From contig NZ_PDDM01000016.1 of assembly GCF_002914585.1 (NCBI RefSeq), positions 1 to 64,000 on the forward strand: a stretch of DNA of 64,000 nt. Direction: 5' to 3'. A program made the translations under genes and the position numbers. Every line of letters starts with the position of its first letter. The first letter of the stretch is position 1. The stretch is from Pseudanabaena sp. BC1403. Its GTDB lineage: Bacteria > Cyanobacteriota > Cyanobacteriia > Pseudanabaenales > Pseudanabaenaceae. Shown here one piece after another: positions 1 to 64,000 of the stretch. The notes beneath the pieces were generated by a model that was not told the DNA's origin, made no database searches, and saw only the letters and a list, made by a program, of their open reading frames with translations.

Positions 1-93
1 CCAGCCGTGAATGTGGACTGTTTGGCTTCGTATATGGTTAACCAGTTTGCCGAGTTTGAGAAATCCATGACGCTTTTTGGGGATTCTATATAG
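1..93 (+). CDS. 3' end of an unidentified gene (partial)
   Basis: The window opens inside a reading frame that runs for 30 codons from base 1 to a TAG at 91-93. The visible C-terminal residues end in MTLFGDSI. I do not recognise the family from so short a piece. It reads in the same direction as purN and stops 43 bases before it, so the two could be co-transcribed. Confidence 0.45.
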   Translation, partial: PAVNVDCLASYMVNQFAEFEKSMTLFGDSI

Positions 94-136
94 TAGACTT
101 GTGTCTGCGTTTTTTGTTTAGAGGCATCGAAGATTT

Positions 137-718
137 GTGAGTGTAAAGGTGTTGGCTGTATTAGCTTCAGGAAGTGGCAGTAATTTGGAGGCGATCGCTA
201 AAGCGATCGTAAATGGAGAACTGAAAGCTAAAATCGCAGTTGTCATCTATAACGAGCCTGATGCATTTGCCCGTCAACGCGCCGAAAAGTTTGGTATTCC
301 TGCAATTTTAGTCAATCACCGAGACTATAAATCCCGTAAAGCTCTCGATCTTGCGATTATCAATATTCTCAAACAATACAATGTCGATCTTGTGATCATG
401 GCAGGCTGGATGCGAATTGTCACCCAAGTTTTAATCGATGCTTTCCCAGAGCGAATTCTGAATATTCATCCCAGTTTATTACCAAGCTTCAAAGGTATTC
501 ATGCGATCGAGCAAGCCTTTAACTATGGGGTCAAGGTTACAGGCTGCACCGTACATTTACTCAGCCTCGAAGTCGATAGCGGTAAAATCCTCAAGCAAGC
601 TGCCGTTCCTGTATTTCCTGACGATACTCTAGATGATCTCCAAAAGCGTATCCAAGTTCAAGAGCATATTATTTATCCAGAAGCGATCGCAGAATATAGC
701 GATCGCTTCATTAAATAA
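137..718 (+). CDS. purN: Phosphoribosylglycinamide formyltransferase (GAR transformylase)
   Basis: This cytosolic enzyme of de novo purine synthesis transfers a formyl group from 10-formyl-tetrahydrofolate to GAR. The 193 residues match the usual PurN length. The phosphate-binding loop LASGSGSN lies at residues 9-16. The catalytic triad known from the family is visible as N109 and H111 in ILNIHPSLLPSFKG and D147 in LEVDSGK. Translation starts at GTG 137, which places MSVKVLAV directly before the first beta strand; no strong ribosome site is seen. A long palindrome follows the stop codon directly. Function is near certain. Confidence 0.95.
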   Translation: MSVKVLAVLASGSGSNLEAIAKAIVNGELKAKIAVVIYNEPDAFARQRAEKFGIPAILVNHRDYKSRKALDLAIINILKQYNVDLVIMAGWMRIVTQVLIDAFPERILNIHPSLLPSFKGIHAIEQAFNYGVKVTGCTVHLLSLEVDSGKILKQAAVPVFPDDTLDDLQKRIQVQEHIIYPEAIAEYSDRFIK

Positions 719-769
719 AACCAAAAAAGGAGAAGCGGCGCGATGCACCGCCTCTCCTTTTTTGGTTTT
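717..769. terminator. Long palindrome after purN, likely bidirectional terminator
   Basis: The arms begin aaaaccaaaaaaggaga and are complementary over about 25 bases with one or two mismatches, around a GC-rich centre. One arm ends in a T-rich tract and the other begins with an A-rich tract, so transcripts from either strand would carry a hairpin followed by U residues. It starts immediately after the purN stop and lies upstream of murE. Confidence 0.75.
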
Positions 770-838
770 GATGTTGTCACAAATCAAGATTTCGTGTCAG
801 AATTCTGGGATATTTTGTGCTTGAAGGATCGAGAAATT

Positions 839-2329
839 ATGCGTTTAGGACAATTGCTAGCGTTGGCAGGGTATCAAAATTCTCAGCCTGAACTAGATGA
901 GCTAGAAATAAAGCGTGTAATTACAGATTCACGGGCTTGTCAAGCTGGAGACTTATTTATCGGGATGACAGGAACACAGGTGGATGGTGGCAAATTTGCA
1001 CCACAGGCGATCGCGCAGGGAGCGATCGCAGCCATCGTCTCCCGTGAGGCTTTTGGTAATTTATCTGAGCAAGATCAGTTACAGGCGATCGCAGTTGACG
1101 ATGTGGTTGTCGCTTGCAGCCAAATTGCAACAGCATTTTATGACTATCCTGCTCAAAAACTAAAGTTGGTAGGCGTAACAGGAACAAATGGCAAAACGAC
1201 CACCACGCACTTAATCGAGTTTTTACTGCAAACCCAATATGCATCGGCTTTATTTGGGACACTTTATACCCGTTGGGCTGGCTATTCTAAGACCGCAAGC
1301 CATACCACTCCTTTTGCAGTGGACTTACAGGCGCAACTTGCCGATGCGATCGCCGCAGGTTGTGATGCTGGATTGATGGAGGTTAGCTCCCATGCTTTAG
1401 ACCAAAGGCGTGTATTGGGTTGCCCCTTCGAGGTGGCGGTATTTACCAATTTGACCCAAGATCACTTGGATTATCACAAAGACATCGAGACTTATTTTCA
1501 GGCAAAGGCTTTGCTATTTAGCGATATTTATTTGCAAGGTAGAGCGATTATTAATTTGGATGATCCCTTTGGACAGCGTTTGGTGCAAATGATCAGTGAC
1601 AAACCAATCTGGACTTATAGCATTAGCAATTCTCAAGCTGATTTTTACACTGAAAACTTGACCTATTTGCCCAATGGCGCAACGGGAAAATTACATACAC
1701 CACAGGGATCGATCGCTTTTACCTCACCACTAGTAGGTCAGTTTAATGTCGAGAATATCTTGGCAGCGATCGCTACGGCTCTGCATATGGGGATGAGCTT
1801 GGCAGAAGTGGTCAGCCGCCTGCCAGAATTTAAAAATGTACCTGGACGTGTAGAACGGGTGCAAGTCAGCGACGATCAAGATGTGACGGTCGTGGTGGAC
1901 TATGCTCATACCCCTGACAGTCTCGAAAACCTATTAAAGGCGATGCGTCCCTTTACCCAGCGTGAATTAATCTGCGTGTTTGGTTGTGGAGGCGATCGCG
2001 ATCGCACCAAGCGTCCGTTAATGGGTGGGATTGCCGCTAGACTAGCCGATCGCGTTTATGTAACTTCTGACAATCCCCGTACTGAAGATCCCCAGCGAAT
2101 TTTGGATGATGTCGTAGTTGGAGTTAACGCTGATATAGGTGATAAACCGATGACTATCGAAAGCGATCGCCATAAATGCATCCAAACAGCCATTGCGAAA
2201 GCTCAATCAGGCGATACAATTCTGATCGCTGGAAAAGGTCATGAAGACTATCAAATCATTGGGCGAGAAAAAATCCATTTTGATGATCGCGAAGAAGCTC
2301 AATCAGCTTTAATCTGTCGCCAAAAATAA
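839..2329 (+). CDS. murE: UDP-N-acetylmuramoyl-tripeptide synthetase MurE
   Basis: This ATP-dependent ligase adds the third amino acid to UDP-MurNAc-L-Ala-D-Glu during cytoplasmic peptidoglycan precursor synthesis. The Mur-ligase P-loop GVTGTNGKTTTTH is present, and DNPRTEDP contains the DNPR signature that, in the family, marks meso-diaminopimelate as substrate. The frame is open from 743, but those extra 32 codons run through the palindrome behind purN, so I place the start at ATG 839 (MRLGQLLALAGYQ), giving 496 residues. The ribosome site is weak. About 950 bases of gene-poor repeats follow. Confidence 0.93.
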   Translation: MRLGQLLALAGYQNSQPELDELEIKRVITDSRACQAGDLFIGMTGTQVDGGKFAPQAIAQGAIAAIVSREAFGNLSEQDQLQAIAVDDVVVACSQIATAFYDYPAQKLKLVGVTGTNGKTTTTHLIEFLLQTQYASALFGTLYTRWAGYSKTASHTTPFAVDLQAQLADAIAAGCDAGLMEVSSHALDQRRVLGCPFEVAVFTNLTQDHLDYHKDIETYFQAKALLFSDIYLQGRAIINLDDPFGQRLVQMISDKPIWTYSISNSQADFYTENLTYLPNGATGKLHTPQGSIAFTSPLVGQFNVENILAAIATALHMGMSLAEVVSRLPEFKNVPGRVERVQVSDDQDVTVVVDYAHTPDSLENLLKAMRPFTQRELICVFGCGGDRDRTKRPLMGGIAARLADRVYVTSDNPRTEDPQRILDDVVVGVNADIGDKPMTIESDRHKCIQTAIAKAQSGDTILIAGKGHEDYQIIGREKIHFDDREEAQSALICRQK

Positions 2330-2462
2330 GACTTCTAAGCGGCTTCAATTCTAAATGTCTAAATAATTTAGAGTCATTGCACTCGCCGCAAAAAGGACTT
2401 TATACAAAGTCTCACCTTCTTAATCTCTTCCTAGAGAATAATCCCAAAACATAAAATGCTTA

Positions 2463-2507
2463 TAGCAATTCTCATTATAAAAATCGGTTTCACAATGAGA
2501 GTTGCTG
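2463..2507. repeat. Short copy of the cagcaattctcattat inverted-repeat family
   Basis: The left end agcaattctcattat and the right end aatgagagttgct are imperfect inverted repeats around a 16-base core. The same ends bound the longer elements at 26750-26880 and 38793-38933. This copy has no obvious flanking duplication and looks like a decayed or minimal member. Confidence 0.6.
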
Positions 2508-2508
2508 A

Positions 2509-2602
2509 AATGGTTACGTCATTTTGTGCTTTTAAAACCCTTACTGGGTTTAGTTTTTAATTCACAAAAGTGTGACGACACTTTTGTGAATTGGTATAAT
2601 TG
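2509..2602. repeat. Dispersed repeat ending in gtgaattggtataatt (family B)
   Basis: It contains cattttgtg, an internal hairpin around aaacccttactgggttt, and a second hairpin ttcacaaaagtg/cacttttgtgaa before ggtataatt. The same order of blocks occurs at 31357-31464, 58112-58219 and, more diverged, 54815-54918. The left third of this copy is altered, apparently by the neighbouring repeat. Confidence 0.7.
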
Positions 2603-2664
2603 GTGGTGAGGTGCTAAGCCAACTACCAACACTAACTCTTAAGCACTTGTGCAAAATAAATTAC

Positions 2665-2713
2665 CCAATCCTGTAAAGCTGCGCCCCTGCGGGGCGCAGC
2701 TTTACAGGATTGG
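2665..2713. terminator. Perfect 23-bp palindrome with GC core
   Basis: The arms ccaatcctgtaaagctgcgc... are perfectly complementary over 23 bases with a 3-base loop. It stands alone in the gene-poor stretch after murE. It resembles the gene-end palindromes elsewhere in the window but lacks a flanking T tract, so its terminator role is uncertain. Confidence 0.55.
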
Positions 2714-2763
2714 ATGTGTAACTAATTATATACATCTACTTACTGGGTATACTAAGCCCAATA

Positions 2764-2812
2764 AGAGTTTTAAATTTTAAAAATAGCATTGCCATTTTCA
2801 AAATTGGTATTA
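2764..2812. repeat. AT-rich palindromic repeat (family C), forward copy
   Basis: The block begins agagttttaaatttt and ends aaattggtatta. A reverse-oriented, clearly related copy lies at 38528-38569. Its ggtatta end resembles the ends of family B, so B and C may share a common ancestor. Confidence 0.55.
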
Positions 2813-3287
2813 TGATTTGGGGACATACAATAAAAAATAAGAATAGTGCGATCAACAAAACCTGCAGCACCAACTCTTGGGATCACTTATTTCTTTGGGC
2901 TAATACTAGGTGAGAATACTAGGCAAAAACACGTAAGGAGTATCGGTTATGATGCAAAAGGAAGTATATTCAGAACCAACCTGAGCTTATAAACTTAAAT
3001 TTAATTCATATTGGGGTTGGCAGATATCTTTTTTACAGTACTTTATAAATGAATATGTACACATTTGTATTCCAAAAGACTATCTCAGTAAAGTTTTTGA
3101 ATTTTGATCGTGCCTATGGCAAGATTAAACTTGTAATAGATCTAAAAATGGCTACACCACTTTTAGATCTATATAGGTTCTGTATAATTTAGTCTTCTAA
3201 ACATCGAGATTAGCTGTATCAATTAAATATCACTAGTCCGTAAATTCAGAGTATTTCGACATCAAAATTTTAGGAAGAAGTAGATCA

Positions 3288-6200
3288 ATGGGTTCGCAAA
3301 TCGCCCCCAAACCTAAGTTGTTAGTTATCGATGATGAGCCCGATAACTTGGATTTACTATTTCGGACTTTTTATCGAGATTATCAAGTTTTGCGAGCCAA
3401 TAGTGGCATGGAAGCATTGGAATTGCTCGATCTTAGAGGAGAGGTCGCAGTAATTATCTCCGATCAAAGAATGCCAATGATGACTGGGACTGAATTTTTG
3501 AGTCAAATGGCAGTTAAATATCCCGACACAATGAGGATTATTTTGACTGGCTATACTGATGTTGAGGATTTAGTTGAGGCAATTAATACATGCAAAGTTT
3601 TTAAATACGTCACCAAGCCTTGGGATGAAGCAGAACTCAAAAATGTAGTCAGTCAAGCCATTGATACTCACAATGTTCTGCGAAATCGTACTGCTGAGTT
3701 ACGCCGCACCCTTCGTCAACAATCGCTCCTAAATGCGATCGCTTCATCTGTGGATAGTGCAGCACCATATCGGGAAATTATCGCGTCGATCGCGGAATCG
3801 ATCGCCCGTAATTTTGATGTTTCAGCCAGTGTCTTACGTCTATCTGAGACTAGAATTCTCTCAGAAGAATATTATTCTTATTACAGTCAACCGATCATTT
3901 CTTTACCAAAGCTATCTAAGATTCTCACCTTGCAATCGCAGATTGTCTCAATTAATAATATCGAAGACGATCAGCGTGTTTCTGAAACTGATAAAGCTAT
4001 ATATGCTGAAGCGAATATCAAATCAGTTCTATTTGTTCCATTTCAAGTTCAGAAAGAATGCTTGGCAATGCTAGCTCTCTATCACTGTGACAGTCCTCAT
4101 TTGTGGAGTAGCGATGAATTAGACTTAATTGAGTTAGCATCTGATCAAGCCGCAATCGTCAGCTCTCGTGCCAGAGCCTATGATCGCATTCAAGAACTTG
4201 CTAAAAGAGAAGCCTTACTTAATACAATCACAAGTACAATCCGCTCCAGCCTTGATCCTCAGGAGATTTTTGCATCAATTACCCAGCAATTGGGGCAAGC
4301 CTTAAATTCTGAAAGCTGCGCTTTATCTTTATGGACAGAAGGAGATCATCACTTGCGATGTGTCGGGTTACATTTGCTTAATCCTAAGGAAGACGCTTAT
4401 AGCAGGTCAAATCCTCATGAACCGATATTACCGCAATCGAGTGCGAATATATCGGTTAATCCAGTCTTTCAAGCTTTAATTGAATCAAAGCAACCAGTGG
4501 CAATCTCGGATTTGCATGAAAATCCAGAATGGAATATGGGTGAATTGCCATTAGATTCAATTGCCAGATCGCTGCTCATGGTTCCATTACTGTCTGAGGG
4601 CAAGATTATTGGCAGTATTTCCATGCGTCAAAATAGTCTGCCACGACAATGGCAACCTGAAGAGGTATCTTTGGTTCAAGCCGTGGCAGCTCAAGCTGCG
4701 ATCGCAGTGCAGCAAGCTAATCTCTTTCAAAAAACTCATCAACAAGCACAGCAACTTCTTGAACTTGATCGTCAAAAAACCGAATTCTTTCAAAATCTTT
4801 CCCATGAATTCCGTACCCCACTCACACTCACCATTGGCCCATTAGAAGCATCAATCGAGAAGTCCCAACCACTGCCAATTGAGCAATCAGTGATTGCTTT
4901 ACGAAACTGTCGTCGGTTGCTACGTCTAGTTAATCAACTACTAGACATCCAACGCCTTGATGCTGGAAAAATGCAAGCTTGTTTCCATCCTTGTGATCTT
5001 GTCGAATTTACCCGCCAGACCATTGATGCTTTTCGTCCCTATTGCGATCGCAAAAACATCCATCTTTTTAGCCAGTTTAGCAATTGCCCAGAAATCTACC
5101 TAGACTTAGAGAAGTTTGACAAGGTGCTGTACAATTTGCTATCCAATGCGATGAAATTCACACCTAGCAACGGTAGTGTTACTGTTAATATTTCTACTGA
5201 TGCAGATGGCAAACATTGTATTCTCAGTGTGCAAGATACTGGAATAGGGATTCGACAAGATCAAATTCCATTTCTCTTTGAACGTTTTCGCCAAGCTGAA
5301 GGTTCTGTCAATCGTAGTTATGAGGGCAGTGGCTTAGGTTTATCACTGGTCAAAGAATTGGTGGATCTACACGGGGGCAAAATTTCTGTGACCTCAGATT
5401 ATGGTCATGGGACAACGTTTATGATCGCCATTCCCACAGGTAAAAAGCATTTGCCCCCAGATCAAGTTACCAACGCACCTGCAAATCTCCAAATATCAAG
5501 AGCGTCAGTCGAACTAGCGGATCTAGAAACTGATTTGAGCTTAGAAGAAGATATATTCATTAATGATAGTGAACAAGAAGAATCACCGCAGACTCCTACA
5601 AATAAAATCTTAATCGTTGATGATAATCGCGATCTGCGGGGATATTTACGACGAGTTCTCAATCAGGCTGGCTATAGTGTGATCTCAGCGCATAATGGCG
5701 CTCATGGCTATACTCAAGCTCAAGAACATTGCCCTGATCTAATCGTCACCGATTTGATGATGCCTCAAGTCTCTGGTTTAGATTTAATTGCGATGATTCG
5801 CAAAAACCCTCAATTGTCGGGGACTCCGATGATTTTGCTGACAGCCAAAGCTAACGAAGAGACTCGAATTGAAAGTACAGAGATGGGCGCAGATTCCTAC
5901 TTAGCTAAGCCTTTTAATGATCGCGAATTGTTAGCAGAAGTTCGGAATTTATTGGCTCTCAAGACCAATGAGCGGCGCGTTGCCCAACTCAATCTCTATT
6001 TGACTGAGTCAGTTCTTAAGCGCTTTCTCCCACCTGGTCTAGTTTCCAAAGCTGCGACAGGTGAACTGAGCCTTGATTTGCGTCCTGAGCCAAGAATGAT
6101 CACAGTTCTATTTACAGATATTGTCGGATTTACTTCCCTTGCCAATACCTTGCGATCGCGGCGAGTTTCGGAACTTCTGAATCAATACTTGGGCGCAATG

Positions 6201-6644
6201 ACTGAAGCCATTTTTTCTAATGGTGGCACAGTCGATAAGTTTATCGGTGATGGCATTATGGCTCTCTTTGGTGCACCCGAAGATTGTAGTCCCAATGAAC
6301 AAGTACGCCGTGCCGTTCTGACTGCTAAACATATGCAGCGATCGCTAGCCAAGCTAAATGAGCAATGGGCAACTCAGGGCATTCCCCAAGTCAAGTTTCG
6401 CTGCGGAATTCATCAGGGCACAGCCGTAGTTGGTATGTTTGGCAGCGCTGAGAGATCAGACTACACCGCAATCGGCCCCACAGTAAATATCGCTGCACGT
6501 ATCCAAGCAGCGGCGGAACCTGATTGCATTCTTGTCTCGGCTGCGGTTGCTGATTATCTCAATGATGAGGAGCTGCGTAAGTGTGAACCTCTCAAACTTA
6601 AAGGCATTGATGAAACTGTCCTCACCTTTTTTGTTGATAGTTAA
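3288..6644 (+). CDS. cyaC: CyaC-type hybrid sensor kinase / adenylate cyclase
   Basis: This multidomain signalling protein is expected to make cAMP under control of a phosphorelay. In order it has: an N-terminal receiver (D15, D16; phosphoacceptor D59); two GAF-like sensor regions (roughly 140-300 and 310-485); a histidine-kinase core with H506 in LSHEFRTPL; an ATPase domain (about 600-720); a second receiver (D778, D779; phosphoacceptor D822); and a class III nucleotide cyclase (about 935-1118). The cyclase metal aspartates are D944 (LFTDIVGF) and D988 (FIGDGIMALFG), with K984 in the substrate-specificity region. This order and length match cyanobacterial CyaC, so cAMP is more likely than cGMP. 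ATG 3288 follows ggaag. No membrane segment is visible. A palindrome follows the stop. Confidence 0.9.
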   Translation: MGSQIAPKPKLLVIDDEPDNLDLLFRTFYRDYQVLRANSGMEALELLDLRGEVAVIISDQRMPMMTGTEFLSQMAVKYPDTMRIILTGYTDVEDLVEAINTCKVFKYVTKPWDEAELKNVVSQAIDTHNVLRNRTAELRRTLRQQSLLNAIASSVDSAAPYREIIASIAESIARNFDVSASVLRLSETRILSEEYYSYYSQPIISLPKLSKILTLQSQIVSINNIEDDQRVSETDKAIYAEANIKSVLFVPFQVQKECLAMLALYHCDSPHLWSSDELDLIELASDQAAIVSSRARAYDRIQELAKREALLNTITSTIRSSLDPQEIFASITQQLGQALNSESCALSLWTEGDHHLRCVGLHLLNPKEDAYSRSNPHEPILPQSSANISVNPVFQALIESKQPVAISDLHENPEWNMGELPLDSIARSLLMVPLLSEGKIIGSISMRQNSLPRQWQPEEVSLVQAVAAQAAIAVQQANLFQKTHQQAQQLLELDRQKTEFFQNLSHEFRTPLTLTIGPLEASIEKSQPLPIEQSVIALRNCRRLLRLVNQLLDIQRLDAGKMQACFHPCDLVEFTRQTIDAFRPYCDRKNIHLFSQFSNCPEIYLDLEKFDKVLYNLLSNAMKFTPSNGSVTVNISTDADGKHCILSVQDTGIGIRQDQIPFLFERFRQAEGSVNRSYEGSGLGLSLVKELVDLHGGKISVTSDYGHGTTFMIAIPTGKKHLPPDQVTNAPANLQISRASVELADLETDLSLEEDIFINDSEQEESPQTPTNKILIVDDNRDLRGYLRRVLNQAGYSVISAHNGAHGYTQAQEHCPDLIVTDLMMPQVSGLDLIAMIRKNPQLSGTPMILLTAKANEETRIESTEMGADSYLAKPFNDRELLAEVRNLLALKTNERRVAQLNLYLTESVLKRFLPPGLVSKAATGELSLDLRPEPRMITVLFTDIVGFTSLANTLRSRRVSELLNQYLGAMTEAIFSNGGTVDKFIGDGIMALFGAPEDCSPNEQVRRAVLTAKHMQRSLAKLNEQWATQGIPQVKFRCGIHQGTAVVGMFGSAERSDYTAIGPTVNIAARIQAAAEPDCILVSAAVADYLNDEELRKCEPLKLKGIDETVLTFFVDS

Positions 6645-6662
6645 GTTATAACTGCCGCTATT

Positions 6663-6699
6663 AATAGAAAAGGGGGCGCTACGCGCCCCCTTTTCTATT
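6663..6699. terminator. Palindromic terminator between convergent genes
   Basis: The sequence aatagaaaagggggcgc pairs perfectly with its inverted copy around a 3-base loop. A/T tracts lie at both outer edges. It separates cyaC from the convergent ictB-like gene and slightly overlaps the end of the latter, so it can serve both. Confidence 0.8.
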
Positions 6700-8038
6700 G
6701 TTTGATTTTGATCGGAGCTATATAAAAACTGCTGATGATCGCGATCGCTAGCCACCATAGTAATTGCACTTGAGGTCGATACCAAACCGTATCGACTAAG
6801 CCATGTGTCATCATTCCCGCGATTGTGGCGATCGCGGCGATAACCCATAAACCACTAGCATCGCGATCTCTTCTCAAGCGATTAAGTGCAATCCACGCTT
6901 GGCGAAAGATGGAGAAAATCAGCCATCCATAGCAAATTACGCCGATAATTCCCGTTTCAACTGTGATCTCTAATGGGACTGAATAAGTCCCCAGAGCGCT
7001 GTAGCCCGATCGCTGATAGAGCGGATAAACTAGGTTAAAAGCTTTATTCCCTGGGCCAATTCCCAACAGTGGTTTGGCTGCGATCATATTCAATACAGCC
7101 TGCCAGACATTGACCCGAAAGGCGTTACTGCTATCTTCGGCTCCAAAAATACTGCCAACCCGCTTACGCAATGTCGGTACGAGAATAGTCCCTAATGCGA
7201 TCGCACCTGCGGTTCCGCTGAAAGTAGCTGGCAAAGTCCAATTTGGCAAACGCTTGCCCCACCAATAAACTAATAGCAGTACTAGTGTAAAAGCTGTGGC
7301 AGCAAGTCCCATCAGTCCACCCCGACTCTGAGATTGAATAATACAAAATGCACCCATAACTGCCGTAAGCGCACTTAAAGCTTTCATGCCCCAATTGCGC
7401 CAGTAAATCGTGGCAACTATACCCAATGGCAAAGCTGGCATCAAGTATCCTGCAAATAAATTGGGATTGCCAAGAAAGCTGTAGACACGGGTGATTCCTG
7501 CGCTTTCGGAGGTAGGATCAGTCCATGTGGCGAGTTCGGGAGCACCGAGATACCATTGATGCACTCCATAGGCACTGGCTACCAAAGCTGTGATTAGATA
7601 AGTTGCGATCAAAATCGAGCGCCAACCCAAGCGCATCAATCGACTTAGTGACACAAAAGCAATCATATAGATGGTTAGCTTTACCATGCCGTCCATTGCC
7701 GCGACACGCACAGACGATAGTAGCGTGGCAATAAGTGCGATCGCCCAATAGCTGATCAAAGGCAAATGAATCGGTGTCCAAATTGGTACTGATTGATCCT
7801 CGACACCACGCCGATCACTAAGCCACATCATCAACCATGCGATCGCTACAGCCGCCCCAATTACCCCAGTTTGAGCATTTTCTAAAAAAGGTAAAGTGGC
7901 GATGAGAATCACCAACAAACCGCCCAAAAATTTCGCACCTAATAAGCGGCTGCCATCGCGCCATGCCTGTAATGGGCTAATTAACTGCAAAAATTTATTG
8001 TAGACATGGAGAAATGGTAGTTTGAGCTTGGAATACAT
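6695..8038 (-). CDS. ictB: IctB-family membrane protein (O-antigen-ligase-like)
   Basis: This 447-residue integral membrane protein has about ten hydrophobic segments and the layout of the O-antigen ligase/WzyE superfamily. SQSRGGLMG and the periplasmic-loop motif GIGPGNKAFNLVYPLY are characteristic of the cyanobacterial IctB subfamily. IctB was named for inorganic carbon accumulation, but whether it transports bicarbonate itself is disputed and a glycan-ligase role is possible. It starts at ATG 8038. It is convergent with the cyclase gene and divergent from the TPR gene at 8146. Family assignment is strong, biochemical role uncertain. Confidence 0.82.
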   Translation of the reverse strand: MYSKLKLPFLHVYNKFLQLISPLQAWRDGSRLLGAKFLGGLLVILIATLPFLENAQTGVIGAAVAIAWLMMWLSDRRGVEDQSVPIWTPIHLPLISYWAIALIATLLSSVRVAAMDGMVKLTIYMIAFVSLSRLMRLGWRSILIATYLITALVASAYGVHQWYLGAPELATWTDPTSESAGITRVYSFLGNPNLFAGYLMPALPLGIVATIYWRNWGMKALSALTAVMGAFCIIQSQSRGGLMGLAATAFTLVLLLVYWWGKRLPNWTLPATFSGTAGAIALGTILVPTLRKRVGSIFGAEDSSNAFRVNVWQAVLNMIAAKPLLGIGPGNKAFNLVYPLYQRSGYSALGTYSVPLEITVETGIIGVICYGWLIFSIFRQAWIALNRLRRDRDASGLWVIAAIATIAGMMTHGLVDTVWYRPQVQLLWWLAIAIISSFYIAPIKIKQ

Positions 8039-8145
8039 ACAGGGAGAATTAACTGGTTATGGATAGCGCAAAAATATTAGGTCTAAGAGACCTCACACCT
8101 TGTATCTTAGAAGAAAAGCACAGGCATTAATTATTTTTTAAAGCA

Positions 8146-8469
8146 ATGACGGATAAACTTGACTCCGCAGAAGCCTATAACGATCGCGGCATGGAACGTG
8201 CCGAAAATGAAGATTTTGCGGGTGCGATCGCTGATTATACCGAAGCGATCACCATCGATCCCAACTATGCCGAGGCATACTACAACCGTGCCTACGATCG
8301 CTCTGAAATCGAAGACTATGCTGGTGCGATCGCAGATTATAACAAGGTGATCGAACTCGCTCCCGATGCTGCGCCTGCCTATTTTAATCGTGGCTTAGCC
8401 AAAGCAAAACTTGGTGATACTGAAGGGGCAAATGCCGACTGTGAATATGCCAAAACTTTAGGGATATAA
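8146..8469 (+). CDS. Small TPR protein
   Basis: The 107-residue protein is made almost entirely of three tetratricopeptide repeats (around residues 8-40, 41-74 and 75-107). Each has the typical pattern of paired helices with A at position 20 and P at position 32 (AIADYTEAITIDPNYAEAYYNRA). No signal peptide or membrane segment is visible, so it is probably a cytosolic protein-binding module. Its partner cannot be inferred from the neighbours. A long palindrome starts right after the stop. Confidence 0.8.
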   Translation: MTDKLDSAEAYNDRGMERAENEDFAGAIADYTEAITIDPNYAEAYYNRAYDRSEIEDYAGAIADYNKVIELAPDAAPAYFNRGLAKAKLGDTEGANADCEYAKTLGI

Positions 8470-8524
8470 AACCCAAAAAAGATTAGAGGCGGTACAAAAC
8501 GCCGCCTCTAATCTTTTTTGGGTT
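8470..8524. terminator. Palindromic terminator with aacccaaaa arms
   Basis: The arms aacccaaaaaagattagaggcgg pair perfectly with their inverted copy around a 9-base loop. The descending arm contains a T tract. It starts one base after the TPR gene's stop. The outer arm aacccaaaa recurs in several other palindromes of the window. Confidence 0.8.
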
Positions 8525-8587
8525 GGGGAGCGTAACATTTAGTTACAATAGGTTACTGACTAATTGCCAAAGCGCCACCAAATTCCT

Positions 8588-10105
8588 ATGACCCGTGACC
8601 TGCGATCATTTCTCAATCTGCTCGAAGAGCGCAAACAACTTCATCGCGTTAAAGCCCTTGTCGATTCTGAATTAGAAATTGCGGAGATTAGCAATCGTCT
8701 TTTACAGTCGGCTGGGCCAGCGCTACTATTTGAGAATGTCAAAGGTTATAAAACACCAGTTGCTGTAAATCTATTGGGGACAGTCGAGCGGGTCTGCTGG
8801 GCGATGGGCATGAAGGAGCAATCGGAATTAGAAGTACTCGGCGTAAAATTAGGAAAGCTGCAAAGCCCGAAACCCCCTAAAAAAATCTCCCAAGCGATCG
8901 AGTTCGGCAAGATTCTCTTTGATGTAGTTAAGTCTCGTCCTCAAAAAGTTCTCTTTGGGAATGCACCTTGTCAAGAAGTCATCCTGCAAGGTGATGAAGT
9001 CGATCTTGATCAGATTCCCATTCTCAAGCCATATCCTAAAGATGGGGGGCGGGCGGTGACTCTTGCCCTAGTTATCACCAGAGATGTCGAGAATGGTATT
9101 CCTAATGTGGGTGTATACCGCTTGCAGCAGCAGTCCAAAAACACGATGACGGTGCAATGGCTGTCAGTACGTGGTGGAGCCAGACATTTACGCAAAGCGA
9201 CTGAGGCTGGAAAGAAACTCGAAATTGCGATCGCGATCGGTGTTGATCCAGTTCTGATTATGGCGGCGGCAACTCCGATTCCTATAGATCTATCAGAATG
9301 GATTTTTGCGGGACTCTATGGCAATGAAGGCGTACAGCTTACTAAATGTAAAACCCTTAACTTAGAAGTTCCCGCCTGCGCGGAATATGTTTTAGAAGGA
9401 ACGATTACACCCCATGAAGTCGGAACTGATGGGCCATTTGGGGATCATATGGGCTATTACGGCGGCATCAATGATCAGGCTCCATTGATCAGGTTTCATT
9501 GCATGACCCATCGCAAAGATCCAATTTATCTAACCACCTTTAGTGGCTTACCTCCTAAGGAAGAAGCAATGATCGCGATCGCCTTAAATCGCATCTATAC
9601 CCCCATCCTTCGTCAACAAGTTTCCGAAATTACCGATTTCTTTTTACCAATGGAAGCGCTTTCCTATAAAGCCGCGATTATTTCAATCAAAAAGGCGTAC
9701 CCTGGACAGGCAAGACGTGCCGCCCTTGCATTTTGGAGCGCTCTACCACAGTTTACCTACACCAAATTTGTGATCGTCGTTGACCACACAATTAACATTC
9801 GTGATCCTCGTCTAGTAGTATGGGCACTCAGTTCTAAAGTTGACCCTACCCGCGATGTGTTTATCTTGCCAGACAATCCGTTTGATTCCCTTGATTTTGC
9901 CTGTGAGAAGGAAGGTCTAGGCGGACGTATGGGGATTGATGCGACAACAAAGATTTATCCTGAAACCAATCGCGATTGGGGAGATCCTTTAGAGAGCGAT
10001 CCTGATGTAGCTGATATGGTGACTCGCCGATGGGCTGAATATGGTTTAGCTGATTTAAAACTTGATGGAGCCGATCCTAATTTGTTTGGTTACGATATTC
10101 ACTAA
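8588..10105 (+). CDS. ubiD: UbiD-family decarboxylase
   Basis: UbiD enzymes decarboxylate aromatic or unsaturated acids using prenylated FMN and a metal ion. In cyanobacteria this gene is thought to act in quinone (plastoquinone-type) ring assembly. The 505 residues match the family length. Visible motifs include LKPYPKDGGRAVTLALVITRD, the conserved EYVLEG, and GPFGDHMGYYGG, which carries acidic and histidine residues near the cofactor. The frame is open from a TTG at 8564, but ATG 8588 (MTRDLRSFLNLLEE) matches the usual N-terminus. The partner flavin prenyltransferase (UbiX) is not in this window. Confidence 0.9.
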   Translation: MTRDLRSFLNLLEERKQLHRVKALVDSELEIAEISNRLLQSAGPALLFENVKGYKTPVAVNLLGTVERVCWAMGMKEQSELEVLGVKLGKLQSPKPPKKISQAIEFGKILFDVVKSRPQKVLFGNAPCQEVILQGDEVDLDQIPILKPYPKDGGRAVTLALVITRDVENGIPNVGVYRLQQQSKNTMTVQWLSVRGGARHLRKATEAGKKLEIAIAIGVDPVLIMAAATPIPIDLSEWIFAGLYGNEGVQLTKCKTLNLEVPACAEYVLEGTITPHEVGTDGPFGDHMGYYGGINDQAPLIRFHCMTHRKDPIYLTTFSGLPPKEEAMIAIALNRIYTPILRQQVSEITDFFLPMEALSYKAAIISIKKAYPGQARRAALAFWSALPQFTYTKFVIVVDHTINIRDPRLVVWALSSKVDPTRDVFILPDNPFDSLDFACEKEGLGGRMGIDATTKIYPETNRDWGDPLESDPDVADMVTRRWAEYGLADLKLDGADPNLFGYDIH

Positions 10106-10136
10106 CAATGCTGTTATCGATCATTACGAGATTTTA

Positions 10137-10727
10137 TCATTGGTTGCATCCTGAGTTTTCTGCTTGACGCATTGAGCCTAATAATGTCGAAATAATCACA
10201 CATTTTTTGCGATCGCCAGAACCACCCACAAAAGTAATCCGCCCCATTTCACCTAGCCCGTTAGGATTACCTTGAGATTCAAACTGAACACGATAGATGT
10301 CTGGTTCTGGAACCGCAGTTAGCTTAGTAAAGGTGGTTCGGGGTTGATCTTCCGTATTATCCACAATCCGCACTCCTCCATCAAAGTTTTGCCAAGGTAA
10401 GTTGTCCCAATATTCTTTGGTCATTGTTGATGGAGGTGATTGGTGTACTGCATATTGTGAAACATTAGGTGTATTTCTAAAAGTTGCTTGCCACATGATT
10501 TGGGTACGCTTGGCGTTGCTTTGGGCTAGGCGCAGAGTACTAAGTGCTTGACTTTGAGCAGCGTTGAGTTTTTGGTTATTGGCAAATCCTACCCAAGATG
10601 GTGCGTTGATCGCTGCCAAAATGCCAATCATCACCATCACAACTAAGACTTCGAGCATTGTAAACCCAATGATTGCAGAACGGCGATCGCGCTTTCGTGG
10701 TCGATATTCTCTGGCAATTAGCGTCAT
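10137..10727 (-). CDS. Type IV pseudopilin, GspH/FimT-like (last gene of hps cluster)
   Basis: This 196-residue protein carries a prepilin signal. A basic leader ends in G before FTMLEVLVVM, where the E at mature position 5 is kept, and a hydrophobic helix follows (about residues 21-45). Cleavage and N-methylation by PilD are expected. The remainder resembles the globular part of GspH/FimT pseudopilins. It follows another pseudopilin gene, with a terminator-like hairpin between them. It probably forms part of a pseudopilus with the HpsB/C proteins for polysaccharide export, but the exact subunit role is unassigned. Confidence 0.8.
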   Translation of the reverse strand: MTLIAREYRPRKRDRRSAIIGFTMLEVLVVMVMIGILAAINAPSWVGFANNQKLNAAQSQALSTLRLAQSNAKRTQIMWQATFRNTPNVSQYAVHQSPPSTMTKEYWDNLPWQNFDGGVRIVDNTEDQPRTTFTKLTAVPEPDIYRVQFESQGNPNGLGEMGRITFVGGSGDRKKCVIISTLLGSMRQAENSGCNQ

Positions 10728-10819
10728 TTTTTGTGACTTTTAACTATAATTATCTGGTAATTATAGTATTTTTTTAATGATTATGGATGATTTTTTGGGT
10801 ATAGAGCTACAACTCGCCA

Positions 10820-10862
10820 CAAAAAAAGAGTTGCGAAGCTTGTGCCCACAACTCTTTTTTTT
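10820..10862. terminator. A/T-flanked hairpin between two pseudopilin genes
   Basis: The sequence aaaaaaagagttg pairs with caactctttttttt across an 18-base loop. It lies just downstream of the pseudopilin gene ending at 10910 on the minus strand. Read on that strand, the hairpin is followed by a T run, so it may end or attenuate the hps transcript before the last gene. Confidence 0.65.
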
Positions 10863-10909
10863 GTTTTATCTTCAAAATAGCCAGTCGCAACAAGAAAATT
10901 TCTTGCTAT

Positions 10910-11641
10910 TTAAGTACAAGCACCTTCAGAACCTGTTACCACAGATCCTAGTAAAGTTTTGATCGCGATCCACCGAATTCTGGGGCTATTAGCTACTGAT
11001 AAATTAATACAAATAGGATAAGTTATCTGATTACTAGGATCATATACAAGTCCTCTCGAATCAAACTCGATATAGGGTTTGCCAACATCAGGATCGGTGG
11101 CAATAGTATTAGGAAGGGAAAGGGCAACAGTAGGAAGATTGTTCGGCGTTATGCTTGAGATTGTGACCCCTGGTTCTAGAGATTGTTGACCACCTAGCCC
11201 TAGTTGATCAGTTCGGATACCATTTAACCTATAGGCATTAGTCCTTACATTGTCCATCCTATAAGCACTGTTTGTTTGATTTAGTGTAAAGGAAATTCTG
11301 GTTCTACTACTGTTACTAGAACTACGAATTTTTGCATCTGATTGGGCAACTTTAATCGCTTGGAAGATCTTGGTTTGAGAAGTATTAATGCGTTGGTTAT
11401 TGACAAAACCTAGCCATCCAGGAGCAGCGATCGCGCTGAGGATGCCCACCATGATCATCACCACTAGAACTTCTAAAAGTGTGAAACCTAGAGATTTAGA
11501 ATAGCGATCGCGGCGTTTGGGAGGAGTTACGAATGCTAGAAATTTGCGCTGATTTTTGTTAATCAGGTTTCGGAAGAAACTAGACAAACTGCTAGTAAGG
11601 TTACTAAAAAAATTAGAAGTAAACATTTTTTTTGATTTCAC
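10910..11641 (-). CDS. Type IV pseudopilin, HpsD-like
   Basis: The 243-residue protein has a long, basic N-terminal extension (about 52 residues), then the prepilin cleavage region LGFTLLEVLVVMIMVGIL with the conserved E5, and a GspH/FimT-like body. It is paralogous to the gene at 10137 over the first helix (NNQ...QA/Q-S-A). In Nostoc the hps locus encodes three pseudopilins, HpsB, HpsC and HpsD. By position this is the best HpsD candidate, but similarity alone cannot settle that. An internal start would shorten the leader. It begins 8 bases after the hpsC stop, so co-transcription is likely. Confidence 0.78.
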   Translation of the reverse strand: MKSKKMFTSNFFSNLTSSLSSFFRNLINKNQRKFLAFVTPPKRRDRYSKSLGFTLLEVLVVMIMVGILSAIAAPGWLGFVNNQRINTSQTKIFQAIKVAQSDAKIRSSSNSSRTRISFTLNQTNSAYRMDNVRTNAYRLNGIRTDQLGLGGQQSLEPGVTISSITPNNLPTVALSLPNTIATDPDVGKPYIEFDSRGLVYDPSNQITYPICINLSVANSPRIRWIAIKTLLGSVVTGSEGACT

Positions 11642-11649
11642 CTTATATT

Positions 11650-13029
11650 TTATCTACCTAAACCGATTTGACTACGCCCAAAGCTACGCACATCTGCGGT
11701 TGGGAAAAACGTAATATTAGTTGCTGTTGGCGGTCTCCGAGTTCGATCAGTTGCAGGTGTGGTCAAGCGCGCGATCGCATTACCGCGCATGAATATCCTC
11801 GCTGTAACGGTATTTGGCGAGACACAAGCATAAAAGCTACTTAGTCCAGCAGGATTACTGCCATCAGAATTAGCAAAATCAGCAGGAACTCGTTGTGTAA
11901 AGTTATTTACTGAATCGGTCGTTCCCACACCCACTGAAGGATCATCACAATCCAGATTTCTTTGTGGAGTACTAGCGTCATTCCTACCAACAGGAATTCT
12001 AAATGCAGCCGTAGCCGCAGCAGGAGTACCAGTCGCTACAGCAGATCCACCTTGAGTTGCCGAGTAGGCAGTGTCATCCATAAAGTCCACAAGAGTCACA
12101 AAAGGATTAGCCGCAAAATCAAAGTTGGCATACTTCCTCCAAGACGCTAGACCACCCTGTGTTGAAAAGTCAGGACGGTTAAAGCCTGTAGATGGCAGAG
12201 TAAAGTATCTGTTAGGATCTGATAAGGCTACAGGGACTATAGGAGGGACGATAAGTGTAGAATTTGGTCTAGTAGTAACCTTAGTTGCAGCAGGGCAACC
12301 AGTAGTAACACCGATTGTGCCACCATTACTGCAATAAGCCACATATCCATCCTTAATCTCCCATCTCAAAATCCGCGCAGTCTGTGACCAAGTACTACCA
12401 GTATTACCAATAATCGTAGGGTCGTCATTCTTTAGGTAATATGCAACTAGTGAATATGTATATGTATCTCGACCATAGGCTCTACTGCCAGCAATGCTAT
12501 CTGCACGACAAGCTGCCAATAGGGCAGCGTCTCCATAAGGCATACAACCAATAATTTCTGATGTGGGACTAGCTGCTGGATTACTATAGTTTGTAGTTGC
12601 GTCGGGATTAAAAGTAAATCTTTTCCAAAACACTAAAATTGGTGTGCAGGTGTTAGTCCCAGTGAGATTGCACTCGTTACCTGCACCAGACTGGGTGTGG
12701 GGTAATTGAGCATTTATTCCTTCTGTTGCTGAAAGCCCTTGTGCACCATAGATATAGATTGCTTCTTGCACATCATCAGCCATATAACTAATTGCAGCTT
12801 GCAATTCTTCTTGGGCATTTGTCTTAACTGTTTCTTTACGATCGCTATCTAACACACCCACCAAAAAGCCCAGCATGATTGCCACCATTAAGGAGGCAAT
12901 CAAAGCCGCTACTAACAACTCAATCAAGGTAAAGCCAGATACAAAACCTTTGCGATAACGGGATTTTGAAGATCGCAATGGGCTTTTTCGCTGCCGCGAT
13001 GCCATTATTTTATGGAAAAGTTTTTTCAT
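11650..13029 (-). CDS. hpsC: Hormogonium polysaccharide secretion pseudopilin HpsC
   Basis: The 459-residue protein has a basic leader, the prepilin junction SGFTLIELLVAALIASLMVAI with E5, and a long extracytoplasmic domain rich in N, T, A and G. The size and the segment QEELQAAISYMADDVQEAIYIY are typical of cyanobacterial HpsC. In Nostoc punctiforme HpsC is required for secretion of the polysaccharide that supports gliding of motile filaments. It starts at ATG 13029, about 28 bases after the hpsB stop, consistent with an operon. Confidence 0.85.
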   Translation of the reverse strand: MKKLFHKIMASRQRKSPLRSSKSRYRKGFVSGFTLIELLVAALIASLMVAIMLGFLVGVLDSDRKETVKTNAQEELQAAISYMADDVQEAIYIYGAQGLSATEGINAQLPHTQSGAGNECNLTGTNTCTPILVFWKRFTFNPDATTNYSNPAASPTSEIIGCMPYGDAALLAACRADSIAGSRAYGRDTYTYSLVAYYLKNDDPTIIGNTGSTWSQTARILRWEIKDGYVAYCSNGGTIGVTTGCPAATKVTTRPNSTLIVPPIVPVALSDPNRYFTLPSTGFNRPDFSTQGGLASWRKYANFDFAANPFVTLVDFMDDTAYSATQGGSAVATGTPAAATAAFRIPVGRNDASTPQRNLDCDDPSVGVGTTDSVNNFTQRVPADFANSDGSNPAGLSSFYACVSPNTVTARIFMRGNAIARLTTPATDRTRRPPTATNITFFPTADVRSFGRSQIGLGR

Positions 13030-13056
13030 AGGACAGTATGCCTTGATTGATTAGTG

Positions 13057-13872
13057 TTATGAACCAATGCCTTTTTTGATGTCATCAATATTCTTGGGGT
13101 TAACCGTTGGCAAGAAAATCTGCGATCGCATTGTTACCACAGGACAGGTAATTGAAGCTGTACTAGCAAAGGCATTACTTCGCTGAATGCAGCCAGTATC
13201 AGCTCCTCCAGTATCAATCCCAGTTCTAAGTGGTGCAGTTCCTGCTAGAGCATCAGCACGGTAAACCCTAATCGCTAACCAAAAGCCTTGGCTTCTCAGA
13301 TCAGTTGAAGCAGTTGCTACTGAACTAAGTGGTCCACTTCGCATGGGCTGAATGAAGAAGTCTTGAGGATCTTGAATACTAAACCCATTGCCATTTGCAT
13401 CAATACAGATACCTGGAACTTTTCCCGATGGAACATTAGTTGCAAGGCTATTGTTACAGATTGTGGCGGGTGGAAAGCTGGTTGTATTTGGTACAGCGAT
13501 CCCCTCAAATGTGTATTGATCTTGAGCATTGGGAGTATTCGCAACTAAACTATTGGGGAAGTTAGTTACATCAATCACGCCGCCTCTCACCGCATCAATA
13601 TATGACCTTCCAGCTTGAGTAGCCTGATCGATCCTTCTAGCATTAACTCTGGCTGAGGTAGAAAGTGCGACCATCGGCGCGATCGACACAATCAAAATGC
13701 CGACTACAGCCGCCGCCACCAGAGACTCTAGCAATGTGAAGCCCATCTCTTCTGACTCTAGCGATCGCCTTGTCTTGAGAATCTGGGACAGATAACCCGC
13801 AAAAGAAGGTGCGATCGCATCATGGGGCTTACGATATCTGGTATCCAAAGCTTTGCAATTTAGATTTAACAT
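13057..13872 (-). CDS. hpsB: Hormogonium polysaccharide secretion pseudopilin HpsB
   Basis: The 271-residue protein has the prepilin motif MGFTLLESLVAAAVVGILIVSI (E at mature position 5) after an unusually long 43-residue leader. A shorter start at the ATG just before GFTLLE (13746) is possible but would leave almost no leader. The body matches HpsB: RRIDQATQAGRSYIDAVRGG near the helix end, and a segment FWLAIRVYR. It follows the giant hpsA gene, separated by about 160 bases holding a strong hairpin, and leads the pseudopilin group. Confidence 0.85.
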   Translation of the reverse strand: MLNLNCKALDTRYRKPHDAIAPSFAGYLSQILKTRRSLESEEMGFTLLESLVAAAVVGILIVSIAPMVALSTSARVNARRIDQATQAGRSYIDAVRGGVIDVTNFPNSLVANTPNAQDQYTFEGIAVPNTTSFPPATICNNSLATNVPSGKVPGICIDANGNGFSIQDPQDFFIQPMRSGPLSSVATASTDLRSQGFWLAIRVYRADALAGTAPLRTGIDTGGADTGCIQRSNAFASTASITCPVVTMRSQIFLPTVNPKNIDDIKKGIGS

Positions 13873-13986
13873 AACCCACCATCATCAAAGAACAAGGACA
13901 ACGCATTTAGAAACTCATCTAGAAATGCAATCAGAAGTGCAATTAAAATTTTAATTACCAAGAGTATAAAGTCAACTATCTCCGAT

Positions 13987-14023
13987 CACTTATAGATCTT
14001 CCTAATAGGAAGATCTATAAGTG
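13987..14023. terminator. Perfect 17-bp hairpin between hpsA and hpsB
   Basis: The arms cacttatagatcttcct and aggaagatctataagtg are perfectly complementary with a 3-base loop. There is no T run directly after it on the minus strand. It may therefore act as a processing or stabilising stem, or a partial terminator, that sets hpsA apart from the pseudopilin genes. Confidence 0.6.
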
Positions 14024-14033
14024 AATGCAGACT

Positions 14034-17000
14034 TTACTCGTACAGAGTGGCTGGAACTGTGTCAGTCGGAGTAGCTGTACCGTAAGTTAAAGTGTCACAG
14101 ACAGGACGGCGATCAGTACCACGCAAGGCGCGTCTGACATAATTGGTCGGTGTAGTACCTTCTCTTTGCGCCCTACCCACATTAACAGCGCCAGTACCAG
14201 CAGTAGTAAGTGCAGTTGGATCATTTGGCTCCAGGGCACAGAGCAGAGCCTCAACCCAAGGATCATCACCACTGATCTCTCTAAAGAACTCATTAGAACC
14301 AGGAATTGGTACAGCAAAGCGTTCAGCAAAGCGATCGGGTTGCTGCGTCAACAGACCCACATCATAGCCCCAGAGGCGAATCGGTGCAGAATAATAGGGA
14401 ATGCGATTAACAGTTCTAGACATATATTGCAGATTATACCCGCTAAAAATCGCACCACTCGTATTACCCTTACCTGTTTGCAATGGATTCATAAATATGG
14501 TCGTGGTATCTGCTACCCCAGATGTAACCATACTTGGTGTGTATGGTGCAGTAGCGAAGCGACTCTTGGTATTTTGGATGAAGCCACCTGCAATCTTGAT
14601 TGGAATGTTTTCCCAATTTTCAAGGAAGCGTACAAAGTTAGCTAAACCACCACCTGTTTCACCAGTCTGTATGATCGCATCAGATGACACAGGATTAGGG
14701 ATTGTACTAGAAGTAGTATAGTTTACACCTTTTCTCGATGGAGTGCTTCCAGCCACAAAGTATACATTGACCTCTGTTCGGGTAGGTCGAATTGTCCATT
14801 GTCCAGTGCCAGTAGCCTGTGGTGTGCCATTAATACCAGCAGTTGTGGTTGGGTTAGGCTGAACGATATTAGTCGAAGTTGCTGTCTCATTCGGAACATT
14901 CAGTTGCAACACAGGCAAAAGCGCAGGTTGATCAACGGCAGTCATCGCTACAAACAGCGTTTCATTATTAATCTCCGTACCAGTAGTACGGAATCCAAGG
15001 AATCTCACGCCCCTAAAGGAGGAGAACTTATCTTTGACTGCAAGCTCAGTTGTGTTATCAATACTCGATCCACTGCTTGGCATTGTGCCAATGAAGTTAC
15101 CCGTAATAATATTGGGGCTGAACGCATTACCTTGGAAAGTCACATTTGCTTCATCGCCGACAGTGAGAGTACCACTACCAGCAGAAGTAATATCAACTAT
15201 AGAGCCTTCTGGAGAAGTCGATAGATAATATGAAGGAGCAAGGACTGGAGGGGTGCCTATTGTCACATAATAAGTGGTTCCTACCGATAAGCCGCCTGGT
15301 AGTGTAGTTCCTGACAATAAAAGAGGTTTGTTAATGGGATAAGCACTGCCTGTGGCGGTAATTGCATTCGTTGTAGCATTAGCCGTAAAGTTGTAGTTAG
15401 GTTCAACGCGAGGGAATACCCAGAAAACATTATTAGGATCGACTCCATCTAGTCTGACTTGCAAACTATTAAATACATAGTTCTCGTTGGCATCACCTCT
15501 CAGGATAAACACAGGGCTAGGTCCAACTCGATTACTGGTCGATGAACAGGTGCTAGGGCTAGCAACCCCAGTCACTGGATCTGTAGTTGTGCAGTTAGCT
15601 CTGAGTGTTATCGTGCCAGACAAAGTCCGAGTATCACCTAGGAGTGTACCTATATTGCTTAGGTTGTAGACCTGTACGCGGTTGTCGGCATAGGTATTAA
15701 CTGCTCTTAGTCCCAGATTTAGTCCAAATCTAAGATGTCCATTCACCCCAGCAGTAGTTGGAAAGCCGATATTCGCTGGATCGATATCGATCGCTGCCGT
15801 GGCTGTTGGGGAAGTGGCAAGTTTAAAGTCCTGTGTACCAGTGGCTCCATTAACCGCTAGAGCCTCACGGACGTAATAGGTAACTCCCGTTTGTAGCTGC
15901 GAAGTCAAGGTCAGAGCGCCACTACCAGTACTAGTAAGGTCGATTGCCGCACCATTTACAGTTGAAGCCAGCTTGAAACTATTACCAGATATCTCACGAA
16001 CAAAGTAAGTAGTTCCCGTCGTTAGAGGTGCAGGTGGGGTTCCCGCTCCTGAGAAGACAACTGCATTACCAGCCGTGAATGGGTTATCGGTAACCGTAAT
16101 CAAGTCTGTAGTTGCGCTAGCAGAGGTAAAAGCCTTAATGAATGATGGCAGTTTGACCTCATTGCTATCGGTGTATAGGGTGACAGGCTGACCATTGGCA
16201 AAAGTCGCTCCTGTAGTGCTAACAAGCGCCTTGAAGAAATCTGTCGCACCGTTAACCTCAAATCTAATCGTGCCTTTATTAATCTCTTTTTGTAGAGCAA
16301 CGGGTGCACTTAGCACGCCAAGACTATTGGCATCATCATTGGGAATTAATCCGACAAACTTATCTGGGGAAACGCCAGTATTCGCAGGGTCAAGCCTTGC
16401 GCTACGTAAACCTGCACCACCATTCAGATTTGGGAGAGAACCTGATAGGGTCGTCGTATTACCCATGAAGTTTCTAATCGCTTCGCCAGCACTATTGACA
16501 GCCTGAGAGCAACTACCACTAGTGATATCAGATCGACCTACATTAGAACGCTCGATCGCTTGATATCTGCGTGTATTGCCATTGCCACCACAAACCACAA
16601 AGCTAGTTGCAGGCTGAGTAGAGCTAGTAGTATTTGCAGCCCCAGTGTTGTCTGTAGGGAAGTGAGGATTGTAGGGGAGATTGAGATTGAGTAGGGTAGT
16701 TCCTGTAGGAGGAGTAATCGTATTGCTGTCAAAGGTGTAGCTACCTAATTCACAGCGCTCGTCCACAAACCCATTGGTTAGATTAATACAAGCAGTATTG
16801 GGTAACACCAACGAGCCTGTGCTATTTAAGTTAGGTCTTAAGCTACCAGCACCACCACCAATTTGGGGGAAACTGAGGTTGTTGAGGAATAGGTTAGTAC
16901 CATTGCTGTATTGGATGTTGTCGCCTTCTCCAGGATAGTTACCTGGATTCCCAGCAGATCTAAACCATAGGGCTTTATCTGCGGTTCCTGGTAACGATCT

Positions 17001-20000
17001 AGTCATGTGTTGATTGTTGGTGTTGTCAATCGGGTAAGCGAGGTTACCTGGCAACATTGGGATTTCTCCCGAAGGACCTGGACGTGGTGGAATATTTGGG
17101 AAGATATCATCTCTTTCAGTTGGATCATCCTTAACACCATTACCATTAATGTCGTTGCCCCATACATAGCGCGTTCCTTCTTGACCTCCAGCACCAACAT
17201 CTGTGGGAGGAATAAATGGACGGAATGGTTTGTAATTAACACTGGAAGTGTTAGTGGGGAATGGATAAGCAGCAGCAGGCGGCATAATCATGGACATCGG
17301 CATGGAAGACTTCACCATAGAAGACTTCAACATACCAATTGATGATCTATGCAGACTAGCAAAGACGGGTGGATTGACTATGCCCACACCACCAGGCGTT
17401 GGTGAGGGTGTAGGAGTTGGTGTAGGAGTTGGTGTAGGAGTTGGTGTAGGAGTTGGTGTAGGAGTTGGTGTAGGAGTTGGTGTAGGAGTTGGTGTAGGAG
17501 TTGGCGTGGGGCAAGCATTACGATTCAACTGAGCATCATCATTATTTTGATAATAGTTAGTAGATGCGGCTCCACAAGGGCTAGGCGTGTTAGATTGCTG
17601 AATTCGGCCTCTAGATTGCTCTGGTGCACCAGCATTGTATCCGATAGGAACGGTCGGATTTGCTCTCAAGTTATCGATCCTAACTGCAAATTCTTCTGTC
17701 CCTTCATCAGAACTATCTCGCACGACTAAAACTGCAAGATTCTTAGTATCAGGATCGTTAGCTGTATTCGTTGGTCCAGTCCATGAGATGACAGTACAGA
17801 AACGCTTATTAGTGCCAGTTGTATCAGTACATTCAGCATTTTCTGCATCAACGGTTTCTGGACTGTTAACACTAGTGCCTGTCAAACGCAATAGCTTTCC
17901 TCCTACTGGCACAGTGGGATATGAAGAGCCATCCGATTTCCGCATGATCAGGGGATTAGAACCAGCATTGTAAAAACCGTTTAGATAGTCAGTTTTTGTA
18001 TTGGCGTTACCATCACTTAATAATGGGAAAGTCGAGCCTACCTCACCTGCATAAGTATTTGCGTTATTTGGAAATACAGTTACCCTGACACGCACAGTTT
18101 GCGATGTACCTAACAGACCACGGTTTGAGAGGCTGACATTGTAGTTAAAGCGGCGGTATACAGCGTTATTAGTACTCCGATTACTACCACCATTAGGATA
18201 GGCAACGCCACTGGTATTATCATTGCTATTAGTTACACTACCGTTGTTTCCAGCTACACCATTATCGTTTCCAGTTCCCCAAACAACAGCAGGCAAGGCG
18301 GTGGTTGATCCTATTTGAGTTTCTAATGAACCAAGACTATTTTGATCGCGTCTGCGTCCTTCAGGCTGGTCAACGTTACCTGACAGGTCAACCAACATCC
18401 CAGTTTCAGGACAAGGCACAGTTCCATAGCTATGGTTGCTAGTGGTTTGGAAGGGAGTGGGTAGGTCACCCATTACTTGCGGATAAGTATAACCAGTCGT
18501 GGCATTGGATCCATTAACCACCCCAATAGGCATTGGCCAAACGATAAAGGGACTAGAAGTGCAACTACCAGCAAATATTAATTGTTCATTTCCATCTTTA
18601 TAAAGGTCATCAAACCTTAGGAATGACACCCGACGCGCATAGCGGTTATCACTATCCGCGATATATCGTGGTGCAGTTACAGGAGTAGTGATTGCACCTG
18701 TAACTGCATTATAGTCTGGCAGAGCCGTTGTACCTGAACCATCCTTCACCCAATCAGAGAAAGTACATTCACTAGATGGAATCTTGCGACACATCTCCAT
18801 ACCATATTCTCTATGGTTAATCCGACGCTGAATAGGTGTTACACCATTAGCGTTGTAGCTAGCAAGATTACCATTCTGTGGATTTGTAAGATCTACATCA
18901 CCCATCCATAGTGTCTGATCATTCGTGAGAACAATGTTGTCCGAGTTAACGCGCTTAATCCAAGGACTACTGGTAGCAAAGCTGTTATTAAAGAACCCAT
19001 TACGACGCAAGTCGATCACATAACTACTATCCTTAACTTTTTCGCCATTGGGATTAAGCTGCGACTGCCAATTAATACTAGTGGAAGTGTAGGCATTATT
19101 ACGAAGATCATAGTCTCCATCAGTACGATAGCCATCGCGATAGTTAGCAGAGAGAACTGTCACTGCATCCGCTAAAACTGTGGCAGGTCGCCATTCGTCA
19201 CCAAGTGTACAGTTTGTGTTAGAGGAAGGACGACAGGCAAAGTTAGGGTCAAGCTTATCTAATGCTCCATTGTCTGCATGTCGTTGATAGAAGTTATTCC
19301 AAACTGCTGCTAACTCTGGTGCTGTAGGGGGATTAGACAAAGTCTCATTGAGCTTTTGGGTAAACTCTTCGCGTGTATGTCTATTAAAGCTAGGTATTAA
19401 ATTCGTATCAGTAGGATTAACAGGATCTCTCTGAGCCTTAATGTATACAGGTAGATTGGATACAAGGGTTAAGCCTTTTTCACCCTTAGTTGGTTCTGTC
19501 CAAGGGAAACTGGTATAAGTCGCACTAGAAACTAGTCCCGTTGCTCCTGTCCCATCGACATTAACAAGATTGGCAGTATTGAGGGTGCTGCGCCAGAGAC
19601 GATAACCATTGATTAAGCGGATGCTGCTGGGCTTGCGAGTGGGATCGAGGAGGAAGTCAGTAGAGCTAAGGTTTTTACGCTTTTCTAGGGATGTAACAAT
19701 TGGATTGCCTGCGCCATTAACATCATAATAGCTAAGGTCTTCGAGGGCATCTTCACGAGATGCATAGACGATGCCACTGTAAGGGAGCAAGTAGTCTGTG
19801 GCAACACCTGAGTTATTACCACCTGAGATTTGTGAACCTCTAAGCCGATCCATGTCAATGTCAGTTGCTCGAATTTCGAGGGGCTGACGTTGCTCAATTT
19901 CAAGGTCATAGATGTCAGAACGATTTGGAGTAGCGATCGCTAAGCCATTATCAGCAACCGTATTAGAACGAGGTCGATTTCCTCTAGCGGCTTCCGTCAA

Positions 20001-23000
20001 AGACTCATTGCGGTTAAGAGACTTAACTTCTCTACCATCAAGGAAAGCGCTTTCACGGAAAGTGCCGTGAGGGAGTTGTACATTGGTTACAGCAGTATTC
20101 CCAGAAATTATAGGAGGAGTAATGGTTGCTGTAGTGGAGCTTGAATTAGCTAGAAAAATAGACCTGTCAAGGATTTGTAATGCACAAAGATTAGAATCCA
20201 AAGTGGATTGTTGAGGTAAGGTCAAGCCTGCTGCGCTCGCTGTAGCAACCCCTTTGTCAACAATAATTTTTTTCAGAACTTCACGTAATGGCTCATTCAC
20301 AAAACGCCCGTTGGGGAAGATCAAGTTAGCTTGATAGGCTAGTCTTTCTGAATAGGGATTGCTTATATTGTTGGCAGGTTCTCTAGCAGCATCCTTGAAT
20401 TTAAAGATTCCATTTACAGGATCATTTCCTGGCAAGCTACTATCGTAAAACATGCCGCTTGCGGTGTCGTAGGAAATACCACTAAAGATGACATCGAGCG
20501 AAGCTGAAGTTTTGCCAACGCTATATACAAGTCCATTGTTTGAGCGACCTTGAGCATTGAAGTTCCAAGGAGCATCAACTACTGTTGTCGTGCTGGATGG
20601 AACTTGACCATTTCTTGCGGTCAGGGGAGTAGATGGATCGAAGTAGCTGCTAACACAGGCAATAGGAGCTTGGTAATTGTTCGCATCACCGATCGCATTG
20701 AAAGCATCATATTTGTAATGATAGACGGCTGTAGCTCTCATTTGCAGATCGCCTTTGCGATTCTCGGTGGTTGTACTCCATCCATCGCCGCCAGTAATCG
20801 GTGTATAGTAACCTGCAATCCCTCTTGATGGTGTTGTTGTAACATCTAGCCATCGGACATTACTAGTCATTGGCATCGAATCTGGCCAAACCACATAATT
20901 TCTGCCGTCATCTACGCATTTATTAGGGTTTGTGGCATCTAGGGAAAGATCGCATTTGAGTTGAGCAAACTTACGCTCGTCAATAGCAGTAATGGGGTTG
21001 TCAATTGGTTGACCATTCCAGAGAGGAACACTGGACTCGTCAATATTAAGGGTTGAGATTGAGTTGCTACTGCGATCATCAGCAAAACCTGTGCGGAATC
21101 TGCTTAAAAAAGTGTCTTTAGGAAGACTGCTGTAAATACCTGCGTTTGTAACTACTCGCAATCCACCTGTACGGGGTGAAGACTCAGGAGATTTAGCACT
21201 AGAAAGGTTGGCGGGATCTGTAACCGAAGGATCGAGAGCCGCCGAGATTTCCCAGAAGCCCCCACGATCCGATACCCCAAGGTTACTTAGAGGGATCGCA
21301 CGAGTATTGCGATAGCGCTCTACAGAGCTAGCTGTAGCTTCAGAGAGGTCAGTGGAAGCATTCCAAAATATAGATGCATTGGTCGTAATCGAATTAGGTT
21401 CTTTGTCAGTGACAAACTCAAGGGCATTAGTAATGCCATTCTTCTTGAGCCATTTGGCAGGGAAGCCATTACCTACCAGAATACGATCACCCAACATTCT
21501 CTCATTCGTTGTTACCACCTCCTCTGGATCAATTGCGGCAAGTCTCAGCCTGTTTCCTGTAGTTAATAAAGTGAAACCATTAGTGCTATCTAAAATTGCT
21601 CCCTTACCGTCAAAGCCATTCCCCGTTGACAGGTTGAAAGCAGTATCAGCTTTACCAAAGGCGGAGTTAGCATAAATCGGTAGCATCCATTTAATCGGTG
21701 GCGCTAACTCTGGTGGTATAGTTGCGTCTACGTTAGGGATGGGAGTTAGTGTAGGAGGCAGAGAAGTATCGACAGCGCCAAACGCAACTTCACGGAAAGA
21801 GACTTTTCTAGTGCGTTCGCCAAAATACGCCGCATAGGCAGTCCGTCGGGCTACATTTACCTCTGTTTGAGAAGATAGGGCTTCATCTTGAATGCGCTTT
21901 ACAATATCTTCTTGTACCGACGCAGGATCTTTAATGCCCGAATAAACAATATTGCTAGAGCTAAAGTTTGCAGGCAAGGGAAAAGTAACTGTAGCAGTAC
22001 CTCGCAGGGCGATCGCTGCATCGACGAGTGCGCCAATACGGTTGTTGTAAGCAAAGTCATTAAGAGCTAAGTCAGAGCTAAGATTGCCTGTTACCGAGCT
22101 ATTAACGCTTTGATTTGTTTCATCAAGTTCCTTGATACCTGAACTTCCATTTACTACTGCCACTGGCGGAACACCAGATCCTCGGAACAGATGCACATTA
22201 ACCTTACCCGAAGCAGCATTAGACAAATCAGCAGGATTACTGGTAACCGCGTCACCTTCTACGACATTGCCTGCCACTAAAATTTCACTATTCTTCTTCT
22301 CATAATAGCAAGAACCAAATAGGTTTGGATTAGTAGTGACTGAATTAGCAAGTGAACCGCCCGAACTGCTAACTTGGAAAAGAGTAATGGGGTTGTTTTG
22401 CGCTGCACCAACCATGAGGTTGCCAGCACTATACATTCTTCCGTTTAAACGGAAAGTGGCAATGTTAACAAGTTCCGTATCTCCTTCAAAGAAGACCGCG
22501 TTATTATTTTGAGGCGATCGGGCGCGATCTTGTTGAAGTTCAACAGCACTAATGGCATTTAAGCCTTTATATACTTCATAGTTGGCAGCAAGGGCTCCAG
22601 CTGGAAAACTTTCTACATCTTTAATGGGAACCGTAACGGCATAAACAAAGAACGATTTACGGAGTTTGTTATCACTAGAGGTTGTCCAGCCACCATCCCC
22701 AGCAATGTTGGTGACACCCCCAGTTGCAACACAAGCTCCAGTGAGTGTCGTTTCGTCCATCGGCAAAGCTCTTGACTCGATCGGTACTACAGGGCGATCT
22801 GTAATAGATGGAGGACGAGCGCGAAAGAGAATACTGTATAAACCAAAAGAATCAAATTTCCCATTGTTATCAGTATCAATTGGGAACTTCCATGCTGTAG
22901 AGACGTATTCTTTATTTTCGATTTGAGGATCAGTATAATTAATCTTTGGAGTTGCAGCAGTAGGGGCTCTAAAGTTATAGACTAGCTGTAAGCGAGTTTC

Positions 23001-23435
23001 ATCAGGCAAAGTATATTTGCCACTGTCGCTTGTGATTACACTGTCTAAAGTTAGTTCAGGTGGTGTAGTACGTGGAAGTTTACCATCATTTAAGAGAGCG
23101 TCAATTTTTGCCCTAGCGCGATCTACTATAGGAGTAGCTGCACTCCGAAACACTTGTTCTGTCCTAGCGTTAGATGCAGTTTGCGCCCGTTCAGAAGATC
23201 TTGACACAGTGGTTACAACCAACAAGGTAACCACCAAGGTCACCAAAGTCACGGTTGGCAATACAAACCCAGCCGCGCCCCCCTTTCTCTGCCCCTTTGT
23301 TGCACCGAGCAATTGCCTGACAAAACGGCGGCTAATACGTATTGGACTACCGATTTTGTTCAGCCATTTTCTTAACTTGGCGATAAATTCGGCAAAAAAG
23401 CGATTAATTTTACGGCTTTGCTTAGAATCAGACAT
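14034..23435 (-). CDS. hpsA: Giant HpsA-like hormogonium polysaccharide protein
   Basis: HpsA is a surface or secreted protein needed for gliding-associated polysaccharide in Nostoc. The N-terminus has the HpsA layout: about 55 basic, amphipathic residues, then GFVLPTVTLVTLVVTLLVVT, a PilX-like transmembrane segment lacking the pilin E5. At about 3133 residues it is far longer than the roughly 1700-1900 I know for HpsA. Visible additions are a Calx-beta-like region (about 1765-1920, ending SSDEGTEEFAVRIDNL), a Thr-Pro repeat (about 1976-2013), and three copies of a TTYFVRE...FKLAS...DLTSTGSG-type motif (around 2455-2510, 2512-2545, 2715-2760). ATG 23435 is preferred over an in-frame TTG four codons upstream. 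The frame is uninterrupted for 9.4 kb. Confidence 0.85.
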   Translation of the reverse strand: MSDSKQSRKINRFFAEFIAKLRKWLNKIGSPIRISRRFVRQLLGATKGQRKGGAAGFVLPTVTLVTLVVTLLVVTTVSRSSERAQTASNARTEQVFRSAATPIVDRARAKIDALLNDGKLPRTTPPELTLDSVITSDSGKYTLPDETRLQLVYNFRAPTAATPKINYTDPQIENKEYVSTAWKFPIDTDNNGKFDSFGLYSILFRARPPSITDRPVVPIESRALPMDETTLTGACVATGGVTNIAGDGGWTTSSDNKLRKSFFVYAVTVPIKDVESFPAGALAANYEVYKGLNAISAVELQQDRARSPQNNNAVFFEGDTELVNIATFRLNGRMYSAGNLMVGAAQNNPITLFQVSSSGGSLANSVTTNPNLFGSCYYEKKNSEILVAGNVVEGDAVTSNPADLSNAASGKVNVHLFRGSGVPPVAVVNGSSGIKELDETNQSVNSSVTGNLSSDLALNDFAYNNRIGALVDAAIALRGTATVTFPLPANFSSSNIVYSGIKDPASVQEDIVKRIQDEALSSQTEVNVARRTAYAAYFGERTRKVSFREVAFGAVDTSLPPTLTPIPNVDATIPPELAPPIKWMLPIYANSAFGKADTAFNLSTGNGFDGKGAILDSTNGFTLLTTGNRLRLAAIDPEEVVTTNERMLGDRILVGNGFPAKWLKKNGITNALEFVTDKEPNSITTNASIFWNASTDLSEATASSVERYRNTRAIPLSNLGVSDRGGFWEISAALDPSVTDPANLSSAKSPESSPRTGGLRVVTNAGIYSSLPKDTFLSRFRTGFADDRSSNSISTLNIDESSVPLWNGQPIDNPITAIDERKFAQLKCDLSLDATNPNKCVDDGRNYVVWPDSMPMTSNVRWLDVTTTPSRGIAGYYTPITGGDGWSTTTENRKGDLQMRATAVYHYKYDAFNAIGDANNYQAPIACVSSYFDPSTPLTARNGQVPSSTTTVVDAPWNFNAQGRSNNGLVYSVGKTSASLDVIFSGISYDTASGMFYDSSLPGNDPVNGIFKFKDAAREPANNISNPYSERLAYQANLIFPNGRFVNEPLREVLKKIIVDKGVATASAAGLTLPQQSTLDSNLCALQILDRSIFLANSSSTTATITPPIISGNTAVTNVQLPHGTFRESAFLDGREVKSLNRNESLTEAARGNRPRSNTVADNGLAIATPNRSDIYDLEIEQRQPLEIRATDIDMDRLRGSQISGGNNSGVATDYLLPYSGIVYASREDALEDLSYYDVNGAGNPIVTSLEKRKNLSSTDFLLDPTRKPSSIRLINGYRLWRSTLNTANLVNVDGTGATGLVSSATYTSFPWTEPTKGEKGLTLVSNLPVYIKAQRDPVNPTDTNLIPSFNRHTREEFTQKLNETLSNPPTAPELAAVWNNFYQRHADNGALDKLDPNFACRPSSNTNCTLGDEWRPATVLADAVTVLSANYRDGYRTDGDYDLRNNAYTSTSINWQSQLNPNGEKVKDSSYVIDLRRNGFFNNSFATSSPWIKRVNSDNIVLTNDQTLWMGDVDLTNPQNGNLASYNANGVTPIQRRINHREYGMEMCRKIPSSECTFSDWVKDGSGTTALPDYNAVTGAITTPVTAPRYIADSDNRYARRVSFLRFDDLYKDGNEQLIFAGSCTSSPFIVWPMPIGVVNGSNATTGYTYPQVMGDLPTPFQTTSNHSYGTVPCPETGMLVDLSGNVDQPEGRRRDQNSLGSLETQIGSTTALPAVVWGTGNDNGVAGNNGSVTNSNDNTSGVAYPNGGSNRSTNNAVYRRFNYNVSLSNRGLLGTSQTVRVRVTVFPNNANTYAGEVGSTFPLLSDGNANTKTDYLNGFYNAGSNPLIMRKSDGSSYPTVPVGGKLLRLTGTSVNSPETVDAENAECTDTTGTNKRFCTVISWTGPTNTANDPDTKNLAVLVVRDSSDEGTEEFAVRIDNLRANPTVPIGYNAGAPEQSRGRIQQSNTPSPCGAASTNYYQNNDDAQLNRNACPTPTPTPTPTPTPTPTPTPTPTPTPTPTPTPTPTPSPTPGGVGIVNPPVFASLHRSSIGMLKSSMVKSSMPMSMIMPPAAAYPFPTNTSSVNYKPFRPFIPPTDVGAGGQEGTRYVWGNDINGNGVKDDPTERDDIFPNIPPRPGPSGEIPMLPGNLAYPIDNTNNQHMTRSLPGTADKALWFRSAGNPGNYPGEGDNIQYSNGTNLFLNNLSFPQIGGGAGSLRPNLNSTGSLVLPNTACINLTNGFVDERCELGSYTFDSNTITPPTGTTLLNLNLPYNPHFPTDNTGAANTTSSTQPATSFVVCGGNGNTRRYQAIERSNVGRSDITSGSCSQAVNSAGEAIRNFMGNTTTLSGSLPNLNGGAGLRSARLDPANTGVSPDKFVGLIPNDDANSLGVLSAPVALQKEINKGTIRFEVNGATDFFKALVSTTGATFANGQPVTLYTDSNEVKLPSFIKAFTSASATTDLITVTDNPFTAGNAVVFSGAGTPPAPLTTGTTYFVREISGNSFKLASTVNGAAIDLTSTGSGALTLTSQLQTGVTYYVREALAVNGATGTQDFKLATSPTATAAIDIDPANIGFPTTAGVNGHLRFGLNLGLRAVNTYADNRVQVYNLSNIGTLLGDTRTLSGTITLRANCTTTDPVTGVASPSTCSSTSNRVGPSPVFILRGDANENYVFNSLQVRLDGVDPNNVFWVFPRVEPNYNFTANATTNAITATGSAYPINKPLLLSGTTLPGGLSVGTTYYVTIGTPPVLAPSYYLSTSPEGSIVDITSAGSGTLTVGDEANVTFQGNAFSPNIITGNFIGTMPSSGSSIDNTTELAVKDKFSSFRGVRFLGFRTTGTEINNETLFVAMTAVDQPALLPVLQLNVPNETATSTNIVQPNPTTTAGINGTPQATGTGQWTIRPTRTEVNVYFVAGSTPSRKGVNYTTSSTIPNPVSSDAIIQTGETGGGLANFVRFLENWENIPIKIAGGFIQNTKSRFATAPYTPSMVTSGVADTTTIFMNPLQTGKGNTSGAIFSGYNLQYMSRTVNRIPYYSAPIRLWGYDVGLLTQQPDRFAERFAVPIPGSNEFFREISGDDPWVEALLCALEPNDPTALTTAGTGAVNVGRAQREGTTPTNYVRRALRGTDRRPVCDTLTYGTATPTDTVPATLYE
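17407..17502 (-). repeat. 12-bp tandem repeat inside hpsA encoding a Thr-Pro stalk
   Basis: Eight perfect copies of ggtgtaggagtt stand head to tail, with degenerate copies on both sides. The unit is a multiple of three, so gain or loss of copies keeps the frame. On the coding strand each unit gives Thr-Pro-Thr-Pro. Such a run would form a stiff spacer between two extracytoplasmic regions, and the array is prone to length change by slippage. Confidence 0.95.
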
Positions 23436-23656
23436 AACTTTTACCAACCTGACTGCAATATATTACCCAAGCAAGTTGCAAAAGTTACAAAGATTTTGAG
23501 CTGAGGTGAAAAATTAAGCAATGATTGAATTAAATTTAAGTTGTAGGCTATTTGATTTTGAGTTTTTAAGTTGCGATCGCAACTCTATAGCTGGCAGAAT
23601 AAATGCTATATACAAAGAGATCTAGGAAAGTTTAGTGAGTCCATTAAGAGGATCTT

Positions 23657-24739
23657 ATGCAGTCAAAAATCCAAAACGATCAACCAAGGTTTTCTACTTT
23701 TGATCCGCGTTATTTTTCGCAGATCATAGTTACTTCAGAACCAATCACAGATGATTGGCGACATTGGATTGCTGATAATAAATATGCAGGTATGGACGAT
23801 CGACTGATTGTGCAGCAGCTAGTCGCAAATGGCATTAGCCCCAGTGCCGCCAGACTAGAAGTAAGCTCTGCCAATCAAAATCCTTATTTTCAAGCAGGAC
23901 ACAAATTTGTCCAAGCTCTCAGAAAGTTAGAGTCTCATGCCAACATTTTGGCTGATCTAGCAGCACTTTCTCCCCATTCGCTCATCATTGAGCGTAAGCC
24001 CAATATCTCACGCGCTGATTTTCTCGAAAATTATTATGCCAAAAATATTCCGCTTATTCTCACTGACATTACTCAAAACTGGTCAGCACTTTCGCGCTGG
24101 AATCCTGAATATTTAAAGAATAAATATGGACGGATTGAAATAGAAGTCCAAAGCGATCGCAATAGCGATCGCTTATATGAAATTGATATTGAAAAACATC
24201 GCCGAAAAATGCTAATGGCTGACTATGCTGATGCAGTGATGACTGGCGGCGCAACTAACAACTATTACATGGTGGCAAACAACGGCAATATCTTCAAAAC
24301 TGCTCTCAGTGGTTTGTTAGAAGATATAGAAATGTTTCCTGAATATTTAGACTCTCAAAAGCTAAATAATACTGTCTTCTTCTGGTTTGGTCCTGAAGGA
24401 ACGATTACACCGCTTCATCACGATCCGATGAATCTTCTATTTGTGCAAGTCTATGGTCGTAAAACATGGAAGATGATTCCGCCTTACTATACGCATATGC
24501 TCTATAACTATCGAGGAGTCTTCAGTGAGGTCGATTGCGAAAATCCTGACTATGAGAAATATCCATCATTTCAAAAAGTCCCAATCATCGAATTTACTTT
24601 AAATCCAGGAGAGGCAATATTTATACCCGTTGGCTGGTGGCACGCTGTCAAATCTCTTGATATCAGTATTTCGATGTCTTTTTCTAATCTTGCATTTCCT
24701 AATCAATACGAATGGTTAATCCCTCAAGTCATGCTCTAA
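23657..24739 (+). CDS. JmjC/cupin-8-type putative Fe(II)/2-oxoglutarate oxygenase
   Basis: The C-terminal 230 residues form a JmjC-like double-stranded beta helix. The iron-binding pattern is visible as H254/H255-D256 in PLHHDPMN and the distal H329 in GWWHAVKS. The N-terminal 100 residues are helical and may bind a partner. Family members hydroxylate protein side chains, RNA or small molecules; the substrate here is unknown. ATG 23657 is preceded by gaggat. The gene is divergent from hpsA with about 220 bases between starts, so the two promoters share one region. All metal ligands are present, so it is probably active. Confidence 0.8.
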   Translation: MQSKIQNDQPRFSTFDPRYFSQIIVTSEPITDDWRHWIADNKYAGMDDRLIVQQLVANGISPSAARLEVSSANQNPYFQAGHKFVQALRKLESHANILADLAALSPHSLIIERKPNISRADFLENYYAKNIPLILTDITQNWSALSRWNPEYLKNKYGRIEIEVQSDRNSDRLYEIDIEKHRRKMLMADYADAVMTGGATNNYYMVANNGNIFKTALSGLLEDIEMFPEYLDSQKLNNTVFFWFGPEGTITPLHHDPMNLLFVQVYGRKTWKMIPPYYTHMLYNYRGVFSEVDCENPDYEKYPSFQKVPIIEFTLNPGEAIFIPVGWWHAVKSLDISISMSFSNLAFPNQYEWLIPQVML

Positions 24740-24740
24740 A

Positions 24741-25355
24741 TTATATGAGTTCGATCACTTTAGTTGTGGCATATATAATTGCTCTAATCGCAAAGCCGAT
24801 CGCTAGACTACTAATGGTCACTCCACCAAATAATTGCCAAATCATTTTTTGAGGGAGATCGATATATGCAAATTGTCTGCCAATGAGGGTAATTGCGGCG
24901 GCGATCGCACCGATGGCTGTACTGGTTAACCAGCTTGATGGAGTCTGTAAAATTAGCAGTGACATCTGCACCATAAATCCAATAGTGATCAGTGTGGCGC
25001 TGATTTCAAGGATAGATAGCTTTTTTTCTGGTGCAGGATCGTAACGAACATCTTGAAAACCAAGCAAATACATTCCTAAGCAGACACCCGCAGTAATCAA
25101 ACTATAGGTAAGATCTGAGGTTTGCCAATAGACTGTAATCACCGCTGCGATCGCTGCCAACAGTCCACCGACACTCTGAGGGATGGAAAATGTGCCAGCT
25201 ACCGCTAGCATAAACAAAAAACCTATGCTTAGATAGTCGCCAAAACGAAATAAGGTACTTAACTGAGAGCCTACCCATCCATAGGCGATCGCGATCGCGG
25301 TTAGAGAAATTAGCAAGCGATACCCAATCTCAAGTCTGCCGATTTTGAGCGCCAT
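24741..25355 (-). CDS. Multi-pass membrane protein of unknown function
   Basis: The 204 residues contain about six hydrophobic segments. One polar loop, QDVRYDPAPEKKLS, lies near residue 110. I do not recognise the family and see no catalytic motif. It lies 86 bases downstream of the DUF58 gene on the same strand and may be co-transcribed with it. It is convergent with the oxygenase gene, with only one base between the stops and no room for a terminator. Confidence 0.7.
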   Translation of the reverse strand: MALKIGRLEIGYRLLISLTAIAIAYGWVGSQLSTLFRFGDYLSIGFLFMLAVAGTFSIPQSVGGLLAAIAAVITVYWQTSDLTYSLITAGVCLGMYLLGFQDVRYDPAPEKKLSILEISATLITIGFMVQMSLLILQTPSSWLTSTAIGAIAAAITLIGRQFAYIDLPQKMIWQLFGGVTISSLAIGFAIRAIIYATTKVIELI

Positions 25356-25441
25356 GACATACCACCAGTTTTTAATCGATGCGAACGTGGAAATCGCGAT
25401 ATTAACGCGGTATCAAAAAAGTATAGCAATCGATAGTTCGC

Positions 25442-26704
25442 TTAAAGCGTTAGATATTCTTGAAGTTGCGATCGCAAAGATTTATAACTTAAATCTTCAT
25501 TGTCTAAGATTGTTTCAATTGTTAAACCGAGCGATCGCTGATTGGGAACCGATACTTTGGATGATTGTCCTGACGATTGCCACAGCAACCAGCGACTCCC
25601 AAAGGGTAAATAGGCGATGCTATCGTTGCGATGGGATAGCCAAACCACAGGAATATCTGGCAAATCCTTGAGAATATCTGCGGGACTTTCGGAAATATTT
25701 ACTGCCGCTAAGGTTTCTAATACAGCGCGATCGCTTTGGACAATGCCTGTATCATTTGTCCACAATCTGACACTTAGCTTGGATTTTTGCGCATAAAAAT
25801 AGAGGGAAGCTGCTGCCACTACGGCTTCCTCAAAAGCTTCTGGCTCCCATCCGATGGAATTATCAAGGGCGATCGCGACTTCTTGTCCGCCAATTGTAAC
25901 TTCCAATTCCCGCACCCGTAATTCACCAAATTTGGCACTAGTCCGCCAATGGATTAATCTGGTCGGATCACCCCAACGATAGGGTCGCAAAGTTTTAGTT
26001 AAACCTTCCGTTGCATTACTATAATTATGTTCATCGCTATATTGGCGCGGACTTGTCTCACTGCCTAATTGATCAACCAATGGACAACGATCAAGTGGTA
26101 GCACCGTTGGATACACGATCGCCTTCTGCCCTGCTGGACAGGCACGGCGACTGCGGAATAATCCTAAGGGACTAGAGGTTGCAATTTCGGTGGATCGGAA
26201 TAGAAATACACCACGCTTTGTGGTTTTAGCTTCATATTTCCAGTGATATTCTTGAAGCGGCGCAATCAACTCGATCACCAAGTCCTGCTGCAAAATATTC
26301 GAGAGATTTTCTGGCAAAATATCCCGAACTTCCAGCAATCTCTTTTCAGTTCGCCCCGTATTTTGAATCGTCAAATCTACCCATAGATCATCACCTACAC
26401 TAACTGGATCAATTTGCGATCGCACCACCACCATTTCCGCAAGTAATCGCTTTGGCATGACCGCCCCTACAATCAATAGCGCCAAACTCACGCCACTAAT
26501 TACATATAGCCAACCTGCAAGAGTATTGGTCGCTGCCATAAAGAAGAACAGCGTTAAGGCGGTATACATTCCCCCAATAAATTCTGGTGTCGCAAATCGC
26601 GATTCTAACCATTTAAAAAAACGTTTAAACTTAGAAATCTTTTTGGGTTTAGAACGACTTTGCTTGCGATCGCTTGAACTATTTGACATATAGTTTTTTG
26701 ACAT
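25442..26704 (-). CDS. DUF58-domain protein
   Basis: The 420-residue protein starts with a basic, Ser-rich cytosolic stretch, followed by two transmembrane helices (about 42-85), an immunoglobulin-like segment, and the DUF58 signature RPYRWGDPTRLIHWRTSAKF around residues 240-260. DUF58 proteins usually occur with MoxR ATPases and von Willebrand A proteins in complexes thought to act in protein maturation or envelope stress. No moxR gene is adjacent here. A second ATG five codons in is equally possible. A gene for a small membrane protein follows on the same strand. Confidence 0.85.
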   Translation of the reverse strand: MSKNYMSNSSSDRKQSRSKPKKISKFKRFFKWLESRFATPEFIGGMYTALTLFFFMAATNTLAGWLYVISGVSLALLIVGAVMPKRLLAEMVVVRSQIDPVSVGDDLWVDLTIQNTGRTEKRLLEVRDILPENLSNILQQDLVIELIAPLQEYHWKYEAKTTKRGVFLFRSTEIATSSPLGLFRSRRACPAGQKAIVYPTVLPLDRCPLVDQLGSETSPRQYSDEHNYSNATEGLTKTLRPYRWGDPTRLIHWRTSAKFGELRVRELEVTIGGQEVAIALDNSIGWEPEAFEEAVVAAASLYFYAQKSKLSVRLWTNDTGIVQSDRAVLETLAAVNISESPADILKDLPDIPVVWLSHRNDSIAYLPFGSRWLLWQSSGQSSKVSVPNQRSLGLTIETILDNEDLSYKSLRSQLQEYLTL

Positions 26705-26749
26705 ATTTTAATGCATTTAGTAGCTGGGGAATAAAAAAGCAAACCCAAA

Positions 26750-26880
26750 CAGCAATTCTCATTATGAAACCGATTTTGGTTTTTCCAGCGCCGAAGGCGC
26801 TGGAAAAACCAAAATCGGTTGTTTGAAAGCCCGCCAACGGCGGGCTTTCAAACAACCGATTTTGATAATGAGAAATGCTG
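26750..26880. mobile_element. Palindromic MITE-like element with 9-bp direct repeats
   Basis: The ends cagcaattctcattat and ataatgagaaatgctg are inverted repeats with one mismatch. Inside lie two further perfect hairpins (26768-26820 and 26821-26853). Both flanks carry the 9-bp direct repeat aaacccaaa (26741-26749 and 26881-26889), as expected of a target-site duplication. The insertion point is within the arm of the neighbouring palindrome. No coding capacity is visible. Copies with the same ends occur at 38793-38933 and, shorter, 2463-2507. Confidence 0.75.
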
Positions 26881-26933
26881 AAACCCAAAAAGACGAATCA
26901 CCTGCGTAGCAGGTGATTCGTCTTTTTGGGTTT
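26881..26933. terminator. Palindromic terminator with aaacccaaaa arms
   Basis: The arms pair perfectly (aaacccaaaaagacgaatcacctgc with its complement) around a 3-base loop, with A and T tracts at opposite ends. It lies just beyond the stop of the membrane protein gene at 26948. The element at 26750-26880 is inserted at its left arm but left the palindrome intact because the arm was duplicated. Confidence 0.8.
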
Positions 26934-26947
26934 GGTAAGTAAGTGAG

Positions 26948-27736
26948 TTAATAAATTGCTTCCTTTGGTTTTACCAAATTAATCGCTCTCAAACCCGAAA
27001 TCACGCCAGTACCAATGACAGCACCAGATATCCCCCGCATGGCATTCTCGACAGGAATAATCGGAATTAACATATTCCAAATTGGTTCTGGCCAGTTGAA
27101 TAAATAATAAGTAAATGGAACTTGGCTAAGGTGAGCCAGTCCACAAATTGTCCAAGTGCCACAAAAAATCCCGATCGCCACTTTTACAAAGTTATTGCTA
27201 CTAATCAGGCGTGCAAATAAGGTGCGAGTTGGTAACACAAATAGTAATAAGGCTGACCAGTCGATAAAGGCTCCCGCGACAAAAGTATTTACAGGAATCC
27301 CATTGCGGGCGATCGCTAAGTAGGCGTATGCCGCAAGCTCGACAGCAAATAGAACTGTTAATCCCAAATACCAATATTTGCGCTTTTGTCCAATTACCAT
27401 CGCACCTGCCGAGAAACTTGCAATCACTGCTCCCCAAATCGCGATCGCGGGAACTCCTGCGGTATAGGGTGCAAGAAATACGCCGATTAATGTGCCGATA
27501 CCGCTAGCTAATGCTCCTGCTAAGGGGCCAAGTAACCAACCAAGCAGTGGATAAATACTTTGACTGAGGGGAATACCTTTGCCTGAGCCAAGTACGATCG
27601 AAAAAGGAATAAATGCTAAAACGGTAGCAACGGCGGCGAGGACAATAATATAGGCGATCGGTGCACCATCGATTGCTGCACCGCCCATCGTTTTCACTTC
27701 GCGTTCTGCGCCTTGGGGGATTTTATCTTCAGTCAT
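26948..27736 (-). CDS. Multi-pass membrane protein, possible ECF-transporter S component
   Basis: About 262 residues with six to seven hydrophobic segments. The stretch ending in YPLLGWLLGPLAGALASGIG resembles substrate-binding subunits of energy-coupling-factor vitamin transporters, but this is a weak similarity and no ECF ATPase gene is nearby. The frame is open to 27757; I prefer ATG 27736 (MTEDKIPQG), which avoids the repeat that begins at 27757. Substrate unknown. Convergent or parallel neighbours give no functional clue. Confidence 0.6.
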   Translation of the reverse strand: MTEDKIPQGAEREVKTMGGAAIDGAPIAYIIVLAAVATVLAFIPFSIVLGSGKGIPLSQSIYPLLGWLLGPLAGALASGIGTLIGVFLAPYTAGVPAIAIWGAVIASFSAGAMVIGQKRKYWYLGLTVLFAVELAAYAYLAIARNGIPVNTFVAGAFIDWSALLLFVLPTRTLFARLISSNNFVKVAIGIFCGTWTICGLAHLSQVPFTYYLFNWPEPIWNMLIPIIPVENAMRGISGAVIGTGVISGLRAINLVKPKEAIY

Positions 27737-27756
27737 GGCGATTTCAATGAATATCA

Positions 27757-27815
27757 ATTACGAATTACGAATTATGAATTACGAATTATTTTTTTATAAT
27801 TCGTAATTCGTAATT
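27757..27815. repeat. aattacgaattacgaatta inverted repeat
   Basis: Twenty-base arms (27757-27776 and 27796-27815) are perfectly complementary. The 19-base loop holds another gaattacgaatta copy in direct orientation and a T run. Such aattacgaatta repeats are known to be scattered in other cyanobacterial genomes. It lies between a membrane-protein gene and phnD, both of which read away from it. Confidence 0.8.
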
Positions 27816-27971
27816 ATCAAGTCATTTTTGAGACTTGACAAATAGGCGATCGCTGAAAAGCTGAAAAAGCCCTGCAAATTATTGACTTATATTCTCAAAT
27901 AAGCTTAAGCTAAAATCAGAAGTTATTGCAAGTAATTCTTCTTTAGTGTATTGACCATTTTTTTAAAATCA

Positions 27972-28991
27972 ATGAGAAAATTTTCGTGTTTGCCTATTAA
28001 TCTTGCTGTAATCGCAGGTTTAATATCCTTGGTAGGCTTAACTGCTTGTACGGGAAATGATCCGCAGCCGCCATCTCAGCCCAATGCAGCTCAGACATCT
28101 ATTCCTACAAAAGAGACGACCTCAAAAGCCACCCCTGCTCCCACAGAAGTAGCACAGGCTCCGCTCAAAGAGGTCACTATCGCTTTTGCAACTCGTCGTG
28201 ATACTAAAGATTTACAAAATAAAGTCGATCAAGTTACGGCGATTTTATCAAAAGAAGTCGGTATGCCTGTGAAGGGGATCACCGCTGACGAAACAGCCTC
28301 CGTGGAAGCATTAAAAGCTAATCGCGCCAATGTCGCGTTTCTTAGTGGTCGCGCAGCTCTTAAGGCGGAACAACTATCGGGAGCAAAAATGTACTTAGCC
28401 GAAGTTCGCGCTGACTATTCGGGAGGGAAGACCTACAACTCGATCTTTGTCGTTCCTGAAGATAGCGCGTTAAAGACATTGGCTGATCCTACCCAAACTC
28501 TAGAACAGTTGCGGGGTAAACGCATGGCTTTTACCTCTCGTTCTTCTGGTTCTGGATTTATTTTTCCTGTCAGTGAATTGGTGGGACTCAAATTCGTCGA
28601 TGGGCCCGATCGCTTAGAACAGTTTTTTGGAAAGGTTACCTACGGGGATGGCTACAGCAGTGCATTACAAGCATTATTGCGGGGTCAAGCCGATGTGGCT
28701 GTAGTTTCAGAATATGCGCTGCTCCCACCTTGGATTACGGCAGAAGAAGGGAAAAAGTTGCGAGTACTGCACGCAGTTCCTAACGTACCAGCGCATGGAA
28801 TCGTCATTGATGACAGTGTGCCTACCGATCTGCGCGAAAAGTTGATTAATGCCTTGTTGAAGCTGAATGAGCCTGAGAATAAAGATCTGTTTCTTAGCCT
28901 TTACAACTCCACTGAGTTAGTCAAAGTCGATCACGAACAACATTTGGCGACGATGCGTACGGCAATTCAGCGGGCAGGACTGAAGCCATAG
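27972..28991 (+). CDS. phnD: Phosphonate/phosphite-type ABC transporter, substrate-binding lipoprotein
   Basis: About 339 residues. A lipoprotein signal peptide ends at the lipobox LTAC, so the mature protein is tethered at the periplasmic face of the inner membrane. A Thr/Pro/Ala-rich linker follows, then a PhnD-type periplasmic-binding domain (motifs FTSRSSGSGFIFP and DVAVVSEYAL). I place the start at ATG 27972; the frame extends upstream to a TTG at 27951. The ATPase and permease genes follow, after a hairpin. The ligand could be phosphonate, phosphite or another phosphate ester. Confidence 0.88.
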   Translation: MRKFSCLPINLAVIAGLISLVGLTACTGNDPQPPSQPNAAQTSIPTKETTSKATPAPTEVAQAPLKEVTIAFATRRDTKDLQNKVDQVTAILSKEVGMPVKGITADETASVEALKANRANVAFLSGRAALKAEQLSGAKMYLAEVRADYSGGKTYNSIFVVPEDSALKTLADPTQTLEQLRGKRMAFTSRSSGSGFIFPVSELVGLKFVDGPDRLEQFFGKVTYGDGYSSALQALLRGQADVAVVSEYALLPPWITAEEGKKLRVLHAVPNVPAHGIVIDDSVPTDLREKLINALLKLNEPENKDLFLSLYNSTELVKVDHEQHLATMRTAIQRAGLKP

Positions 28992-29010
28992 TCTATTTAT
29001 TATAAAACTC

Positions 29011-29059
29011 AAGAATTTTGGTACAAAGCTTGCTTCGCAAGCTTTTTACCAAAATTCTT
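29011..29059. terminator. Hairpin between phnD and phnC
   Basis: The sequence aagaattttggtacaaagcttgc pairs with its inverted copy, with few mismatches, around a short loop. A T-rich stretch lies within the descending arm. Placed between the binding-protein and ATPase genes, it could lower downstream expression, so that the binding protein is made in excess, as is common for ABC importers. Confidence 0.7.
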
Positions 29060-29114
29060 TTATACCTCTTAGCTTCAAAAGACTAGCTCTGCAAAAAATA
29101 AGAACTTTAAAATT

Positions 29115-29894
29115 ATGGAACTTGAATCAGAAAATAATTCACCTGCGATCGTTTGTCACAATGTCAGCACTGCTTATCAAGCTACTTTAAATCGTCCAAT
29201 TTTGAACGGAATTGATTTGAAAATCAATCATGGGGAATTTGTGGCTCTGCTTGGTTTGAACGGGGCAGGAAAATCAACTCTTTTACGATCACTGGTGGGA
29301 TTAGTTCCTGTTAGTCAAGGTCAAATTCAGATCTGTGGCACGGCAGTCCAACCAAAGCAAGTCGATGAAGTTCGCAAAAATGTCGGTTTCCTCTTTCAAG
29401 GTGGCGGCTTAGTCGATCAACTTTCCTGTCTAGATAACGTTCTCTGTGGTTGTCTTGGCGAACTAAATACATGGCAAAGTTTATGGGGATTTCCCAAACG
29501 AGATCGCCGTGTGGCTATGCAGTTATTACAAAAAATGGGGTTGCAAGAACAGATATACCAAAAAGCGCGCCAACTAAGCGGCGGACAACGCCAACGAGTT
29601 GCGATCGCCCGTACCTTAATCCAGTCGCCTCATATTTTGCTAGCTGATGAGCCAACAACTGGATTGGATGTAACGGGAGTTGAACAAGTAATGAGCAGTT
29701 TACAAGAGATGAATCGCAGAGGATTAACAGTTGTAGTTGTGCTGCATGATCTTGCACTTGCAGCAAAGTATGCCCAGAGGGCAATCATTTTGCAAGAAGG
29801 GCAGGTCTGGTATGATGGGGAATGTCAAAATATGGATAGACAATTTGCCAAGTTGCAAAATCTATCCCTAGTTCAGCCAGCTAACGCCGCCTAA
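29115..29894 (+). CDS. phnC: Phosphonate/phosphite-type ABC transporter, ATP-binding protein
   Basis: A 259-residue ABC ATPase that powers import from the cytoplasmic face. The Walker A motif is GLNGAGKSTLL, the signature is LSGGQRQRVAIART, Walker B is LLADEPTTGLD, and the switch histidine is in VVVLHD. The family is the PhnC branch, judged from sequence and from the flanking phnD and phnE. Its stop overlaps the phnE start (taatg), showing translational coupling. Confidence 0.92.
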   Translation: MELESENNSPAIVCHNVSTAYQATLNRPILNGIDLKINHGEFVALLGLNGAGKSTLLRSLVGLVPVSQGQIQICGTAVQPKQVDEVRKNVGFLFQGGGLVDQLSCLDNVLCGCLGELNTWQSLWGFPKRDRRVAMQLLQKMGLQEQIYQKARQLSGGQRQRVAIARTLIQSPHILLADEPTTGLDVTGVEQVMSSLQEMNRRGLTVVVVLHDLALAAKYAQRAIILQEGQVWYDGECQNMDRQFAKLQNLSLVQPANAA

Positions 29895-30697
29895 TGAAAT
29901 TTCTTGATCGAATTCGCCCCTACACTTCCAGCCGCTACAACATCTGGGCATTCAGAGTTTTAGTAATTATCGGTCTAGGATGGGCTTATATTTGGTCATT
30001 ACAAGGATTAAAAGTTGATCCCAAGTTAATCCAAACCAGTCTGCCTTATATGGCGGATTTTTTGTCGCGTCTTTGGCCACCTGATTTGAGCATTTTAGAT
30101 GTGGCGATCAAGGCGTTAATTGAGACTGTGCAAATGTCACTCTGGGGAACGACGATTGGGGCAATTCTCTCAATTCCGATCGCTCTATTGTCAGCACAAA
30201 ATCTCTCACCATTATGGTTGCGTTGGATTGCAAATATTTTTCAAAATGCTGTCCGTTCAGTTCCATCAATTATTTTAGGATTGTTTTTTGTGGCGGCGAC
30301 AGGTTTAGGTGCGCCTGCGGGAACTTTGGCATTGGGAATATACACGATTGGCTACCTAGCGAAGTTCTATCAAGAAGCGATCGAGTCCGTAGATAAGCGA
30401 TCGCTAGAATCTCTGCAAGTAAGTCGCGCCTCATGGTGGCAAATTGCTCAATATGGAATCATGCCACAGGTATTACCACTCTGCCTCGGCTATACACTCT
30501 ATATGTTTGAATACAATATCCGCGCAGCCTCAGTTTTAGGTGTAGTCGGTGCTGGGGGGATTGGCTTCGAGTTAGTTAGCTATATTCGCGGCTTTGAATA
30601 TAGCAAAGCAATGACAATGATGCTAGTTCTATTAGTAGTTGTGACCAGTATTGATGCGCTAAGCAGTCAATTACGCAATAAGTTTAAATCAGACTAA
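29894..30697 (+). CDS. phnE: Phosphonate/phosphite-type ABC transporter, permease
   Basis: A 267-residue permease with about six membrane segments. The cytoplasmic coupling loop reads EAIESVDKRSLESLQVSRAS, which carries the EA---G-like contact to the ATPase. C-terminal segments such as VLGVVGAGGIGFELVSYI are typical of PhnE. Its ATG overlaps the phnC stop. No genes for C-P lyase (phnG-M), phosphonatase or phosphite dehydrogenase (ptxD) follow, so the transported compound cannot be told from context. Confidence 0.92.
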   Translation: MKFLDRIRPYTSSRYNIWAFRVLVIIGLGWAYIWSLQGLKVDPKLIQTSLPYMADFLSRLWPPDLSILDVAIKALIETVQMSLWGTTIGAILSIPIALLSAQNLSPLWLRWIANIFQNAVRSVPSIILGLFFVAATGLGAPAGTLALGIYTIGYLAKFYQEAIESVDKRSLESLQVSRASWWQIAQYGIMPQVLPLCLGYTLYMFEYNIRAASVLGVVGAGGIGFELVSYIRGFEYSKAMTMMLVLLVVVTSIDALSSQLRNKFKSD

Positions 30698-30703
30698 AAC
30701 CCA

Positions 30704-31261
30704 TTAGGGTAATTCTTCTGCGGACTTCAATGAAAAGTTAGATAGAACATTCCATTTCTGCTCATCATGTGCCAATAGCGTCAGATTAATCGCTTCAAAT
30801 TCAAAATTAATTTGGCGATCGCGAAATTCTGTCCAAGCAAGTTCAAAGTTCTCAGAAGTCAAGTCCCGAAAAGCAACGGTCATATGTGGCACAAATGGTC
30901 TAGAAGCATAAGGATCGATAATGCCCAGAGTATTCACCAGTGTTGCCGCAATGTCTACATATAGATTTGGCAAAACTGGGTTAGGAACAACATCAAGATA
31001 AATTACACGAGGTGGGAAAGCCGCAAATCCTGATAGGTTAATCGTAAAAGGCGAATAAGTTTTAGCAAATTTCTCTAGTTCGATTTGTAATGGATTAAGG
31101 CGATCGCTAGATAGTTCAAAGGGAGGAATGAGAGTAATATGTGGAGGTGCTTTGAGTGTAGCTTTAGAACTATAGCGAGCTTCAAAATCATATTGAATTT
31201 GCCTAACTTCATCTTGAATGGAATCAGGTGGTAACAGCGCAATAAAAAATCTTTGGTTCAT
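30704..31261 (-). CDS. 2'-5' RNA ligase / 2H phosphoesterase family protein
   Basis: The 185-residue protein has the two HxT motifs that define 2H phosphoesterases: PPHITLIPPF near residue 41 and VPHMTVAF near residue 124. These histidines act as general acid and base on 2',3'-cyclic phosphates. The bacterial relatives (ThpR/LigT) open 2',3'-cyclic RNA ends and can join some tRNA halves in vitro. It is convergent with phnE, with only a few bases between the stops. It is probably cytosolic. The natural substrate is not deducible from context. Confidence 0.85.
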   Translation of the reverse strand: MNQRFFIALLPPDSIQDEVRQIQYDFEARYSSKATLKAPPHITLIPPFELSSDRLNPLQIELEKFAKTYSPFTINLSGFAAFPPRVIYLDVVPNPVLPNLYVDIAATLVNTLGIIDPYASRPFVPHMTVAFRDLTSENFELAWTEFRDRQINFEFEAINLTLLAHDEQKWNVLSNFSLKSAEELP

Positions 31262-31356
31262 AGGTTATCACTTTACCGCTAATCACTTAGGGACTTGCGA
31301 TTTAATAATGTAGCAAATCTAAAACCAGAATTAGTGGGGCAGCGAATCCTCCTCAC

Positions 31357-31464
31357 TAATACCAAAACACAAAGTGGCGCAGCCATTTTGTGTTTTAAAA
31401 CCCTTACAGGGTTTGGTTTTTAATTCACAGAAGCGTTGTCACACTTTTGTGAATTGGTATAATT
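31357..31464. repeat. Family B dispersed repeat, complete copy
   Basis: It begins taataccaaaacacaaa and ends gaattggtataatt, so its outermost ataccaa and ttggtat are inverted. Internal order: a cattttgtg/cacaaa hairpin, an aaacccttacagggttt hairpin, and a ttcacagaagcg/cacttttgtgaa hairpin. This makes a three-stem structure of about 108 bases, shared with 58112-58219. Confidence 0.75.
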
Positions 31465-31517
31465 CTGTGAAACCTAGAATAGTACTTTATTTATTCGCTT
31501 GTCCCTTATGACAAATC

Positions 31518-31572
31518 AAGACCCAAAAGAGTAATGGCTGCGCTTCGCGCAGCCATTACTCTTTTGGGTCTT
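31518..31572. terminator. Perfect 26-bp palindrome with acccaaaag arms
   Basis: The arms aagacccaaaagagtaatgg... are perfectly complementary with a ttc loop in the gcgcttcgcgc core. It has A/T tracts near both ends. It does not abut a gene end here, standing between the phosphoesterase start and rpsB, which argues that such palindromes are also inserted as units rather than only built at gene ends. Confidence 0.7.
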
Positions 31573-31774
31573 ATGTCCTACCTATAGTTCTGAGAAATCC
31601 AAAATTGTTTTTTGATAAAAACTCCATTTTTATAATTTTATCGTCACATTATGCGATATCCTAGATAGGCTGTAAAAAACACACGCTTGAGGTTTCGGGT
31701 GTTTAGAGTTACAAGTAACTACTAGATTCCATCTCAGGCGCAAGGATAAACCCGAACAATAGGAGAAAAATTAA

Positions 31775-32554
31775 ATGGGAGTCGTAACCCTAGCACAGTT
31801 GCTAGAGTCTGGAGTTCACTTCGGGCATCAAACCCGTCGTTGGAACCCCAAGATGGAGCCTTACATCTTTACCGAGCGTAATGGCGTTCACATCATTGAC
31901 CTAGTTCAAACTGCGCAATATCTTGAAGAAGCTTACGTTTATTTGCGTCAAGCATCTGAACAAGGCAAAAAGGTTTTGTTTGTTGGAACCAAGCGTCAAG
32001 CTGCTGGTCTAATTGCTCAAGAAGCAGCTCGTTGTGGTAGTTACTACATCAACCAACGCTGGTTGGGTGGAATGCTTACCAACTGGACAACGATCAAAAC
32101 CCGTGTCGATCGCCTTAAGGATCTCGAACGTCGCGACGAAAGTGGCGCACTCGATCGCCTTCCTAAGAAAGAAGCATCGACTCTTCGCCGTGAAATGGAA
32201 AAGCTACGTAAGTACCTTGGCGGCATCAAGCTTATGCGTAAGCCACCCGACATTGTGATCGTGGTTGACCACAAGCGTGAGTACAACGCTGTTCAAGAAT
32301 GCCAAAAGTTGAAGATTCCCATTGTGTCTTTGCTTGATACCAACTGCGATCCTGATAGCGTTGACATCGGTATTCCTGCAAATGACGACGCGATTCGCTC
32401 GATTAAGTTGATTGTCGGTAAGCTTGCCGATGCAATCTACGAAGGTCGTCATGGCGACATCGAAGACATCGAGTATGAAGTATCTGCTGAAGATGCTGAA
32501 GCATATGTCGAAGATGAAGCGATCATTACTGGAGATGAAGAAGAAGCTGCTTAA
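31775..32554 (+). CDS. rpsB: 30S ribosomal protein S2
   Basis: The 259-residue protein starts [20 protein letters not shown], the standard S2 N-terminus, and keeps [12 protein letters not shown] and [22 protein letters not shown]. An acidic tail ([20 protein letters not shown]) follows. S2 binds late to the 30S subunit and is needed for mRNA binding. The ribosome site aggag is well spaced. In most bacteria tsf (elongation factor Ts) follows directly; here a terminator does instead. Confidence 0.97.
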
Positions 32555-32569
32555 TGCTTCTTTAAACAT

Positions 32570-32602
32570 AAAAAAAGGAGGCGCAAAGCGCCTCCTTTTT
32601 TT
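32570..32602. terminator. Rho-independent terminator of rpsB
   Basis: A perfect stem (aaaaaaaggaggcgc with its complement) around an aaa loop is followed by a run of seven T residues. It lies 16 bases after the rpsB stop. Because A and T runs flank it on both sides, it can also end transcripts from the minus-strand toxin remnant. Confidence 0.9.
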
Positions 32603-32609
32603 ACTGGCA

Positions 32610-32702
32610 TTAATAAACTTCATCGTGACTGCCAATATCGACTAAAACTATTGTCTCATTTTGGACTAGAAAAACACAAATAATACGGTATTCATAGGAT
32701 AG
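32610..32702 (-). pseudogene. Truncated RelE/ParE-type toxin gene
   Basis: The minus strand retains 30 codons that read LSYEYRIICVFLVQNETIVL and end SHDEVY at a TAA. This is the C-terminal beta sheet typical of RelE/ParE toxins (YRIIY...DIG.RDEVY). A TGA stop precedes it in frame, and the N-terminal two thirds of the toxin are missing. It follows the small gene at 32712, as toxins follow antitoxins. No active toxin can be made. Confidence 0.65.
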
Positions 32703-32711
32703 TCATCATCT

Positions 32712-32969
32712 TTAACTAATTTCATGTTTTAAATCTTGAATATAAGTTTTTACATCACTAATCTCGGTAAAGCCCGATAAACCTTCCTGTTTAATTTTTT
32801 GTATGGTTTTTAAGCATTGATGTTGATCTATTGCGAGATCTTCATCAGATTCTTGCTCTATCTCACTATTAATTCCCAAGCGAAAATAGTGAATCAGATC
32901 ATATAGAGCAGATAGTTTAGATTCGGGAATATATTGCAACTCATTAATGATGGCATCTTTACTTGACAT
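32712..32969 (-). CDS. Probable orphan antitoxin
   Basis: An 85-residue, acidic protein beginning MSSKDAIINELQYIPESKLS, with a short helix-rich N-terminus (LYDLIHYFRLGI) like small cyanobacterial antitoxin or DUF2281-like proteins. The C-terminal third (GFTEISDVKTYIQDLKHEIS) would wrap the toxin. It reads directly into the broken toxin gene. It appears intact, so it may persist as an orphan, perhaps neutralising a related toxin or autoregulating. Assignment rests on size, character and the toxin fragment next to it. Confidence 0.6.
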   Translation of the reverse strand: MSSKDAIINELQYIPESKLSALYDLIHYFRLGINSEIEQESDEDLAIDQHQCLKTIQKIKQEGLSGFTEISDVKTYIQDLKHEIS

Positions 32970-33005
32970 TGCTCGACACCTGTAAAAGTAGTGTTGAAAA
33001 TATTG

Positions 33006-34151
33006 CTATTGATAAATTTTACCTAATAATACCGATCGCTTTGCACCTGTGACGCTCGGTAAATTGCCAGCACGTTCTTTGAGACGCAAATATCCCAACA
33101 CGGCAAATGCGATCGCTTCTTTACTATCACCACTCATCCCAAAGTCATCAGTGCGCTTTACGATCGCAGGAGCTAATAAATCCTGTAAACGCTCCATCAA
33201 ATAACCGTTGCGACCACCGCCGCCACCAATCAAAACTTCATTGGGAAATACGGGCAGAAAATCACGATAACTTTTAGCGATCGCCCTAGCCGTAAACTCA
33301 GTAAGTGTAGCCAAAATATCGTAATTGCTCAAATGTTGGCATTCCGCTAAACGCGCTGCTAAATAGTCAGGACTAAATAACTCGCGTCCAGTAGATTTCG
33401 GCGGTGCGATTACAAAAAATTCTTGCTCTAGCCATTTATTGATTAAATCTAAATCTGGGTTACCTTGACGAGCGATCGCGCCATCCAGATCAAAGGATTC
33501 ACCAAATAGTTTTTGGGTTGCCATATCCATCAGTACATTGCCAGTCCCATTGTCAAAACCAAAAACCTGATCTTGATTCTCAATCGAGTTGGGAGGTAAA
33601 TAAGTTAGGTTACTGATCCCACCAATATTTTGGCAGACGCGATATTTAGTAGGATCTGAAAGCAGCAAAACATCTAACATCGACACAAGTGGAGCGCCCT
33701 GACCTCCAGCCTCAATGTCGGCAACCCGAAAATCGCTTACAGTATTGATCCCCGTCAATTCGGCAATTACTGCACCCCGACCAAGCTGCACCGTGTAGCC
33801 CATATGCTTCCCAACAGGAGGACGATGAAATACGGTTTGACCGTGAGAGCCAATCAAGTCGGGACTACGATCGCCCTTTTCCATAATGGCGATCGCAGCT
33901 TGAGCAAAACACTCGGCAATGCGATCATCGAGTTCACATATTTGTTGTAGCGATCGCGCTTCCCCAGCACAGACCGCTAATATTTCATCTCTCAGATCGG
34001 CGGGATATGCGTAAGTATGCCCTGCGATTAAATTGGTTGCGAGATGGTTATGGCGATCGCTAATTTCCACTAAAGCCGCATCAATGCCATCAACCGATGT
34101 ACCACTCATCAACCCGATCGCTAATATTTTGTCCGTTGGTGTACTAATCAT
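33006..34151 (-). CDS. anmK: Anhydro-N-acetylmuramic acid kinase
   Basis: This kinase converts 1,6-anhydro-MurNAc from peptidoglycan turnover to MurNAc-6-phosphate, using ATP and opening the anhydro ring. The 381 residues match the family. The N-terminal phosphate loop GLMSGTSVDGIDAALVEI, NIGGISNLTYLPP, FDNGTGNVLMD and the GGGGRNGYLMERL segment are all characteristic of AnmK. Start ATG at 34151. It lies between the antitoxin and a coiled-coil gene on the same strand. Cytosolic. Confidence 0.95.
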   Translation of the reverse strand: MISTPTDKILAIGLMSGTSVDGIDAALVEISDRHNHLATNLIAGHTYAYPADLRDEILAVCAGEARSLQQICELDDRIAECFAQAAIAIMEKGDRSPDLIGSHGQTVFHRPPVGKHMGYTVQLGRGAVIAELTGINTVSDFRVADIEAGGQGAPLVSMLDVLLLSDPTKYRVCQNIGGISNLTYLPPNSIENQDQVFGFDNGTGNVLMDMATQKLFGESFDLDGAIARQGNPDLDLINKWLEQEFFVIAPPKSTGRELFSPDYLAARLAECQHLSNYDILATLTEFTARAIAKSYRDFLPVFPNEVLIGGGGGRNGYLMERLQDLLAPAIVKRTDDFGMSGDSKEAIAFAVLGYLRLKERAGNLPSVTGAKRSVLLGKIYQ

Positions 34152-34195
34152 GAATTTTAAATAAAAAGATAATTGCGATCGCCTTTATTAATTTA

Positions 34196-34552
34196 CTAAG
34201 CCTGTTTCCGATTGAGCATCTCAATCATCAGCCTGATACTTTCAGCTTGAGTCTGAGCAACAATGGCTTGCTGTCTGGTGATTTCTTTGATTTCTAGTAA
34301 TTCGGTGTGAAGAGATTCGCTTTGAGATTGTGATTTAATAGCTTGCTGTTTAATAATCTCCTTTATTTCCACAAGTTCGGCATGGAGAGTTTCACGTTGC
34401 TCTCTAGCTTCTTCCCTAACACTGTTTATCTCAGCTTTGACTGTTGGCAGTTCGAGGTAAAGTGCTTGTATTAGTTGCTGAATATCATTGCCTAAGTTAT
34501 CAACTTTGTCAGCAAATCGGTCTAATCTTTCATCTGTCCATCTTTCAGCCAT
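34196..34552 (-). CDS. Coiled-coil protein of unknown function
   Basis: The 118 residues are predicted to be almost all helix. Two imperfect direct repeats are visible (ETLHAELVEIKEIIKQQAI and ESLHTELLEIKEITRQQAI, around residues 53-72 and 79-98), each with heptad spacing of hydrophobic residues. No signal peptide is present. Small proteins starting MAERWTDERLDRFAD are frequent in filamentous cyanobacteria and lack a known role. It is upstream of anmK on the same strand, 45 bases apart. Confidence 0.7.
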   Translation of the reverse strand: MAERWTDERLDRFADKVDNLGNDIQQLIQALYLELPTVKAEINSVREEAREQRETLHAELVEIKEIIKQQAIKSQSQSESLHTELLEIKEITRQQAIVAQTQAESIRLMIEMLNRKQA

Positions 34553-34629
34553 TGTTTTACGATCTTATTTACTTTCATTTTATGTTGAGTTTATGTGATT
34601 CAGATCTGAAAATTTATAGCCACATCTAC

Positions 34630-34719
34630 CTATACACTCTCTGTGATGGGCTTGTCGATGCGCTTGTAGGTGTGAGAGCCGAAGTAATCGCGCTGAGCCT
34701 GTGTCAAGTTTTGAGGCAA
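34630..34719 (-). pseudogene. Fragment duplicating the 3' end of gnd
   Basis: The minus strand reads [20 protein letters not shown] and IDKP before diverging to a stop at 34630. Gnd at 36832 ends [24 protein letters not shown]. Twenty-four codons are thus nearly identical in sequence and DNA (for example gtgtcaagttttgagg in both). Upstream of LPQ the similarity ends abruptly. It lies 50 bases past the stop of the lipoprotein gene, which is therefore bracketed by gnd and this fragment in the same orientation. Confidence 0.85.
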
Positions 34720-34768
34720 GCTCAGCGAGACGTTAACGATCGCGAGAAGATCTCAAACTAGCGAACCA

Positions 34769-36436
34769 CTACTTCTTATCATTTAGCGTAGTCACTTCAT
34801 CGATCGTGCCATTGCTTCCCTTGTCGAGTTCTAACGTCAACTTGGCTCCATTACCAGTCCACTTTGCGTAGTCAAGATAAAGTGTATCGCCCGAAGCTAA
34901 AGTTAAGTCTTCACCTTCAAAGCTTTGCTCTCGTTTGTCGTCAATGCGCGAAAGGATCAGATTAAAAATTGCTTCCTCTTTTGTATCAGTAATTTTGATA
35001 CCGAGGCGACCTTTGGCTGTGTCCAGATTGGCGCTTATAGTACCGCCAGCATCAATGTCTACACTGTCTAACTCAAACTCGTAGTCATCTTTGTCAGTAG
35101 CAATCCCAAACAGGATATTGGGCGCTTCGGAGTTGCTGGGATTGTAAGATAGGCTGCGACCGTTGGCGCTAAACTTGATGGCATCTTTTTGACCAGCAAT
35201 TACCTTAATACCCGATAGCCCTAAGTCGTACCCAGGACCGATCATCACTACATCTGTCAATTCTTTACCATTCGTTTCACTACTCGATTGTAGTGTCATC
35301 GTAAAAGGAGTGCCGACAGGAATGTTATAGATTGGTTCTTCGTCGTCTTTCCAGAGTTCAGAACTCTTCATAGGAATAAAGGACGCACCAGGGAAAGCAT
35401 TAACAAACTTCCCGTTCTCGTAGCCAATCTTACTGCTGCCGTTGGTGATCAGCAGATCGGAGTCTCCTTCTAGGAAAATCTGGTTGAATTTAGCTGCTGC
35501 GATCGCCTTACCTTTAGCAACAATTTCTTCGGAGCTATTGCTACCCAACTCCTCTGCACTACCACAGAAATCACATTGCTGTTGTTGCAACCGAGGTGGT
35601 GTAGGTGTGAGGGTAAGTGTCTTCGATTGAGCATCACCAACATACTCAGACTCAGGTTCGCCTGGTTTGGTCGAGGCATTGTATTGCCAAGTGTTGTCAT
35701 TGACATCAATTTCAACGTGCCGTTCTAGATTTGGGTGATTATTGTCGTAGACCAACACAGATAATTTGCCATCGCCCAAGTCTTTGATCGCATAGGGTGT
35801 GATGGCGTGTCCACCTTTAAAACCTGACTGGTAGATGCCCATAGTGTAGGTAGGATCGGCGGTTGATTTCAACCCTTCCTTTAGTAGCTCTACAATCTCG
35901 ACTGGGGTTTTGTCTTTAATCTCACTAGAGGAAGTCGGAGCAACTCCCTGAGTAGCAAACCAGTAAGCAATTTCACGCTGAAGTTTCTTGTTACCTTGCA
36001 GTGCGAGGTTAGTTGGTTTCCCAAATTCTTCTGCTATTGTTTTGTCGGTGTATAGGAGGAGACTTAGAGCCGCCATACCTTCACAATGCCCTCCATCCAT
36101 GCCTTTATTAGTCTCCTCCATCCACCGTTCAGCAGGCGGAGTTAATACACATTGTTCCCCTTGAGTCGCACAAACCTGATCGCCAAACATCCGTCTCATA
36201 TCAACGGGAGTGAGGTTTTGAATGCCGTCTTCATTGCCATAGTTCTCGAAACTGAAACCATTAGTTTCGGGGCGAAAGCCAAGATCGATAGGCAGTGATT
36301 TGTTTTGACTAATATTTTTTGAGGCGATCGCAGTTTTTTCTAAGCTCATGGCTTGATTGGGCTGGCAACCGAACAAAATGGAGATCGCCACGCTGAATGA
36401 GATCGCCAAGAACCAAAATGATCGAATACGAACCAT
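34769..36436 (-). CDS. Lipoprotein with possible papain-like Cys/His/Asn pattern
   Basis: The 555-residue precursor has a signal peptide ending in the lipobox ILFGC (Cys at 24), so it is probably anchored to a membrane and exposed to the periplasm or outside. The first half has GGHCEGMAALSLL (about residue 118), FKGGHAITPYAI (about 218) and VYDNNHP, spaced like the Cys, His and Asn/Asp of papain-fold enzymes. The CDFCG motif near 290 could bind metal or form a disulphide. The C-terminal 200 residues look like beta-rich repeats. The family is not one I can name. It starts at ATG 36436 and lies between gnd and the gnd fragment, suggesting acquisition as a unit. Confidence 0.65.
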   Translation of the reverse strand: MVRIRSFWFLAISFSVAISILFGCQPNQAMSLEKTAIASKNISQNKSLPIDLGFRPETNGFSFENYGNEDGIQNLTPVDMRRMFGDQVCATQGEQCVLTPPAERWMEETNKGMDGGHCEGMAALSLLLYTDKTIAEEFGKPTNLALQGNKKLQREIAYWFATQGVAPTSSSEIKDKTPVEIVELLKEGLKSTADPTYTMGIYQSGFKGGHAITPYAIKDLGDGKLSVLVYDNNHPNLERHVEIDVNDNTWQYNASTKPGEPESEYVGDAQSKTLTLTPTPPRLQQQQCDFCGSAEELGSNSSEEIVAKGKAIAAAKFNQIFLEGDSDLLITNGSSKIGYENGKFVNAFPGASFIPMKSSELWKDDEEPIYNIPVGTPFTMTLQSSSETNGKELTDVVMIGPGYDLGLSGIKVIAGQKDAIKFSANGRSLSYNPSNSEAPNILFGIATDKDDYEFELDSVDIDAGGTISANLDTAKGRLGIKITDTKEEAIFNLILSRIDDKREQSFEGEDLTLASGDTLYLDYAKWTGNGAKLTLELDKGSNGTIDEVTTLNDKK

Positions 36437-36831
36437 AAACTAACTCCGACGCTAGGAAAAGCCTGCGCTTAATTACAGCAAATTATGCCAAGTTAATTAC
36501 AAAATTCTTGTTATTAATGCGTTATTAAATTCTGATTTTTATTTCAGTGAAAAGCGCTATAAGTTGTTTCTACCCTGAATAATTTATATAACACGCGATG
36601 TGCAACTAAAAGTCTGAAAGACCTGATTTCTCGTACTGCACTAATGAGGATTTTGAATTTTCGGTAGCTCACACAACCTCAGAGCAATAGCTAAAAAATA
36701 GTTGCTCATCGCGTTATAACCCAATTTGCTACCCATTAAATTAAAAAGGAAGAAAAGTAAAAGGCTCGCTTTGCTAGCTTTTTACTTTTCTTCCTTGAGT
36801 CAAAATATTAAAGGCTATTGCCCCTTTATTT
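36437..36831. other. Interval between the lipoprotein gene and gnd
   Basis: No gene is seen. The 3' side holds the palindrome at 36746-36796, close to the gnd stop. The rest is AT-rich and must contain the lipoprotein gene's promoter. I see no recombinase gene or tRNA here. Confidence 0.5.
36746..36796. terminator. Palindromic terminator after gnd
   Basis: Arms aaggaagaaaagtaaaa pair perfectly at the outside, with a slightly imperfect centre around gctcgctttgctagc. It lies about 35 bases past the gnd stop (minus strand). The gnd fragment at 34630 lacks such a palindrome. Confidence 0.75.
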
Positions 36832-38256
36832 TTACTTCATCCACTCGGTGTGGAAAAATTCGCCTCTGGGTTTATCGGTGCGCTCATAGGTATGAGCACC
36901 GAAGTAATCACGTTGAGCTTGTGTCAAGTTTTGAGGTAGGCGATCGCGTCGGTAGCTATCGAAATAATCGAGAGATGCACTAAACGCGGGGATCGGAATA
37001 CCCAACTGTGCCGCAGCCATGACGACCTTACGCCAAGCAGCTTCTTTGGTCAGAATAGTTTGTGTAAAGTCAGGATCAACTAACAAATTAGGCAATTGAG
37101 GATTGCGTTGAAAAGCTAGCTTGATCTTGTCAAGGAAAGCAGCGCGGATAATGCAACCACCTTTCCAAATCCGTGCAATTTCGCCAAGATTTAAGTCGTA
37201 GCCAAACTCGCGAGAGGCTGCGCCCAAAAGCGCCATACCTTGAGCGTAGGAACAAATTTTGGAGCAGTAAAGGGCATCACGTACCGCATCGATAAATTCT
37301 TGGCGATTGCCTTCATATTTACCAGAAGTTGAACTGATTAGAACCTTCGAGGCAGCCACCCGTTGTTCCTTATAAGAAGACATCACCCGCGCAGTCACCG
37401 CCGCGATCATCGTGGGGATCGGTACGCCAAGATCAAAGGCACTTTCCACAGTCCATTTGCCTGTCCCCTTTTGACCAGCCGCATCCACAATCTTGTTGAC
37501 TAATGCATCCCCAGTGAGCTCATCAGTTTTTGTGAAAATATCAGCTGTGATATCGATGAGATAAGAATCAAGTTCTGAACTTTTCCATGCGGTAAAGGTT
37601 TCGTGCAACTCACTTGCCGTCAAGCCTAAACCAGTGCTGAGTAAATCGTAAGCTTCAGCAATCAACTGCATATCGCCATATTCAATGCCGTTATGCACCA
37701 TTTTTACGTAATGCCCCGCACTACCTTTGCCAATGTAGGTCACACAAGCGCCATCATCGACTTGAGCAGCAATTTTGGTCACAATCGGCTCAATTTCTGC
37801 ATAGGCAGACTTTTGCCCGCCAGGCATCATGCTAGGGCCATTGAGAGCGCCTTCTTCGCCGCCACTCACGCCCATACCGATGAATTTAAGATTGAGCGCT
37901 TCTAGCTCAACAGTGCGACGTTCAGTATCGCCAAAGAGCGAGTTACCACCATCAATAATAATGTCGCCTTCTTCCAGAAATGGGATTAGCTCTTGGATTA
38001 CGGCATCAACTGGCGCTCCAGCCTTAACCATAATCAGCATTTTGCGAGGTCGCTCTAGGGAAGCAACAAATTCAGCGATCGTGAATGTGCCTTTAAAATT
38101 CTTGCCCGCAGCGCGTGTAGCTAGAAATTTATCCGTCTTGTCGCGACTACGGTTATAAACACTCATCGAAAACCCATTGCGCTCAATGTTTAGAGCAAGG
38201 TTTTCTCCCATCACCGCCAAACCAATCAATCCAAAATTTTGCTTGTCAGATGTCAT
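36832..38256 (-). CDS. gnd: 6-phosphogluconate dehydrogenase, decarboxylating
   Basis: This enzyme of the oxidative pentose phosphate pathway oxidises 6-phosphogluconate to ribulose-5-phosphate, making NADPH. The 474 residues are full length. The Rossmann motif [17 protein letters not shown] is near residue 10. The catalytic segment [19 protein letters not shown] and [14 protein letters not shown] (catalytic Lys) are present, and the C-terminus is ADYFDSYRR-like followed by LPQNLTQ. I chose ATG 38256 because gagg stands 6 bases before it. The frame stays open for six more codons. The gene is probably expressed strongly at night, when this pathway supplies reductant. Confidence 0.96.
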
Positions 38257-38354
38257 AAAATCCTCACTTTCCATGAACGAATATGCTTCATTCCCAAAAT
38301 ACAGATCCCAAATATAGGCAAATTACCTAACTTACAGCGCTTTGCGCTCCAACC

Positions 38355-38417
38355 CGAACCAAATAAATGTTTTAAAAGTATTGCTTCGCAACGCTTTTAA
38401 AACATTTATTTGGTTCG
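38355..38417. repeat. Palindrome with cgaaccaaataaatgttttaaa arms
   Basis: Arms of about 25 bases are complementary with one or two central mismatches around ttgcttcgcaa. Unlike most others, it stands upstream of gnd rather than behind a gene end. A related palindrome with the aatgctttaaaa motif is at 47944-48005. Confidence 0.7.
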
Positions 38418-38527
38418 TTAGCTCTAAAACTGCTGTAGGGATAAAAGTATCGTAAGCGCTGATTTAGTGGGGATCGCAAATCCTTTGTAAATCCTTAATA
38501 CCATCTGTCCCAAAAGTGCTACTTTGT

Positions 38528-38569
38528 ATACCAATTTTCAACATTGCCATTTTGAAAATTTAAAACTCT
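38528..38569. repeat. Family C repeat, reverse copy
   Basis: It reads ataccaattttcaacattgc and ends aaaatttaaaactct. Its reverse complement closely matches 2764-2812. A taatacc motif at 38497 may belong to the same element, extending it leftwards. Confidence 0.6.
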
Positions 38570-38792
38570 AAGTACCTCGGCATAATGAAAAAACAGCGAA
38601 AAAACCTGTGCCGACCGCGAGGCGAACGGTACAAATTTTTGGGGTTTATATTTAATTGTGCCAAGCTACTTATAAGGGTTGGGGGGATTTCCGAGGGTGT
38701 AGCCACAAGGAAATTAGTATTACAATCAATTACTAGTCTTGCTAATAGCTAAAGCACTTGTCAGTAACTCTAATTACGAAACCGATTTTAAT

Positions 38793-38933
38793 CAGCAATT
38801 CTCATTATAAAAATCGTTTTTTTGAAAGTCTTCATTAGGTAAGCTTTCAAAAAAACGATTTTGGTGTTTGCAGTGACACATGCACTGCAAACACCAAAAT
38901 CGTTTTCATAATGAGAATTGCTAGATTTTAATG
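38793..38933. mobile_element. Second MITE-like element with 9-bp direct repeats
   Basis: The ends cagcaattctcattat and ataatgagaattgcta are inverted repeats. The interior has two stems: one around tttgaaag, and a perfect one around ggtgtttgcagtg. The 9-bp direct repeat gattttaat stands immediately outside both ends (38784-38792 and 38934-38942). The interior differs from that of the copy at 26750, so only the ends are conserved between copies. No transposase gene is present. Confidence 0.78.
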
Positions 38934-39281
38934 GCAGACTTGACTCAAAATCGTTTTTATTATTTAGAGTCGTAGAGTCGGAATATTTAAGAAAAATTAA
39001 AAAACTTAAAGAGGAGAAGTGGCACAAATCAATGTTTATTATATTTGTTTATTAAGGAGACAGATGTAGAACATTAGTTAAGGATAACGTTGTGCCAAGT
39101 CTTTGCCTACTGTTTACGCAATATCTCCGTGAAATTCTATGAAGTACTCAATCAAGTATTAACAGGACTGCATAAGAACGGTGTATGCTTATTCTAGTGA
39201 AAGATATTTAAATCTTCACTAAAGCTAGATTTGGCAATATAGCTAACCAAACTTAAGCCGCAAAGCCAATCAGCAAGGGGA

Positions 39282-39372
39282 TAGGTTAGACTACCTAGAT
39301 ATTTTATTTTTTTGCGGAACTTAGTCTAGGTAGGTTTTAAATATGGGGTTATCTCACACTTAAATGAGATAA
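39282..39372 (+). promoter_or_regulatory. Structured 5' leader, possible attenuator
   Basis: taggttagactaccta (39281-39296) can fold into a short stem just before a T-rich run. The sequence ctacctaga (39291-39299) can instead pair with tctaggtag (39325-39333), which would prevent the first stem. A further perfect 8-bp hairpin, ttatctca/tgagataa, spans 39349-39372. The whole lies 130-220 bases before the gene at 39506. Regulation by alternative folding is possible but unproven, and the first stem is weak. Confidence 0.3.
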
Positions 39373-39505
39373 GTATCAACTAAAATTCTTTCTTATGCAA
39401 ACTGTATAAGATAAATCCACTGTTGTTTTACATCACATATTTTTCTAGCAATTGCTTAGTAAGGTCTAGTCCGCAATTAGACAACTTATTTTTCTGGAGG
39501 TTCAG

Positions 39506-40618
39506 ATGAGTAAAATCAATAAGTCCAGCCAATCCGATGACTCAAACAATAAATTACCAAACTCTGTTACACCTAAACCTCCGATTAAAGACTTGCCCAA
39601 ATTAGAAGTTGTTAAAGTTATAGCTCCCAAGCTTCCAGATTCTACTCCGTCTGAAGAGCAAAAATCGTTGCCGCAGAAAGAGGAATCAGTTAAGACTGTG
39701 TCATCAGTTCCCAAGATTATCCCTGCTGCATCAAGGATAAAATTACCTACCTTAAATCGTGGTGGGGATATTCAACCCGTCGCAACTAATCGAACTGAAG
39801 AGCCTCAAGAGAACAAAGTCTGTTTGCAACCAATTCCAGAACCAACAGAGCCATTTCAGTACAGAGCGATCGGCGTAATCAACGGCAAATATATTGCTAA
39901 TGAAGACAACTTTGCGAAAGGATATATCCTAACAACAGATAGTTCTCAAGTTGATGCCGTATTACTGGGAAAGATTATTTCCATTGTCAAAAAACGCTTA
40001 GAGAGCGATCGCGAGTATTTGTGGGTTGTATATCCGCGCACAAATGACAAGGCAGGTAAATTGCATGTACAGATATCTGGGGTCTGGGCTCCTGTTGAAC
40101 TTGGAAAACCTGATATACCAATTGATCCTAATGTTCAAGATGGTTATTTCTCGGTGCGAGGTGAGATCTCAAGTCAGTCGATTGAAGATAACTCTGTCAT
40201 CGTTAAGGTTCGCCGTACTGAGCAAAAGTTTGACAAGCAAAAAGATAAGGTTACCAAAGAGTACACTAAGTTTAAAGTCCGCCTCACTGGGCTACTGCCG
40301 ACTGACGCAGTGGGGCAATTCTGGAGTGTAAATGTCCAACGTCAAGGGGATGTTTTGACAATTATTGATGGTGAATTTATCGGGATTATTCCCTATAAGG
40401 GTAAGAGGGGCTCTCAATTCAAGGGTCGTCCTAGTGGGGGCAAATTTGCACCAAGAAAGTACAACGATCGCCCCTATAGCGATCGTCCATTTAAGCCTTC
40501 CTATACGAGTGATGGCGGCGATGGGTCTATGTATCCACCCCGTCCAAGGTTTTCTACTGAAGATCGTCCACCCGTTCCAAAGCCATTAATTAAGCGCAAA
40601 GATCCAACTGATAGCTAA
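39506..40618 (+). CDS. Conserved cyanobacterial protein with disordered ends
   Basis: The 370-residue protein has a Pro/Lys/Ser-rich N-terminal 115 residues, a folded middle (about 118-310) starting FQYRAIGVINGKY and containing AVLLGKIISIVKKRLE and LWVVYPRTNDKAGKLHVQISGVW, and a basic tail rich in R, G, P and Y (RPSGGKFAPRKYNDRPYSDR). The middle resembles a family I recall only from cyanobacteria and without assigned function. The tail suggests nucleic-acid binding. ATG 39506 has a strong ribosome site (ctggagg). No signal peptide is seen. It has a long, structured leader. Confidence 0.75.
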   Translation: MSKINKSSQSDDSNNKLPNSVTPKPPIKDLPKLEVVKVIAPKLPDSTPSEEQKSLPQKEESVKTVSSVPKIIPAASRIKLPTLNRGGDIQPVATNRTEEPQENKVCLQPIPEPTEPFQYRAIGVINGKYIANEDNFAKGYILTTDSSQVDAVLLGKIISIVKKRLESDREYLWVVYPRTNDKAGKLHVQISGVWAPVELGKPDIPIDPNVQDGYFSVRGEISSQSIEDNSVIVKVRRTEQKFDKQKDKVTKEYTKFKVRLTGLLPTDAVGQFWSVNVQRQGDVLTIIDGEFIGIIPYKGKRGSQFKGRPSGGKFAPRKYNDRPYSDRPFKPSYTSDGGDGSMYPPRPRFSTEDRPPVPKPLIKRKDPTDS

Positions 40619-40662
40619 AAAAATAACCTCTCGCGTAGCGAGAGGTTATTTTTTTAGCTATC
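40610..40662. terminator. Perfect 25-bp palindrome overlapping a stop codon
   Basis: Arms gatagctaaaaaaataacct... are perfectly complementary with a gta loop. The palindrome includes the last two sense codons and the TAA of the upstream gene (gat agc taa). It is followed by the convergent gene at 40674 and can end transcripts from both sides. Confidence 0.85.
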
Positions 40663-40673
40663 AATAGTGACAA

Positions 40674-41183
40674 TTATGGTTGTAATACCATGCTCCATTC
40701 TTTGTTTTGGCTATCCCAAAATGGAGCGTCAGTTTCGCCCACAATATTTGGTCCCCAGTAAGTGCGGGAGCCATCAGTAGCAAAGGCAAAAATTACATCA
40801 CCTTTACCGATCGCAATTTTGTAATTTGGCAAAGATAGCAAAAATCCTTCTTTGCCGCCCTCATTCGGGGCAAAGTCCCAATTTAGTGGCTCGATCGCTT
40901 GCCAAACATTTTGGGAGGTAACTCGTGAAAATAAGACAATCCGCACAGAGCGATCGGTACGATTGCCAACACGAAGACTCCCGATATTTTCGCCATCATT
41001 GAGGCTGGGGCGCGTAAAAGTTGCAGGCAATGGCGGAACGATTACCTTAGCCGCTTCAGTATTTTCAGGAATATCACGGATTGGCTGTGGGGCAAAACGT
41101 TGCCATAGGGAAACACCTGTCAGGGCAATTAGCATTCCCAGACACATTGAATAAGCATATTTGACATCAAGAGTTGGTATCAC
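40674..41183 (-). CDS. Membrane-anchored protein of unknown function
   Basis: The 169 residues begin with an N-terminal hydrophobic segment (about 11-28, YSMCLGMLIALTGVSLWQRF), followed by a Pro-rich linker and a beta-rich domain (VGNRTDRSVRIVLFSR, YKIAIGKGDVIFAFATDG). It is probably anchored in the inner membrane with the domain outside. The family is not recognised. It is convergent with the gene at 39506 and shares its terminator. No functional clue comes from neighbours. Confidence 0.68.
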   Translation of the reverse strand: MIPTLDVKYAYSMCLGMLIALTGVSLWQRFAPQPIRDIPENTEAAKVIVPPLPATFTRPSLNDGENIGSLRVGNRTDRSVRIVLFSRVTSQNVWQAIEPLNWDFAPNEGGKEGFLLSLPNYKIAIGKGDVIFAFATDGSRTYWGPNIVGETDAPFWDSQNKEWSMVLQP

Positions 41184-41329
41184 AGCTTAGTTTTTGATGT
41201 TTATGTTGTTATTCTATGCTGTTTGATTGGTGAGGTTGGAATTATACCCATATCTTTTAGGATTTATAGCTGTCCTTCATAAGAGTTGTGAGTAATTCGT
41301 ACTCATTTAGCTTTAGTCACCCTAGTTAA

Positions 41330-41392
41330 GAGATAAAACACAAAAGAAAGTTGCAGTGCAAAGCGCTGCAACTTTCTTTTGTGTTTTATCTC
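41330..41392. repeat. Palindrome with gagataaaacacaaaag arms
   Basis: Arms of 27 bases are perfectly complementary around a 9-base loop (tgcaaagcg). It lies 150 bases upstream of the membrane-protein gene's start rather than after a gene, so a terminator role is not obvious. Confidence 0.75.
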
Positions 41393-41437
41393 CTGATGCA
41401 CTTGACGACAGCTATAGCAATGATTGAGTTTAGGACA

Positions 41438-41500
41438 AATCAAAACCCAAAAGAGCAATGGCGGCGCTTCGCGCCGCCATTGCTCTTTTGGGTTTTGATT
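41438..41500. repeat. Perfect 30-bp palindrome with aaaacccaaaag arms
   Basis: Thirty-base perfect arms enclose a 3-base loop (ttc); it is the longest perfect palindrome in the window. The outer arm aatcaaaacccaaaagag is shared in part with 31518, 48917 and 53650. Confidence 0.9.
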
Positions 41501-41522
41501 CTCAAAAGAATAGGCGTTATAA

Positions 41523-41557
41523 AGTGAATAGGGGCGGCAAAGCCGCCCCTATTCACT
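41523..41557. repeat. Perfect 16-bp palindrome
   Basis: Arms agtgaataggggcggc and complement around an aaa loop. GC-rich core, no adjoining T run. Confidence 0.8.
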
Positions 41558-41680
41558 GGGAAGGGAGTAAGCAAATCTTACATTGCTATACAACTCTATT
41601 TCCAATCCCCCAAAGAAATTATGGCAACACTTTATTTAGGGGATTAAAAGCTATCTCCAGTAAGGTTTTAAAATTAATAG

Positions 41681-41732
41681 GACTTACGCAAATCAACCAA
41701 GAACTAAAGTTCTTGGTTGATTTGCGTAAGTC
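41681..41732. repeat. Perfect 24-bp palindrome
   Basis: Arms gacttacgcaaatcaaccaa... are perfectly complementary around a taaa loop. Its right flank runs straight into the gcttttagcc-type repeat. Confidence 0.8.
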
Positions 41733-41863
41733 AGTTAAAACTGACTAAAGAAAGCCTCAAACCAACCTGTTTCAACAGGTTTAAGCTTTTAGCCCGCAAT
41801 TTATTGCAGGGCAGATGCGTAAGACCTAATAAAAAAAGATAATCTCTGTTTATCTTTTTTTAA

Positions 41864-42520
41864 TTAATCTTTTTCACGAGCGATCGCTACACCGTGAGAT
41901 GTACCAATACGAGTTGCGCCTGCATTGATTAAAGCGATCGCTTGTTCTCTGGTACGAATTCCACCTGAAGCCTTAATTCCAACCTTACCTCGTGAAATTT
42001 CCTTGAGAAACTTCACCATTTCAATCGTGGCAGCCCCAGCCCAGCCTGTGCCCGTTTTCAAAAAAGCTACTCCCGCATCCATACAAACCTCGGCTGCGAG
42101 TTCCTGCTCATCAGTTGTGAGCAAGCTCAATTCTAAGATAGCTTTGACGGGTTTGCCTGATTCCTCACAGATTTGAGCAATGTCCTGATGTAATAAATTA
42201 GTTTGACCAGTTTTTAACCAACCAAAATTAATGACGACATCTAATTCCGTTGCACCATTTTCCACCGCCTCCATAGCTTCATAAAGCTTAACGTTTGAGG
42301 TGGTAGCTCCGCTGGGAAAGCCGATTACAGTACAAATTTCTACTTTGGTTTTGAGTAGTCGTTCTGTCACGCGCCTGACATTGCATGGGTATACGCAGAC
42401 GCTAGCAAATCCTAAGCGATCAGCTTCTTCACAAACACGATCTACCTGTTCATCACTGGCGGCAGGATCTAATAGGGCGTAATCGATATAGGTGGCAGGG
42501 TTGATATCAGTTTGAGGCAT
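41864..42520 (-). CDS. deoC: Deoxyribose-phosphate aldolase
   Basis: This class I aldolase cleaves 2-deoxyribose-5-phosphate into glyceraldehyde-3-phosphate and acetaldehyde in nucleoside breakdown. About 218 residues. The Schiff-base lysine is K155 in AFLKTGTGW. The second essential lysine is in [11 protein letters not shown], and [12 protein letters not shown] is also conserved. I chose ATG 42520 ([10 protein letters not shown]); the frame extends four codons further to a GTG. A T-rich weak hairpin lies just beyond its stop (41838-41863). No other deo genes are nearby. Confidence 0.94.
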
Positions 42521-42663
42521 AAAACTATACACACTTAGGTAAGCGAGAGGTTACATTGGAGATTAGTGACGATAACTTCTTATAATTACTTATTCACGTT
42601 ATTTCTCACGACTTATTCTCGACTGATTAAAATTAAGCAAATATAGGCGGATATTAAATAAAT

Positions 42664-43695
42664 ATGCATATTTCTGAATTAGATGAACTGGAAGCTTCGG
42701 TTAGCGACTTGCTGACGATGGCAAAGGTAGAGTTAGAACAAAATCGACTACAACAACAGCGCGATCGCCAAATTCAAGAAGCAGTAGCTCAAATTGAAGC
42801 AAGATTGAAACCTCTGCTGGCAAAAGTTGAGCAGATGTTGCAAGAATATAGCCGCGAAGGGACACATCAAGACAGCGAGACTAAGCAAAGGCTAGAAAAA
42901 AAGGCTGCCGATATCCGACAGGAAATCGCTGAAGCCCCCACACTAGCAGCCCAACTTGCTGATCGCCAATTGATCTTGAGTGAAGAAAGACTACTAGATG
43001 AAAGAATAACTGAACAAACGGCTCAATGGCGACTGGAATTAAAGGCTGATCTCTTGGAGATGATCGAAGAGCAACGCGATTTCTTTAGCGCTACCGACGC
43101 TTCGATCGCAGTTCGGGGATATGGCAATGACTTAAAAGCAATCAACGCTCTCGAAGAAGTCGTCGAGGCATTGATCAATCAAATAAATTCCCACAGTGAG
43201 GAAGGCCCTGTTGCTCGTTTGCGTGGCAGCCATGAACAAACTCTCACCTTTATTTACAACAAAGCACTCGAAAATCGCTCCCGTGTTGATCGCGCCCCAG
43301 ATGTCCAACCTACAGCAAGACACCGCAAGTCGGAAAAACGCCCTGCACTATATACCGATCTCAGTGGCAAGGTTTTGGTATTTGGTGGACACGATCGCTT
43401 ACAAACGGCTGTAAAAAATCGGCTGCGCGATTCGGCAATTAATTTAATGTGGTATACCGAACAAGATGGCTTGCAACTTGCTGCTCAAGGTGAGAGTCAA
43501 ATTGCAGGTGGCGATCTAATTATTATTGTGACGGGTTATGCAAGCCACTCACTCACCGAAAGAGCGATCGAGGCTTGTCGTCGGGCTAATAAAACCTATG
43601 AAATTGTGAATACAACTGGTATGACCAGACTACTCGAAGTAATCGAATCGGGACTAAAAGCAAAACAATTAGCGCGTCATTGGAAACAAAACTAA
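42664..43695 (+). CDS. Coiled-coil protein with C-terminal DUF2325-like domain
   Basis: The first 170 residues of this 343-residue protein are long charged helices (a coiled coil, e.g. LEQNRLQQQRDRQIQEAVAQ). The last 110 residues form a Rossmann-like DUF2325 domain: VLVFGGHDRLQTAVKNRLR, DLIIIVTGYASHSLTERAIE and YEIVNTTGMTRLLEVIE. DUF2325 is of unknown function. ATG 42664. It lies 58 bases upstream of lepB on the same strand, and a small hairpin separates them. Confidence 0.78.
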   Translation: MHISELDELEASVSDLLTMAKVELEQNRLQQQRDRQIQEAVAQIEARLKPLLAKVEQMLQEYSREGTHQDSETKQRLEKKAADIRQEIAEAPTLAAQLADRQLILSEERLLDERITEQTAQWRLELKADLLEMIEEQRDFFSATDASIAVRGYGNDLKAINALEEVVEALINQINSHSEEGPVARLRGSHEQTLTFIYNKALENRSRVDRAPDVQPTARHRKSEKRPALYTDLSGKVLVFGGHDRLQTAVKNRLRDSAINLMWYTEQDGLQLAAQGESQIAGGDLIIIVTGYASHSLTERAIEACRRANKTYEIVNTTGMTRLLEVIESGLKAKQLARHWKQN

Positions 43696-43698
43696 AGT

Positions 43699-43723
43699 CA
43701 TAGCCGCGCAAAGCGCGGTTATG
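43699..43723. terminator. Short GC-rich hairpin between genes
   Basis: catagccgcgc and gcgcggttatg pair with one G-U/mismatch position around an aaa loop. No T run follows; it may only attenuate or stabilise. Confidence 0.45.
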
Positions 43724-43752
43724 ATTCCCCTAACAATTAAGCTTCAAAATTT

Positions 43753-44352
43753 ATGTCCAAAACATCTCGCAATTTATCGCAGCCACCTAAAAAATCGCCA
43801 AGATCTGGCTTTTGGAAAGAAGTAGCTCAAACTGTAGGATTAAGCTTGGCTCTAGCCTTAGGTTTTCGGGGTGCTGTTGCTCAGGCTTATTATTTGCCGC
43901 CTTCAGGATCGATGGAGCCAACTTTACAAAATTATGATCGCATCATTGTTGATAAATTGAGCTATCGATTCCAAACACCGCAACGCTTTGACATTGTTGT
44001 TTTTGAGCCAAATGAAGCAGTAATAAAAGGTTGTGGACTATCAGCCGAAAAGCAAAAAAGTTCGTTGATTAAGCGGGTGATTGGGTTGCCAGGCGATCGC
44101 GTGGAGATCAAGGAAGGCGTGACTTACATCAATGATCAGCCGCTATCAGAACCATATTTAGTCAAATCCCCTGAATACGATTTGCCTCTAACGACAGTGC
44201 CAGCTAATTCCTACTTTGCTCTAGGTGACAATCGCAATAATAGTTGTGATGGCCATATTTGGGGCTTTGTGCCAAAGGAAAATATCATAGGCAAAGCGAC
44301 CATGCGATTTTGGCCATTAGACCATTTTGGCAACATTGATCGGAAGGACTAA
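43753..44352 (+). CDS. lepB: Signal peptidase I
   Basis: This inner-membrane serine protease removes signal peptides from exported proteins. The 199 residues have one N-terminal membrane segment (about 23-43). The catalytic dyad is S53 in PPSGSMEPTL and K107 in IKRVIGLPGDRV, and box E is FALGDNRNNSCDGH. The start is ATG 43753. A TIGR03643 gene follows 6 bases later and is probably co-transcribed. Cyanobacteria often carry two or more LepB paralogues; which one this is cannot be told. Confidence 0.94.
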   Translation: MSKTSRNLSQPPKKSPRSGFWKEVAQTVGLSLALALGFRGAVAQAYYLPPSGSMEPTLQNYDRIIVDKLSYRFQTPQRFDIVVFEPNEAVIKGCGLSAEKQKSSLIKRVIGLPGDRVEIKEGVTYINDQPLSEPYLVKSPEYDLPLTTVPANSYFALGDNRNNSCDGHIWGFVPKENIIGKATMRFWPLDHFGNIDRKD

Positions 44353-44358
44353 CTTAAT

Positions 44359-44628
44359 ATGGACAAACAGGCTGTTAAGCTGCTCACGGCTGTAGATATC
44401 GATCGCATTATCGAGATGGCATGGGAAGATCGCACCACCTTTGATACGATTTACGACCAATTTGGCATTTCTGAAGTGGAAGTGATTAAAATCATGCGTA
44501 AGTCAATGAAACGCTCATCTTTCTTGATGTGGCGAGAAAGGGTAAGCGGTCGTAAAACTAAACACGCAAAGACCTCTGAGGCGCAAAGATTTCACTGTAG
44601 CCAACAAGATAAATTCAAATCCCGCTAG
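44359..44628 (+). CDS. TIGR03643 family protein
   Basis: A small, 89-residue protein beginning with a conserved core: DIDRIIEMAWEDRTTFDTIY and VEVIKIMRKSMKRSSFLMWRERVSGR. The core looks like a helix-turn-helix (an IIEMAWEDRTTF helix, then FGISEVEVIKIMR), so DNA binding is possible, though the family has no proven function. The usual length is about 75-80; the tail here (HCSQQDKFKSR) is slightly longer. It follows lepB by 6 bases. Confidence 0.8.
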   Translation: MDKQAVKLLTAVDIDRIIEMAWEDRTTFDTIYDQFGISEVEVIKIMRKSMKRSSFLMWRERVSGRKTKHAKTSEAQRFHCSQQDKFKSR

Positions 44629-44682
44629 GCGTATTTTGTGCTTTTGGACAGAATAAGGCTTAGCATCCCTAAAGAGGTAACT

Positions 44683-47577
44683 ATGCGCTTAGTTCGTAAT
44701 TTTGCAGTTTTAGGAATATTTCTAATAGTCGTGGGTATACCTATTGCCGTAACCCCCAAACTGCAATTACTGGGATTAAAGGCGATCGCCCAATCATCTG
44801 ATGATCTGCGCACACAGCAGATTACTGAGGCAGTCTATCTCAAACAATCAGGATATGATCGCTTACAAAAAGGAGATCCCCAAGGAGCGATCGCCGATTC
44901 ACAAAAATCACTTGAGTTATTTCGCAAATGGAAAGCGACAGGGGGAGAGCGAGACACACTGAATTTTTTGGGAGATGTTTATCTCACCACAGGGCAATAT
45001 GAAAAAGCAATGCCTTATTTTCAGCAGGCGTTAAAAATTGCGCAGGAGATTGCTAAAGCTCCTGACGGAGAGCTAGCGGATGTGGCTTATACATTGCAAT
45101 ATATCGCTGATGTCCATGACAAGCAAAGGCAATATGCTCAAGCATTGCCAATCTATCAACAGGCTCTTGATATTTTTCGCGATCGCATCCAAGCTCAAAA
45201 AGGCGATCGTATATCTTTGCGAACCAGTGAAAGCTTGACACTTTCACGCATGGCTTCTATCTATTTTAAATCTTCGCAATATGATCGAGCTCTGGCTAGT
45301 TATCAGCAGATGTTGCCAAGCGCTATTGAAAGAAACGATATCATTGGCAGAGTTCAAACACTCAATAATATTGGCGTGATCTATGCCAACCAAACTCAAT
45401 ATGCTCAAGCACTAGATTCCTATGAGCAAGCCCTAACTTTAGTGCGATCGCTCTGTTGTTATCGAGGTGATGAAGCTGCCATTCTAAATAACATGAGCGC
45501 TCTATATTTCAGCCTTGGTCAAAATCGGCGGGCGTTGGAATTGGCAGATCAAGCAACTAAAATTTATTTCAAATTATCTAGTGAATATTTTGTTGGGTTA
45601 AAGAAAACAGAAATGGAACTTCTGCACGATGTTCTAGGCGAAGACAATAGCAATCCAACCTTGACTAGTCGTGGCTTATCAGTTCGGGCAACTGTGGGTG
45701 ATACGGCAAATAATGATGTGATCGTAAAAGCAGGACAAGCAAACAATCTTAATAATCTTGCTCAACTCTATAGTAATAGTGGCAAGTATCAGGAAGCGAT
45801 CGCTTTTTTTCAAAAGGCGATGTCCGTCTATAAAGAAATTGGTAATGATCTTGGAATTGGTATTACCCTCGATAATATTGGCAGCACCTATGCCCGCTTA
45901 GGTCAGGCAGAGCAGGCGATCGCTTTTCATCAAAAGGCTCTCACTCAGTATGAGAAAGTAGGCGATCGCACAGGAACAGGTGTGGCGCTGAGCAATCTTG
46001 GTCGTGCTTATGCAAATCTCGGTAAGCAAGCAGAATCGATTGCAACTTATCAAAAGGCACTAAATATAGCAAGAGAAGTGCGCGATCTTAGTACTGAATC
46101 AGTTGTGCTTGCGAATATTGGTGATTTGATGGCACTGCAAAATCAACCAGATATTGCGATCGCTTTTCTCAAACAATCCGTAAATATCCGCGAATCAATT
46201 CGTCAATCGATCAGAATGTTGCCCCGTGAAGATCGCTCGGCATATAAGCAGAGTGTATCTTATAACTATCGCAATCTCGCTAAACTCCTTCTGCAACAGG
46301 GACGTATTAATGAAGCAATTCAAATCCTTGATCTGCTTAAAGTGCAAGAGCTCCAAGACTATCTAAGGGATGTCAAAGGGAACGATCGCACCGCAGTAGG
46401 AATCACTCTCTTTGCGCCCGAACAAGCACTAATTAATACAGAACTCAAATCTCTACTCAATGGTTCACCACTAACGGTACAAATCAAACAAACTGCTTCT
46501 CAACAGGGGCTTAGTTTAGCTACATCGCGATCGCTATTAGCTAACGTCCAGAAGTTTGGAGATAAAGCTGCACTTTTCTATCCATTATTATTTGATGATC
46601 GACTATTTTTAGTGCTTCTCCCAGCCAAGTCTGCACCGATTTCCCGTTCCATTAACATCAAACCTCAGGAATTTACAAAACTACTACAGAATTTTCGGGC
46701 TGATTTACAAGATTCAGGATCACTTGACGTAAAAGAATCTTCTGAAAGACTATACCAATATCTGATTAAACCAATTGAAGCCGATCTCAAATCAGCCAAT
46801 ATTGATCTACTGCTCTACGCTCCCGATGGACAGATGCGTTATATCCCGATTGCATCACTCTATGATGGCAAGCAATGGCTGATCGAGCGCTATAGCTTTA
46901 ATTATTTGACTGCTTCTGGGTTTCTTAATGTGCAAACAGTTAGCAAATCTCCACTCACAGCGATCGCGGCAGCTTTTACAACAGGCGAAATTAAATTTGC
47001 GATCGGCAATGAGAAATTCAGTTTTACAGGGTTGCCTTTTGCAGGAAAAGAAATTGATAAAATTGCGTCCACTTTCCCCAACACAACAAAATTAGTTGAT
47101 TCCTCTTTCACTCGGAATGCCGCAGCTTCTCAATTTGGTGGCTACAGTTTGATCCATTTGGCTACCCATGCCGCCTTTCTCCGTGGAACGCCTGAAGACT
47201 CGTTTGTGCTAATGGGAAATGGCGATCGCCTAAATCTGCGCGAGCTACGCGAATGGAAATTGCCGAATACACAATTAATAGTTTTGAGTGCTTGCCAAAC
47301 TGCTGTTGGAGGTGTGGTAAGCAGTGGCGAAGAGATTCTTGGTTTTGGTTATCAAATTCAACGGACTGGTGCGAGGGCGGCGATCGCATCGCTATGGACA
47401 GTGAGCGATCAGGGTACACAAATGTTGATGGGTAATTTTTATACGCAATTGCAAAAGGGTAATAATATTATTAATTCATTACGTCAAGCCCAACTCGATC
47501 TCCTACAATCAAAACAGAGCGAATTCCAGCATCCTTATTTTTGGTCAGCTTTTATTCTCATTGGCAATGGCAATTAA
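44683..47577 (+). CDS. TPR-CHAT protein (caspase-like domain)
   Basis: About 964 residues. An N-terminal signal peptide or membrane anchor (FAVLGIFLIVVGIPIAV) is followed by eight or more tetratricopeptide repeats (about 45-520), a linker, and a C-terminal CHAT domain (about 650-964). CHAT is a caspase-HetF-type protease fold; its catalytic pair is H829 in HLATHAAFL and C871 in VLSACQTAVGG. HetF-like proteins act in cyanobacterial cell division and differentiation, but most CHAT proteins are untested. ATG 44683 is chosen because agagg precedes it; the frame extends upstream to a TTG at 44638. The stop is followed at once by a strong terminator. Confidence 0.88.
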   Translation: MRLVRNFAVLGIFLIVVGIPIAVTPKLQLLGLKAIAQSSDDLRTQQITEAVYLKQSGYDRLQKGDPQGAIADSQKSLELFRKWKATGGERDTLNFLGDVYLTTGQYEKAMPYFQQALKIAQEIAKAPDGELADVAYTLQYIADVHDKQRQYAQALPIYQQALDIFRDRIQAQKGDRISLRTSESLTLSRMASIYFKSSQYDRALASYQQMLPSAIERNDIIGRVQTLNNIGVIYANQTQYAQALDSYEQALTLVRSLCCYRGDEAAILNNMSALYFSLGQNRRALELADQATKIYFKLSSEYFVGLKKTEMELLHDVLGEDNSNPTLTSRGLSVRATVGDTANNDVIVKAGQANNLNNLAQLYSNSGKYQEAIAFFQKAMSVYKEIGNDLGIGITLDNIGSTYARLGQAEQAIAFHQKALTQYEKVGDRTGTGVALSNLGRAYANLGKQAESIATYQKALNIAREVRDLSTESVVLANIGDLMALQNQPDIAIAFLKQSVNIRESIRQSIRMLPREDRSAYKQSVSYNYRNLAKLLLQQGRINEAIQILDLLKVQELQDYLRDVKGNDRTAVGITLFAPEQALINTELKSLLNGSPLTVQIKQTASQQGLSLATSRSLLANVQKFGDKAALFYPLLFDDRLFLVLLPAKSAPISRSINIKPQEFTKLLQNFRADLQDSGSLDVKESSERLYQYLIKPIEADLKSANIDLLLYAPDGQMRYIPIASLYDGKQWLIERYSFNYLTASGFLNVQTVSKSPLTAIAAAFTTGEIKFAIGNEKFSFTGLPFAGKEIDKIASTFPNTTKLVDSSFTRNAAASQFGGYSLIHLATHAAFLRGTPEDSFVLMGNGDRLNLRELREWKLPNTQLIVLSACQTAVGGVVSSGEEILGFGYQIQRTGARAAIASLWTVSDQGTQMLMGNFYTQLQKGNNIINSLRQAQLDLLQSKQSEFQHPYFWSAFILIGNGN

Positions 47578-47580
47578 TGT

Positions 47581-47621
47581 AGGAGAGGATGGGTGGCGCT
47601 TCGCGCCACCCATCCTCTCCT
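47581..47621. terminator. Strong palindromic terminator after the TPR-CHAT gene
   Basis: A perfect 19-bp stem (aggagaggatgggtggcgc) with a ttc loop is followed by a T run on the plus strand. It starts four bases after the stop. A second perfect hairpin, tacagcgc/gcgctgta, follows at 47625-47643. Confidence 0.9.
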
Positions 47622-47694
47622 TTTTACAGCGCAAAGCGCTGTAGGATTACCAATTAATGGGAAGGGAAAAACAGAAAGAAAAAACGAGGTTTTT

Positions 47695-47862
47695 ATGAAT
47701 ACTATTCGATGGATACGTGTGATTTTCTCCAGTATTTTTATTTTGCTTGGGTTAATTTTTGGCTCATATTTTTATATTAAAGAACATCCGCAGGGAACAT
47801 CCGCAGGTTTCAGTCATTCCACAGGACTATATCGTCAGGATTTTACAAAAGAAACAATATGA
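47695..47862 (+). CDS. Small single-span membrane protein (possible)
   Basis: ATG 47695, with a ribosome-like gagg 6-7 bases upstream, opens a 55-codon frame beginning MNTIRWIRVIFSSIFILLGLI. This is one membrane helix (about residues 6-28), followed by a short polar tail that includes KEHPQGTSAGFSHSTG. I do not know the family. It could be a real microprotein or a gene remnant; the overlapping frames downstream contain short, broken pieces that suggest decay of a longer gene. Confidence 0.4.
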   Translation: MNTIRWIRVIFSSIFILLGLIFGSYFYIKEHPQGTSAGFSHSTGLYRQDFTKETI

Positions 47863-48456
47863 CGACTATTCCTTTTGGCGATCCAGAATGACCACAATAG
47901 CGATCGCTATTCCGCAAAACTTACAACAGTTTGAGAGCAAGTGAACCCTAACAAATGCTTTAAAAACATTACAAAGCAATACTTTTAAAGCATTTGTTGG
48001 TTAGGATTAGAGGGTAAAGGGCTGTACAAAATGAAAAGACTATAGATGCCTATCTTTAGCGGGATTGATATTTTCAAATAGTCTGTTACATTACTTAATA
48101 TAAAGAAGCCCAAAGGTAAAAATAAAATGATTTTAAAATTTATTGTACTTTTGCTCACTGCTAAAGTTTCTCGTAAGTACAAAGTAATCCCACAGGGAAA
48201 ATAGAAAGAAAGACTGATAGTTCTTATTTACTACATCTATGACTACTCTCAATATCTGAAATTTGTAAATACTACCTTCTATATTGAGATATCAGAATTA
48301 GCTAAGCATGTTTTGATACGGATAGAGCAAGCTAAAAGGAACTTAGGATGTTAACAGTCATTGTGAAGGGGTTTGCCAAGATTTGAGGATTTACAATTGC
48401 ATGTGATCATATTGACGCATGACACATTGGGACAAGAAGCTTGTAATAGAATCAAA
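47863..48456. other. Interval with one palindrome, no clear gene
   Basis: Only short open frames are visible in 594 bases, none with coding character. The palindrome at 47944-48005 (aaatgctttaaaa arms) shares motif content with that at 38355. Around 48370-48480 a short plus-strand frame reads LQLHVIILTHDTLGQEACNR; it lacks a start and may be a gene remnant. Confidence 0.45.
47944..48005. repeat. Palindrome with accctaacaaatgctttaaaa arms
   Basis: The arms pair over about 20 bases with a 3-base gap, around a loop of about 17 bases. It stands downstream of the small membrane ORF. Confidence 0.65.
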
Positions 48457-48702
48457 TTAGATAGGTTGCAAAATTACTTCTTCGGGAATTGAAACCCAAA
48501 CGCTAAACTTATCAGCATTACATGTAATTAATACAGCTATACCTAAATCTAAATTGCTTCTACACTCTGAGATCGCTTCGTTAAGCGAGTTATAAACCTT
48601 ATGATCTACAAAGGTTTTGCCTAGCAGCGTAATTGCTTTTTCTGTTCCAAAAATGGTGTTAATGACAATTGAGCGAACTTGGTTTAGTGAACTAAAAATC
48701 AT
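48457..48702 (-). CDS. Small protein of unknown function
   Basis: An open frame on the minus strand, beginning MIFSSLNQVRSIVINTIFGT at ATG 48702 (frame open to 48747), gives 81 residues. It contains FVDHKVYNSLNEAISECRSN and ends FSVWVSIPEEVILQPI. Alternating strand and helix patterns look like a small folded protein. It has no match I recognise and an unclear ribosome site. Confidence 0.45.
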   Translation of the reverse strand: MIFSSLNQVRSIVINTIFGTEKAITLLGKTFVDHKVYNSLNEAISECRSNLDLGIAVLITCNADKFSVWVSIPEEVILQPI

Positions 48703-49050
48703 TGTTTTGACCTTAACTCGATAGATACTAGTATCGCGTTCTAACAATATTTAGATTGCGATCGCAAATCTATTATCCTGTGATCTTAAAGAGAAAAAAT
48801 TGCGATCGCGGTCACAAGCCCATAAAAATTGCTTTAATCAATTGGATAGCTTTTTCATTATGTATAGCAATGAAAGAATAAATTTAGTTGGAACGCTATA
48901 GTTTGTATTAGGTCATAAAACCCAAAAGCGTGATGCAGCGAAAAGCACAACGCTTTTGGGGTTTTGACAAGGTTAGCATGGGGTAAACTTTAAAATAAGA
49001 AATCAAATTATTCCGTTGCATTTCATCCTTGAGTTGGCGTGCTTTCAGTT
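48703..49050. other. Interval with one family A palindrome
   Basis: No gene is seen. Two gcgatcgc sites lie near 48758 and 48804, and the palindrome at 48917-48965 is the only structure. The promoter of the pilin-like gene is presumably within the last 80 bases. Confidence 0.5.
48917..48965. repeat. Imperfect palindrome with aaaacccaaaagcg arms
   Basis: Outer arms aaaacccaaaagcg and cgcttttggggtttt pair with one extra base; the centre is not base-paired over about 18 bases. It appears to be a partly decayed member of the aacccaaaa family. Confidence 0.6.
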
Positions 49051-49578
49051 ATGGATAACACAAACGAACATACAGAAGTAATTCCTAAGACCTTAGGTCA
49101 CAGACGTTTTTTGTGGGCTTTGGTAGGTGTAATTCCCCTCGGAGTTGGTTTGTGTTTTGTCCAAGTACCAATTAGTTGTGCTTGTGGAAATCGAGCACCG
49201 TATATAACAGATGATTTTGTCAGAGCGCAACAGGCATATTTTGAAGAACATAAAAAATTCGGGAAATCATATGAGGATTTGAAAATATTAGGAGCACTAC
49301 TTACAACAACAGTCCGTTATGAATACTCATTTGAAGTTGAACAAGATCGAGCATTCATTTATGCAACTCCACAAGTTGTCCCAAATGATTTCTTCCGCTT
49401 AGGACTAACTACTGCAAAAATTCCTGGTGTGGTTAGTGCAGTCATTTATGATGCCAAGCAAAAAGCAACGGTTAAGGTGACCTGTCTCGCAGAAGACTCT
49501 ACATCTGGCAGACCTCCTAAACCTGTTTTTGACGGTAAAGACTTGATCTGTGGCGCAGGTTTTAGAAAGTATTTATAA
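49051..49578 (+). CDS. Type IV pilin-like G/H family protein
   Basis: About 175 residues. The first 45 contain a membrane segment (FLWALVGVIPLGVGLCFVQV) rather than a classic GFTLxE pilin signal. The rest resembles the globular half of cyanobacterial minor pilins: RAQQAYFEEHKKFGKSYEDL corresponds to the usual RAQQAYY...F motif, and YEYSFEVEQDRAFIYATP to the beta sheet. ATG 49051 is chosen over the in-frame GTG 49039. It may be an unprocessed pilin relative exposed at the periplasm; function unknown. Confidence 0.7.
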   Translation: MDNTNEHTEVIPKTLGHRRFLWALVGVIPLGVGLCFVQVPISCACGNRAPYITDDFVRAQQAYFEEHKKFGKSYEDLKILGALLTTTVRYEYSFEVEQDRAFIYATPQVVPNDFFRLGLTTAKIPGVVSAVIYDAKQKATVKVTCLAEDSTSGRPPKPVFDGKDLICGAGFRKYL

Positions 49579-49686
49579 AATCTTTACTCAATCGTCGCAG
49601 CTTACCAAGCCAATTACCAAGCCAAGCAAAAGTATGTTCTACAAACCCATGACGAGGTTCTAACTTAAAGCCATGTTCCCTTTTCT

Positions 49687-50169
49687 ATGAATACAAATAA
49701 CTCTGAACCTTGGTTACAAAAAGAACTATTACAACATATCCAGTTATTACTGGATAGTTTTCATCATTGGACTGGCGATACTCTAATACCAATAACCGAT
49801 CACCAATCACCAGTAGAAATAGCAAATTTACTATTTAATGCAGATTTTGTTTTAGTTTCTCATGGCACTCAAGCCGATCCGATTCTTAACTATGGCAATC
49901 AAAAGGCACTCGATTTATGGAAGATGGATTGGCACTCTTTTATCTCAACGCCATCACGATATACGGCTGAGGTAATGGAACGCAGCGAAAGAGAACAACT
50001 TTTAGCACAAGCAAAATCTCAAGGATATATTAGTAATTATCGTGGGATCAGGATTGCGAGTACAGGCGATCGCTTCTACATAGATCAAGCGATTATCTGG
50101 AATGTAGTAGACGAAGATGGGAAACCGTGGGGGCAAGCTGCAACTTTTCGAGACTGGGAAGCAATTTAA
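49687..50169 (+). CDS. MEKHLA domain-containing protein
   Basis: The 160-residue protein is a stand-alone MEKHLA domain. Distinctive segments are DPILNYGNQKALDLWKMDWH, PSRYTAEVMERSEREQLL, YRGIRIASTGDRF and WGQAATFRDWEAI. MEKHLA is a PAS-like fold, first named in plant HD-ZIP III proteins and possibly binding a small ligand or sensing redox. It is common as a single domain in cyanobacteria. Start ATG 49687; no strong ribosome site. A palindromic terminator follows. Confidence 0.85.
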   Translation: MNTNNSEPWLQKELLQHIQLLLDSFHHWTGDTLIPITDHQSPVEIANLLFNADFVLVSHGTQADPILNYGNQKALDLWKMDWHSFISTPSRYTAEVMERSEREQLLAQAKSQGYISNYRGIRIASTGDRFYIDQAIIWNVVDEDGKPWGQAATFRDWEAI

Positions 50170-50171
50170 CC

Positions 50172-50213
50172 CTTAAAAAGAGAGACAGCGCTTTGCACTG
50201 TCTCTCTTTTTAA
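50172..50213. terminator. Palindromic terminator after the MEKHLA gene
   Basis: ttaaaaagagagacag and ctgtctctctttttaa pair around a 10-base centre. The T tract lies at the right-hand edge. It begins 3 bases after the stop. Confidence 0.8.
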
Positions 50214-50318
50214 CAACCCTCGTCGTGGCAGCTATATATTAAAATTATTTACAATTGAATAAGATTCAATACAAAATCGTCGCAACGCTATTTCTACGAA
50301 ATTCCTAAGAACAGAACT

Positions 50319-50801
50319 ATGATTGTCGCAATCCCTGAACCATTTAAAACAGTGGTGACCTTTGCTCACCCACTGCTGATGCTCTTAACTTTACTTTTGG
50401 CTCTTTATGCAGGTTATGTCGGCTGGCAATATCGCAAAATTCGCAGCGCCGAGGGAGAAGAGAAAAAAGCTCTGATCGCCAAACGATACAATATTCTGCA
50501 TCACAAGCTTGGATCGGTATTTTTGGTGCTAATGGTAGCGGGCGCTGTTGGCGGTATGGCTGTTACCTATAACGATAATGGCAAGTTATTTGTGGGAGCG
50601 CATTTGTTAGCTGGTCTAGGTTTGGCATTTTTAGCAGCCCTGTCCGCTGCTTTTGCACCAATATTACAACAGGGCAAAGAATGGGCGAGGGTAGCTCATA
50701 TCACTGTAAATACTGCTTTGATTGGTGTTTTTGCATGGCAAACCTTTACAGGTTGGCAAATCGTACAGAGAATTTTAGAGCAAATGTTCAAAGCTGCCTA
50801 A
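50319..50801 (+). CDS. DUF4079 family membrane protein
   Basis: The 160 residues have four membrane segments. Conserved histidines lie within or near them (FAHPLLMLL about residue 17, HHKLGSVFLV about 66, VGAHLLAG about 92 and ARVAHITVN about 128), as in heme-b binding four-helix proteins. DUF4079 is essentially cyanobacterial and has no assigned role; a cytochrome-like function is only inferred from the histidines. ATG 50319. A perfect palindrome follows, shared with the convergent yajQ gene. Confidence 0.82.
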   Translation: MIVAIPEPFKTVVTFAHPLLMLLTLLLALYAGYVGWQYRKIRSAEGEEKKALIAKRYNILHHKLGSVFLVLMVAGAVGGMAVTYNDNGKLFVGAHLLAGLGLAFLAALSAAFAPILQQGKEWARVAHITVNTALIGVFAWQTFTGWQIVQRILEQMFKAA

Positions 50802-50809
50802 TATCGCTA

Positions 50810-50856
50810 ACCTAAAAGAGAATTGCGGCGCGATGCGCCGCAATTCTCTTTTAGGT
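50810..50856. terminator. Perfect 22-bp palindrome between convergent genes
   Basis: Arms acctaaaagagaattgcggc... are perfectly complementary around a gat loop. It lies between the stops of the DUF4079 gene and yajQ and can serve both. Confidence 0.85.
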
Positions 50857-50880
50857 AATGTCGCAAAGCGCCTTTTTGGC

Positions 50881-51372
50881 TTAACGATAGTTCGTGAATT
50901 GAAGTGCGAGGGGAAAGTCTTCTGCTTTTACGAGTTGAATGATTTCTTGGAGTTCGTCTTTTGATTTGGAAGTAACCCGTAAAGCATCGCCTTGGATAGA
51001 AGCTTGAGCTTTTGGGAAAGCATCACGAATAATTTTAGAAAGTTTTTTTGCTTGATCCTGTTCAATACCCTTTTTTAGCTTAATAATTTGCACGACTCGA
51101 TTACCGCTAGCAGAATCGATTTCGCCGTAGTCAAAGATTTTTAGAGATAAGCCTCGTTTGATCGCTTTAGATTGCATCACATCAACCACCGCAGTGAGCG
51201 TCATTTCACTATTAGTGTTAATAGTTATCGATTCTTTTTCAAGTTCAACTTCTGTTTTGGTACTTTTTAAGTCATAGCGACTGACTATTTCACGGCGTGT
51301 TTGATCGATCGCATTGACAAGCTCTTGATGATCAAAATCGCTAACCACATCGAATGAATAACTGGAAGCCAT
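50881..51372 (-). CDS. yajQ: YajQ-family nucleotide-binding protein
   Basis: The 163-residue protein matches YajQ over its full length: [22 protein letters not shown] at the N-terminus, [17 protein letters not shown], and [17 protein letters not shown] at the end. The fold is a pair of ferredoxin-like domains. Some members bind cyclic di-GMP and act with transcription factors; others bind nucleotides or RNA. Which applies here is unknown. It lies 99 bases downstream of the aldo/keto reductase stop on the same strand, with a perfect palindrome between. Confidence 0.92.
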
Positions 51373-51434
51373 AGATTTTTTTAGATTAGATTTTAGTTTT
51401 TATTACGTAATGTATCCCATCGTACCAAAAAACC

Positions 51435-51475
51435 AATAACAGAAAGTTGGCGCATCGCGCCAACTTTCTGTTATT
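51435..51475. terminator. Perfect 19-bp palindrome at the end of the reductase gene
   Basis: Arms aataacagaaagttggcgc and complement around an atc loop. The palindrome overlaps the stop codon of the gene at 51471 (minus strand) and lies upstream of yajQ. Confidence 0.8.
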
Positions 51476-52598
51476 CCCATAGGCGCTTGCCTTCACCACT
51501 ATTGAGACGATCGTGAGTATCACGTAAAAGACTAGGAATATCTAAGTTTTCTGGACAGCGTGGTAAACAATCGCCACAGTCAGTGCAGCGAATAGCTTTA
51601 CGTCCGGGAAACCAATGCCCCGCATTTTCAAACATTTTGTAACGATACTTGCCAAATTCCACCATATCAAAACTGACGGCTAAATTTCTGAGGCGTAACA
51701 CTTCAGGAATATTGATATCTTCAGGGCAAGGCAAGCATTCATAACACTGGGAACAGCGATCGCCTTCCAAGATTGTGTAGCGGCGATTAATGCAATCGAG
51801 AACTGCTTGCTCTAACTCGGACATTGGCTCATCGTTGTCCCATGCATCTTGATGCGAGTCAATTTCGGTGGGATTTGCTGCGCCAAGGCTGAGAGTATGC
51901 ACACGGGGATCGCTAAGCAGGAAGCGATCGCACATATAGAGAGCCGTAAATGGATAACTTACGCTTGCTAATTCTTCTGAAGGGCTATATAGCATTCCGC
52001 CTTTATCCGATGGCGAGATGATGAATACACCCATATCTTTCTCATGGGCTAATTGCACGGCGGCGGCGTTACGTTGATTGAAAAAATAATAATGTAAGTT
52101 GATCGATTCAAATAAATCGGTGTTGATCGTATTGAGAATTACATCAAGGGGTGCATGGGTGGAGAATCCGACATGACCAATCATTTTTTGATCGACTGCT
52201 TCTCTAACTGCTTTCATGCAGCCATTTGGATCTGTGACTAGATCAAGATGCTCTTGTAAGTTAATTCCATGAATATCAAAGTTATCGATATAGTCCACAT
52301 TCAGCTTTTTGAGGGACTGTTCGATCTGGCGACGCATGGAATCAGCATCTTTGGTTGGCGAAATTTTAGTAGTTAGATAAAAGCGATCGCGTTGTTTACT
52401 CAATCCATTTCGCATCGCCTTACCGATAAATTCTTCACTCTTGCCGTAGCCTTGAGCAGTTTCAATATGATTGATGCCAACTTCTAGCGCTCGTGCGATC
52501 GTTTGATGGGCGTTCTCTGCTGACTCCATATAGCGCATCGCTCCTAATGAAAAGACTGATAGGAGCATCTCAGTTTTGCCAAAACGACGGTAGCGCAT
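51471..52598 (-). CDS. Aldo/keto reductase with C-terminal 4Fe-4S domain
   Basis: The first 290 of 375 residues form an aldo/keto reductase barrel: GINHIETAQGYGKSEEF supplies the catalytic Tyr, LTTKISP the Lys and FDIHGIN the His. The C-terminus adds two ferredoxin-type cysteine sets, CSQCYECLPCPEDINIP and CTDCGDCLPRCPENLDIP, for two 4Fe-4S clusters. This fusion is widespread in cyanobacteria and archaea; the substrate is unknown. Electrons may pass from ferredoxin-like partners to the barrel. Start ATG 52598. Confidence 0.92.
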   Translation of the reverse strand: MRYRRFGKTEMLLSVFSLGAMRYMESAENAHQTIARALEVGINHIETAQGYGKSEEFIGKAMRNGLSKQRDRFYLTTKISPTKDADSMRRQIEQSLKKLNVDYIDNFDIHGINLQEHLDLVTDPNGCMKAVREAVDQKMIGHVGFSTHAPLDVILNTINTDLFESINLHYYFFNQRNAAAVQLAHEKDMGVFIISPSDKGGMLYSPSEELASVSYPFTALYMCDRFLLSDPRVHTLSLGAANPTEIDSHQDAWDNDEPMSELEQAVLDCINRRYTILEGDRCSQCYECLPCPEDINIPEVLRLRNLAVSFDMVEFGKYRYKMFENAGHWFPGRKAIRCTDCGDCLPRCPENLDIPSLLRDTHDRLNSGEGKRLWE

Positions 52599-52620
52599 AG
52601 TTAATTCCTAGATGTGTTGA

Positions 52621-52642
52621 GAACGGCGGTGCATTGCCGTTC
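52621..52642. other. Small hairpin upstream of the reductase gene
   Basis: gaacggc and gccgttc (7 bp, loop 8) followed by a T run on the plus strand only. It lies between two minus-strand genes, so for their transcripts it lacks the T run and is probably not a terminator. Confidence 0.4.
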
Positions 52643-52646
52643 TTTT

Positions 52647-53444
52647 TTAGAACTGACGACGACCGAAGATGAGAATCGCGATCGCCAAGGTCAACAAGGC
52701 ATAACTCAATATATAAACCCCATTATTAAACATATCTAAAAAGCTTGGCAGAATATTATAAACTGCTTCGTTTTTGAGGTTAGCACGGGATAAGTCGGGC
52801 AAAATCATATAAAAAGTTCGCGTTACTGTCTGCAAACTAGGATTTTTAGAAATCTCACCCAGTAGCAACAAATCACGACTAAAATTTCCGATTAAATAGG
52901 CGGCTAGGGTCAGCAAAGAAGCAATTAGCGAACCTGAAAAGGAACCAAAGAAAATTGCGATCGCCCCTAGCAGCATAATTTGCCAAAAGATAAAAAAGTT
53001 AGCGGTGAGAATCGCAGGAATCGGGATTGGAATGTTTTTGATTGCCATCAGGGCAATAAAGATAACAGTCATAATTGACACCAACGCCCCAATCACAGCA
53101 GTTAAGCCTAGATGCTTGCCTAACACAAATTCAGTGCGGTGCATTGGCTTGGCAATTAAAATAAAAATTGTGCGCTTATCGATCTCTTTATTAATGAGAT
53201 TTGTGCCAACCAATACCGCCACAATCAAACTCACTACCTCGATCGCCGCGATACCAACATCAACGATCATCTTTGCCGATGAGTCATAGGAAAACTCTGG
53301 CAGCATCAGCATCGCTGAAACCAAGATCACGGTATATAGCAAAGATAAGTAAAGTACCTGTTCGCGCACGGTTTCGCGAAATACATTGGTAGCGATCGCC
53401 CAAACGCGACCTAAACTTAGACTAATATTCAGGCTAAAGTTCAT
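52647..53444 (-). CDS. ABC-2 type transporter permease
   Basis: The 265-residue membrane protein has about six spans. The segment LINKEIDKRTIFILIAKPMHRTEFVLGKHLGL is the conserved coupling region of ABC-2 permeases. No ATPase gene is adjacent, so the partner must be encoded elsewhere. The start is ATG 53444, divergent from the inositol-monophosphatase family gene. The two share a 19-bp box in opposite orientations (see the inverted repeat at 53486-53762). The substrate is unknown. Confidence 0.85.
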   Translation of the reverse strand: MNFSLNISLSLGRVWAIATNVFRETVREQVLYLSLLYTVILVSAMLMLPEFSYDSSAKMIVDVGIAAIEVVSLIVAVLVGTNLINKEIDKRTIFILIAKPMHRTEFVLGKHLGLTAVIGALVSIMTVIFIALMAIKNIPIPIPAILTANFFIFWQIMLLGAIAIFFGSFSGSLIASLLTLAAYLIGNFSRDLLLLGEISKNPSLQTVTRTFYMILPDLSRANLKNEAVYNILPSFLDMFNNGVYILSYALLTLAIAILIFGRRQF

Positions 53445-53485
53445 AGGTCAACAAAATCCTCAATAGTCCTAACATGATTGCATTT

Positions 53486-53762
53486 TACCGCACAATTAGA
53501 TGGGCTATCGCCTAGTGTATCAACCCAACCTGATTGACTGACAGATCTCTGTAGGGGCAGGTTTAGTAGATCCGTGATTGGCTTACAGCAAAGCTTTTAG
53601 CAAAACCTGCCCCTACGGTTAAATGCGGATTTCAACAGTTTTGTCAGTCAATCAAAACCCAACAGAGAGTGGCGATGCTTCGAGCCGCCACCCTCTGTTG
53701 GGTTTTGATTTTGATTTAACATGACTGGTGATAGCTATAAGTGCCCATCTAATTGTGCGGTA
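53486..53762. repeat. Nested inverted repeats between divergent genes
   Basis: Outermost, taccgcacaattagatggg (53486-53504) and its perfect inverted copy (53744-53762) stand 42 and 13 bases upstream of the two divergent starts. Within are gattgactgaca/tgtcagtcaatc (53532-53543, 53642-53653), gtaggggcaggttt/aaacctgcccctac (53551-53564, 53603-53616) and a decayed aatcaaaaccc palindrome (53650-53710). The outer pair could be a transposon end or a shared operator/leader box. The inner gtaggggcaggttt unit resembles a repeat known across cyanobacteria. Confidence 0.75.
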
Positions 53763-53774
53763 TGTTAACAACCT

Positions 53775-54584
53775 ATGAAAAACTGGCAAACAATTCTTCC
53801 CTTTATCCAAGAGTTAACTAGGCAAGTGGGCGATCACCTGCTTGCAGATTTTGAACAGGCGCGAGTAGCGATCGCTAAGGACGATGGCAGCCTTGTGACG
53901 AAAAGCGATCGCTGGGCGGATGCCTATATCAAAGCTGCACTCGAAAAAGAGTTTCCTGAATATGGGGTATTAACTGAAGAATCAACCCAAGTTTTGCCAG
54001 ATCGTGAATGGGCTTGGGTCGTCGATCCCCTTGATGGGACGACCAATTTTGCAAGGGGAATTCCGATTTGGGGCATATCTTTGGGACTATTGCATCGCGG
54101 CATACCAGTTTTTGGTTATGTAGCAATACCACCGTTACACCAAAATATCTATGGCTGGTCAGATGAGCATGGTTCAGCGGCATTTTTTAATGACCAGCCG
54201 ATTAATTTGCCTGAAGCTTCGCCAGATCCTGATGCGCTCGGCAATTATTTTTTTAGTGCCTGTTCTCGCAGCCTCGAAAAAATGGGTCGCTCGAAGTTCC
54301 CTTTTAAACTGCGGATGTTGGGTGTAGCTAGCTATAACATTTTGACGGTTGCGATCGGCTCCACTATTGGCGCAGTGGAAGCTACTCCCAAGATTTGGGA
54401 TATTGCTGCTGTTTGGGTGATTCTGAAAGCGATCGGTGCAGTCTGGGTTCCTTTAGAATCATCCCAAAATATCTTTCCATTAGAAATGGGGAAAGATTAT
54501 AGTAGCCGCAGTTTCCCCACATTAGTGGTAAGCCATCCTGAACTCTTGCCAATGGCGCAGGAAATAACAAAACCTTTTTTCTAA
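53775..54584 (+). CDS. Inositol monophosphatase family protein
   Basis: The 269 residues contain the Mg-dependent phosphatase motifs: VTKSDRWAD, VLTEES, and WVVDPLDGTTNFARGIP (metal-binding D-P-L-D-G-T). WDIAAVWVIL follows near the end. Family members hydrolyse inositol phosphate, fructose-1,6-bisphosphate, 3'-phosphoadenosine phosphate or histidinol phosphate. None can be singled out here. ATG 53775 lies 13 bases after the 19-bp box. Cytosolic. Confidence 0.9.
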   Translation: MKNWQTILPFIQELTRQVGDHLLADFEQARVAIAKDDGSLVTKSDRWADAYIKAALEKEFPEYGVLTEESTQVLPDREWAWVVDPLDGTTNFARGIPIWGISLGLLHRGIPVFGYVAIPPLHQNIYGWSDEHGSAAFFNDQPINLPEASPDPDALGNYFFSACSRSLEKMGRSKFPFKLRMLGVASYNILTVAIGSTIGAVEATPKIWDIAAVWVILKAIGAVWVPLESSQNIFPLEMGKDYSSRSFPTLVVSHPELLPMAQEITKPFF

Positions 54585-54605
54585 CGCAACTTTTTACCAA
54601 TAAGT

Positions 54606-54750
54606 GATGTTACGTGGAAAGAAAAATGCACCACATCCCCCAACCCCTTCTCCTTGCAAGGAGAAGGGGAGCCAGAGCTTTTTCTTGTTCCCCTCTCCTT
54701 TGCAAGGAGAGGGGCTAGGGGTGAGGTTTTAGAAACTTCCACGTAACATC
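54606..54750. mobile_element. Palindromic element with gatgttacgtggaa ends
   Basis: Perfect 14-bp terminal inverted repeats (54606-54619 and 54737-54750) bound a core with two GC-rich stems: cccttctccttgcaaggagaaggg, and cccctctcctttgcaaggagagggg. The latter type of stem recurs in many cyanobacterial genomes. No reading frame is visible and no clear target duplication is seen. Confidence 0.7.
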
Positions 54751-54814
54751 AGCAATAAATTTCTACTAATAAATTCCTAAAGAGATTCATTATCTTCATT
54801 CCCTATAACATCAG

Positions 54815-54918
54815 TAATACCAATTCAAAAAATGGCGTTGCCATTTTTTGAATTGGTATTACTGGGTTTGTTTTTTATTCACTGAAATGTTGGCTCACTT
54901 CAGTGAATTGGTATAATT
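54815..54918. repeat. Family B-like repeat, diverged copy
   Basis: It begins taataccaattcaaaaaatgg, forms a near-perfect hairpin with ccattttttgaattggtatta, and continues actgggtttg and ttcactgaaatg/cacttcagtgaattggtataatt. The order of blocks matches 31357-31464, but the sequences have drifted together on both arms, which suggests selection for pairing or gene conversion. It ends 18 bases before the next gene. Confidence 0.7.
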
Positions 54919-54936
54919 GGATTAAAATCTAGGCTA

Positions 54937-55779
54937 ATGAAAAATCTCCAAAATCGGTTACTTGAATATCTTGAAAAACTAGTAATAGAGCGCAATCCCT
55001 ACTATGCATCGGCTGGACATTTATTTGCTAGGGAATATATCCGATCGCATTTTGCTAAATTCGGTGAAGTAGTCACCCATGAGTTTGAAGTCAATGGGAA
55101 TAAACATCAGAACTTAATTCTAAATATTGCCGCTGATACCCAGAAGCAGCGATCGCCTTTGATTATTGGCGCACATTACGACACGGTTCCTGCTTGTGTG
55201 GGTGCAGATGACAATGGATCTGGAGTTGCTGTACTTCTCGAACTCGCCGAATATTTTTCAACAAATCCTCTCAAATATCCTATCCAATTAATCGCCTTTG
55301 ATATGGAGGAATATGGGTTATCTGGAAGTCATGCTTATGCAAACAAACTTAAGAATGAAAAACAAAAAATACGCCTGATGATTTCTCTGGAAATGTTGGG
55401 ATATTGCGATCGCAGTCCAAATTCGCAACATTATCCCGCAAGCTTAGATAAGTTCTATCCTAACACTGGTGATTTTATTGGCTTGATAGGGAGCATTCCG
55501 ACAATTCCCGATCTCATCCATTTACAACATCACATGAAATCAACTGTGCCTTGTGAATGGCTTCCTGCGGGTTGGCGTGGCTTAGTCATCCCCGATACTC
55601 GTCGTAGCGATCATGCGCCTTTTTGGGATGCTGGTTACAAAGCTCTGATGGTTACTGACACTGCAAATATGCGAAATCCTCATTACCATAAAAGTAGCGA
55701 TCGCCTTGAAACACTAGATTTAGAATTTCTCACTAATGTTTGCCAAGGTCTCATTGTTGGCATAAAGGCTCTAAAGTAA
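54937..55779 (+). CDS. M28-family zinc peptidase
   Basis: The 280-residue protein resembles bacterial aminopeptidases of family M28. Zinc ligands are visible as H80 in IIGAHYDTVP, D91 in VGADDNGSGVA and the acidic pair in FDMEEYGLSGS (E124/E125), with RRSDHAPFWDAG and HYHKSSDR further on. No signal peptide is seen, so it may be cytosolic. Start ATG 54937; no clear ribosome site. A family B repeat ends 18 bases before the start and may supply the upstream region. Confidence 0.88.
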   Translation: MKNLQNRLLEYLEKLVIERNPYYASAGHLFAREYIRSHFAKFGEVVTHEFEVNGNKHQNLILNIAADTQKQRSPLIIGAHYDTVPACVGADDNGSGVAVLLELAEYFSTNPLKYPIQLIAFDMEEYGLSGSHAYANKLKNEKQKIRLMISLEMLGYCDRSPNSQHYPASLDKFYPNTGDFIGLIGSIPTIPDLIHLQHHMKSTVPCEWLPAGWRGLVIPDTRRSDHAPFWDAGYKALMVTDTANMRNPHYHKSSDRLETLDLEFLTNVCQGLIVGIKALK

Positions 55780-55833
55780 CCCAAAACCAAAGTGTGATTC
55801 GCCCGCTTAGGCGACTCACACCTTGGTTTTGGG
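55780..55833. terminator. Palindromic terminator after the M28 gene
   Basis: cccaaaaccaaagtgtgattcgcc pairs with its inverted copy with two mismatches around a 6-base loop. It begins right at the stop codon. Its outer arm cccaaaac resembles the aacccaaaa family. Confidence 0.75.
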
Positions 55834-55883
55834 CGCAAAGCGCTGTATGATGCTTTGAATGCGTTTAGGTTAAATAAAAGTTC

Positions 55884-57158
55884 GTGTTAGACATTAAGCT
55901 CGTGCGATCGCAGCCAGAACAGGTGCAAGCTCGCCTCAACAGTCGAGGCAAAGGTTACGACATTAGTAGATTGGTCGAACTAGAGCAGGAAGTCCGTGCA
56001 CTTGAAACTCAGCGATCGCATTTGCAAGCCGAAAGCAACGACATCGGTAAGCAAGTTGGCATCAAAATGAAAGCTGGTGCGCCAGAATCAGAAATCCAAG
56101 CATTAAAAGCGCGATCGCCTGAAGTCAAACAGCAGCTAGCGGAACTAGAACCTAAGGAAAGAGCGCTCCGAGAAGAAAGCAATGCCATTTTAATGACTTT
56201 GCCAAATTTGCCTAGCGAAACAACTCCCATTGGTGCGAATGAAACCGAAAATGTCGAAGTGCGACATTGGGGCGATGAATATAAAAGCGATCGCACCGAT
56301 ATTTTGCCTCACTGGGAAATCGGCGAAAAACTAGGCATTCTCAACTTTGAACGTGCAGTCAAAATTGCTCAAGCTCGCTTTGTTAACTTAATTGGTGCAG
56401 GAGCAGCCCTAGAACGCGCCTTAATTCAGTTCATGCTGAATACCCATACTGCCAATGGTTATGTCGAAGTTGCGCCACCGCTATTGGTGAATACGGCAAG
56501 CATGACGGGCACTGGGCAATTACCGAAGTTTGCCGAAGACCTATTTAAATGTGCAGAAGACGAACTCTGGCTAATTCCCACGGCCGAAGTTCCGATTACG
56601 AATTTATATCGAGATGAAATCTTTGATGGAGAGAACCTACCAGTTCATCATTGTGCCTATACACCTTGTTTTCGTCGTGAAGCTGGGAGTTATGGACGCG
56701 ATACTAGAGGATTAATTCGCTTACATCAGTTCAACAAAGTCGAACTCGTAAAATTTGTCCTTCCCGAGAACTCGTCTGAGGAGCATGAAAAACTAGTCCG
56801 CGATGCCGAATCGATTTTGCAAGCCTTAAAGCTTCCCTATCGTCTGGTTGAACTTTGTACTGGCGATATTGGCTTTGGTGCTGCCAAATGTTATGACCTC
56901 GAAGTTTGGCTACCGACCGCAAATACCTATCGCGAAATTTCTAGTTGCTCGAATTTCCATGATTTTCAGGCTCGTCGGGCAAATATTCGTTTTAAGAGTA
57001 AGGGAAAGAAAGGAACCGAGTTTCTGCATACTCTCAATGGCTCAGGCTTAGCTGTCGGACGTACCATGTCCGCCATTCTCGAAAACTATCAGCAACCTGA
57101 CGGACGCATCTTAATTCCTGAAGTGCTACAGCCTCTGATGAACAAAGAATATCTTTAA
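55884..57158 (+). CDS. serS: Seryl-tRNA synthetase
   Basis: This class II synthetase charges tRNA-Ser. The N-terminal 100 residues form the long antiparallel coiled-coil arm ([20 protein letters not shown]...) that grips the variable loop of tRNA. Motif 2, [20 protein letters not shown], and motif 3, [16 protein letters not shown], are intact, and [13 protein letters not shown] binds the substrate. 424 residues, as usual. The start is GTG 55884 ([14 protein letters not shown]), which matches the family N-terminus. The stop lies inside a perfect hairpin. Confidence 0.97.
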
Positions 57159-57205
57159 ATGGAAGCACGCTGAGCGTGCTTCCATTTAAAGCACGCTCAG
57201 CGTGC
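57154..57205. terminator. Two adjacent hairpins at the serS stop
   Basis: tttaaatggaagcacgc and complement (57154-57190, loop tga, 17-bp arms) include the serS TAA. gcacgct/agcgtgc (57191-57205) follows at once. Both share the gcacgc unit, as if it had been duplicated. Confidence 0.8.
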
Positions 57206-57236
57206 TGTTTTAAAAAATTTAGCGCGAGACGCAACC

Positions 57237-57911
57237 ATGGCTACGATTCACAAACTGCATCCTGACAATCCACAACCACGTGCGATCGCCCAAATCGTAG
57301 CTGCTTTACGCGATGGCGCGATCATGCTCTATCCTACGGATACTGTCTATGCGATCGGTTGTGATCTAATGTCCAAATCTGCTGTGCAACGTGTACGGCA
57401 ACTCAAGCAAATGTCCAACGACAAACCACTTACTTTTCTCTGCTCTTCTCTTTCTAATATTGCGGAATATGCAGATGTGACGAATGTTAACTATCGACTC
57501 ATGAAAAGTCTTGTGCCAGGGCCTTTTACATTCATCTTGCCAGCTACTAAGCTTGTACCAAAACTGGTATTAAATCCCAAGCGTAAAACTACAGGGATTC
57601 GAGTTCCTGATCATGGCGTATCACAGACGCTTATTGAAGCACTAGGAAATCCAATCATTTCCACTTCTGCGAATCAGTCGAAAGAAAATCTTGAAGATGA
57701 AGATTTCATGCCTCAATCTAAGAATGGGAAGCGGCGTAATGTTTGCGAATTACCTAAAATAGAACTCTTTGATCACTTTTACAAATTAGTTGATTTGATC
57801 ATTGATGATGGTTCTGACCAGACCTTTGAAGTATCCACAATCATTGATTTAACCGATGATCTTCATCCACAGATTTTGCGTCAAGGCTTAGGAAAATTTG
57901 AACTTTCTTAA
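57237..57911 (+). CDS. Sua5/YciO/YrdC-family protein (threonylcarbamoyl-AMP synthase type)
   Basis: Members make threonylcarbamoyl-AMP for the t6A modification at position 37 of ANN-decoding tRNAs. The 224 residues fit the single-domain YrdC/YciO group. The motifs PTDTVYAIGCD, KPLTFLCSSL, LPATKLVPK, TGIRVPDHG and ISTSANQS mark the binding pocket. A second YrdC copy could exist elsewhere; YciO-type members are less well characterised, so catalytic identity is probable, not certain. Start ATG 57237. Location after serS may be casual. Confidence 0.87.
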   Translation: MATIHKLHPDNPQPRAIAQIVAALRDGAIMLYPTDTVYAIGCDLMSKSAVQRVRQLKQMSNDKPLTFLCSSLSNIAEYADVTNVNYRLMKSLVPGPFTFILPATKLVPKLVLNPKRKTTGIRVPDHGVSQTLIEALGNPIISTSANQSKENLEDEDFMPQSKNGKRRNVCELPKIELFDHFYKLVDLIIDDGSDQTFEVSTIIDLTDDLHPQILRQGLGKFELS

Positions 57912-58244
57912 TCAACTCAAGACTTATGGTAGCCAAGAACTCAAGTTCTTGGCTAAAAGCTAAAGTCCACTGAAGTGGACTAGGGAATATTTCTGGGCAG
58001 GTACTTCATCAACCCATTGAAACGGGTTTGAGCTTTTAGCCAGCACTTGAGTGCTGGGCTACTGATTATCACAGAGATGAATTAATTTACGTTAAAGTAA
58101 TCTAAAGCCAAGTAATTCCAAAACACAAAAAGACGTAGCTATTTTGTGTTTTTAGAACCTTTACGGGGTTTAGCTTTTAATTCACAGAAGTGCTGTCGCA
58201 CTTTTGTGAATTGGTATAAATCAACTGTTACACAGTGCAAATCT
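57912..58244. other. Interval with composite repeat and family B repeat
   Basis: No gene is seen. The first part (57931-58061) is a composite of stems: agccaagaac/gttcttggct, gtccac/gtggac, aacccattgaaacgggttt, and agcactt/gagtgct, with ctaaaagc and gcttttag as outer partners. A family B copy follows at 58112-58219. Such gcttttagcc blocks occur widely in cyanobacteria. Confidence 0.7.
58112..58219. repeat. Family B dispersed repeat, complete copy
   Basis: It runs from taattccaaaacacaaaaag to gaattggtataaa with the same three-stem order as 31357-31464. It ends 25 bases before the start of the Hen1-like gene, whose reading frame runs back through the repeat without a stop. Confidence 0.75.
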
Positions 58245-59648
58245 TTGCTCTTAACCATCACCACAACTCATCAACCTGCGACCGATCTCGGTTACTTACT
58301 GCATAAACATCCCGATCGCTGTCAGGCATTTGCGACCAACTTTGGACAAGCATCAGTATTTTATCCAGAGGCAAGTACTGAACAATGTACAGCCGCATTA
58401 TTACTGGATATTGATCCTGTTAGTCTGGTGCGTGGTAAATCAAAATCAAGTGGGGAAAGAACTTTAGAGCAGTATGTGAACGATCGCCCTTATGTTGCCT
58501 CATCATTTCTGAGCGTAGCGATCGCTGAGGTTTTTCGCACTGCACTTTCTGGTCATTGCCAGAATCTACCTGAATTGGTCAATACCGCCATTCCATTAAC
58601 CGTGAGTCTGCCCGTTTTGCCCTGTCGTGGTGGTGAATCCTTTTTGCGACAACTGTTTGAGCCATTGGGATATGAAGTTACGGCTCAAGCTTTAACCCTT
58701 GATGAGCAGTTTCCCGATTGGGGCAACAGCCCTTATTTCGCGGTTAGTTTACAAAATACGATTCGCTTGTCGGACTTGTTGAGTCATCTCTATGTGCTGA
58801 TGCCTGTTCTAGATGACGATAAGCACTATTGGGTAGGCGATGATGAAGTCGAAAAGTTATTGCGGCATGGAGAAGGTTGGCTGGGTAATCATCCTGAGCG
58901 GGAGCGGATTGCAAATCGCTATCTCCGCAAACAACGTCGCTTGACGCGCATGGCTTTGGAACAGTTAATTGCGGAAGATGAAGCCGATCTTGATAGCAAG
59001 GATATGATTCAGGCACAAGAAGAGGAAGCGATCGAGCAGAAAATTAGTCTCAATCAACAACGGATAGAAACAGTAGTAGCTAAGCTCAAACAACTTGGTG
59101 CAAAGCGGGTGGTGGATTTGGGTTGTGGTGAAGGGAAATTATTGCGATCGCTACTTAAAGAAAATTGCTTTGAGCAGATTACGGGAGTGGATGTATCCTA
59201 TCGTGCGCTCGAAATTGCAAAAGAGAGATTGAATCGAGATTATTTGTCAGCAAGGCAACAGGATAGCCTGCAATTGATACAGGGTTCGCTCACCTATCGC
59301 GATGATCGCTTAAATGGCTATGATGCAGCAACCTTAATTGAGGTAATTGAGCATCTCGATCTCAATCGTCTAGCGGCGATGGAACGGGTTGTGTTTGAGT
59401 TTGCGCGTCCCAAAAGCGTAATTATGACGACTCCCAACATTGAGTACAATATTCGCTTTGAAGGTTTGCCAAATGGAAAACTGCGTCACCGTGATCATCG
59501 TTTTGAATGGACGAGAGCGGAATTTCAAGATTGGGCGCAGGGAGTTGCGGTGCGATTTGGATATACTGTGGAGTTTGACGGTATTGGTTCTGATGATACT
59601 GAAGTCGGCTCTCCAACGCAAATGGCAGTATTTGCGATCGATTGTTAG
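58245..59648 (+). CDS. hen1: Bacterial Hen1 3'-terminal RNA ribose 2'-O-methyltransferase
   Basis: Bacterial Hen1 methylates the 2'-OH at the 3' end of cleaved RNA during repair, normally together with the kinase-phosphatase-ligase Pnkp. The N-terminal domain begins LLTITTTHQPATDLGYLLHKHP, as in the family. The C-terminal methyltransferase has VVDLGCGEGKLLRSL (SAM site) and the metal-binding EVIEHLDL with HRDHRFEW. The frame is open back to 58146, but that part lies in a repeat. The family's N-terminus suggests the TTG at 58245 as the start (467 residues), though no ribosome site is evident. No pnkp gene is adjacent. Confidence 0.88.
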   Translation: MLLTITTTHQPATDLGYLLHKHPDRCQAFATNFGQASVFYPEASTEQCTAALLLDIDPVSLVRGKSKSSGERTLEQYVNDRPYVASSFLSVAIAEVFRTALSGHCQNLPELVNTAIPLTVSLPVLPCRGGESFLRQLFEPLGYEVTAQALTLDEQFPDWGNSPYFAVSLQNTIRLSDLLSHLYVLMPVLDDDKHYWVGDDEVEKLLRHGEGWLGNHPERERIANRYLRKQRRLTRMALEQLIAEDEADLDSKDMIQAQEEEAIEQKISLNQQRIETVVAKLKQLGAKRVVDLGCGEGKLLRSLLKENCFEQITGVDVSYRALEIAKERLNRDYLSARQQDSLQLIQGSLTYRDDRLNGYDAATLIEVIEHLDLNRLAAMERVVFEFARPKSVIMTTPNIEYNIRFEGLPNGKLRHRDHRFEWTRAEFQDWAQGVAVRFGYTVEFDGIGSDDTEVGSPTQMAVFAIDC

Positions 59649-59650
59649 GA

Positions 59651-59806
59651 ATGTGTTATTGGATATTAGGTCAATTAATTCGATTACAAACTATTCCTCT
59701 TTCTTCGATGGTGATCTCCAATCTCACAGAGCACATCAATGAACTGGAGTTAGCAGCGATCGCTCATACTATTTATTTCCTATCCAGATCAATACCAAAG
59801 GGATAA
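59651..59806 (+). CDS. Short ORF or gene remnant after hen1
   Basis: A 51-codon frame opens two bases after the Hen1 stop: MCYWILGQLIRLQTIPLSSM, then VISNLTEHINELELAAIA. It overlaps the 3' end of the DUF1304 gene on the other strand. I see no family. It could be the C-terminal scrap of a degraded gene joined to an ATG by chance. Confidence 0.2.
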   Translation: MCYWILGQLIRLQTIPLSSMVISNLTEHINELELAAIAHTIYFLSRSIPKG

Positions 59807-60137
59807 TTGCTGGAATGGTTTGAATAATTAGAGTAGTCCATCTCAATGTAATTGCGCCAAATACACCTGCAATAACCACACAACCTAGAAAAAAGATGCT
59901 CAAAATTGTTGAATTAGTTGGATAAAAAGCTGACCAAAACAAACCTGCTGCAATGAAGCTATTGTAAATACCCGCATTTTTAACAATGCGATCGGCTTCA
60001 GTAGCTATTCCTTCAGGAAAATCGAATCTCTTTTCAAGTAGCCACGCACCAAAAAAGATTTCTCCAATTGCTAAACCTGCATGAATCAGACCAACAAAAA
60101 CAATAGCTATTTGGGTAATCTTGGGAAGTAGTTCCAT
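59769..60137 (-). CDS. DUF1304 membrane protein
   Basis: The 122-residue protein has four membrane helices. The segments VGLIHAGLAIGEIFFGAWLL and AGIYNSFIAAGLFWS match DUF1304, a family of small bacterial membrane proteins without assigned function. Start ATG 60137. It follows the 43-residue ORF and the lipase gene on the same strand, about 70 bases after the former, so it might belong to the same transcript. Confidence 0.8.
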   Translation of the reverse strand: MELLPKITQIAIVFVGLIHAGLAIGEIFFGAWLLEKRFDFPEGIATEADRIVKNAGIYNSFIAAGLFWSAFYPTNSTILSIFFLGCVVIAGVFGAITLRWTTLIIQTIPAIIPLVLIWIGNK

Positions 60138-60206
60138 TTTGTTTTTCTAGGGCTAGAGTAGTAGTGAATCAACTTAAGTTGTTTTGTTGGATATCGCAGT
60201 ATTTTC

Positions 60207-60338
60207 TTACTTTTGCTCAAATGTCAAAATCGAGCTAGCGATCGCAAGAAGATCTTCGCGAGAGTTAGGTATTTCAAAATGCTTCACATAGGCATTAAGA
60301 CTTTCTAACAGCGATCGCTCTACAGCACTATTAGTCAT
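60207..60338 (-). CDS. 43-residue ORF at the end of the lipoxygenase operon
   Basis: ATG 60338 has a textbook ribosome site (aaggag, 6 bases upstream) and opens 43 codons: MTNSAVERSLLESLNAYVKH, FEIPNSREDLLAIASSILTF, EQK. The protein looks like two amphipathic helices. It begins 59 bases after the lipase stop on the same strand. A longer frame exists (start 60401), but the ribosome site argues for the short form. Function unknown. Confidence 0.5.
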   Translation of the reverse strand: MTNSAVERSLLESLNAYVKHFEIPNSREDLLAIASSILTFEQK

Positions 60339-60397
60339 GAGACACTCCTTAATAAATTCGTTTGATAGCGTTTGATCGCCTATCTCAATAAACCACA

Positions 60398-62008
60398 TCA
60401 AGAATGTCCTTTATCATTTAGAAGTAGCTTGCGATGCAGAAATCGTCCTGCTATTATCCAAACTGTAGGCTTGACAATTACAAATGTCCATAACCTTCTT
60501 ATCAAGCGACGCACGCTGCCAAGAAGAACGCTTTTCTTTCTATCTTCTTCATCTAATTTATCATTAACAAGGTCGATTAATGCCATTAATCTTTCCCCAA
60601 TTGCTTTCTGTATTTTTTCTCGTTTGCTCAGATCAACTGCCTTTAGAAGATCATCTATAGAACCATTAGCATAGGCTTCGTGGGTTGCCCTATTAACTGG
60701 TAGAGTTATATCTTTTTCACCTTTCCCACCTTTTTTCGTAACAACTTCCCATTTTAAACAGAGTTGATCCTCTTCGCCAAGCTCTTTCCAGTAAGCTAAA
60801 TTGGGATTGGAAGTGTTTTTAGAAAATTTTTCAAGTGCTTCTCTTGCTGATTCTCTGCCAATATTGTAATCATAAAAACGGAATCGGATATCTAAGAAAC
60901 CAGCAAATGCAGATAGTAGCTCTCCAATTAACTTGTCATTTTTCGTTGTGATCTGAAAAATAGGACTTTTATTATCCAAGTCTTTAATAATCCAATCTTG
61001 AAATCTGGCTTGATTAAAAATCGCTGCAAGCAAAGCCTTTAGAGTTGTCCAAAGATCGATTTGCTCTGTTCTCCCAAAATTGATGTTTGAAGTAGAAGTT
61101 TTATTGCCTGGGGCAACATAGAGATAAAAGTGCTTGTTTGGTTCCTCGTGAGTCTTCTCGGTGATAGAAGACTCTTTATCATCAACCCATTCCGCTAACT
61201 TTTTAGCCAGTCCCAATGGTTCATTCTCAAAAACGCCTCCATCCGTATAACTATAAGTATTACTTTCACGTCCAGCAAATTCACCTTTTCCTGGACACCG
61301 AGTGATTTTTCTTACTTCAAATGCAAATGGAAATGCTCCAGATGACACACTACACTCTCGTAGTTTTTGCCAACTAGTTGGATGCATATCAACCCATTCA
61401 TCATCTTTCTTCCCGTCTTCACTCTTATGAGAAAGAGAAATTTCAAATAAGTTAATGCCATCAACTGAATGATCTAATCGACAAACAAATCGATCCTTAT
61501 ATCTTGTGTAAACAAATTCACTGTCCCCGTCTGTATTGTTTGGTTTTACAGTGTAATCCCAACCATTGAGATTAGACATTGCAATTCCCACAAAAATTTC
61601 TTTGGCAGCAGAAGGATGAGCCTCATGTAAAAGAGGAGAATCCTTTATATGGTTTCCTGCAATTCCTTCTACTGCTTTTGATGATAGTAGCGAAAATTTA
61701 TACTCTCGCTTATCTTTATCAAGTAGCTTTTCAATATCAACCTCATTAACCCACGCATGATATAAAGGATTGTCGTATGGCTTACGCAATTCTTTGCCAT
61801 CACAGAGTAACTTTTGTGCAAGAATACCTGCTGTCATCCCACCTGCTGAAGCGCCTGTAATCACATCAATTTCAATTCGAGATGAAGAATCTTTTGCAAG
61901 CTTCTCATTATGTTGAGCGATCGCCTCTAACACCTCATACATGACACCTGCTTCGTAGCTGCCCAATGAGACAGCACCACTGATTGCGATCGCTAATTTG
62001 CGTGACAT
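60398..62008 (-). CDS. Patatin-like phospholipase
   Basis: Patatins hydrolyse acyl esters of membrane lipids with a Ser-Asp dyad. The nucleophile elbow GASAGG gives S54, and the aspartate is D256 in YTDGGVFENEP. The oxyanion loop reads ISGAVSLGSYEAGV, a variant of the usual GGGxxG. The 536 residues exceed a minimal patatin (about 300); the C-terminal half contains extra helices and ends in a membrane-like segment (RRLWTFVIVKPTVWIIAGRF). It starts 83 bases after the lipoxygenase stop on the same strand. A role in freeing fatty acids for that enzyme is inferred. Confidence 0.85.
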   Translation of the reverse strand: MSRKLAIAISGAVSLGSYEAGVMYEVLEAIAQHNEKLAKDSSSRIEIDVITGASAGGMTAGILAQKLLCDGKELRKPYDNPLYHAWVNEVDIEKLLDKDKREYKFSLLSSKAVEGIAGNHIKDSPLLHEAHPSAAKEIFVGIAMSNLNGWDYTVKPNNTDGDSEFVYTRYKDRFVCRLDHSVDGINLFEISLSHKSEDGKKDDEWVDMHPTSWQKLRECSVSSGAFPFAFEVRKITRCPGKGEFAGRESNTYSYTDGGVFENEPLGLAKKLAEWVDDKESSITEKTHEEPNKHFYLYVAPGNKTSTSNINFGRTEQIDLWTTLKALLAAIFNQARFQDWIIKDLDNKSPIFQITTKNDKLIGELLSAFAGFLDIRFRFYDYNIGRESAREALEKFSKNTSNPNLAYWKELGEEDQLCLKWEVVTKKGGKGEKDITLPVNRATHEAYANGSIDDLLKAVDLSKREKIQKAIGERLMALIDLVNDKLDEEDRKKSVLLGSVRRLIRRLWTFVIVKPTVWIIAGRFLHRKLLLNDKGHS

Positions 62009-62091
62009 ATATTTTGACTCCGAATAGAATTATTATCTGGACGATTGACCAAATTACGAATGAATCTTCTTCTGTTAAATGGTCTCATGAT

Positions 62092-63945
62092 TCAAATGTT
62101 AATGCTCTGAGGAATCTTAGAAGGTATCAAAAATTTGTATGATTTTTCTGGATGAGTCAAGTTTCTTAGGATAATCTTAGATTCAATCTCTTCTAAGTTC
62201 TTTTGAAACTCTTGTAATGGCTTTTGCACTTGAGCGTCAATCAAATTTGTGTAATCTCCAAGTTTAGTGTAGTAAACTGATCCAAGCAAATAAGTTAGGT
62301 TCAGTTGCACTTGTGCCTGCTTAATCGGAGGCAGCAATTTGAAGTAATCTTGCTCGGAAATGTCATCAATTTTTTTGGGATCAGGAGTATATCCAGCCAT
62401 TGGCATCGCAGGTGCATAGCTCATCAATGGGGCTTGAGGATAATTTACGGCGGCATGTTGAGCACTGGCAGTAAAAATAATTTGAGTTGTAGCATCTACC
62501 AGATAAGATAAGGTTCTAATTTTACCATCTTGCCCAATCCCATTCAACTTCCCTCCATTAGAGGAAAGTAGTTCATTTAACCAATTTTGCAGCTCAGTAT
62601 CATTTAGTACATCGTCATCGCTCTTGTAGTAAATAGATAAGTAGTCCGATACCCATTGATGCAGAGCATCCCAAATCATTAGGGCATCATCTCTGTAGGG
62701 ATAGTCTGGCAACAAGTCGGGATCATTAACCCCTCGACGAACAAATGTATCGGGTAACATTGAATCATTAAAATTGAAACCTTGGATTGCCTTAGCCGAA
62801 AGTGCCTGAGATGACAGATATGTACCTGCTAGAACTTCATCTACAGGCTGATTTTTACCAGTTAAAAATTTTTGAGCTAGGTCATTAATTAGCAAAGTGC
62901 CTTCAAAGTGTGGGCGTAGCAAAATATTCAGAGGGTGGGCTGAGGCAAGTTGCCGATTAGTAGCGATCGCAAAAGGTTCAATTAGTAAATGTGTGAGACC
63001 TAAATGAGAAATCAGTTCATGGTGATTAGCATCAGCGATTTGGACAATTGTTTTAGCAATCAGCCAAGCCCATTTTGCCGAATCTGGATCATTTTGGGAT
63101 GGAGGTGAAATAACGGGAGTTTCTTCTGGATTTTGCCCACACTGAATAGCGATTGGTACCAAAGCACGAGATTCTGATGTAACTGGCGGTACGGCAAAAA
63201 GGGCTAGAGGAGCGCAGAGGTACTTCTGCTTCTCTGGGATCATTTCACTTGGATCTGGATCAACCTTTCCAGTTTCAACGTTAGCAAGAATGGCATAGTC
63301 AGCCAGATACAGTCGCCCTTCCTCTCCAGCTCTCTTTAAAGAGTCTCCTGGCATTACTAACTGGTAATGCGCCTCAGTTACTGGAAATCGTTGATCTAAG
63401 GCAGTGACTCTCTCTATCACTAGAGGATTAGATCCAGCAACACGCATCCGTGCAAATTCTGAATCTTCTTGGAATCGATTGCTAGTTTCGGGTAACCGAA
63501 TAGCCTGAAAAAGAGCCTCGTATTCGTCAAATCCATCTCCAGAACTATTAATACGTTCCGAAATCAACATCTTTAATGTTTCTTTAAGTGTCCGAGATTT
63601 CCCCATCCACCAAAATCCAAAAAGTCCCATAAGGTGAAACCCACCTGCTCCAAATTCATTAGACTTCAACCGCTTTCGCATCGTCAAATAGGTTTCAAAA
63701 TTATTTAAGGTATCCTTACCCTCCTTAAGGTTTTTGACTTGAATACTATTAAGTAGGAGTTTCAAGGCAGCCTCTGCTACTAAAGATAACCACCTAACAG
63801 AAGGGTAGTCCTCAAAAGAGAGCTTCTTTAGCATTGGCAATGGCGCAATATATTCATAGTCATATTGATATTGCCCTTGCTTCTTACTCAATTTATTCTG
63901 TCGTTTAGCTGGATTTGGATCGTTTTTTGGTAGAAAAGGTGACAT
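62092..63945 (-). CDS. Lipoxygenase
   Basis: Lipoxygenases add O2 to cis,cis-1,4-pentadiene fatty acids such as linoleate or linolenate, giving hydroperoxides (oxylipin precursors). All five non-heme iron ligands are visible by comparison with plant and animal enzymes: H314 and H319 (ISHLGLTHLLIEPFAIAT), H497 and N501 (ASAQHAAVNYPQ), and the C-terminal isoleucine I617. At 617 residues it lacks the N-terminal C2-like barrel of plant enzymes, as expected of bacterial forms. No signal peptide is seen. It starts at ATG 63945 near the window's edge. Positional and stereo specificity cannot be predicted from this alone. Confidence 0.93.
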   Translation of the reverse strand: MSPFLPKNDPNPAKRQNKLSKKQGQYQYDYEYIAPLPMLKKLSFEDYPSVRWLSLVAEAALKLLLNSIQVKNLKEGKDTLNNFETYLTMRKRLKSNEFGAGGFHLMGLFGFWWMGKSRTLKETLKMLISERINSSGDGFDEYEALFQAIRLPETSNRFQEDSEFARMRVAGSNPLVIERVTALDQRFPVTEAHYQLVMPGDSLKRAGEEGRLYLADYAILANVETGKVDPDPSEMIPEKQKYLCAPLALFAVPPVTSESRALVPIAIQCGQNPEETPVISPPSQNDPDSAKWAWLIAKTIVQIADANHHELISHLGLTHLLIEPFAIATNRQLASAHPLNILLRPHFEGTLLINDLAQKFLTGKNQPVDEVLAGTYLSSQALSAKAIQGFNFNDSMLPDTFVRRGVNDPDLLPDYPYRDDALMIWDALHQWVSDYLSIYYKSDDDVLNDTELQNWLNELLSSNGGKLNGIGQDGKIRTLSYLVDATTQIIFTASAQHAAVNYPQAPLMSYAPAMPMAGYTPDPKKIDDISEQDYFKLLPPIKQAQVQLNLTYLLGSVYYTKLGDYTNLIDAQVQKPLQEFQKNLEEIESKIILRNLTHPEKSYKFLIPSKIPQSINI

Positions 63946-64000
63946 TGGGGATGTATGCAGCGTTCCTGCACAATAAAGTTTTAGATAAATTAAACTGAAT

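What the first reader, a model, noticed from the sequence alone, without database searches (positions are those of the whole stretch)
60207..63945. Lipoxygenase, patatin-like lipase and a 43-residue ORF in one operon: a candidate oxylipin module
Seen: a lipoxygenase with all five iron ligands (H314, H319, H497, N501, I617) is followed 83 bases later, on the same strand, by a patatin-like lipase (S54, D256), then by a tiny ORF with a perfect ribosome site. Established: lipoxygenases need free polyunsaturated fatty acids, and patatins release them. Inference: the pair forms a self-contained path from membrane lipid to fatty-acid hydroperoxide, perhaps for signalling or defence. Bacterial lipoxygenases are uncommon, and the co-encoded lipase and microprotein would supply the substrate and possibly regulation.
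Basis: partly seen in the sequence, partly recalled or inferred. Interest (0 to 1): 0.8.

Follow-up and report, generated by a model that had tools for sequence, protein, structure and literature searches.

The report
Lipid-splitting and lipid-oxidising gene pair
A cyanobacterium carries a gene for a fat-releasing enzyme right after a gene for a fat-oxidising enzyme, which may well work together but were found side by side only here, and the tiny third gene is the broken stump of a larger gene.

Summary
In detail: a lipoxygenase with all five iron ligands, a patatin-like lipase with its Ser-Asp dyad 83 bp downstream, and a 43-codon ORF with a good ribosome site. (1) The patatin-to-lipoxygenase path is biochemically sound, and lipoxygenases also stand near other lipases in some cyanobacteria, but too rarely in my sample to prove coupling. 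(2) This exact pair was found only here: 1 of 26 genomes of the genus and 1 of 388 of the class, although the class sample has lipoxygenases in 114 and this patatin in 14. (3) The '43-residue microprotein' is a truncated copy of a larger gene found in 19 of 26 genomes of the genus; its ribosome site is inherited. (4) The place is changeable. G019 has peptidoglycan-binding proteins and a hydrolase between the same flanks, two other relatives have nothing there, and most relatives' stretches do not show this arrangement at all. Four of 15 loci of this patatin family have a peptidoglycan hydrolase just upstream. Best reading: recently assembled cargo in which the patatin frees polyunsaturated acids and the lipoxygenase peroxidises them, for signalling or for attack. 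New variant of a known kind.

The parts
62092..63945 (-). Lipoxygenase, 617 aa, iron ligands H314, H319, H497, N501, I617; Pfam finds no PLAT domain; no signal peptide seen by eye
   Evidence: nearest solved relatives are 4rpe and 4g32, E about 1e-118 (that they are the P. aeruginosa enzyme is recalled)
62009..62091 (-). 83 bp gap between lipoxygenase and patatin, with CGGAG upstream of the patatin ATG
60398..62008 (-). Patatin-like lipase, 536 aa, GxSxG S54, DGG D256, long C-terminal helix with hydrophobic and basic residues
   Evidence: (patatin 4pka Z 20.5, rmsd 4.4, 299 residues aligned)
60207..60338 (-). 43-codon ORF: truncated N-terminal stump of a larger gene (about 270-300 aa in most members) found in 19 of 26 genomes of the genus; ribosome site and 5' flank inherited

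Best explanation
The patatin and the lipoxygenase form a two-step lipid path: the patatin deacylates membrane glycerolipids and the lipoxygenase turns the freed 18:2/18:3 acids into hydroperoxides. The pair, with the subtilase upstream, is a recent assembly at a changeable place in the chromosome. A patatin that also occurs, without lipoxygenase, in two other genomes of the genus stands here behind a lipoxygenase and a subtilase, and the neighbouring gene was cut down to the 43-codon stump. Shown: intact active-site residues, same-strand spacing, fold, no such pair in the relatives searched, different content between the same flanks in G019. Inferred: co-transcription, substrate, coupling, purpose, and the order of events.
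For: Ligands and Ser-Asp dyad. Both families over Pfam cut-offs. Patatin fold. Only patatin found in the genome. 14 desaturase-family matches at 12 places, one with a stop, consistent with polyunsaturated lipids. Lipoxygenase followed by a P450-like gene and a different, 1268-1375-aa patatin on one strand in G129 and G143; lipoxygenase-like genes fused or next to a class-3 lipase at 4 loci. G019 has the intact parent gene of the stump, DNA 91% identical over 4.5 kb of WD40 and GUN4 genes, and different content between. G020 has the Uma2/WD40 flank and patatin with 214- and 701-aa genes in place of subtilase and lipoxygenase. The lipoxygenase is outside the genus clade, and GC3 of subtilase (23.5) and patatin (27.7) is below that of the flanks tested (33.8 to 41.0).
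Against: The pair is found only here, so evolution offers no test of coupling for it. Patatin within 6 kb at 3 of 94 LOX loci against about 0.2 expected (hand sum) shrinks to one independent case, the genus of G129 and G143, once the window is set aside, and there another gene lies between. No background was worked out for class-3 lipases, and the partners there are divergent lipoxygenase-like proteins whose iron ligands I did not check. The patatin relative in G020 is frameshifted. LOX GC3 (33.2) is not atypical. The LOX tree place has SH-aLRT 90 and long branches.
Confidence: 0.45

Rival explanations
1. Envelope-attack arsenal. The place holds enzymes without export signals that break down cell envelopes (peptidoglycan hydrolases, lipases, subtilase) for delivery into or release onto other cells; patatin and lipoxygenase wreck membranes by deacylation and peroxidation.
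For: Between the same flanks G019 holds five PG_binding_1 proteins, four of them with GHL10, VanY, GH25 or M15 domains, and a hydrolase-like gene. Upstream neighbours of the patatin within 450 bp are Amidase_2+Glucosaminidase (L017), PG_binding+CHAP (L019, L021) and M15 (L020, itself behind an Amidase_2 gene): 4 of 15 loci of this patatin type. No signal peptide seen by eye in LOX, patatin, subtilase or the G019 proteins. A contractile-sheath gene is present in the genome, as in 19 of 26 of the genus.
Against: 11 of the 15 patatin loci have no such neighbour noted. No delivery gene was seen at the locus; the sheath gene is on another contig and common in the genus whatever the content. No strong defence-library match for the patatin. 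Proteins without export signals may simply act inside the cell.
Confidence: 0.25
2. Oxylipin signalling or wound-response module.
For: In other cyanobacteria lipoxygenases sit near P450s: one cluster at 19 of 94 LOX loci; the member compared with solved structures matches CYP152A1 (6e-7) and CYP74A2 (1e-6), its best hit being another P450 (1e-7). G129 and G143 have lipoxygenase, P450-like gene and patatin in a run.
Against: No P450 is seen beside this pair; the pair is not kept in relatives. The P450-like gene of G129 is under the Pfam cut-off (E 0.046) and that of G143 has no Pfam match.
Confidence: 0.15
3. Chance neighbours: two unrelated accessory genes brought together by gene turnover.
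For: The place is changeable and the pair occurs once.
Against: Same strand, 83 bp apart, functionally consecutive families, and some similar pairings elsewhere.
Confidence: 0.15

Closest known systems
Pseudomonas aeruginosa LoxA with the patatin-like phospholipase ExoU (PMC11011848, passages)
   Same: a phospholipase is proposed to release polyunsaturated acids that a bacterial lipoxygenase then oxidises; the window lipoxygenase is close to the solved 4rpe/4g32 enzymes
   Different: there the phospholipase is a secreted cytotoxin that frees host lipids, and LoxA is described as secreted (PMC6702342, start of abstract in the listing); that those genes are unlinked, and that ExoU is patatin-like, is recalled (ExoU structures do match my patatin model). 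Here the genes are adjacent and no signal peptide is seen by eye
Cyanobacterial mini-lipoxygenases (Nostoc 9R-LOX, PMC4574779; CspLOX2, PMC11719350; passages)
   Same: lipoxygenase of a cyanobacterium; the Nostoc enzyme cannot use the oil before a lipase has hydrolysed it; CspLOX2 has the catalytic domain only
   Different: no lipase gene partner is named in the passages read; product of the window enzyme unknown
LOX, P450-like gene and patatin of G129 and G143 (this work)
   Same: lipoxygenase and patatin on one strand in a short run
   Different: patatin of 1268-1375 aa, with DUF3376 in G129; another gene between
Calothrix sp. PCC 6303 plasmid pCAL6303.01
   Same: a distant relative of the window patatin (24% identity) right behind a GMC oxidoreductase, with a haem peroxidase gene further upstream
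   Different: no lipoxygenase in the stretch read; a transposase and other genes lie between peroxidase and GMC gene

Membership tests
Lipoxygenase (PF00305) | score over curated cut-off | tested here: met
   225.3 bits against 23.6
Lipoxygenase (PF00305) | three His, Asn and C-terminal Ile iron ligands | tested here: met
   H314, H319, H497, N501, I617; conserved in the alignment to 4rpe and 4g32
Lipoxygenase (PF00305) | dioxygenation of polyunsaturated fatty acids | not testable with these tools
   no activity data
Patatin-like phospholipase (PF01734) | GxSxG nucleophile and DGG/DGA aspartate | tested here: met
   S54 and D256; both invariant in the 15 rows aligned
Patatin-like phospholipase (PF01734) | patatin fold | tested here: met
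   model of mean pLDDT 69.8, weak around D256; 4pka Z 20.5, 299 residues aligned
Patatin-like phospholipase (PF01734) | glycine-rich oxyanion motif with basic residue (motif recalled) | tested here: inconclusive
   here SGAVSLGSYEAG, conserved in the 15 rows apart from one substitution but without the basic residue
TIGR03607 patatin-like protein | score over NCBIfam cut-off | tested here: not met
   52.7 bits against 262.45
CBASS phospholipase effector (NF041079) | score over NCBIfam cut-off | tested here: not met
   14.9 bits against 200; PADLOC effector E 0.0015
Conserved lipoxygenase-lipase-microprotein operon | adjacency kept in relatives | tested here: not met
   only the window genome among the 14 of 388 with this patatin; no lipoxygenase in the stretches held at 11 patatin loci of the species collection, one of them the contig of G020
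Conserved lipoxygenase-lipase-microprotein operon | 43-aa ORF is a gene of its own | tested here: not met
   21 of 26 genus matches lie in frames of 197 to 341 codons; DNA homology runs past the stop codon
Conserved lipoxygenase-lipase-microprotein operon | joint transcript | not testable with these tools
   spacing only

The most novel reading that the evidence does not exclude
A mobile or fast-changing gene group of this genus carries swappable sets of envelope-degrading enzymes without export signals, and an unnamed accessory family with a conserved N-terminal module sits directly downstream of unrelated lipases (patatin, DDHD-like, alpha/beta hydrolase) as partner, inhibitor or immunity protein. 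The window genome adds lipid peroxidation by a lipoxygenase to that arsenal, and the 43-codon stump is a leftover N-terminal module.
Probability: 0.15. Interest if true: 0.7.

Novelty: new variant of a known kind. Interest (0 to 1): 0.4.

Why it matters
If the two enzymes work in series, this is a compact, testable case of a bacterial lipase feeding a lipoxygenase from the adjacent gene. It also corrects a tempting mistake: a tiny ORF with a perfect ribosome site can be the stump of a larger gene. The neighbourhoods raise the question whether bacterial lipid peroxidation serves attack as well as signalling.

Tried and rejected
Rejected: the 43-aa ORF as a regulator made for the pair. Rejected: a catalogued defence system (the subtilase matches a PADLOC 'subtilase' model at 4e-21, which I read as a generic match). 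Rejected: conserved oxylipin operon in the genus.

Weak points found and handled: my first local patatin profile recognised only 8 of 14 Pfam patatins, one weakly, so I built a second from the other six, which found each of the six when left out in turn; its only further hit near a lipoxygenase was a 200-aa ORF on the other strand at E 0.0072, which I count as chance. My P450 and peroxidase profiles were seeded with members of the clusters they were used on, so I checked members by Pfam and solved structures: some P450-cluster members are clear (1.7e-16, 5.8e-18), others under the cut-off or without a match. My first class-3 lipase profile drifted into lipoxygenases and was replaced. In one search only two candidates per genome were scored and weak matches were cut from the list, so further lipoxygenases may exist; for the patatin genomes I therefore also checked the stretches around the patatin, which for G131 and G270 were short. 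The Coffa-site residue (A357) gives no safe stereochemistry; two papers opened for it do not mention the site. WD40/NB-ARC genes near 4 LOX loci were not pursued. Among plasmid loci, the lipoxygenase stretches of Rhodococcus, Pantoea, Nostoc and Acaryochloris list no patatin; one Acaryochloris plasmid has both genes about 35 kb apart, the patatin in pieces.

Against the slot reading: of 19 GUN4 stretches read from relatives, 3 have a member of the stump's parent family (G019, G022, G014) and 16 do not, some of them short. In G002 the WD40, Uma2, patatin and stump-like genes stand together but 1.6 Mb from its GUN4 gene. In G020 the patatin has no family member behind it.

Literature: the searches listed no paper whose title or abstract start is about a lipoxygenase-patatin gene pair in cyanobacteria; the library lacks most subscription journals, and most listed papers were not opened. 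Passages only were seen of PMC11719350, PMC11011848, PMC10177866 and PMC4574779.
Full report
What is there. The window lies on contig C16 of a 5.5 Mb genome. A genome of the same genus, G020, holds a contig that matches in length and gene content one named Pseudanabaena sp. (L022). On the minus strand stand a 617-aa lipoxygenase (62092-63945), a 536-aa patatin-like lipase (60398-62008) 83 bp further on, and a 43-codon ORF (60207-60338) 59 bp after that. The lipoxygenase scores 225 bits and the patatin 43 bits in Pfam, both over cut-off. The patatin model (mean pLDDT 69.8) matches plant patatin 4pka at Z 20.5, rmsd 4.4, 299 residues. Just beyond the window end, 435 bp upstream on the same strand, is a 450-aa subtilase, then a Uma2 gene and a WD40/NB-ARC gene on the other strand, then a GUN4 gene (Pfam 207 bits) and a 188-aa gene ('NB-ARC' is my reading of the sequence, Pfam's listed matches are WD40-type models).

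The tiny ORF. A search of 26 genomes of the genus with its 43 residues gave 26 matches in 19 genomes. Twenty-one lie in open frames of 197 to 341 codons; five are short (48 to 75), the window copy among them. In the best pair the window DNA matches from 55 bp upstream of the ATG to 23 bp past the stop codon (84% over 211 bp). So the ribosome site is inherited and the frame is cut. An intact homologue sits on contig C1 of the same genome. Place agrees in part: in G022 and G014 an intact member lies within 80 bp of GUN4, and in G019 an intact member (86% identical in the 43 residues) lies at the far side of the stretch that starts with GUN4 and WD40; in 16 of 19 GUN4 stretches read, some short, no member was found. 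A second short copy follows the patatin of G002.

The parent family. Of 22 sites read with flanks (L083 to L102, L103, and the second copy in L104), a hydrolase gene lies directly upstream at five: patatin in the window genome and G002, DDHD-like in G010 and G021 (Pfam E 0.0008 and 0.0022, under the cut-off), and an alpha/beta-hydrolase-like gene in G019 (0.003 to 0.01, under the cut-off). A hydrolase lies directly downstream at three (G004, G010, G019). The first 43 residues are more alike than the rest in 74 of 78 pairs of 13 members; five of the 18 loci given to that script (L084, L085, L086, L088, L101) were missed by its start motif and are not in that count. No expectation for these neighbour counts was worked out.

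The pair in relatives. Lipoxygenase genes are in 15 of 26 genomes of the genus and 114 of 388 sampled from the class; the window genome has two, about 50% identical. The window copy falls outside the genus clade, beside a gene of family f33 (SH-aLRT 90, long branches; the 48 best of 96 rows used). Matches to the patatin at 1e-5 are in 14 of 388 genomes, three of the genus among them and several short or weak. By place, only the window genome has both together; local profiles found no lipoxygenase in the stretches held around the patatin in the others, nor at the 11 patatin loci of the species collection (three of these contigs are under 12 kb).

Lipoxygenases and lipases elsewhere. I read neighbourhoods of 99 lipoxygenase ORFs of 300 aa or more at 94 loci, 90 from genomes and 4 from plasmids, none counted twice; 83 have 3 kb or more on both sides, 1.08 Mb of flank within 6 kb in all. 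Many weak or unlisted places were left out, and for most other genomes of the genus only about 1.5 kb each side was held, which showed no patatin beside the lipoxygenase outside the window's own gene. A patatin lies within 6 kb at three of the 94: the window and two genomes of one other genus, G129 and G143, where lipoxygenase, another gene and a 1375- or 1268-aa patatin follow each other on one strand. The gene between falls in a BLAST cluster with clear P450s, but Pfam gives E 0.046 for G129 and nothing for G143. From 14 patatins in 12 genomes of about 74 Mb, some chosen for having patatins, 0.2 would be expected (hand sum). Without the window, which was picked for its pair, one independent case is left, so this is suggestive only. 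Four loci have a lipoxygenase-like gene fused to or beside a class-3 lipase, one of them in the same genus (L196, L197, L198, L204). The cluster with P450s is present at 19 of 94 loci.

The place. Between the GUN4/WD40 side (DNA 91% identical over 4.5 kb) and the parent gene of the stump, G019 carries five proteins with PG_binding_1, four of them with GHL10, VanY, GH25 or M15 domains, and a 511-aa hydrolase-like gene; the window genome carries Uma2, subtilase, lipoxygenase and patatin; G022 and G014 carry neither WD40 nor cargo there. In G020 the Uma2/WD40 flank has 214- and 701-aa genes before a frameshifted patatin. In G002 WD40, transposase-like genes (by eye), patatin, a stump-like ORF and Uma2 stand together, but 1.6 Mb from GUN4. 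So the group, rather than one fixed site, seems to be what varies. Among 15 loci of this patatin type (L017-L021, L023-L025, L028, L063-L068; the short contigs L026, L027 and L069, the duplicate L022 and the more distant L070-L074 left out) four have a peptidoglycan hydrolase directly upstream (L017, L019, L020, L021). This is why the attack reading is my main rival. The genome has one contractile-sheath match, as do 19 of 26 genomes of the genus counting itself, on another contig, so no link is shown.

Mechanism. Most likely the patatin frees polyunsaturated acids from membrane lipids and the lipoxygenase peroxidises them. A Nostoc lipoxygenase is reported not to act on oil until a lipase has hydrolysed it (PMC4574779, passages), and in P. 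aeruginosa the phospholipase ExoU is proposed to supply LoxA (PMC11011848, passages). The genome has 14 desaturase-family matches. No step of the chemistry is shown here. Purpose is open.

Verdict. Observation confirmed; interpretation partly supported; a new variant of a known kind, moderately interesting.

Noticed in passing
L139, L144, L156, L159, L162, L165, L172, L173, L177, L181, L188: A family of about 180-226 aa (two members tested, no Pfam match) lies near lipoxygenase and P450-cluster genes at 11 of 94 LOX loci: a possible unknown step of a cyanobacterial oxylipin path.
   Followed up: partly
L196:9989-14077: A 1362-aa protein with class-3 lipase, jacalin, laminin-G-like and lipoxygenase domains in one chain, beside a second lipoxygenase-like gene.
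   Followed up: partly
L204:7922-10894: In a genome of the same genus (G003) a divergent lipoxygenase-like gene is next to a class-3 lipase.
   Followed up: partly
L161:6386-10534: An animal-type haem peroxidase homologue (Pfam 1e-112) 145 bp upstream of a lipoxygenase on the same strand.
   Followed up: partly
L154:1-6662: Calothrix PCC 6303 plasmid: a haem peroxidase gene, two small genes (one a transposase), a 303-aa gene, a GMC oxidoreductase and a patatin on one strand, the last two overlapping by 4 bp.
   Followed up: partly
window 58146-59648: Bacterial Hen1 RNA repair methyltransferase (747 bits), found in only 2 of 26 genomes of the genus.
   Followed up: partly
L071:4070-4411 and L071:9564-9683: In G109 (same family) a relative of the stump (113-aa frame) lies about 5 kb from a 40-codon patatin remnant with a stop, which is followed by a gene with a sub-cut-off DDHD match.
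   Followed up: partly
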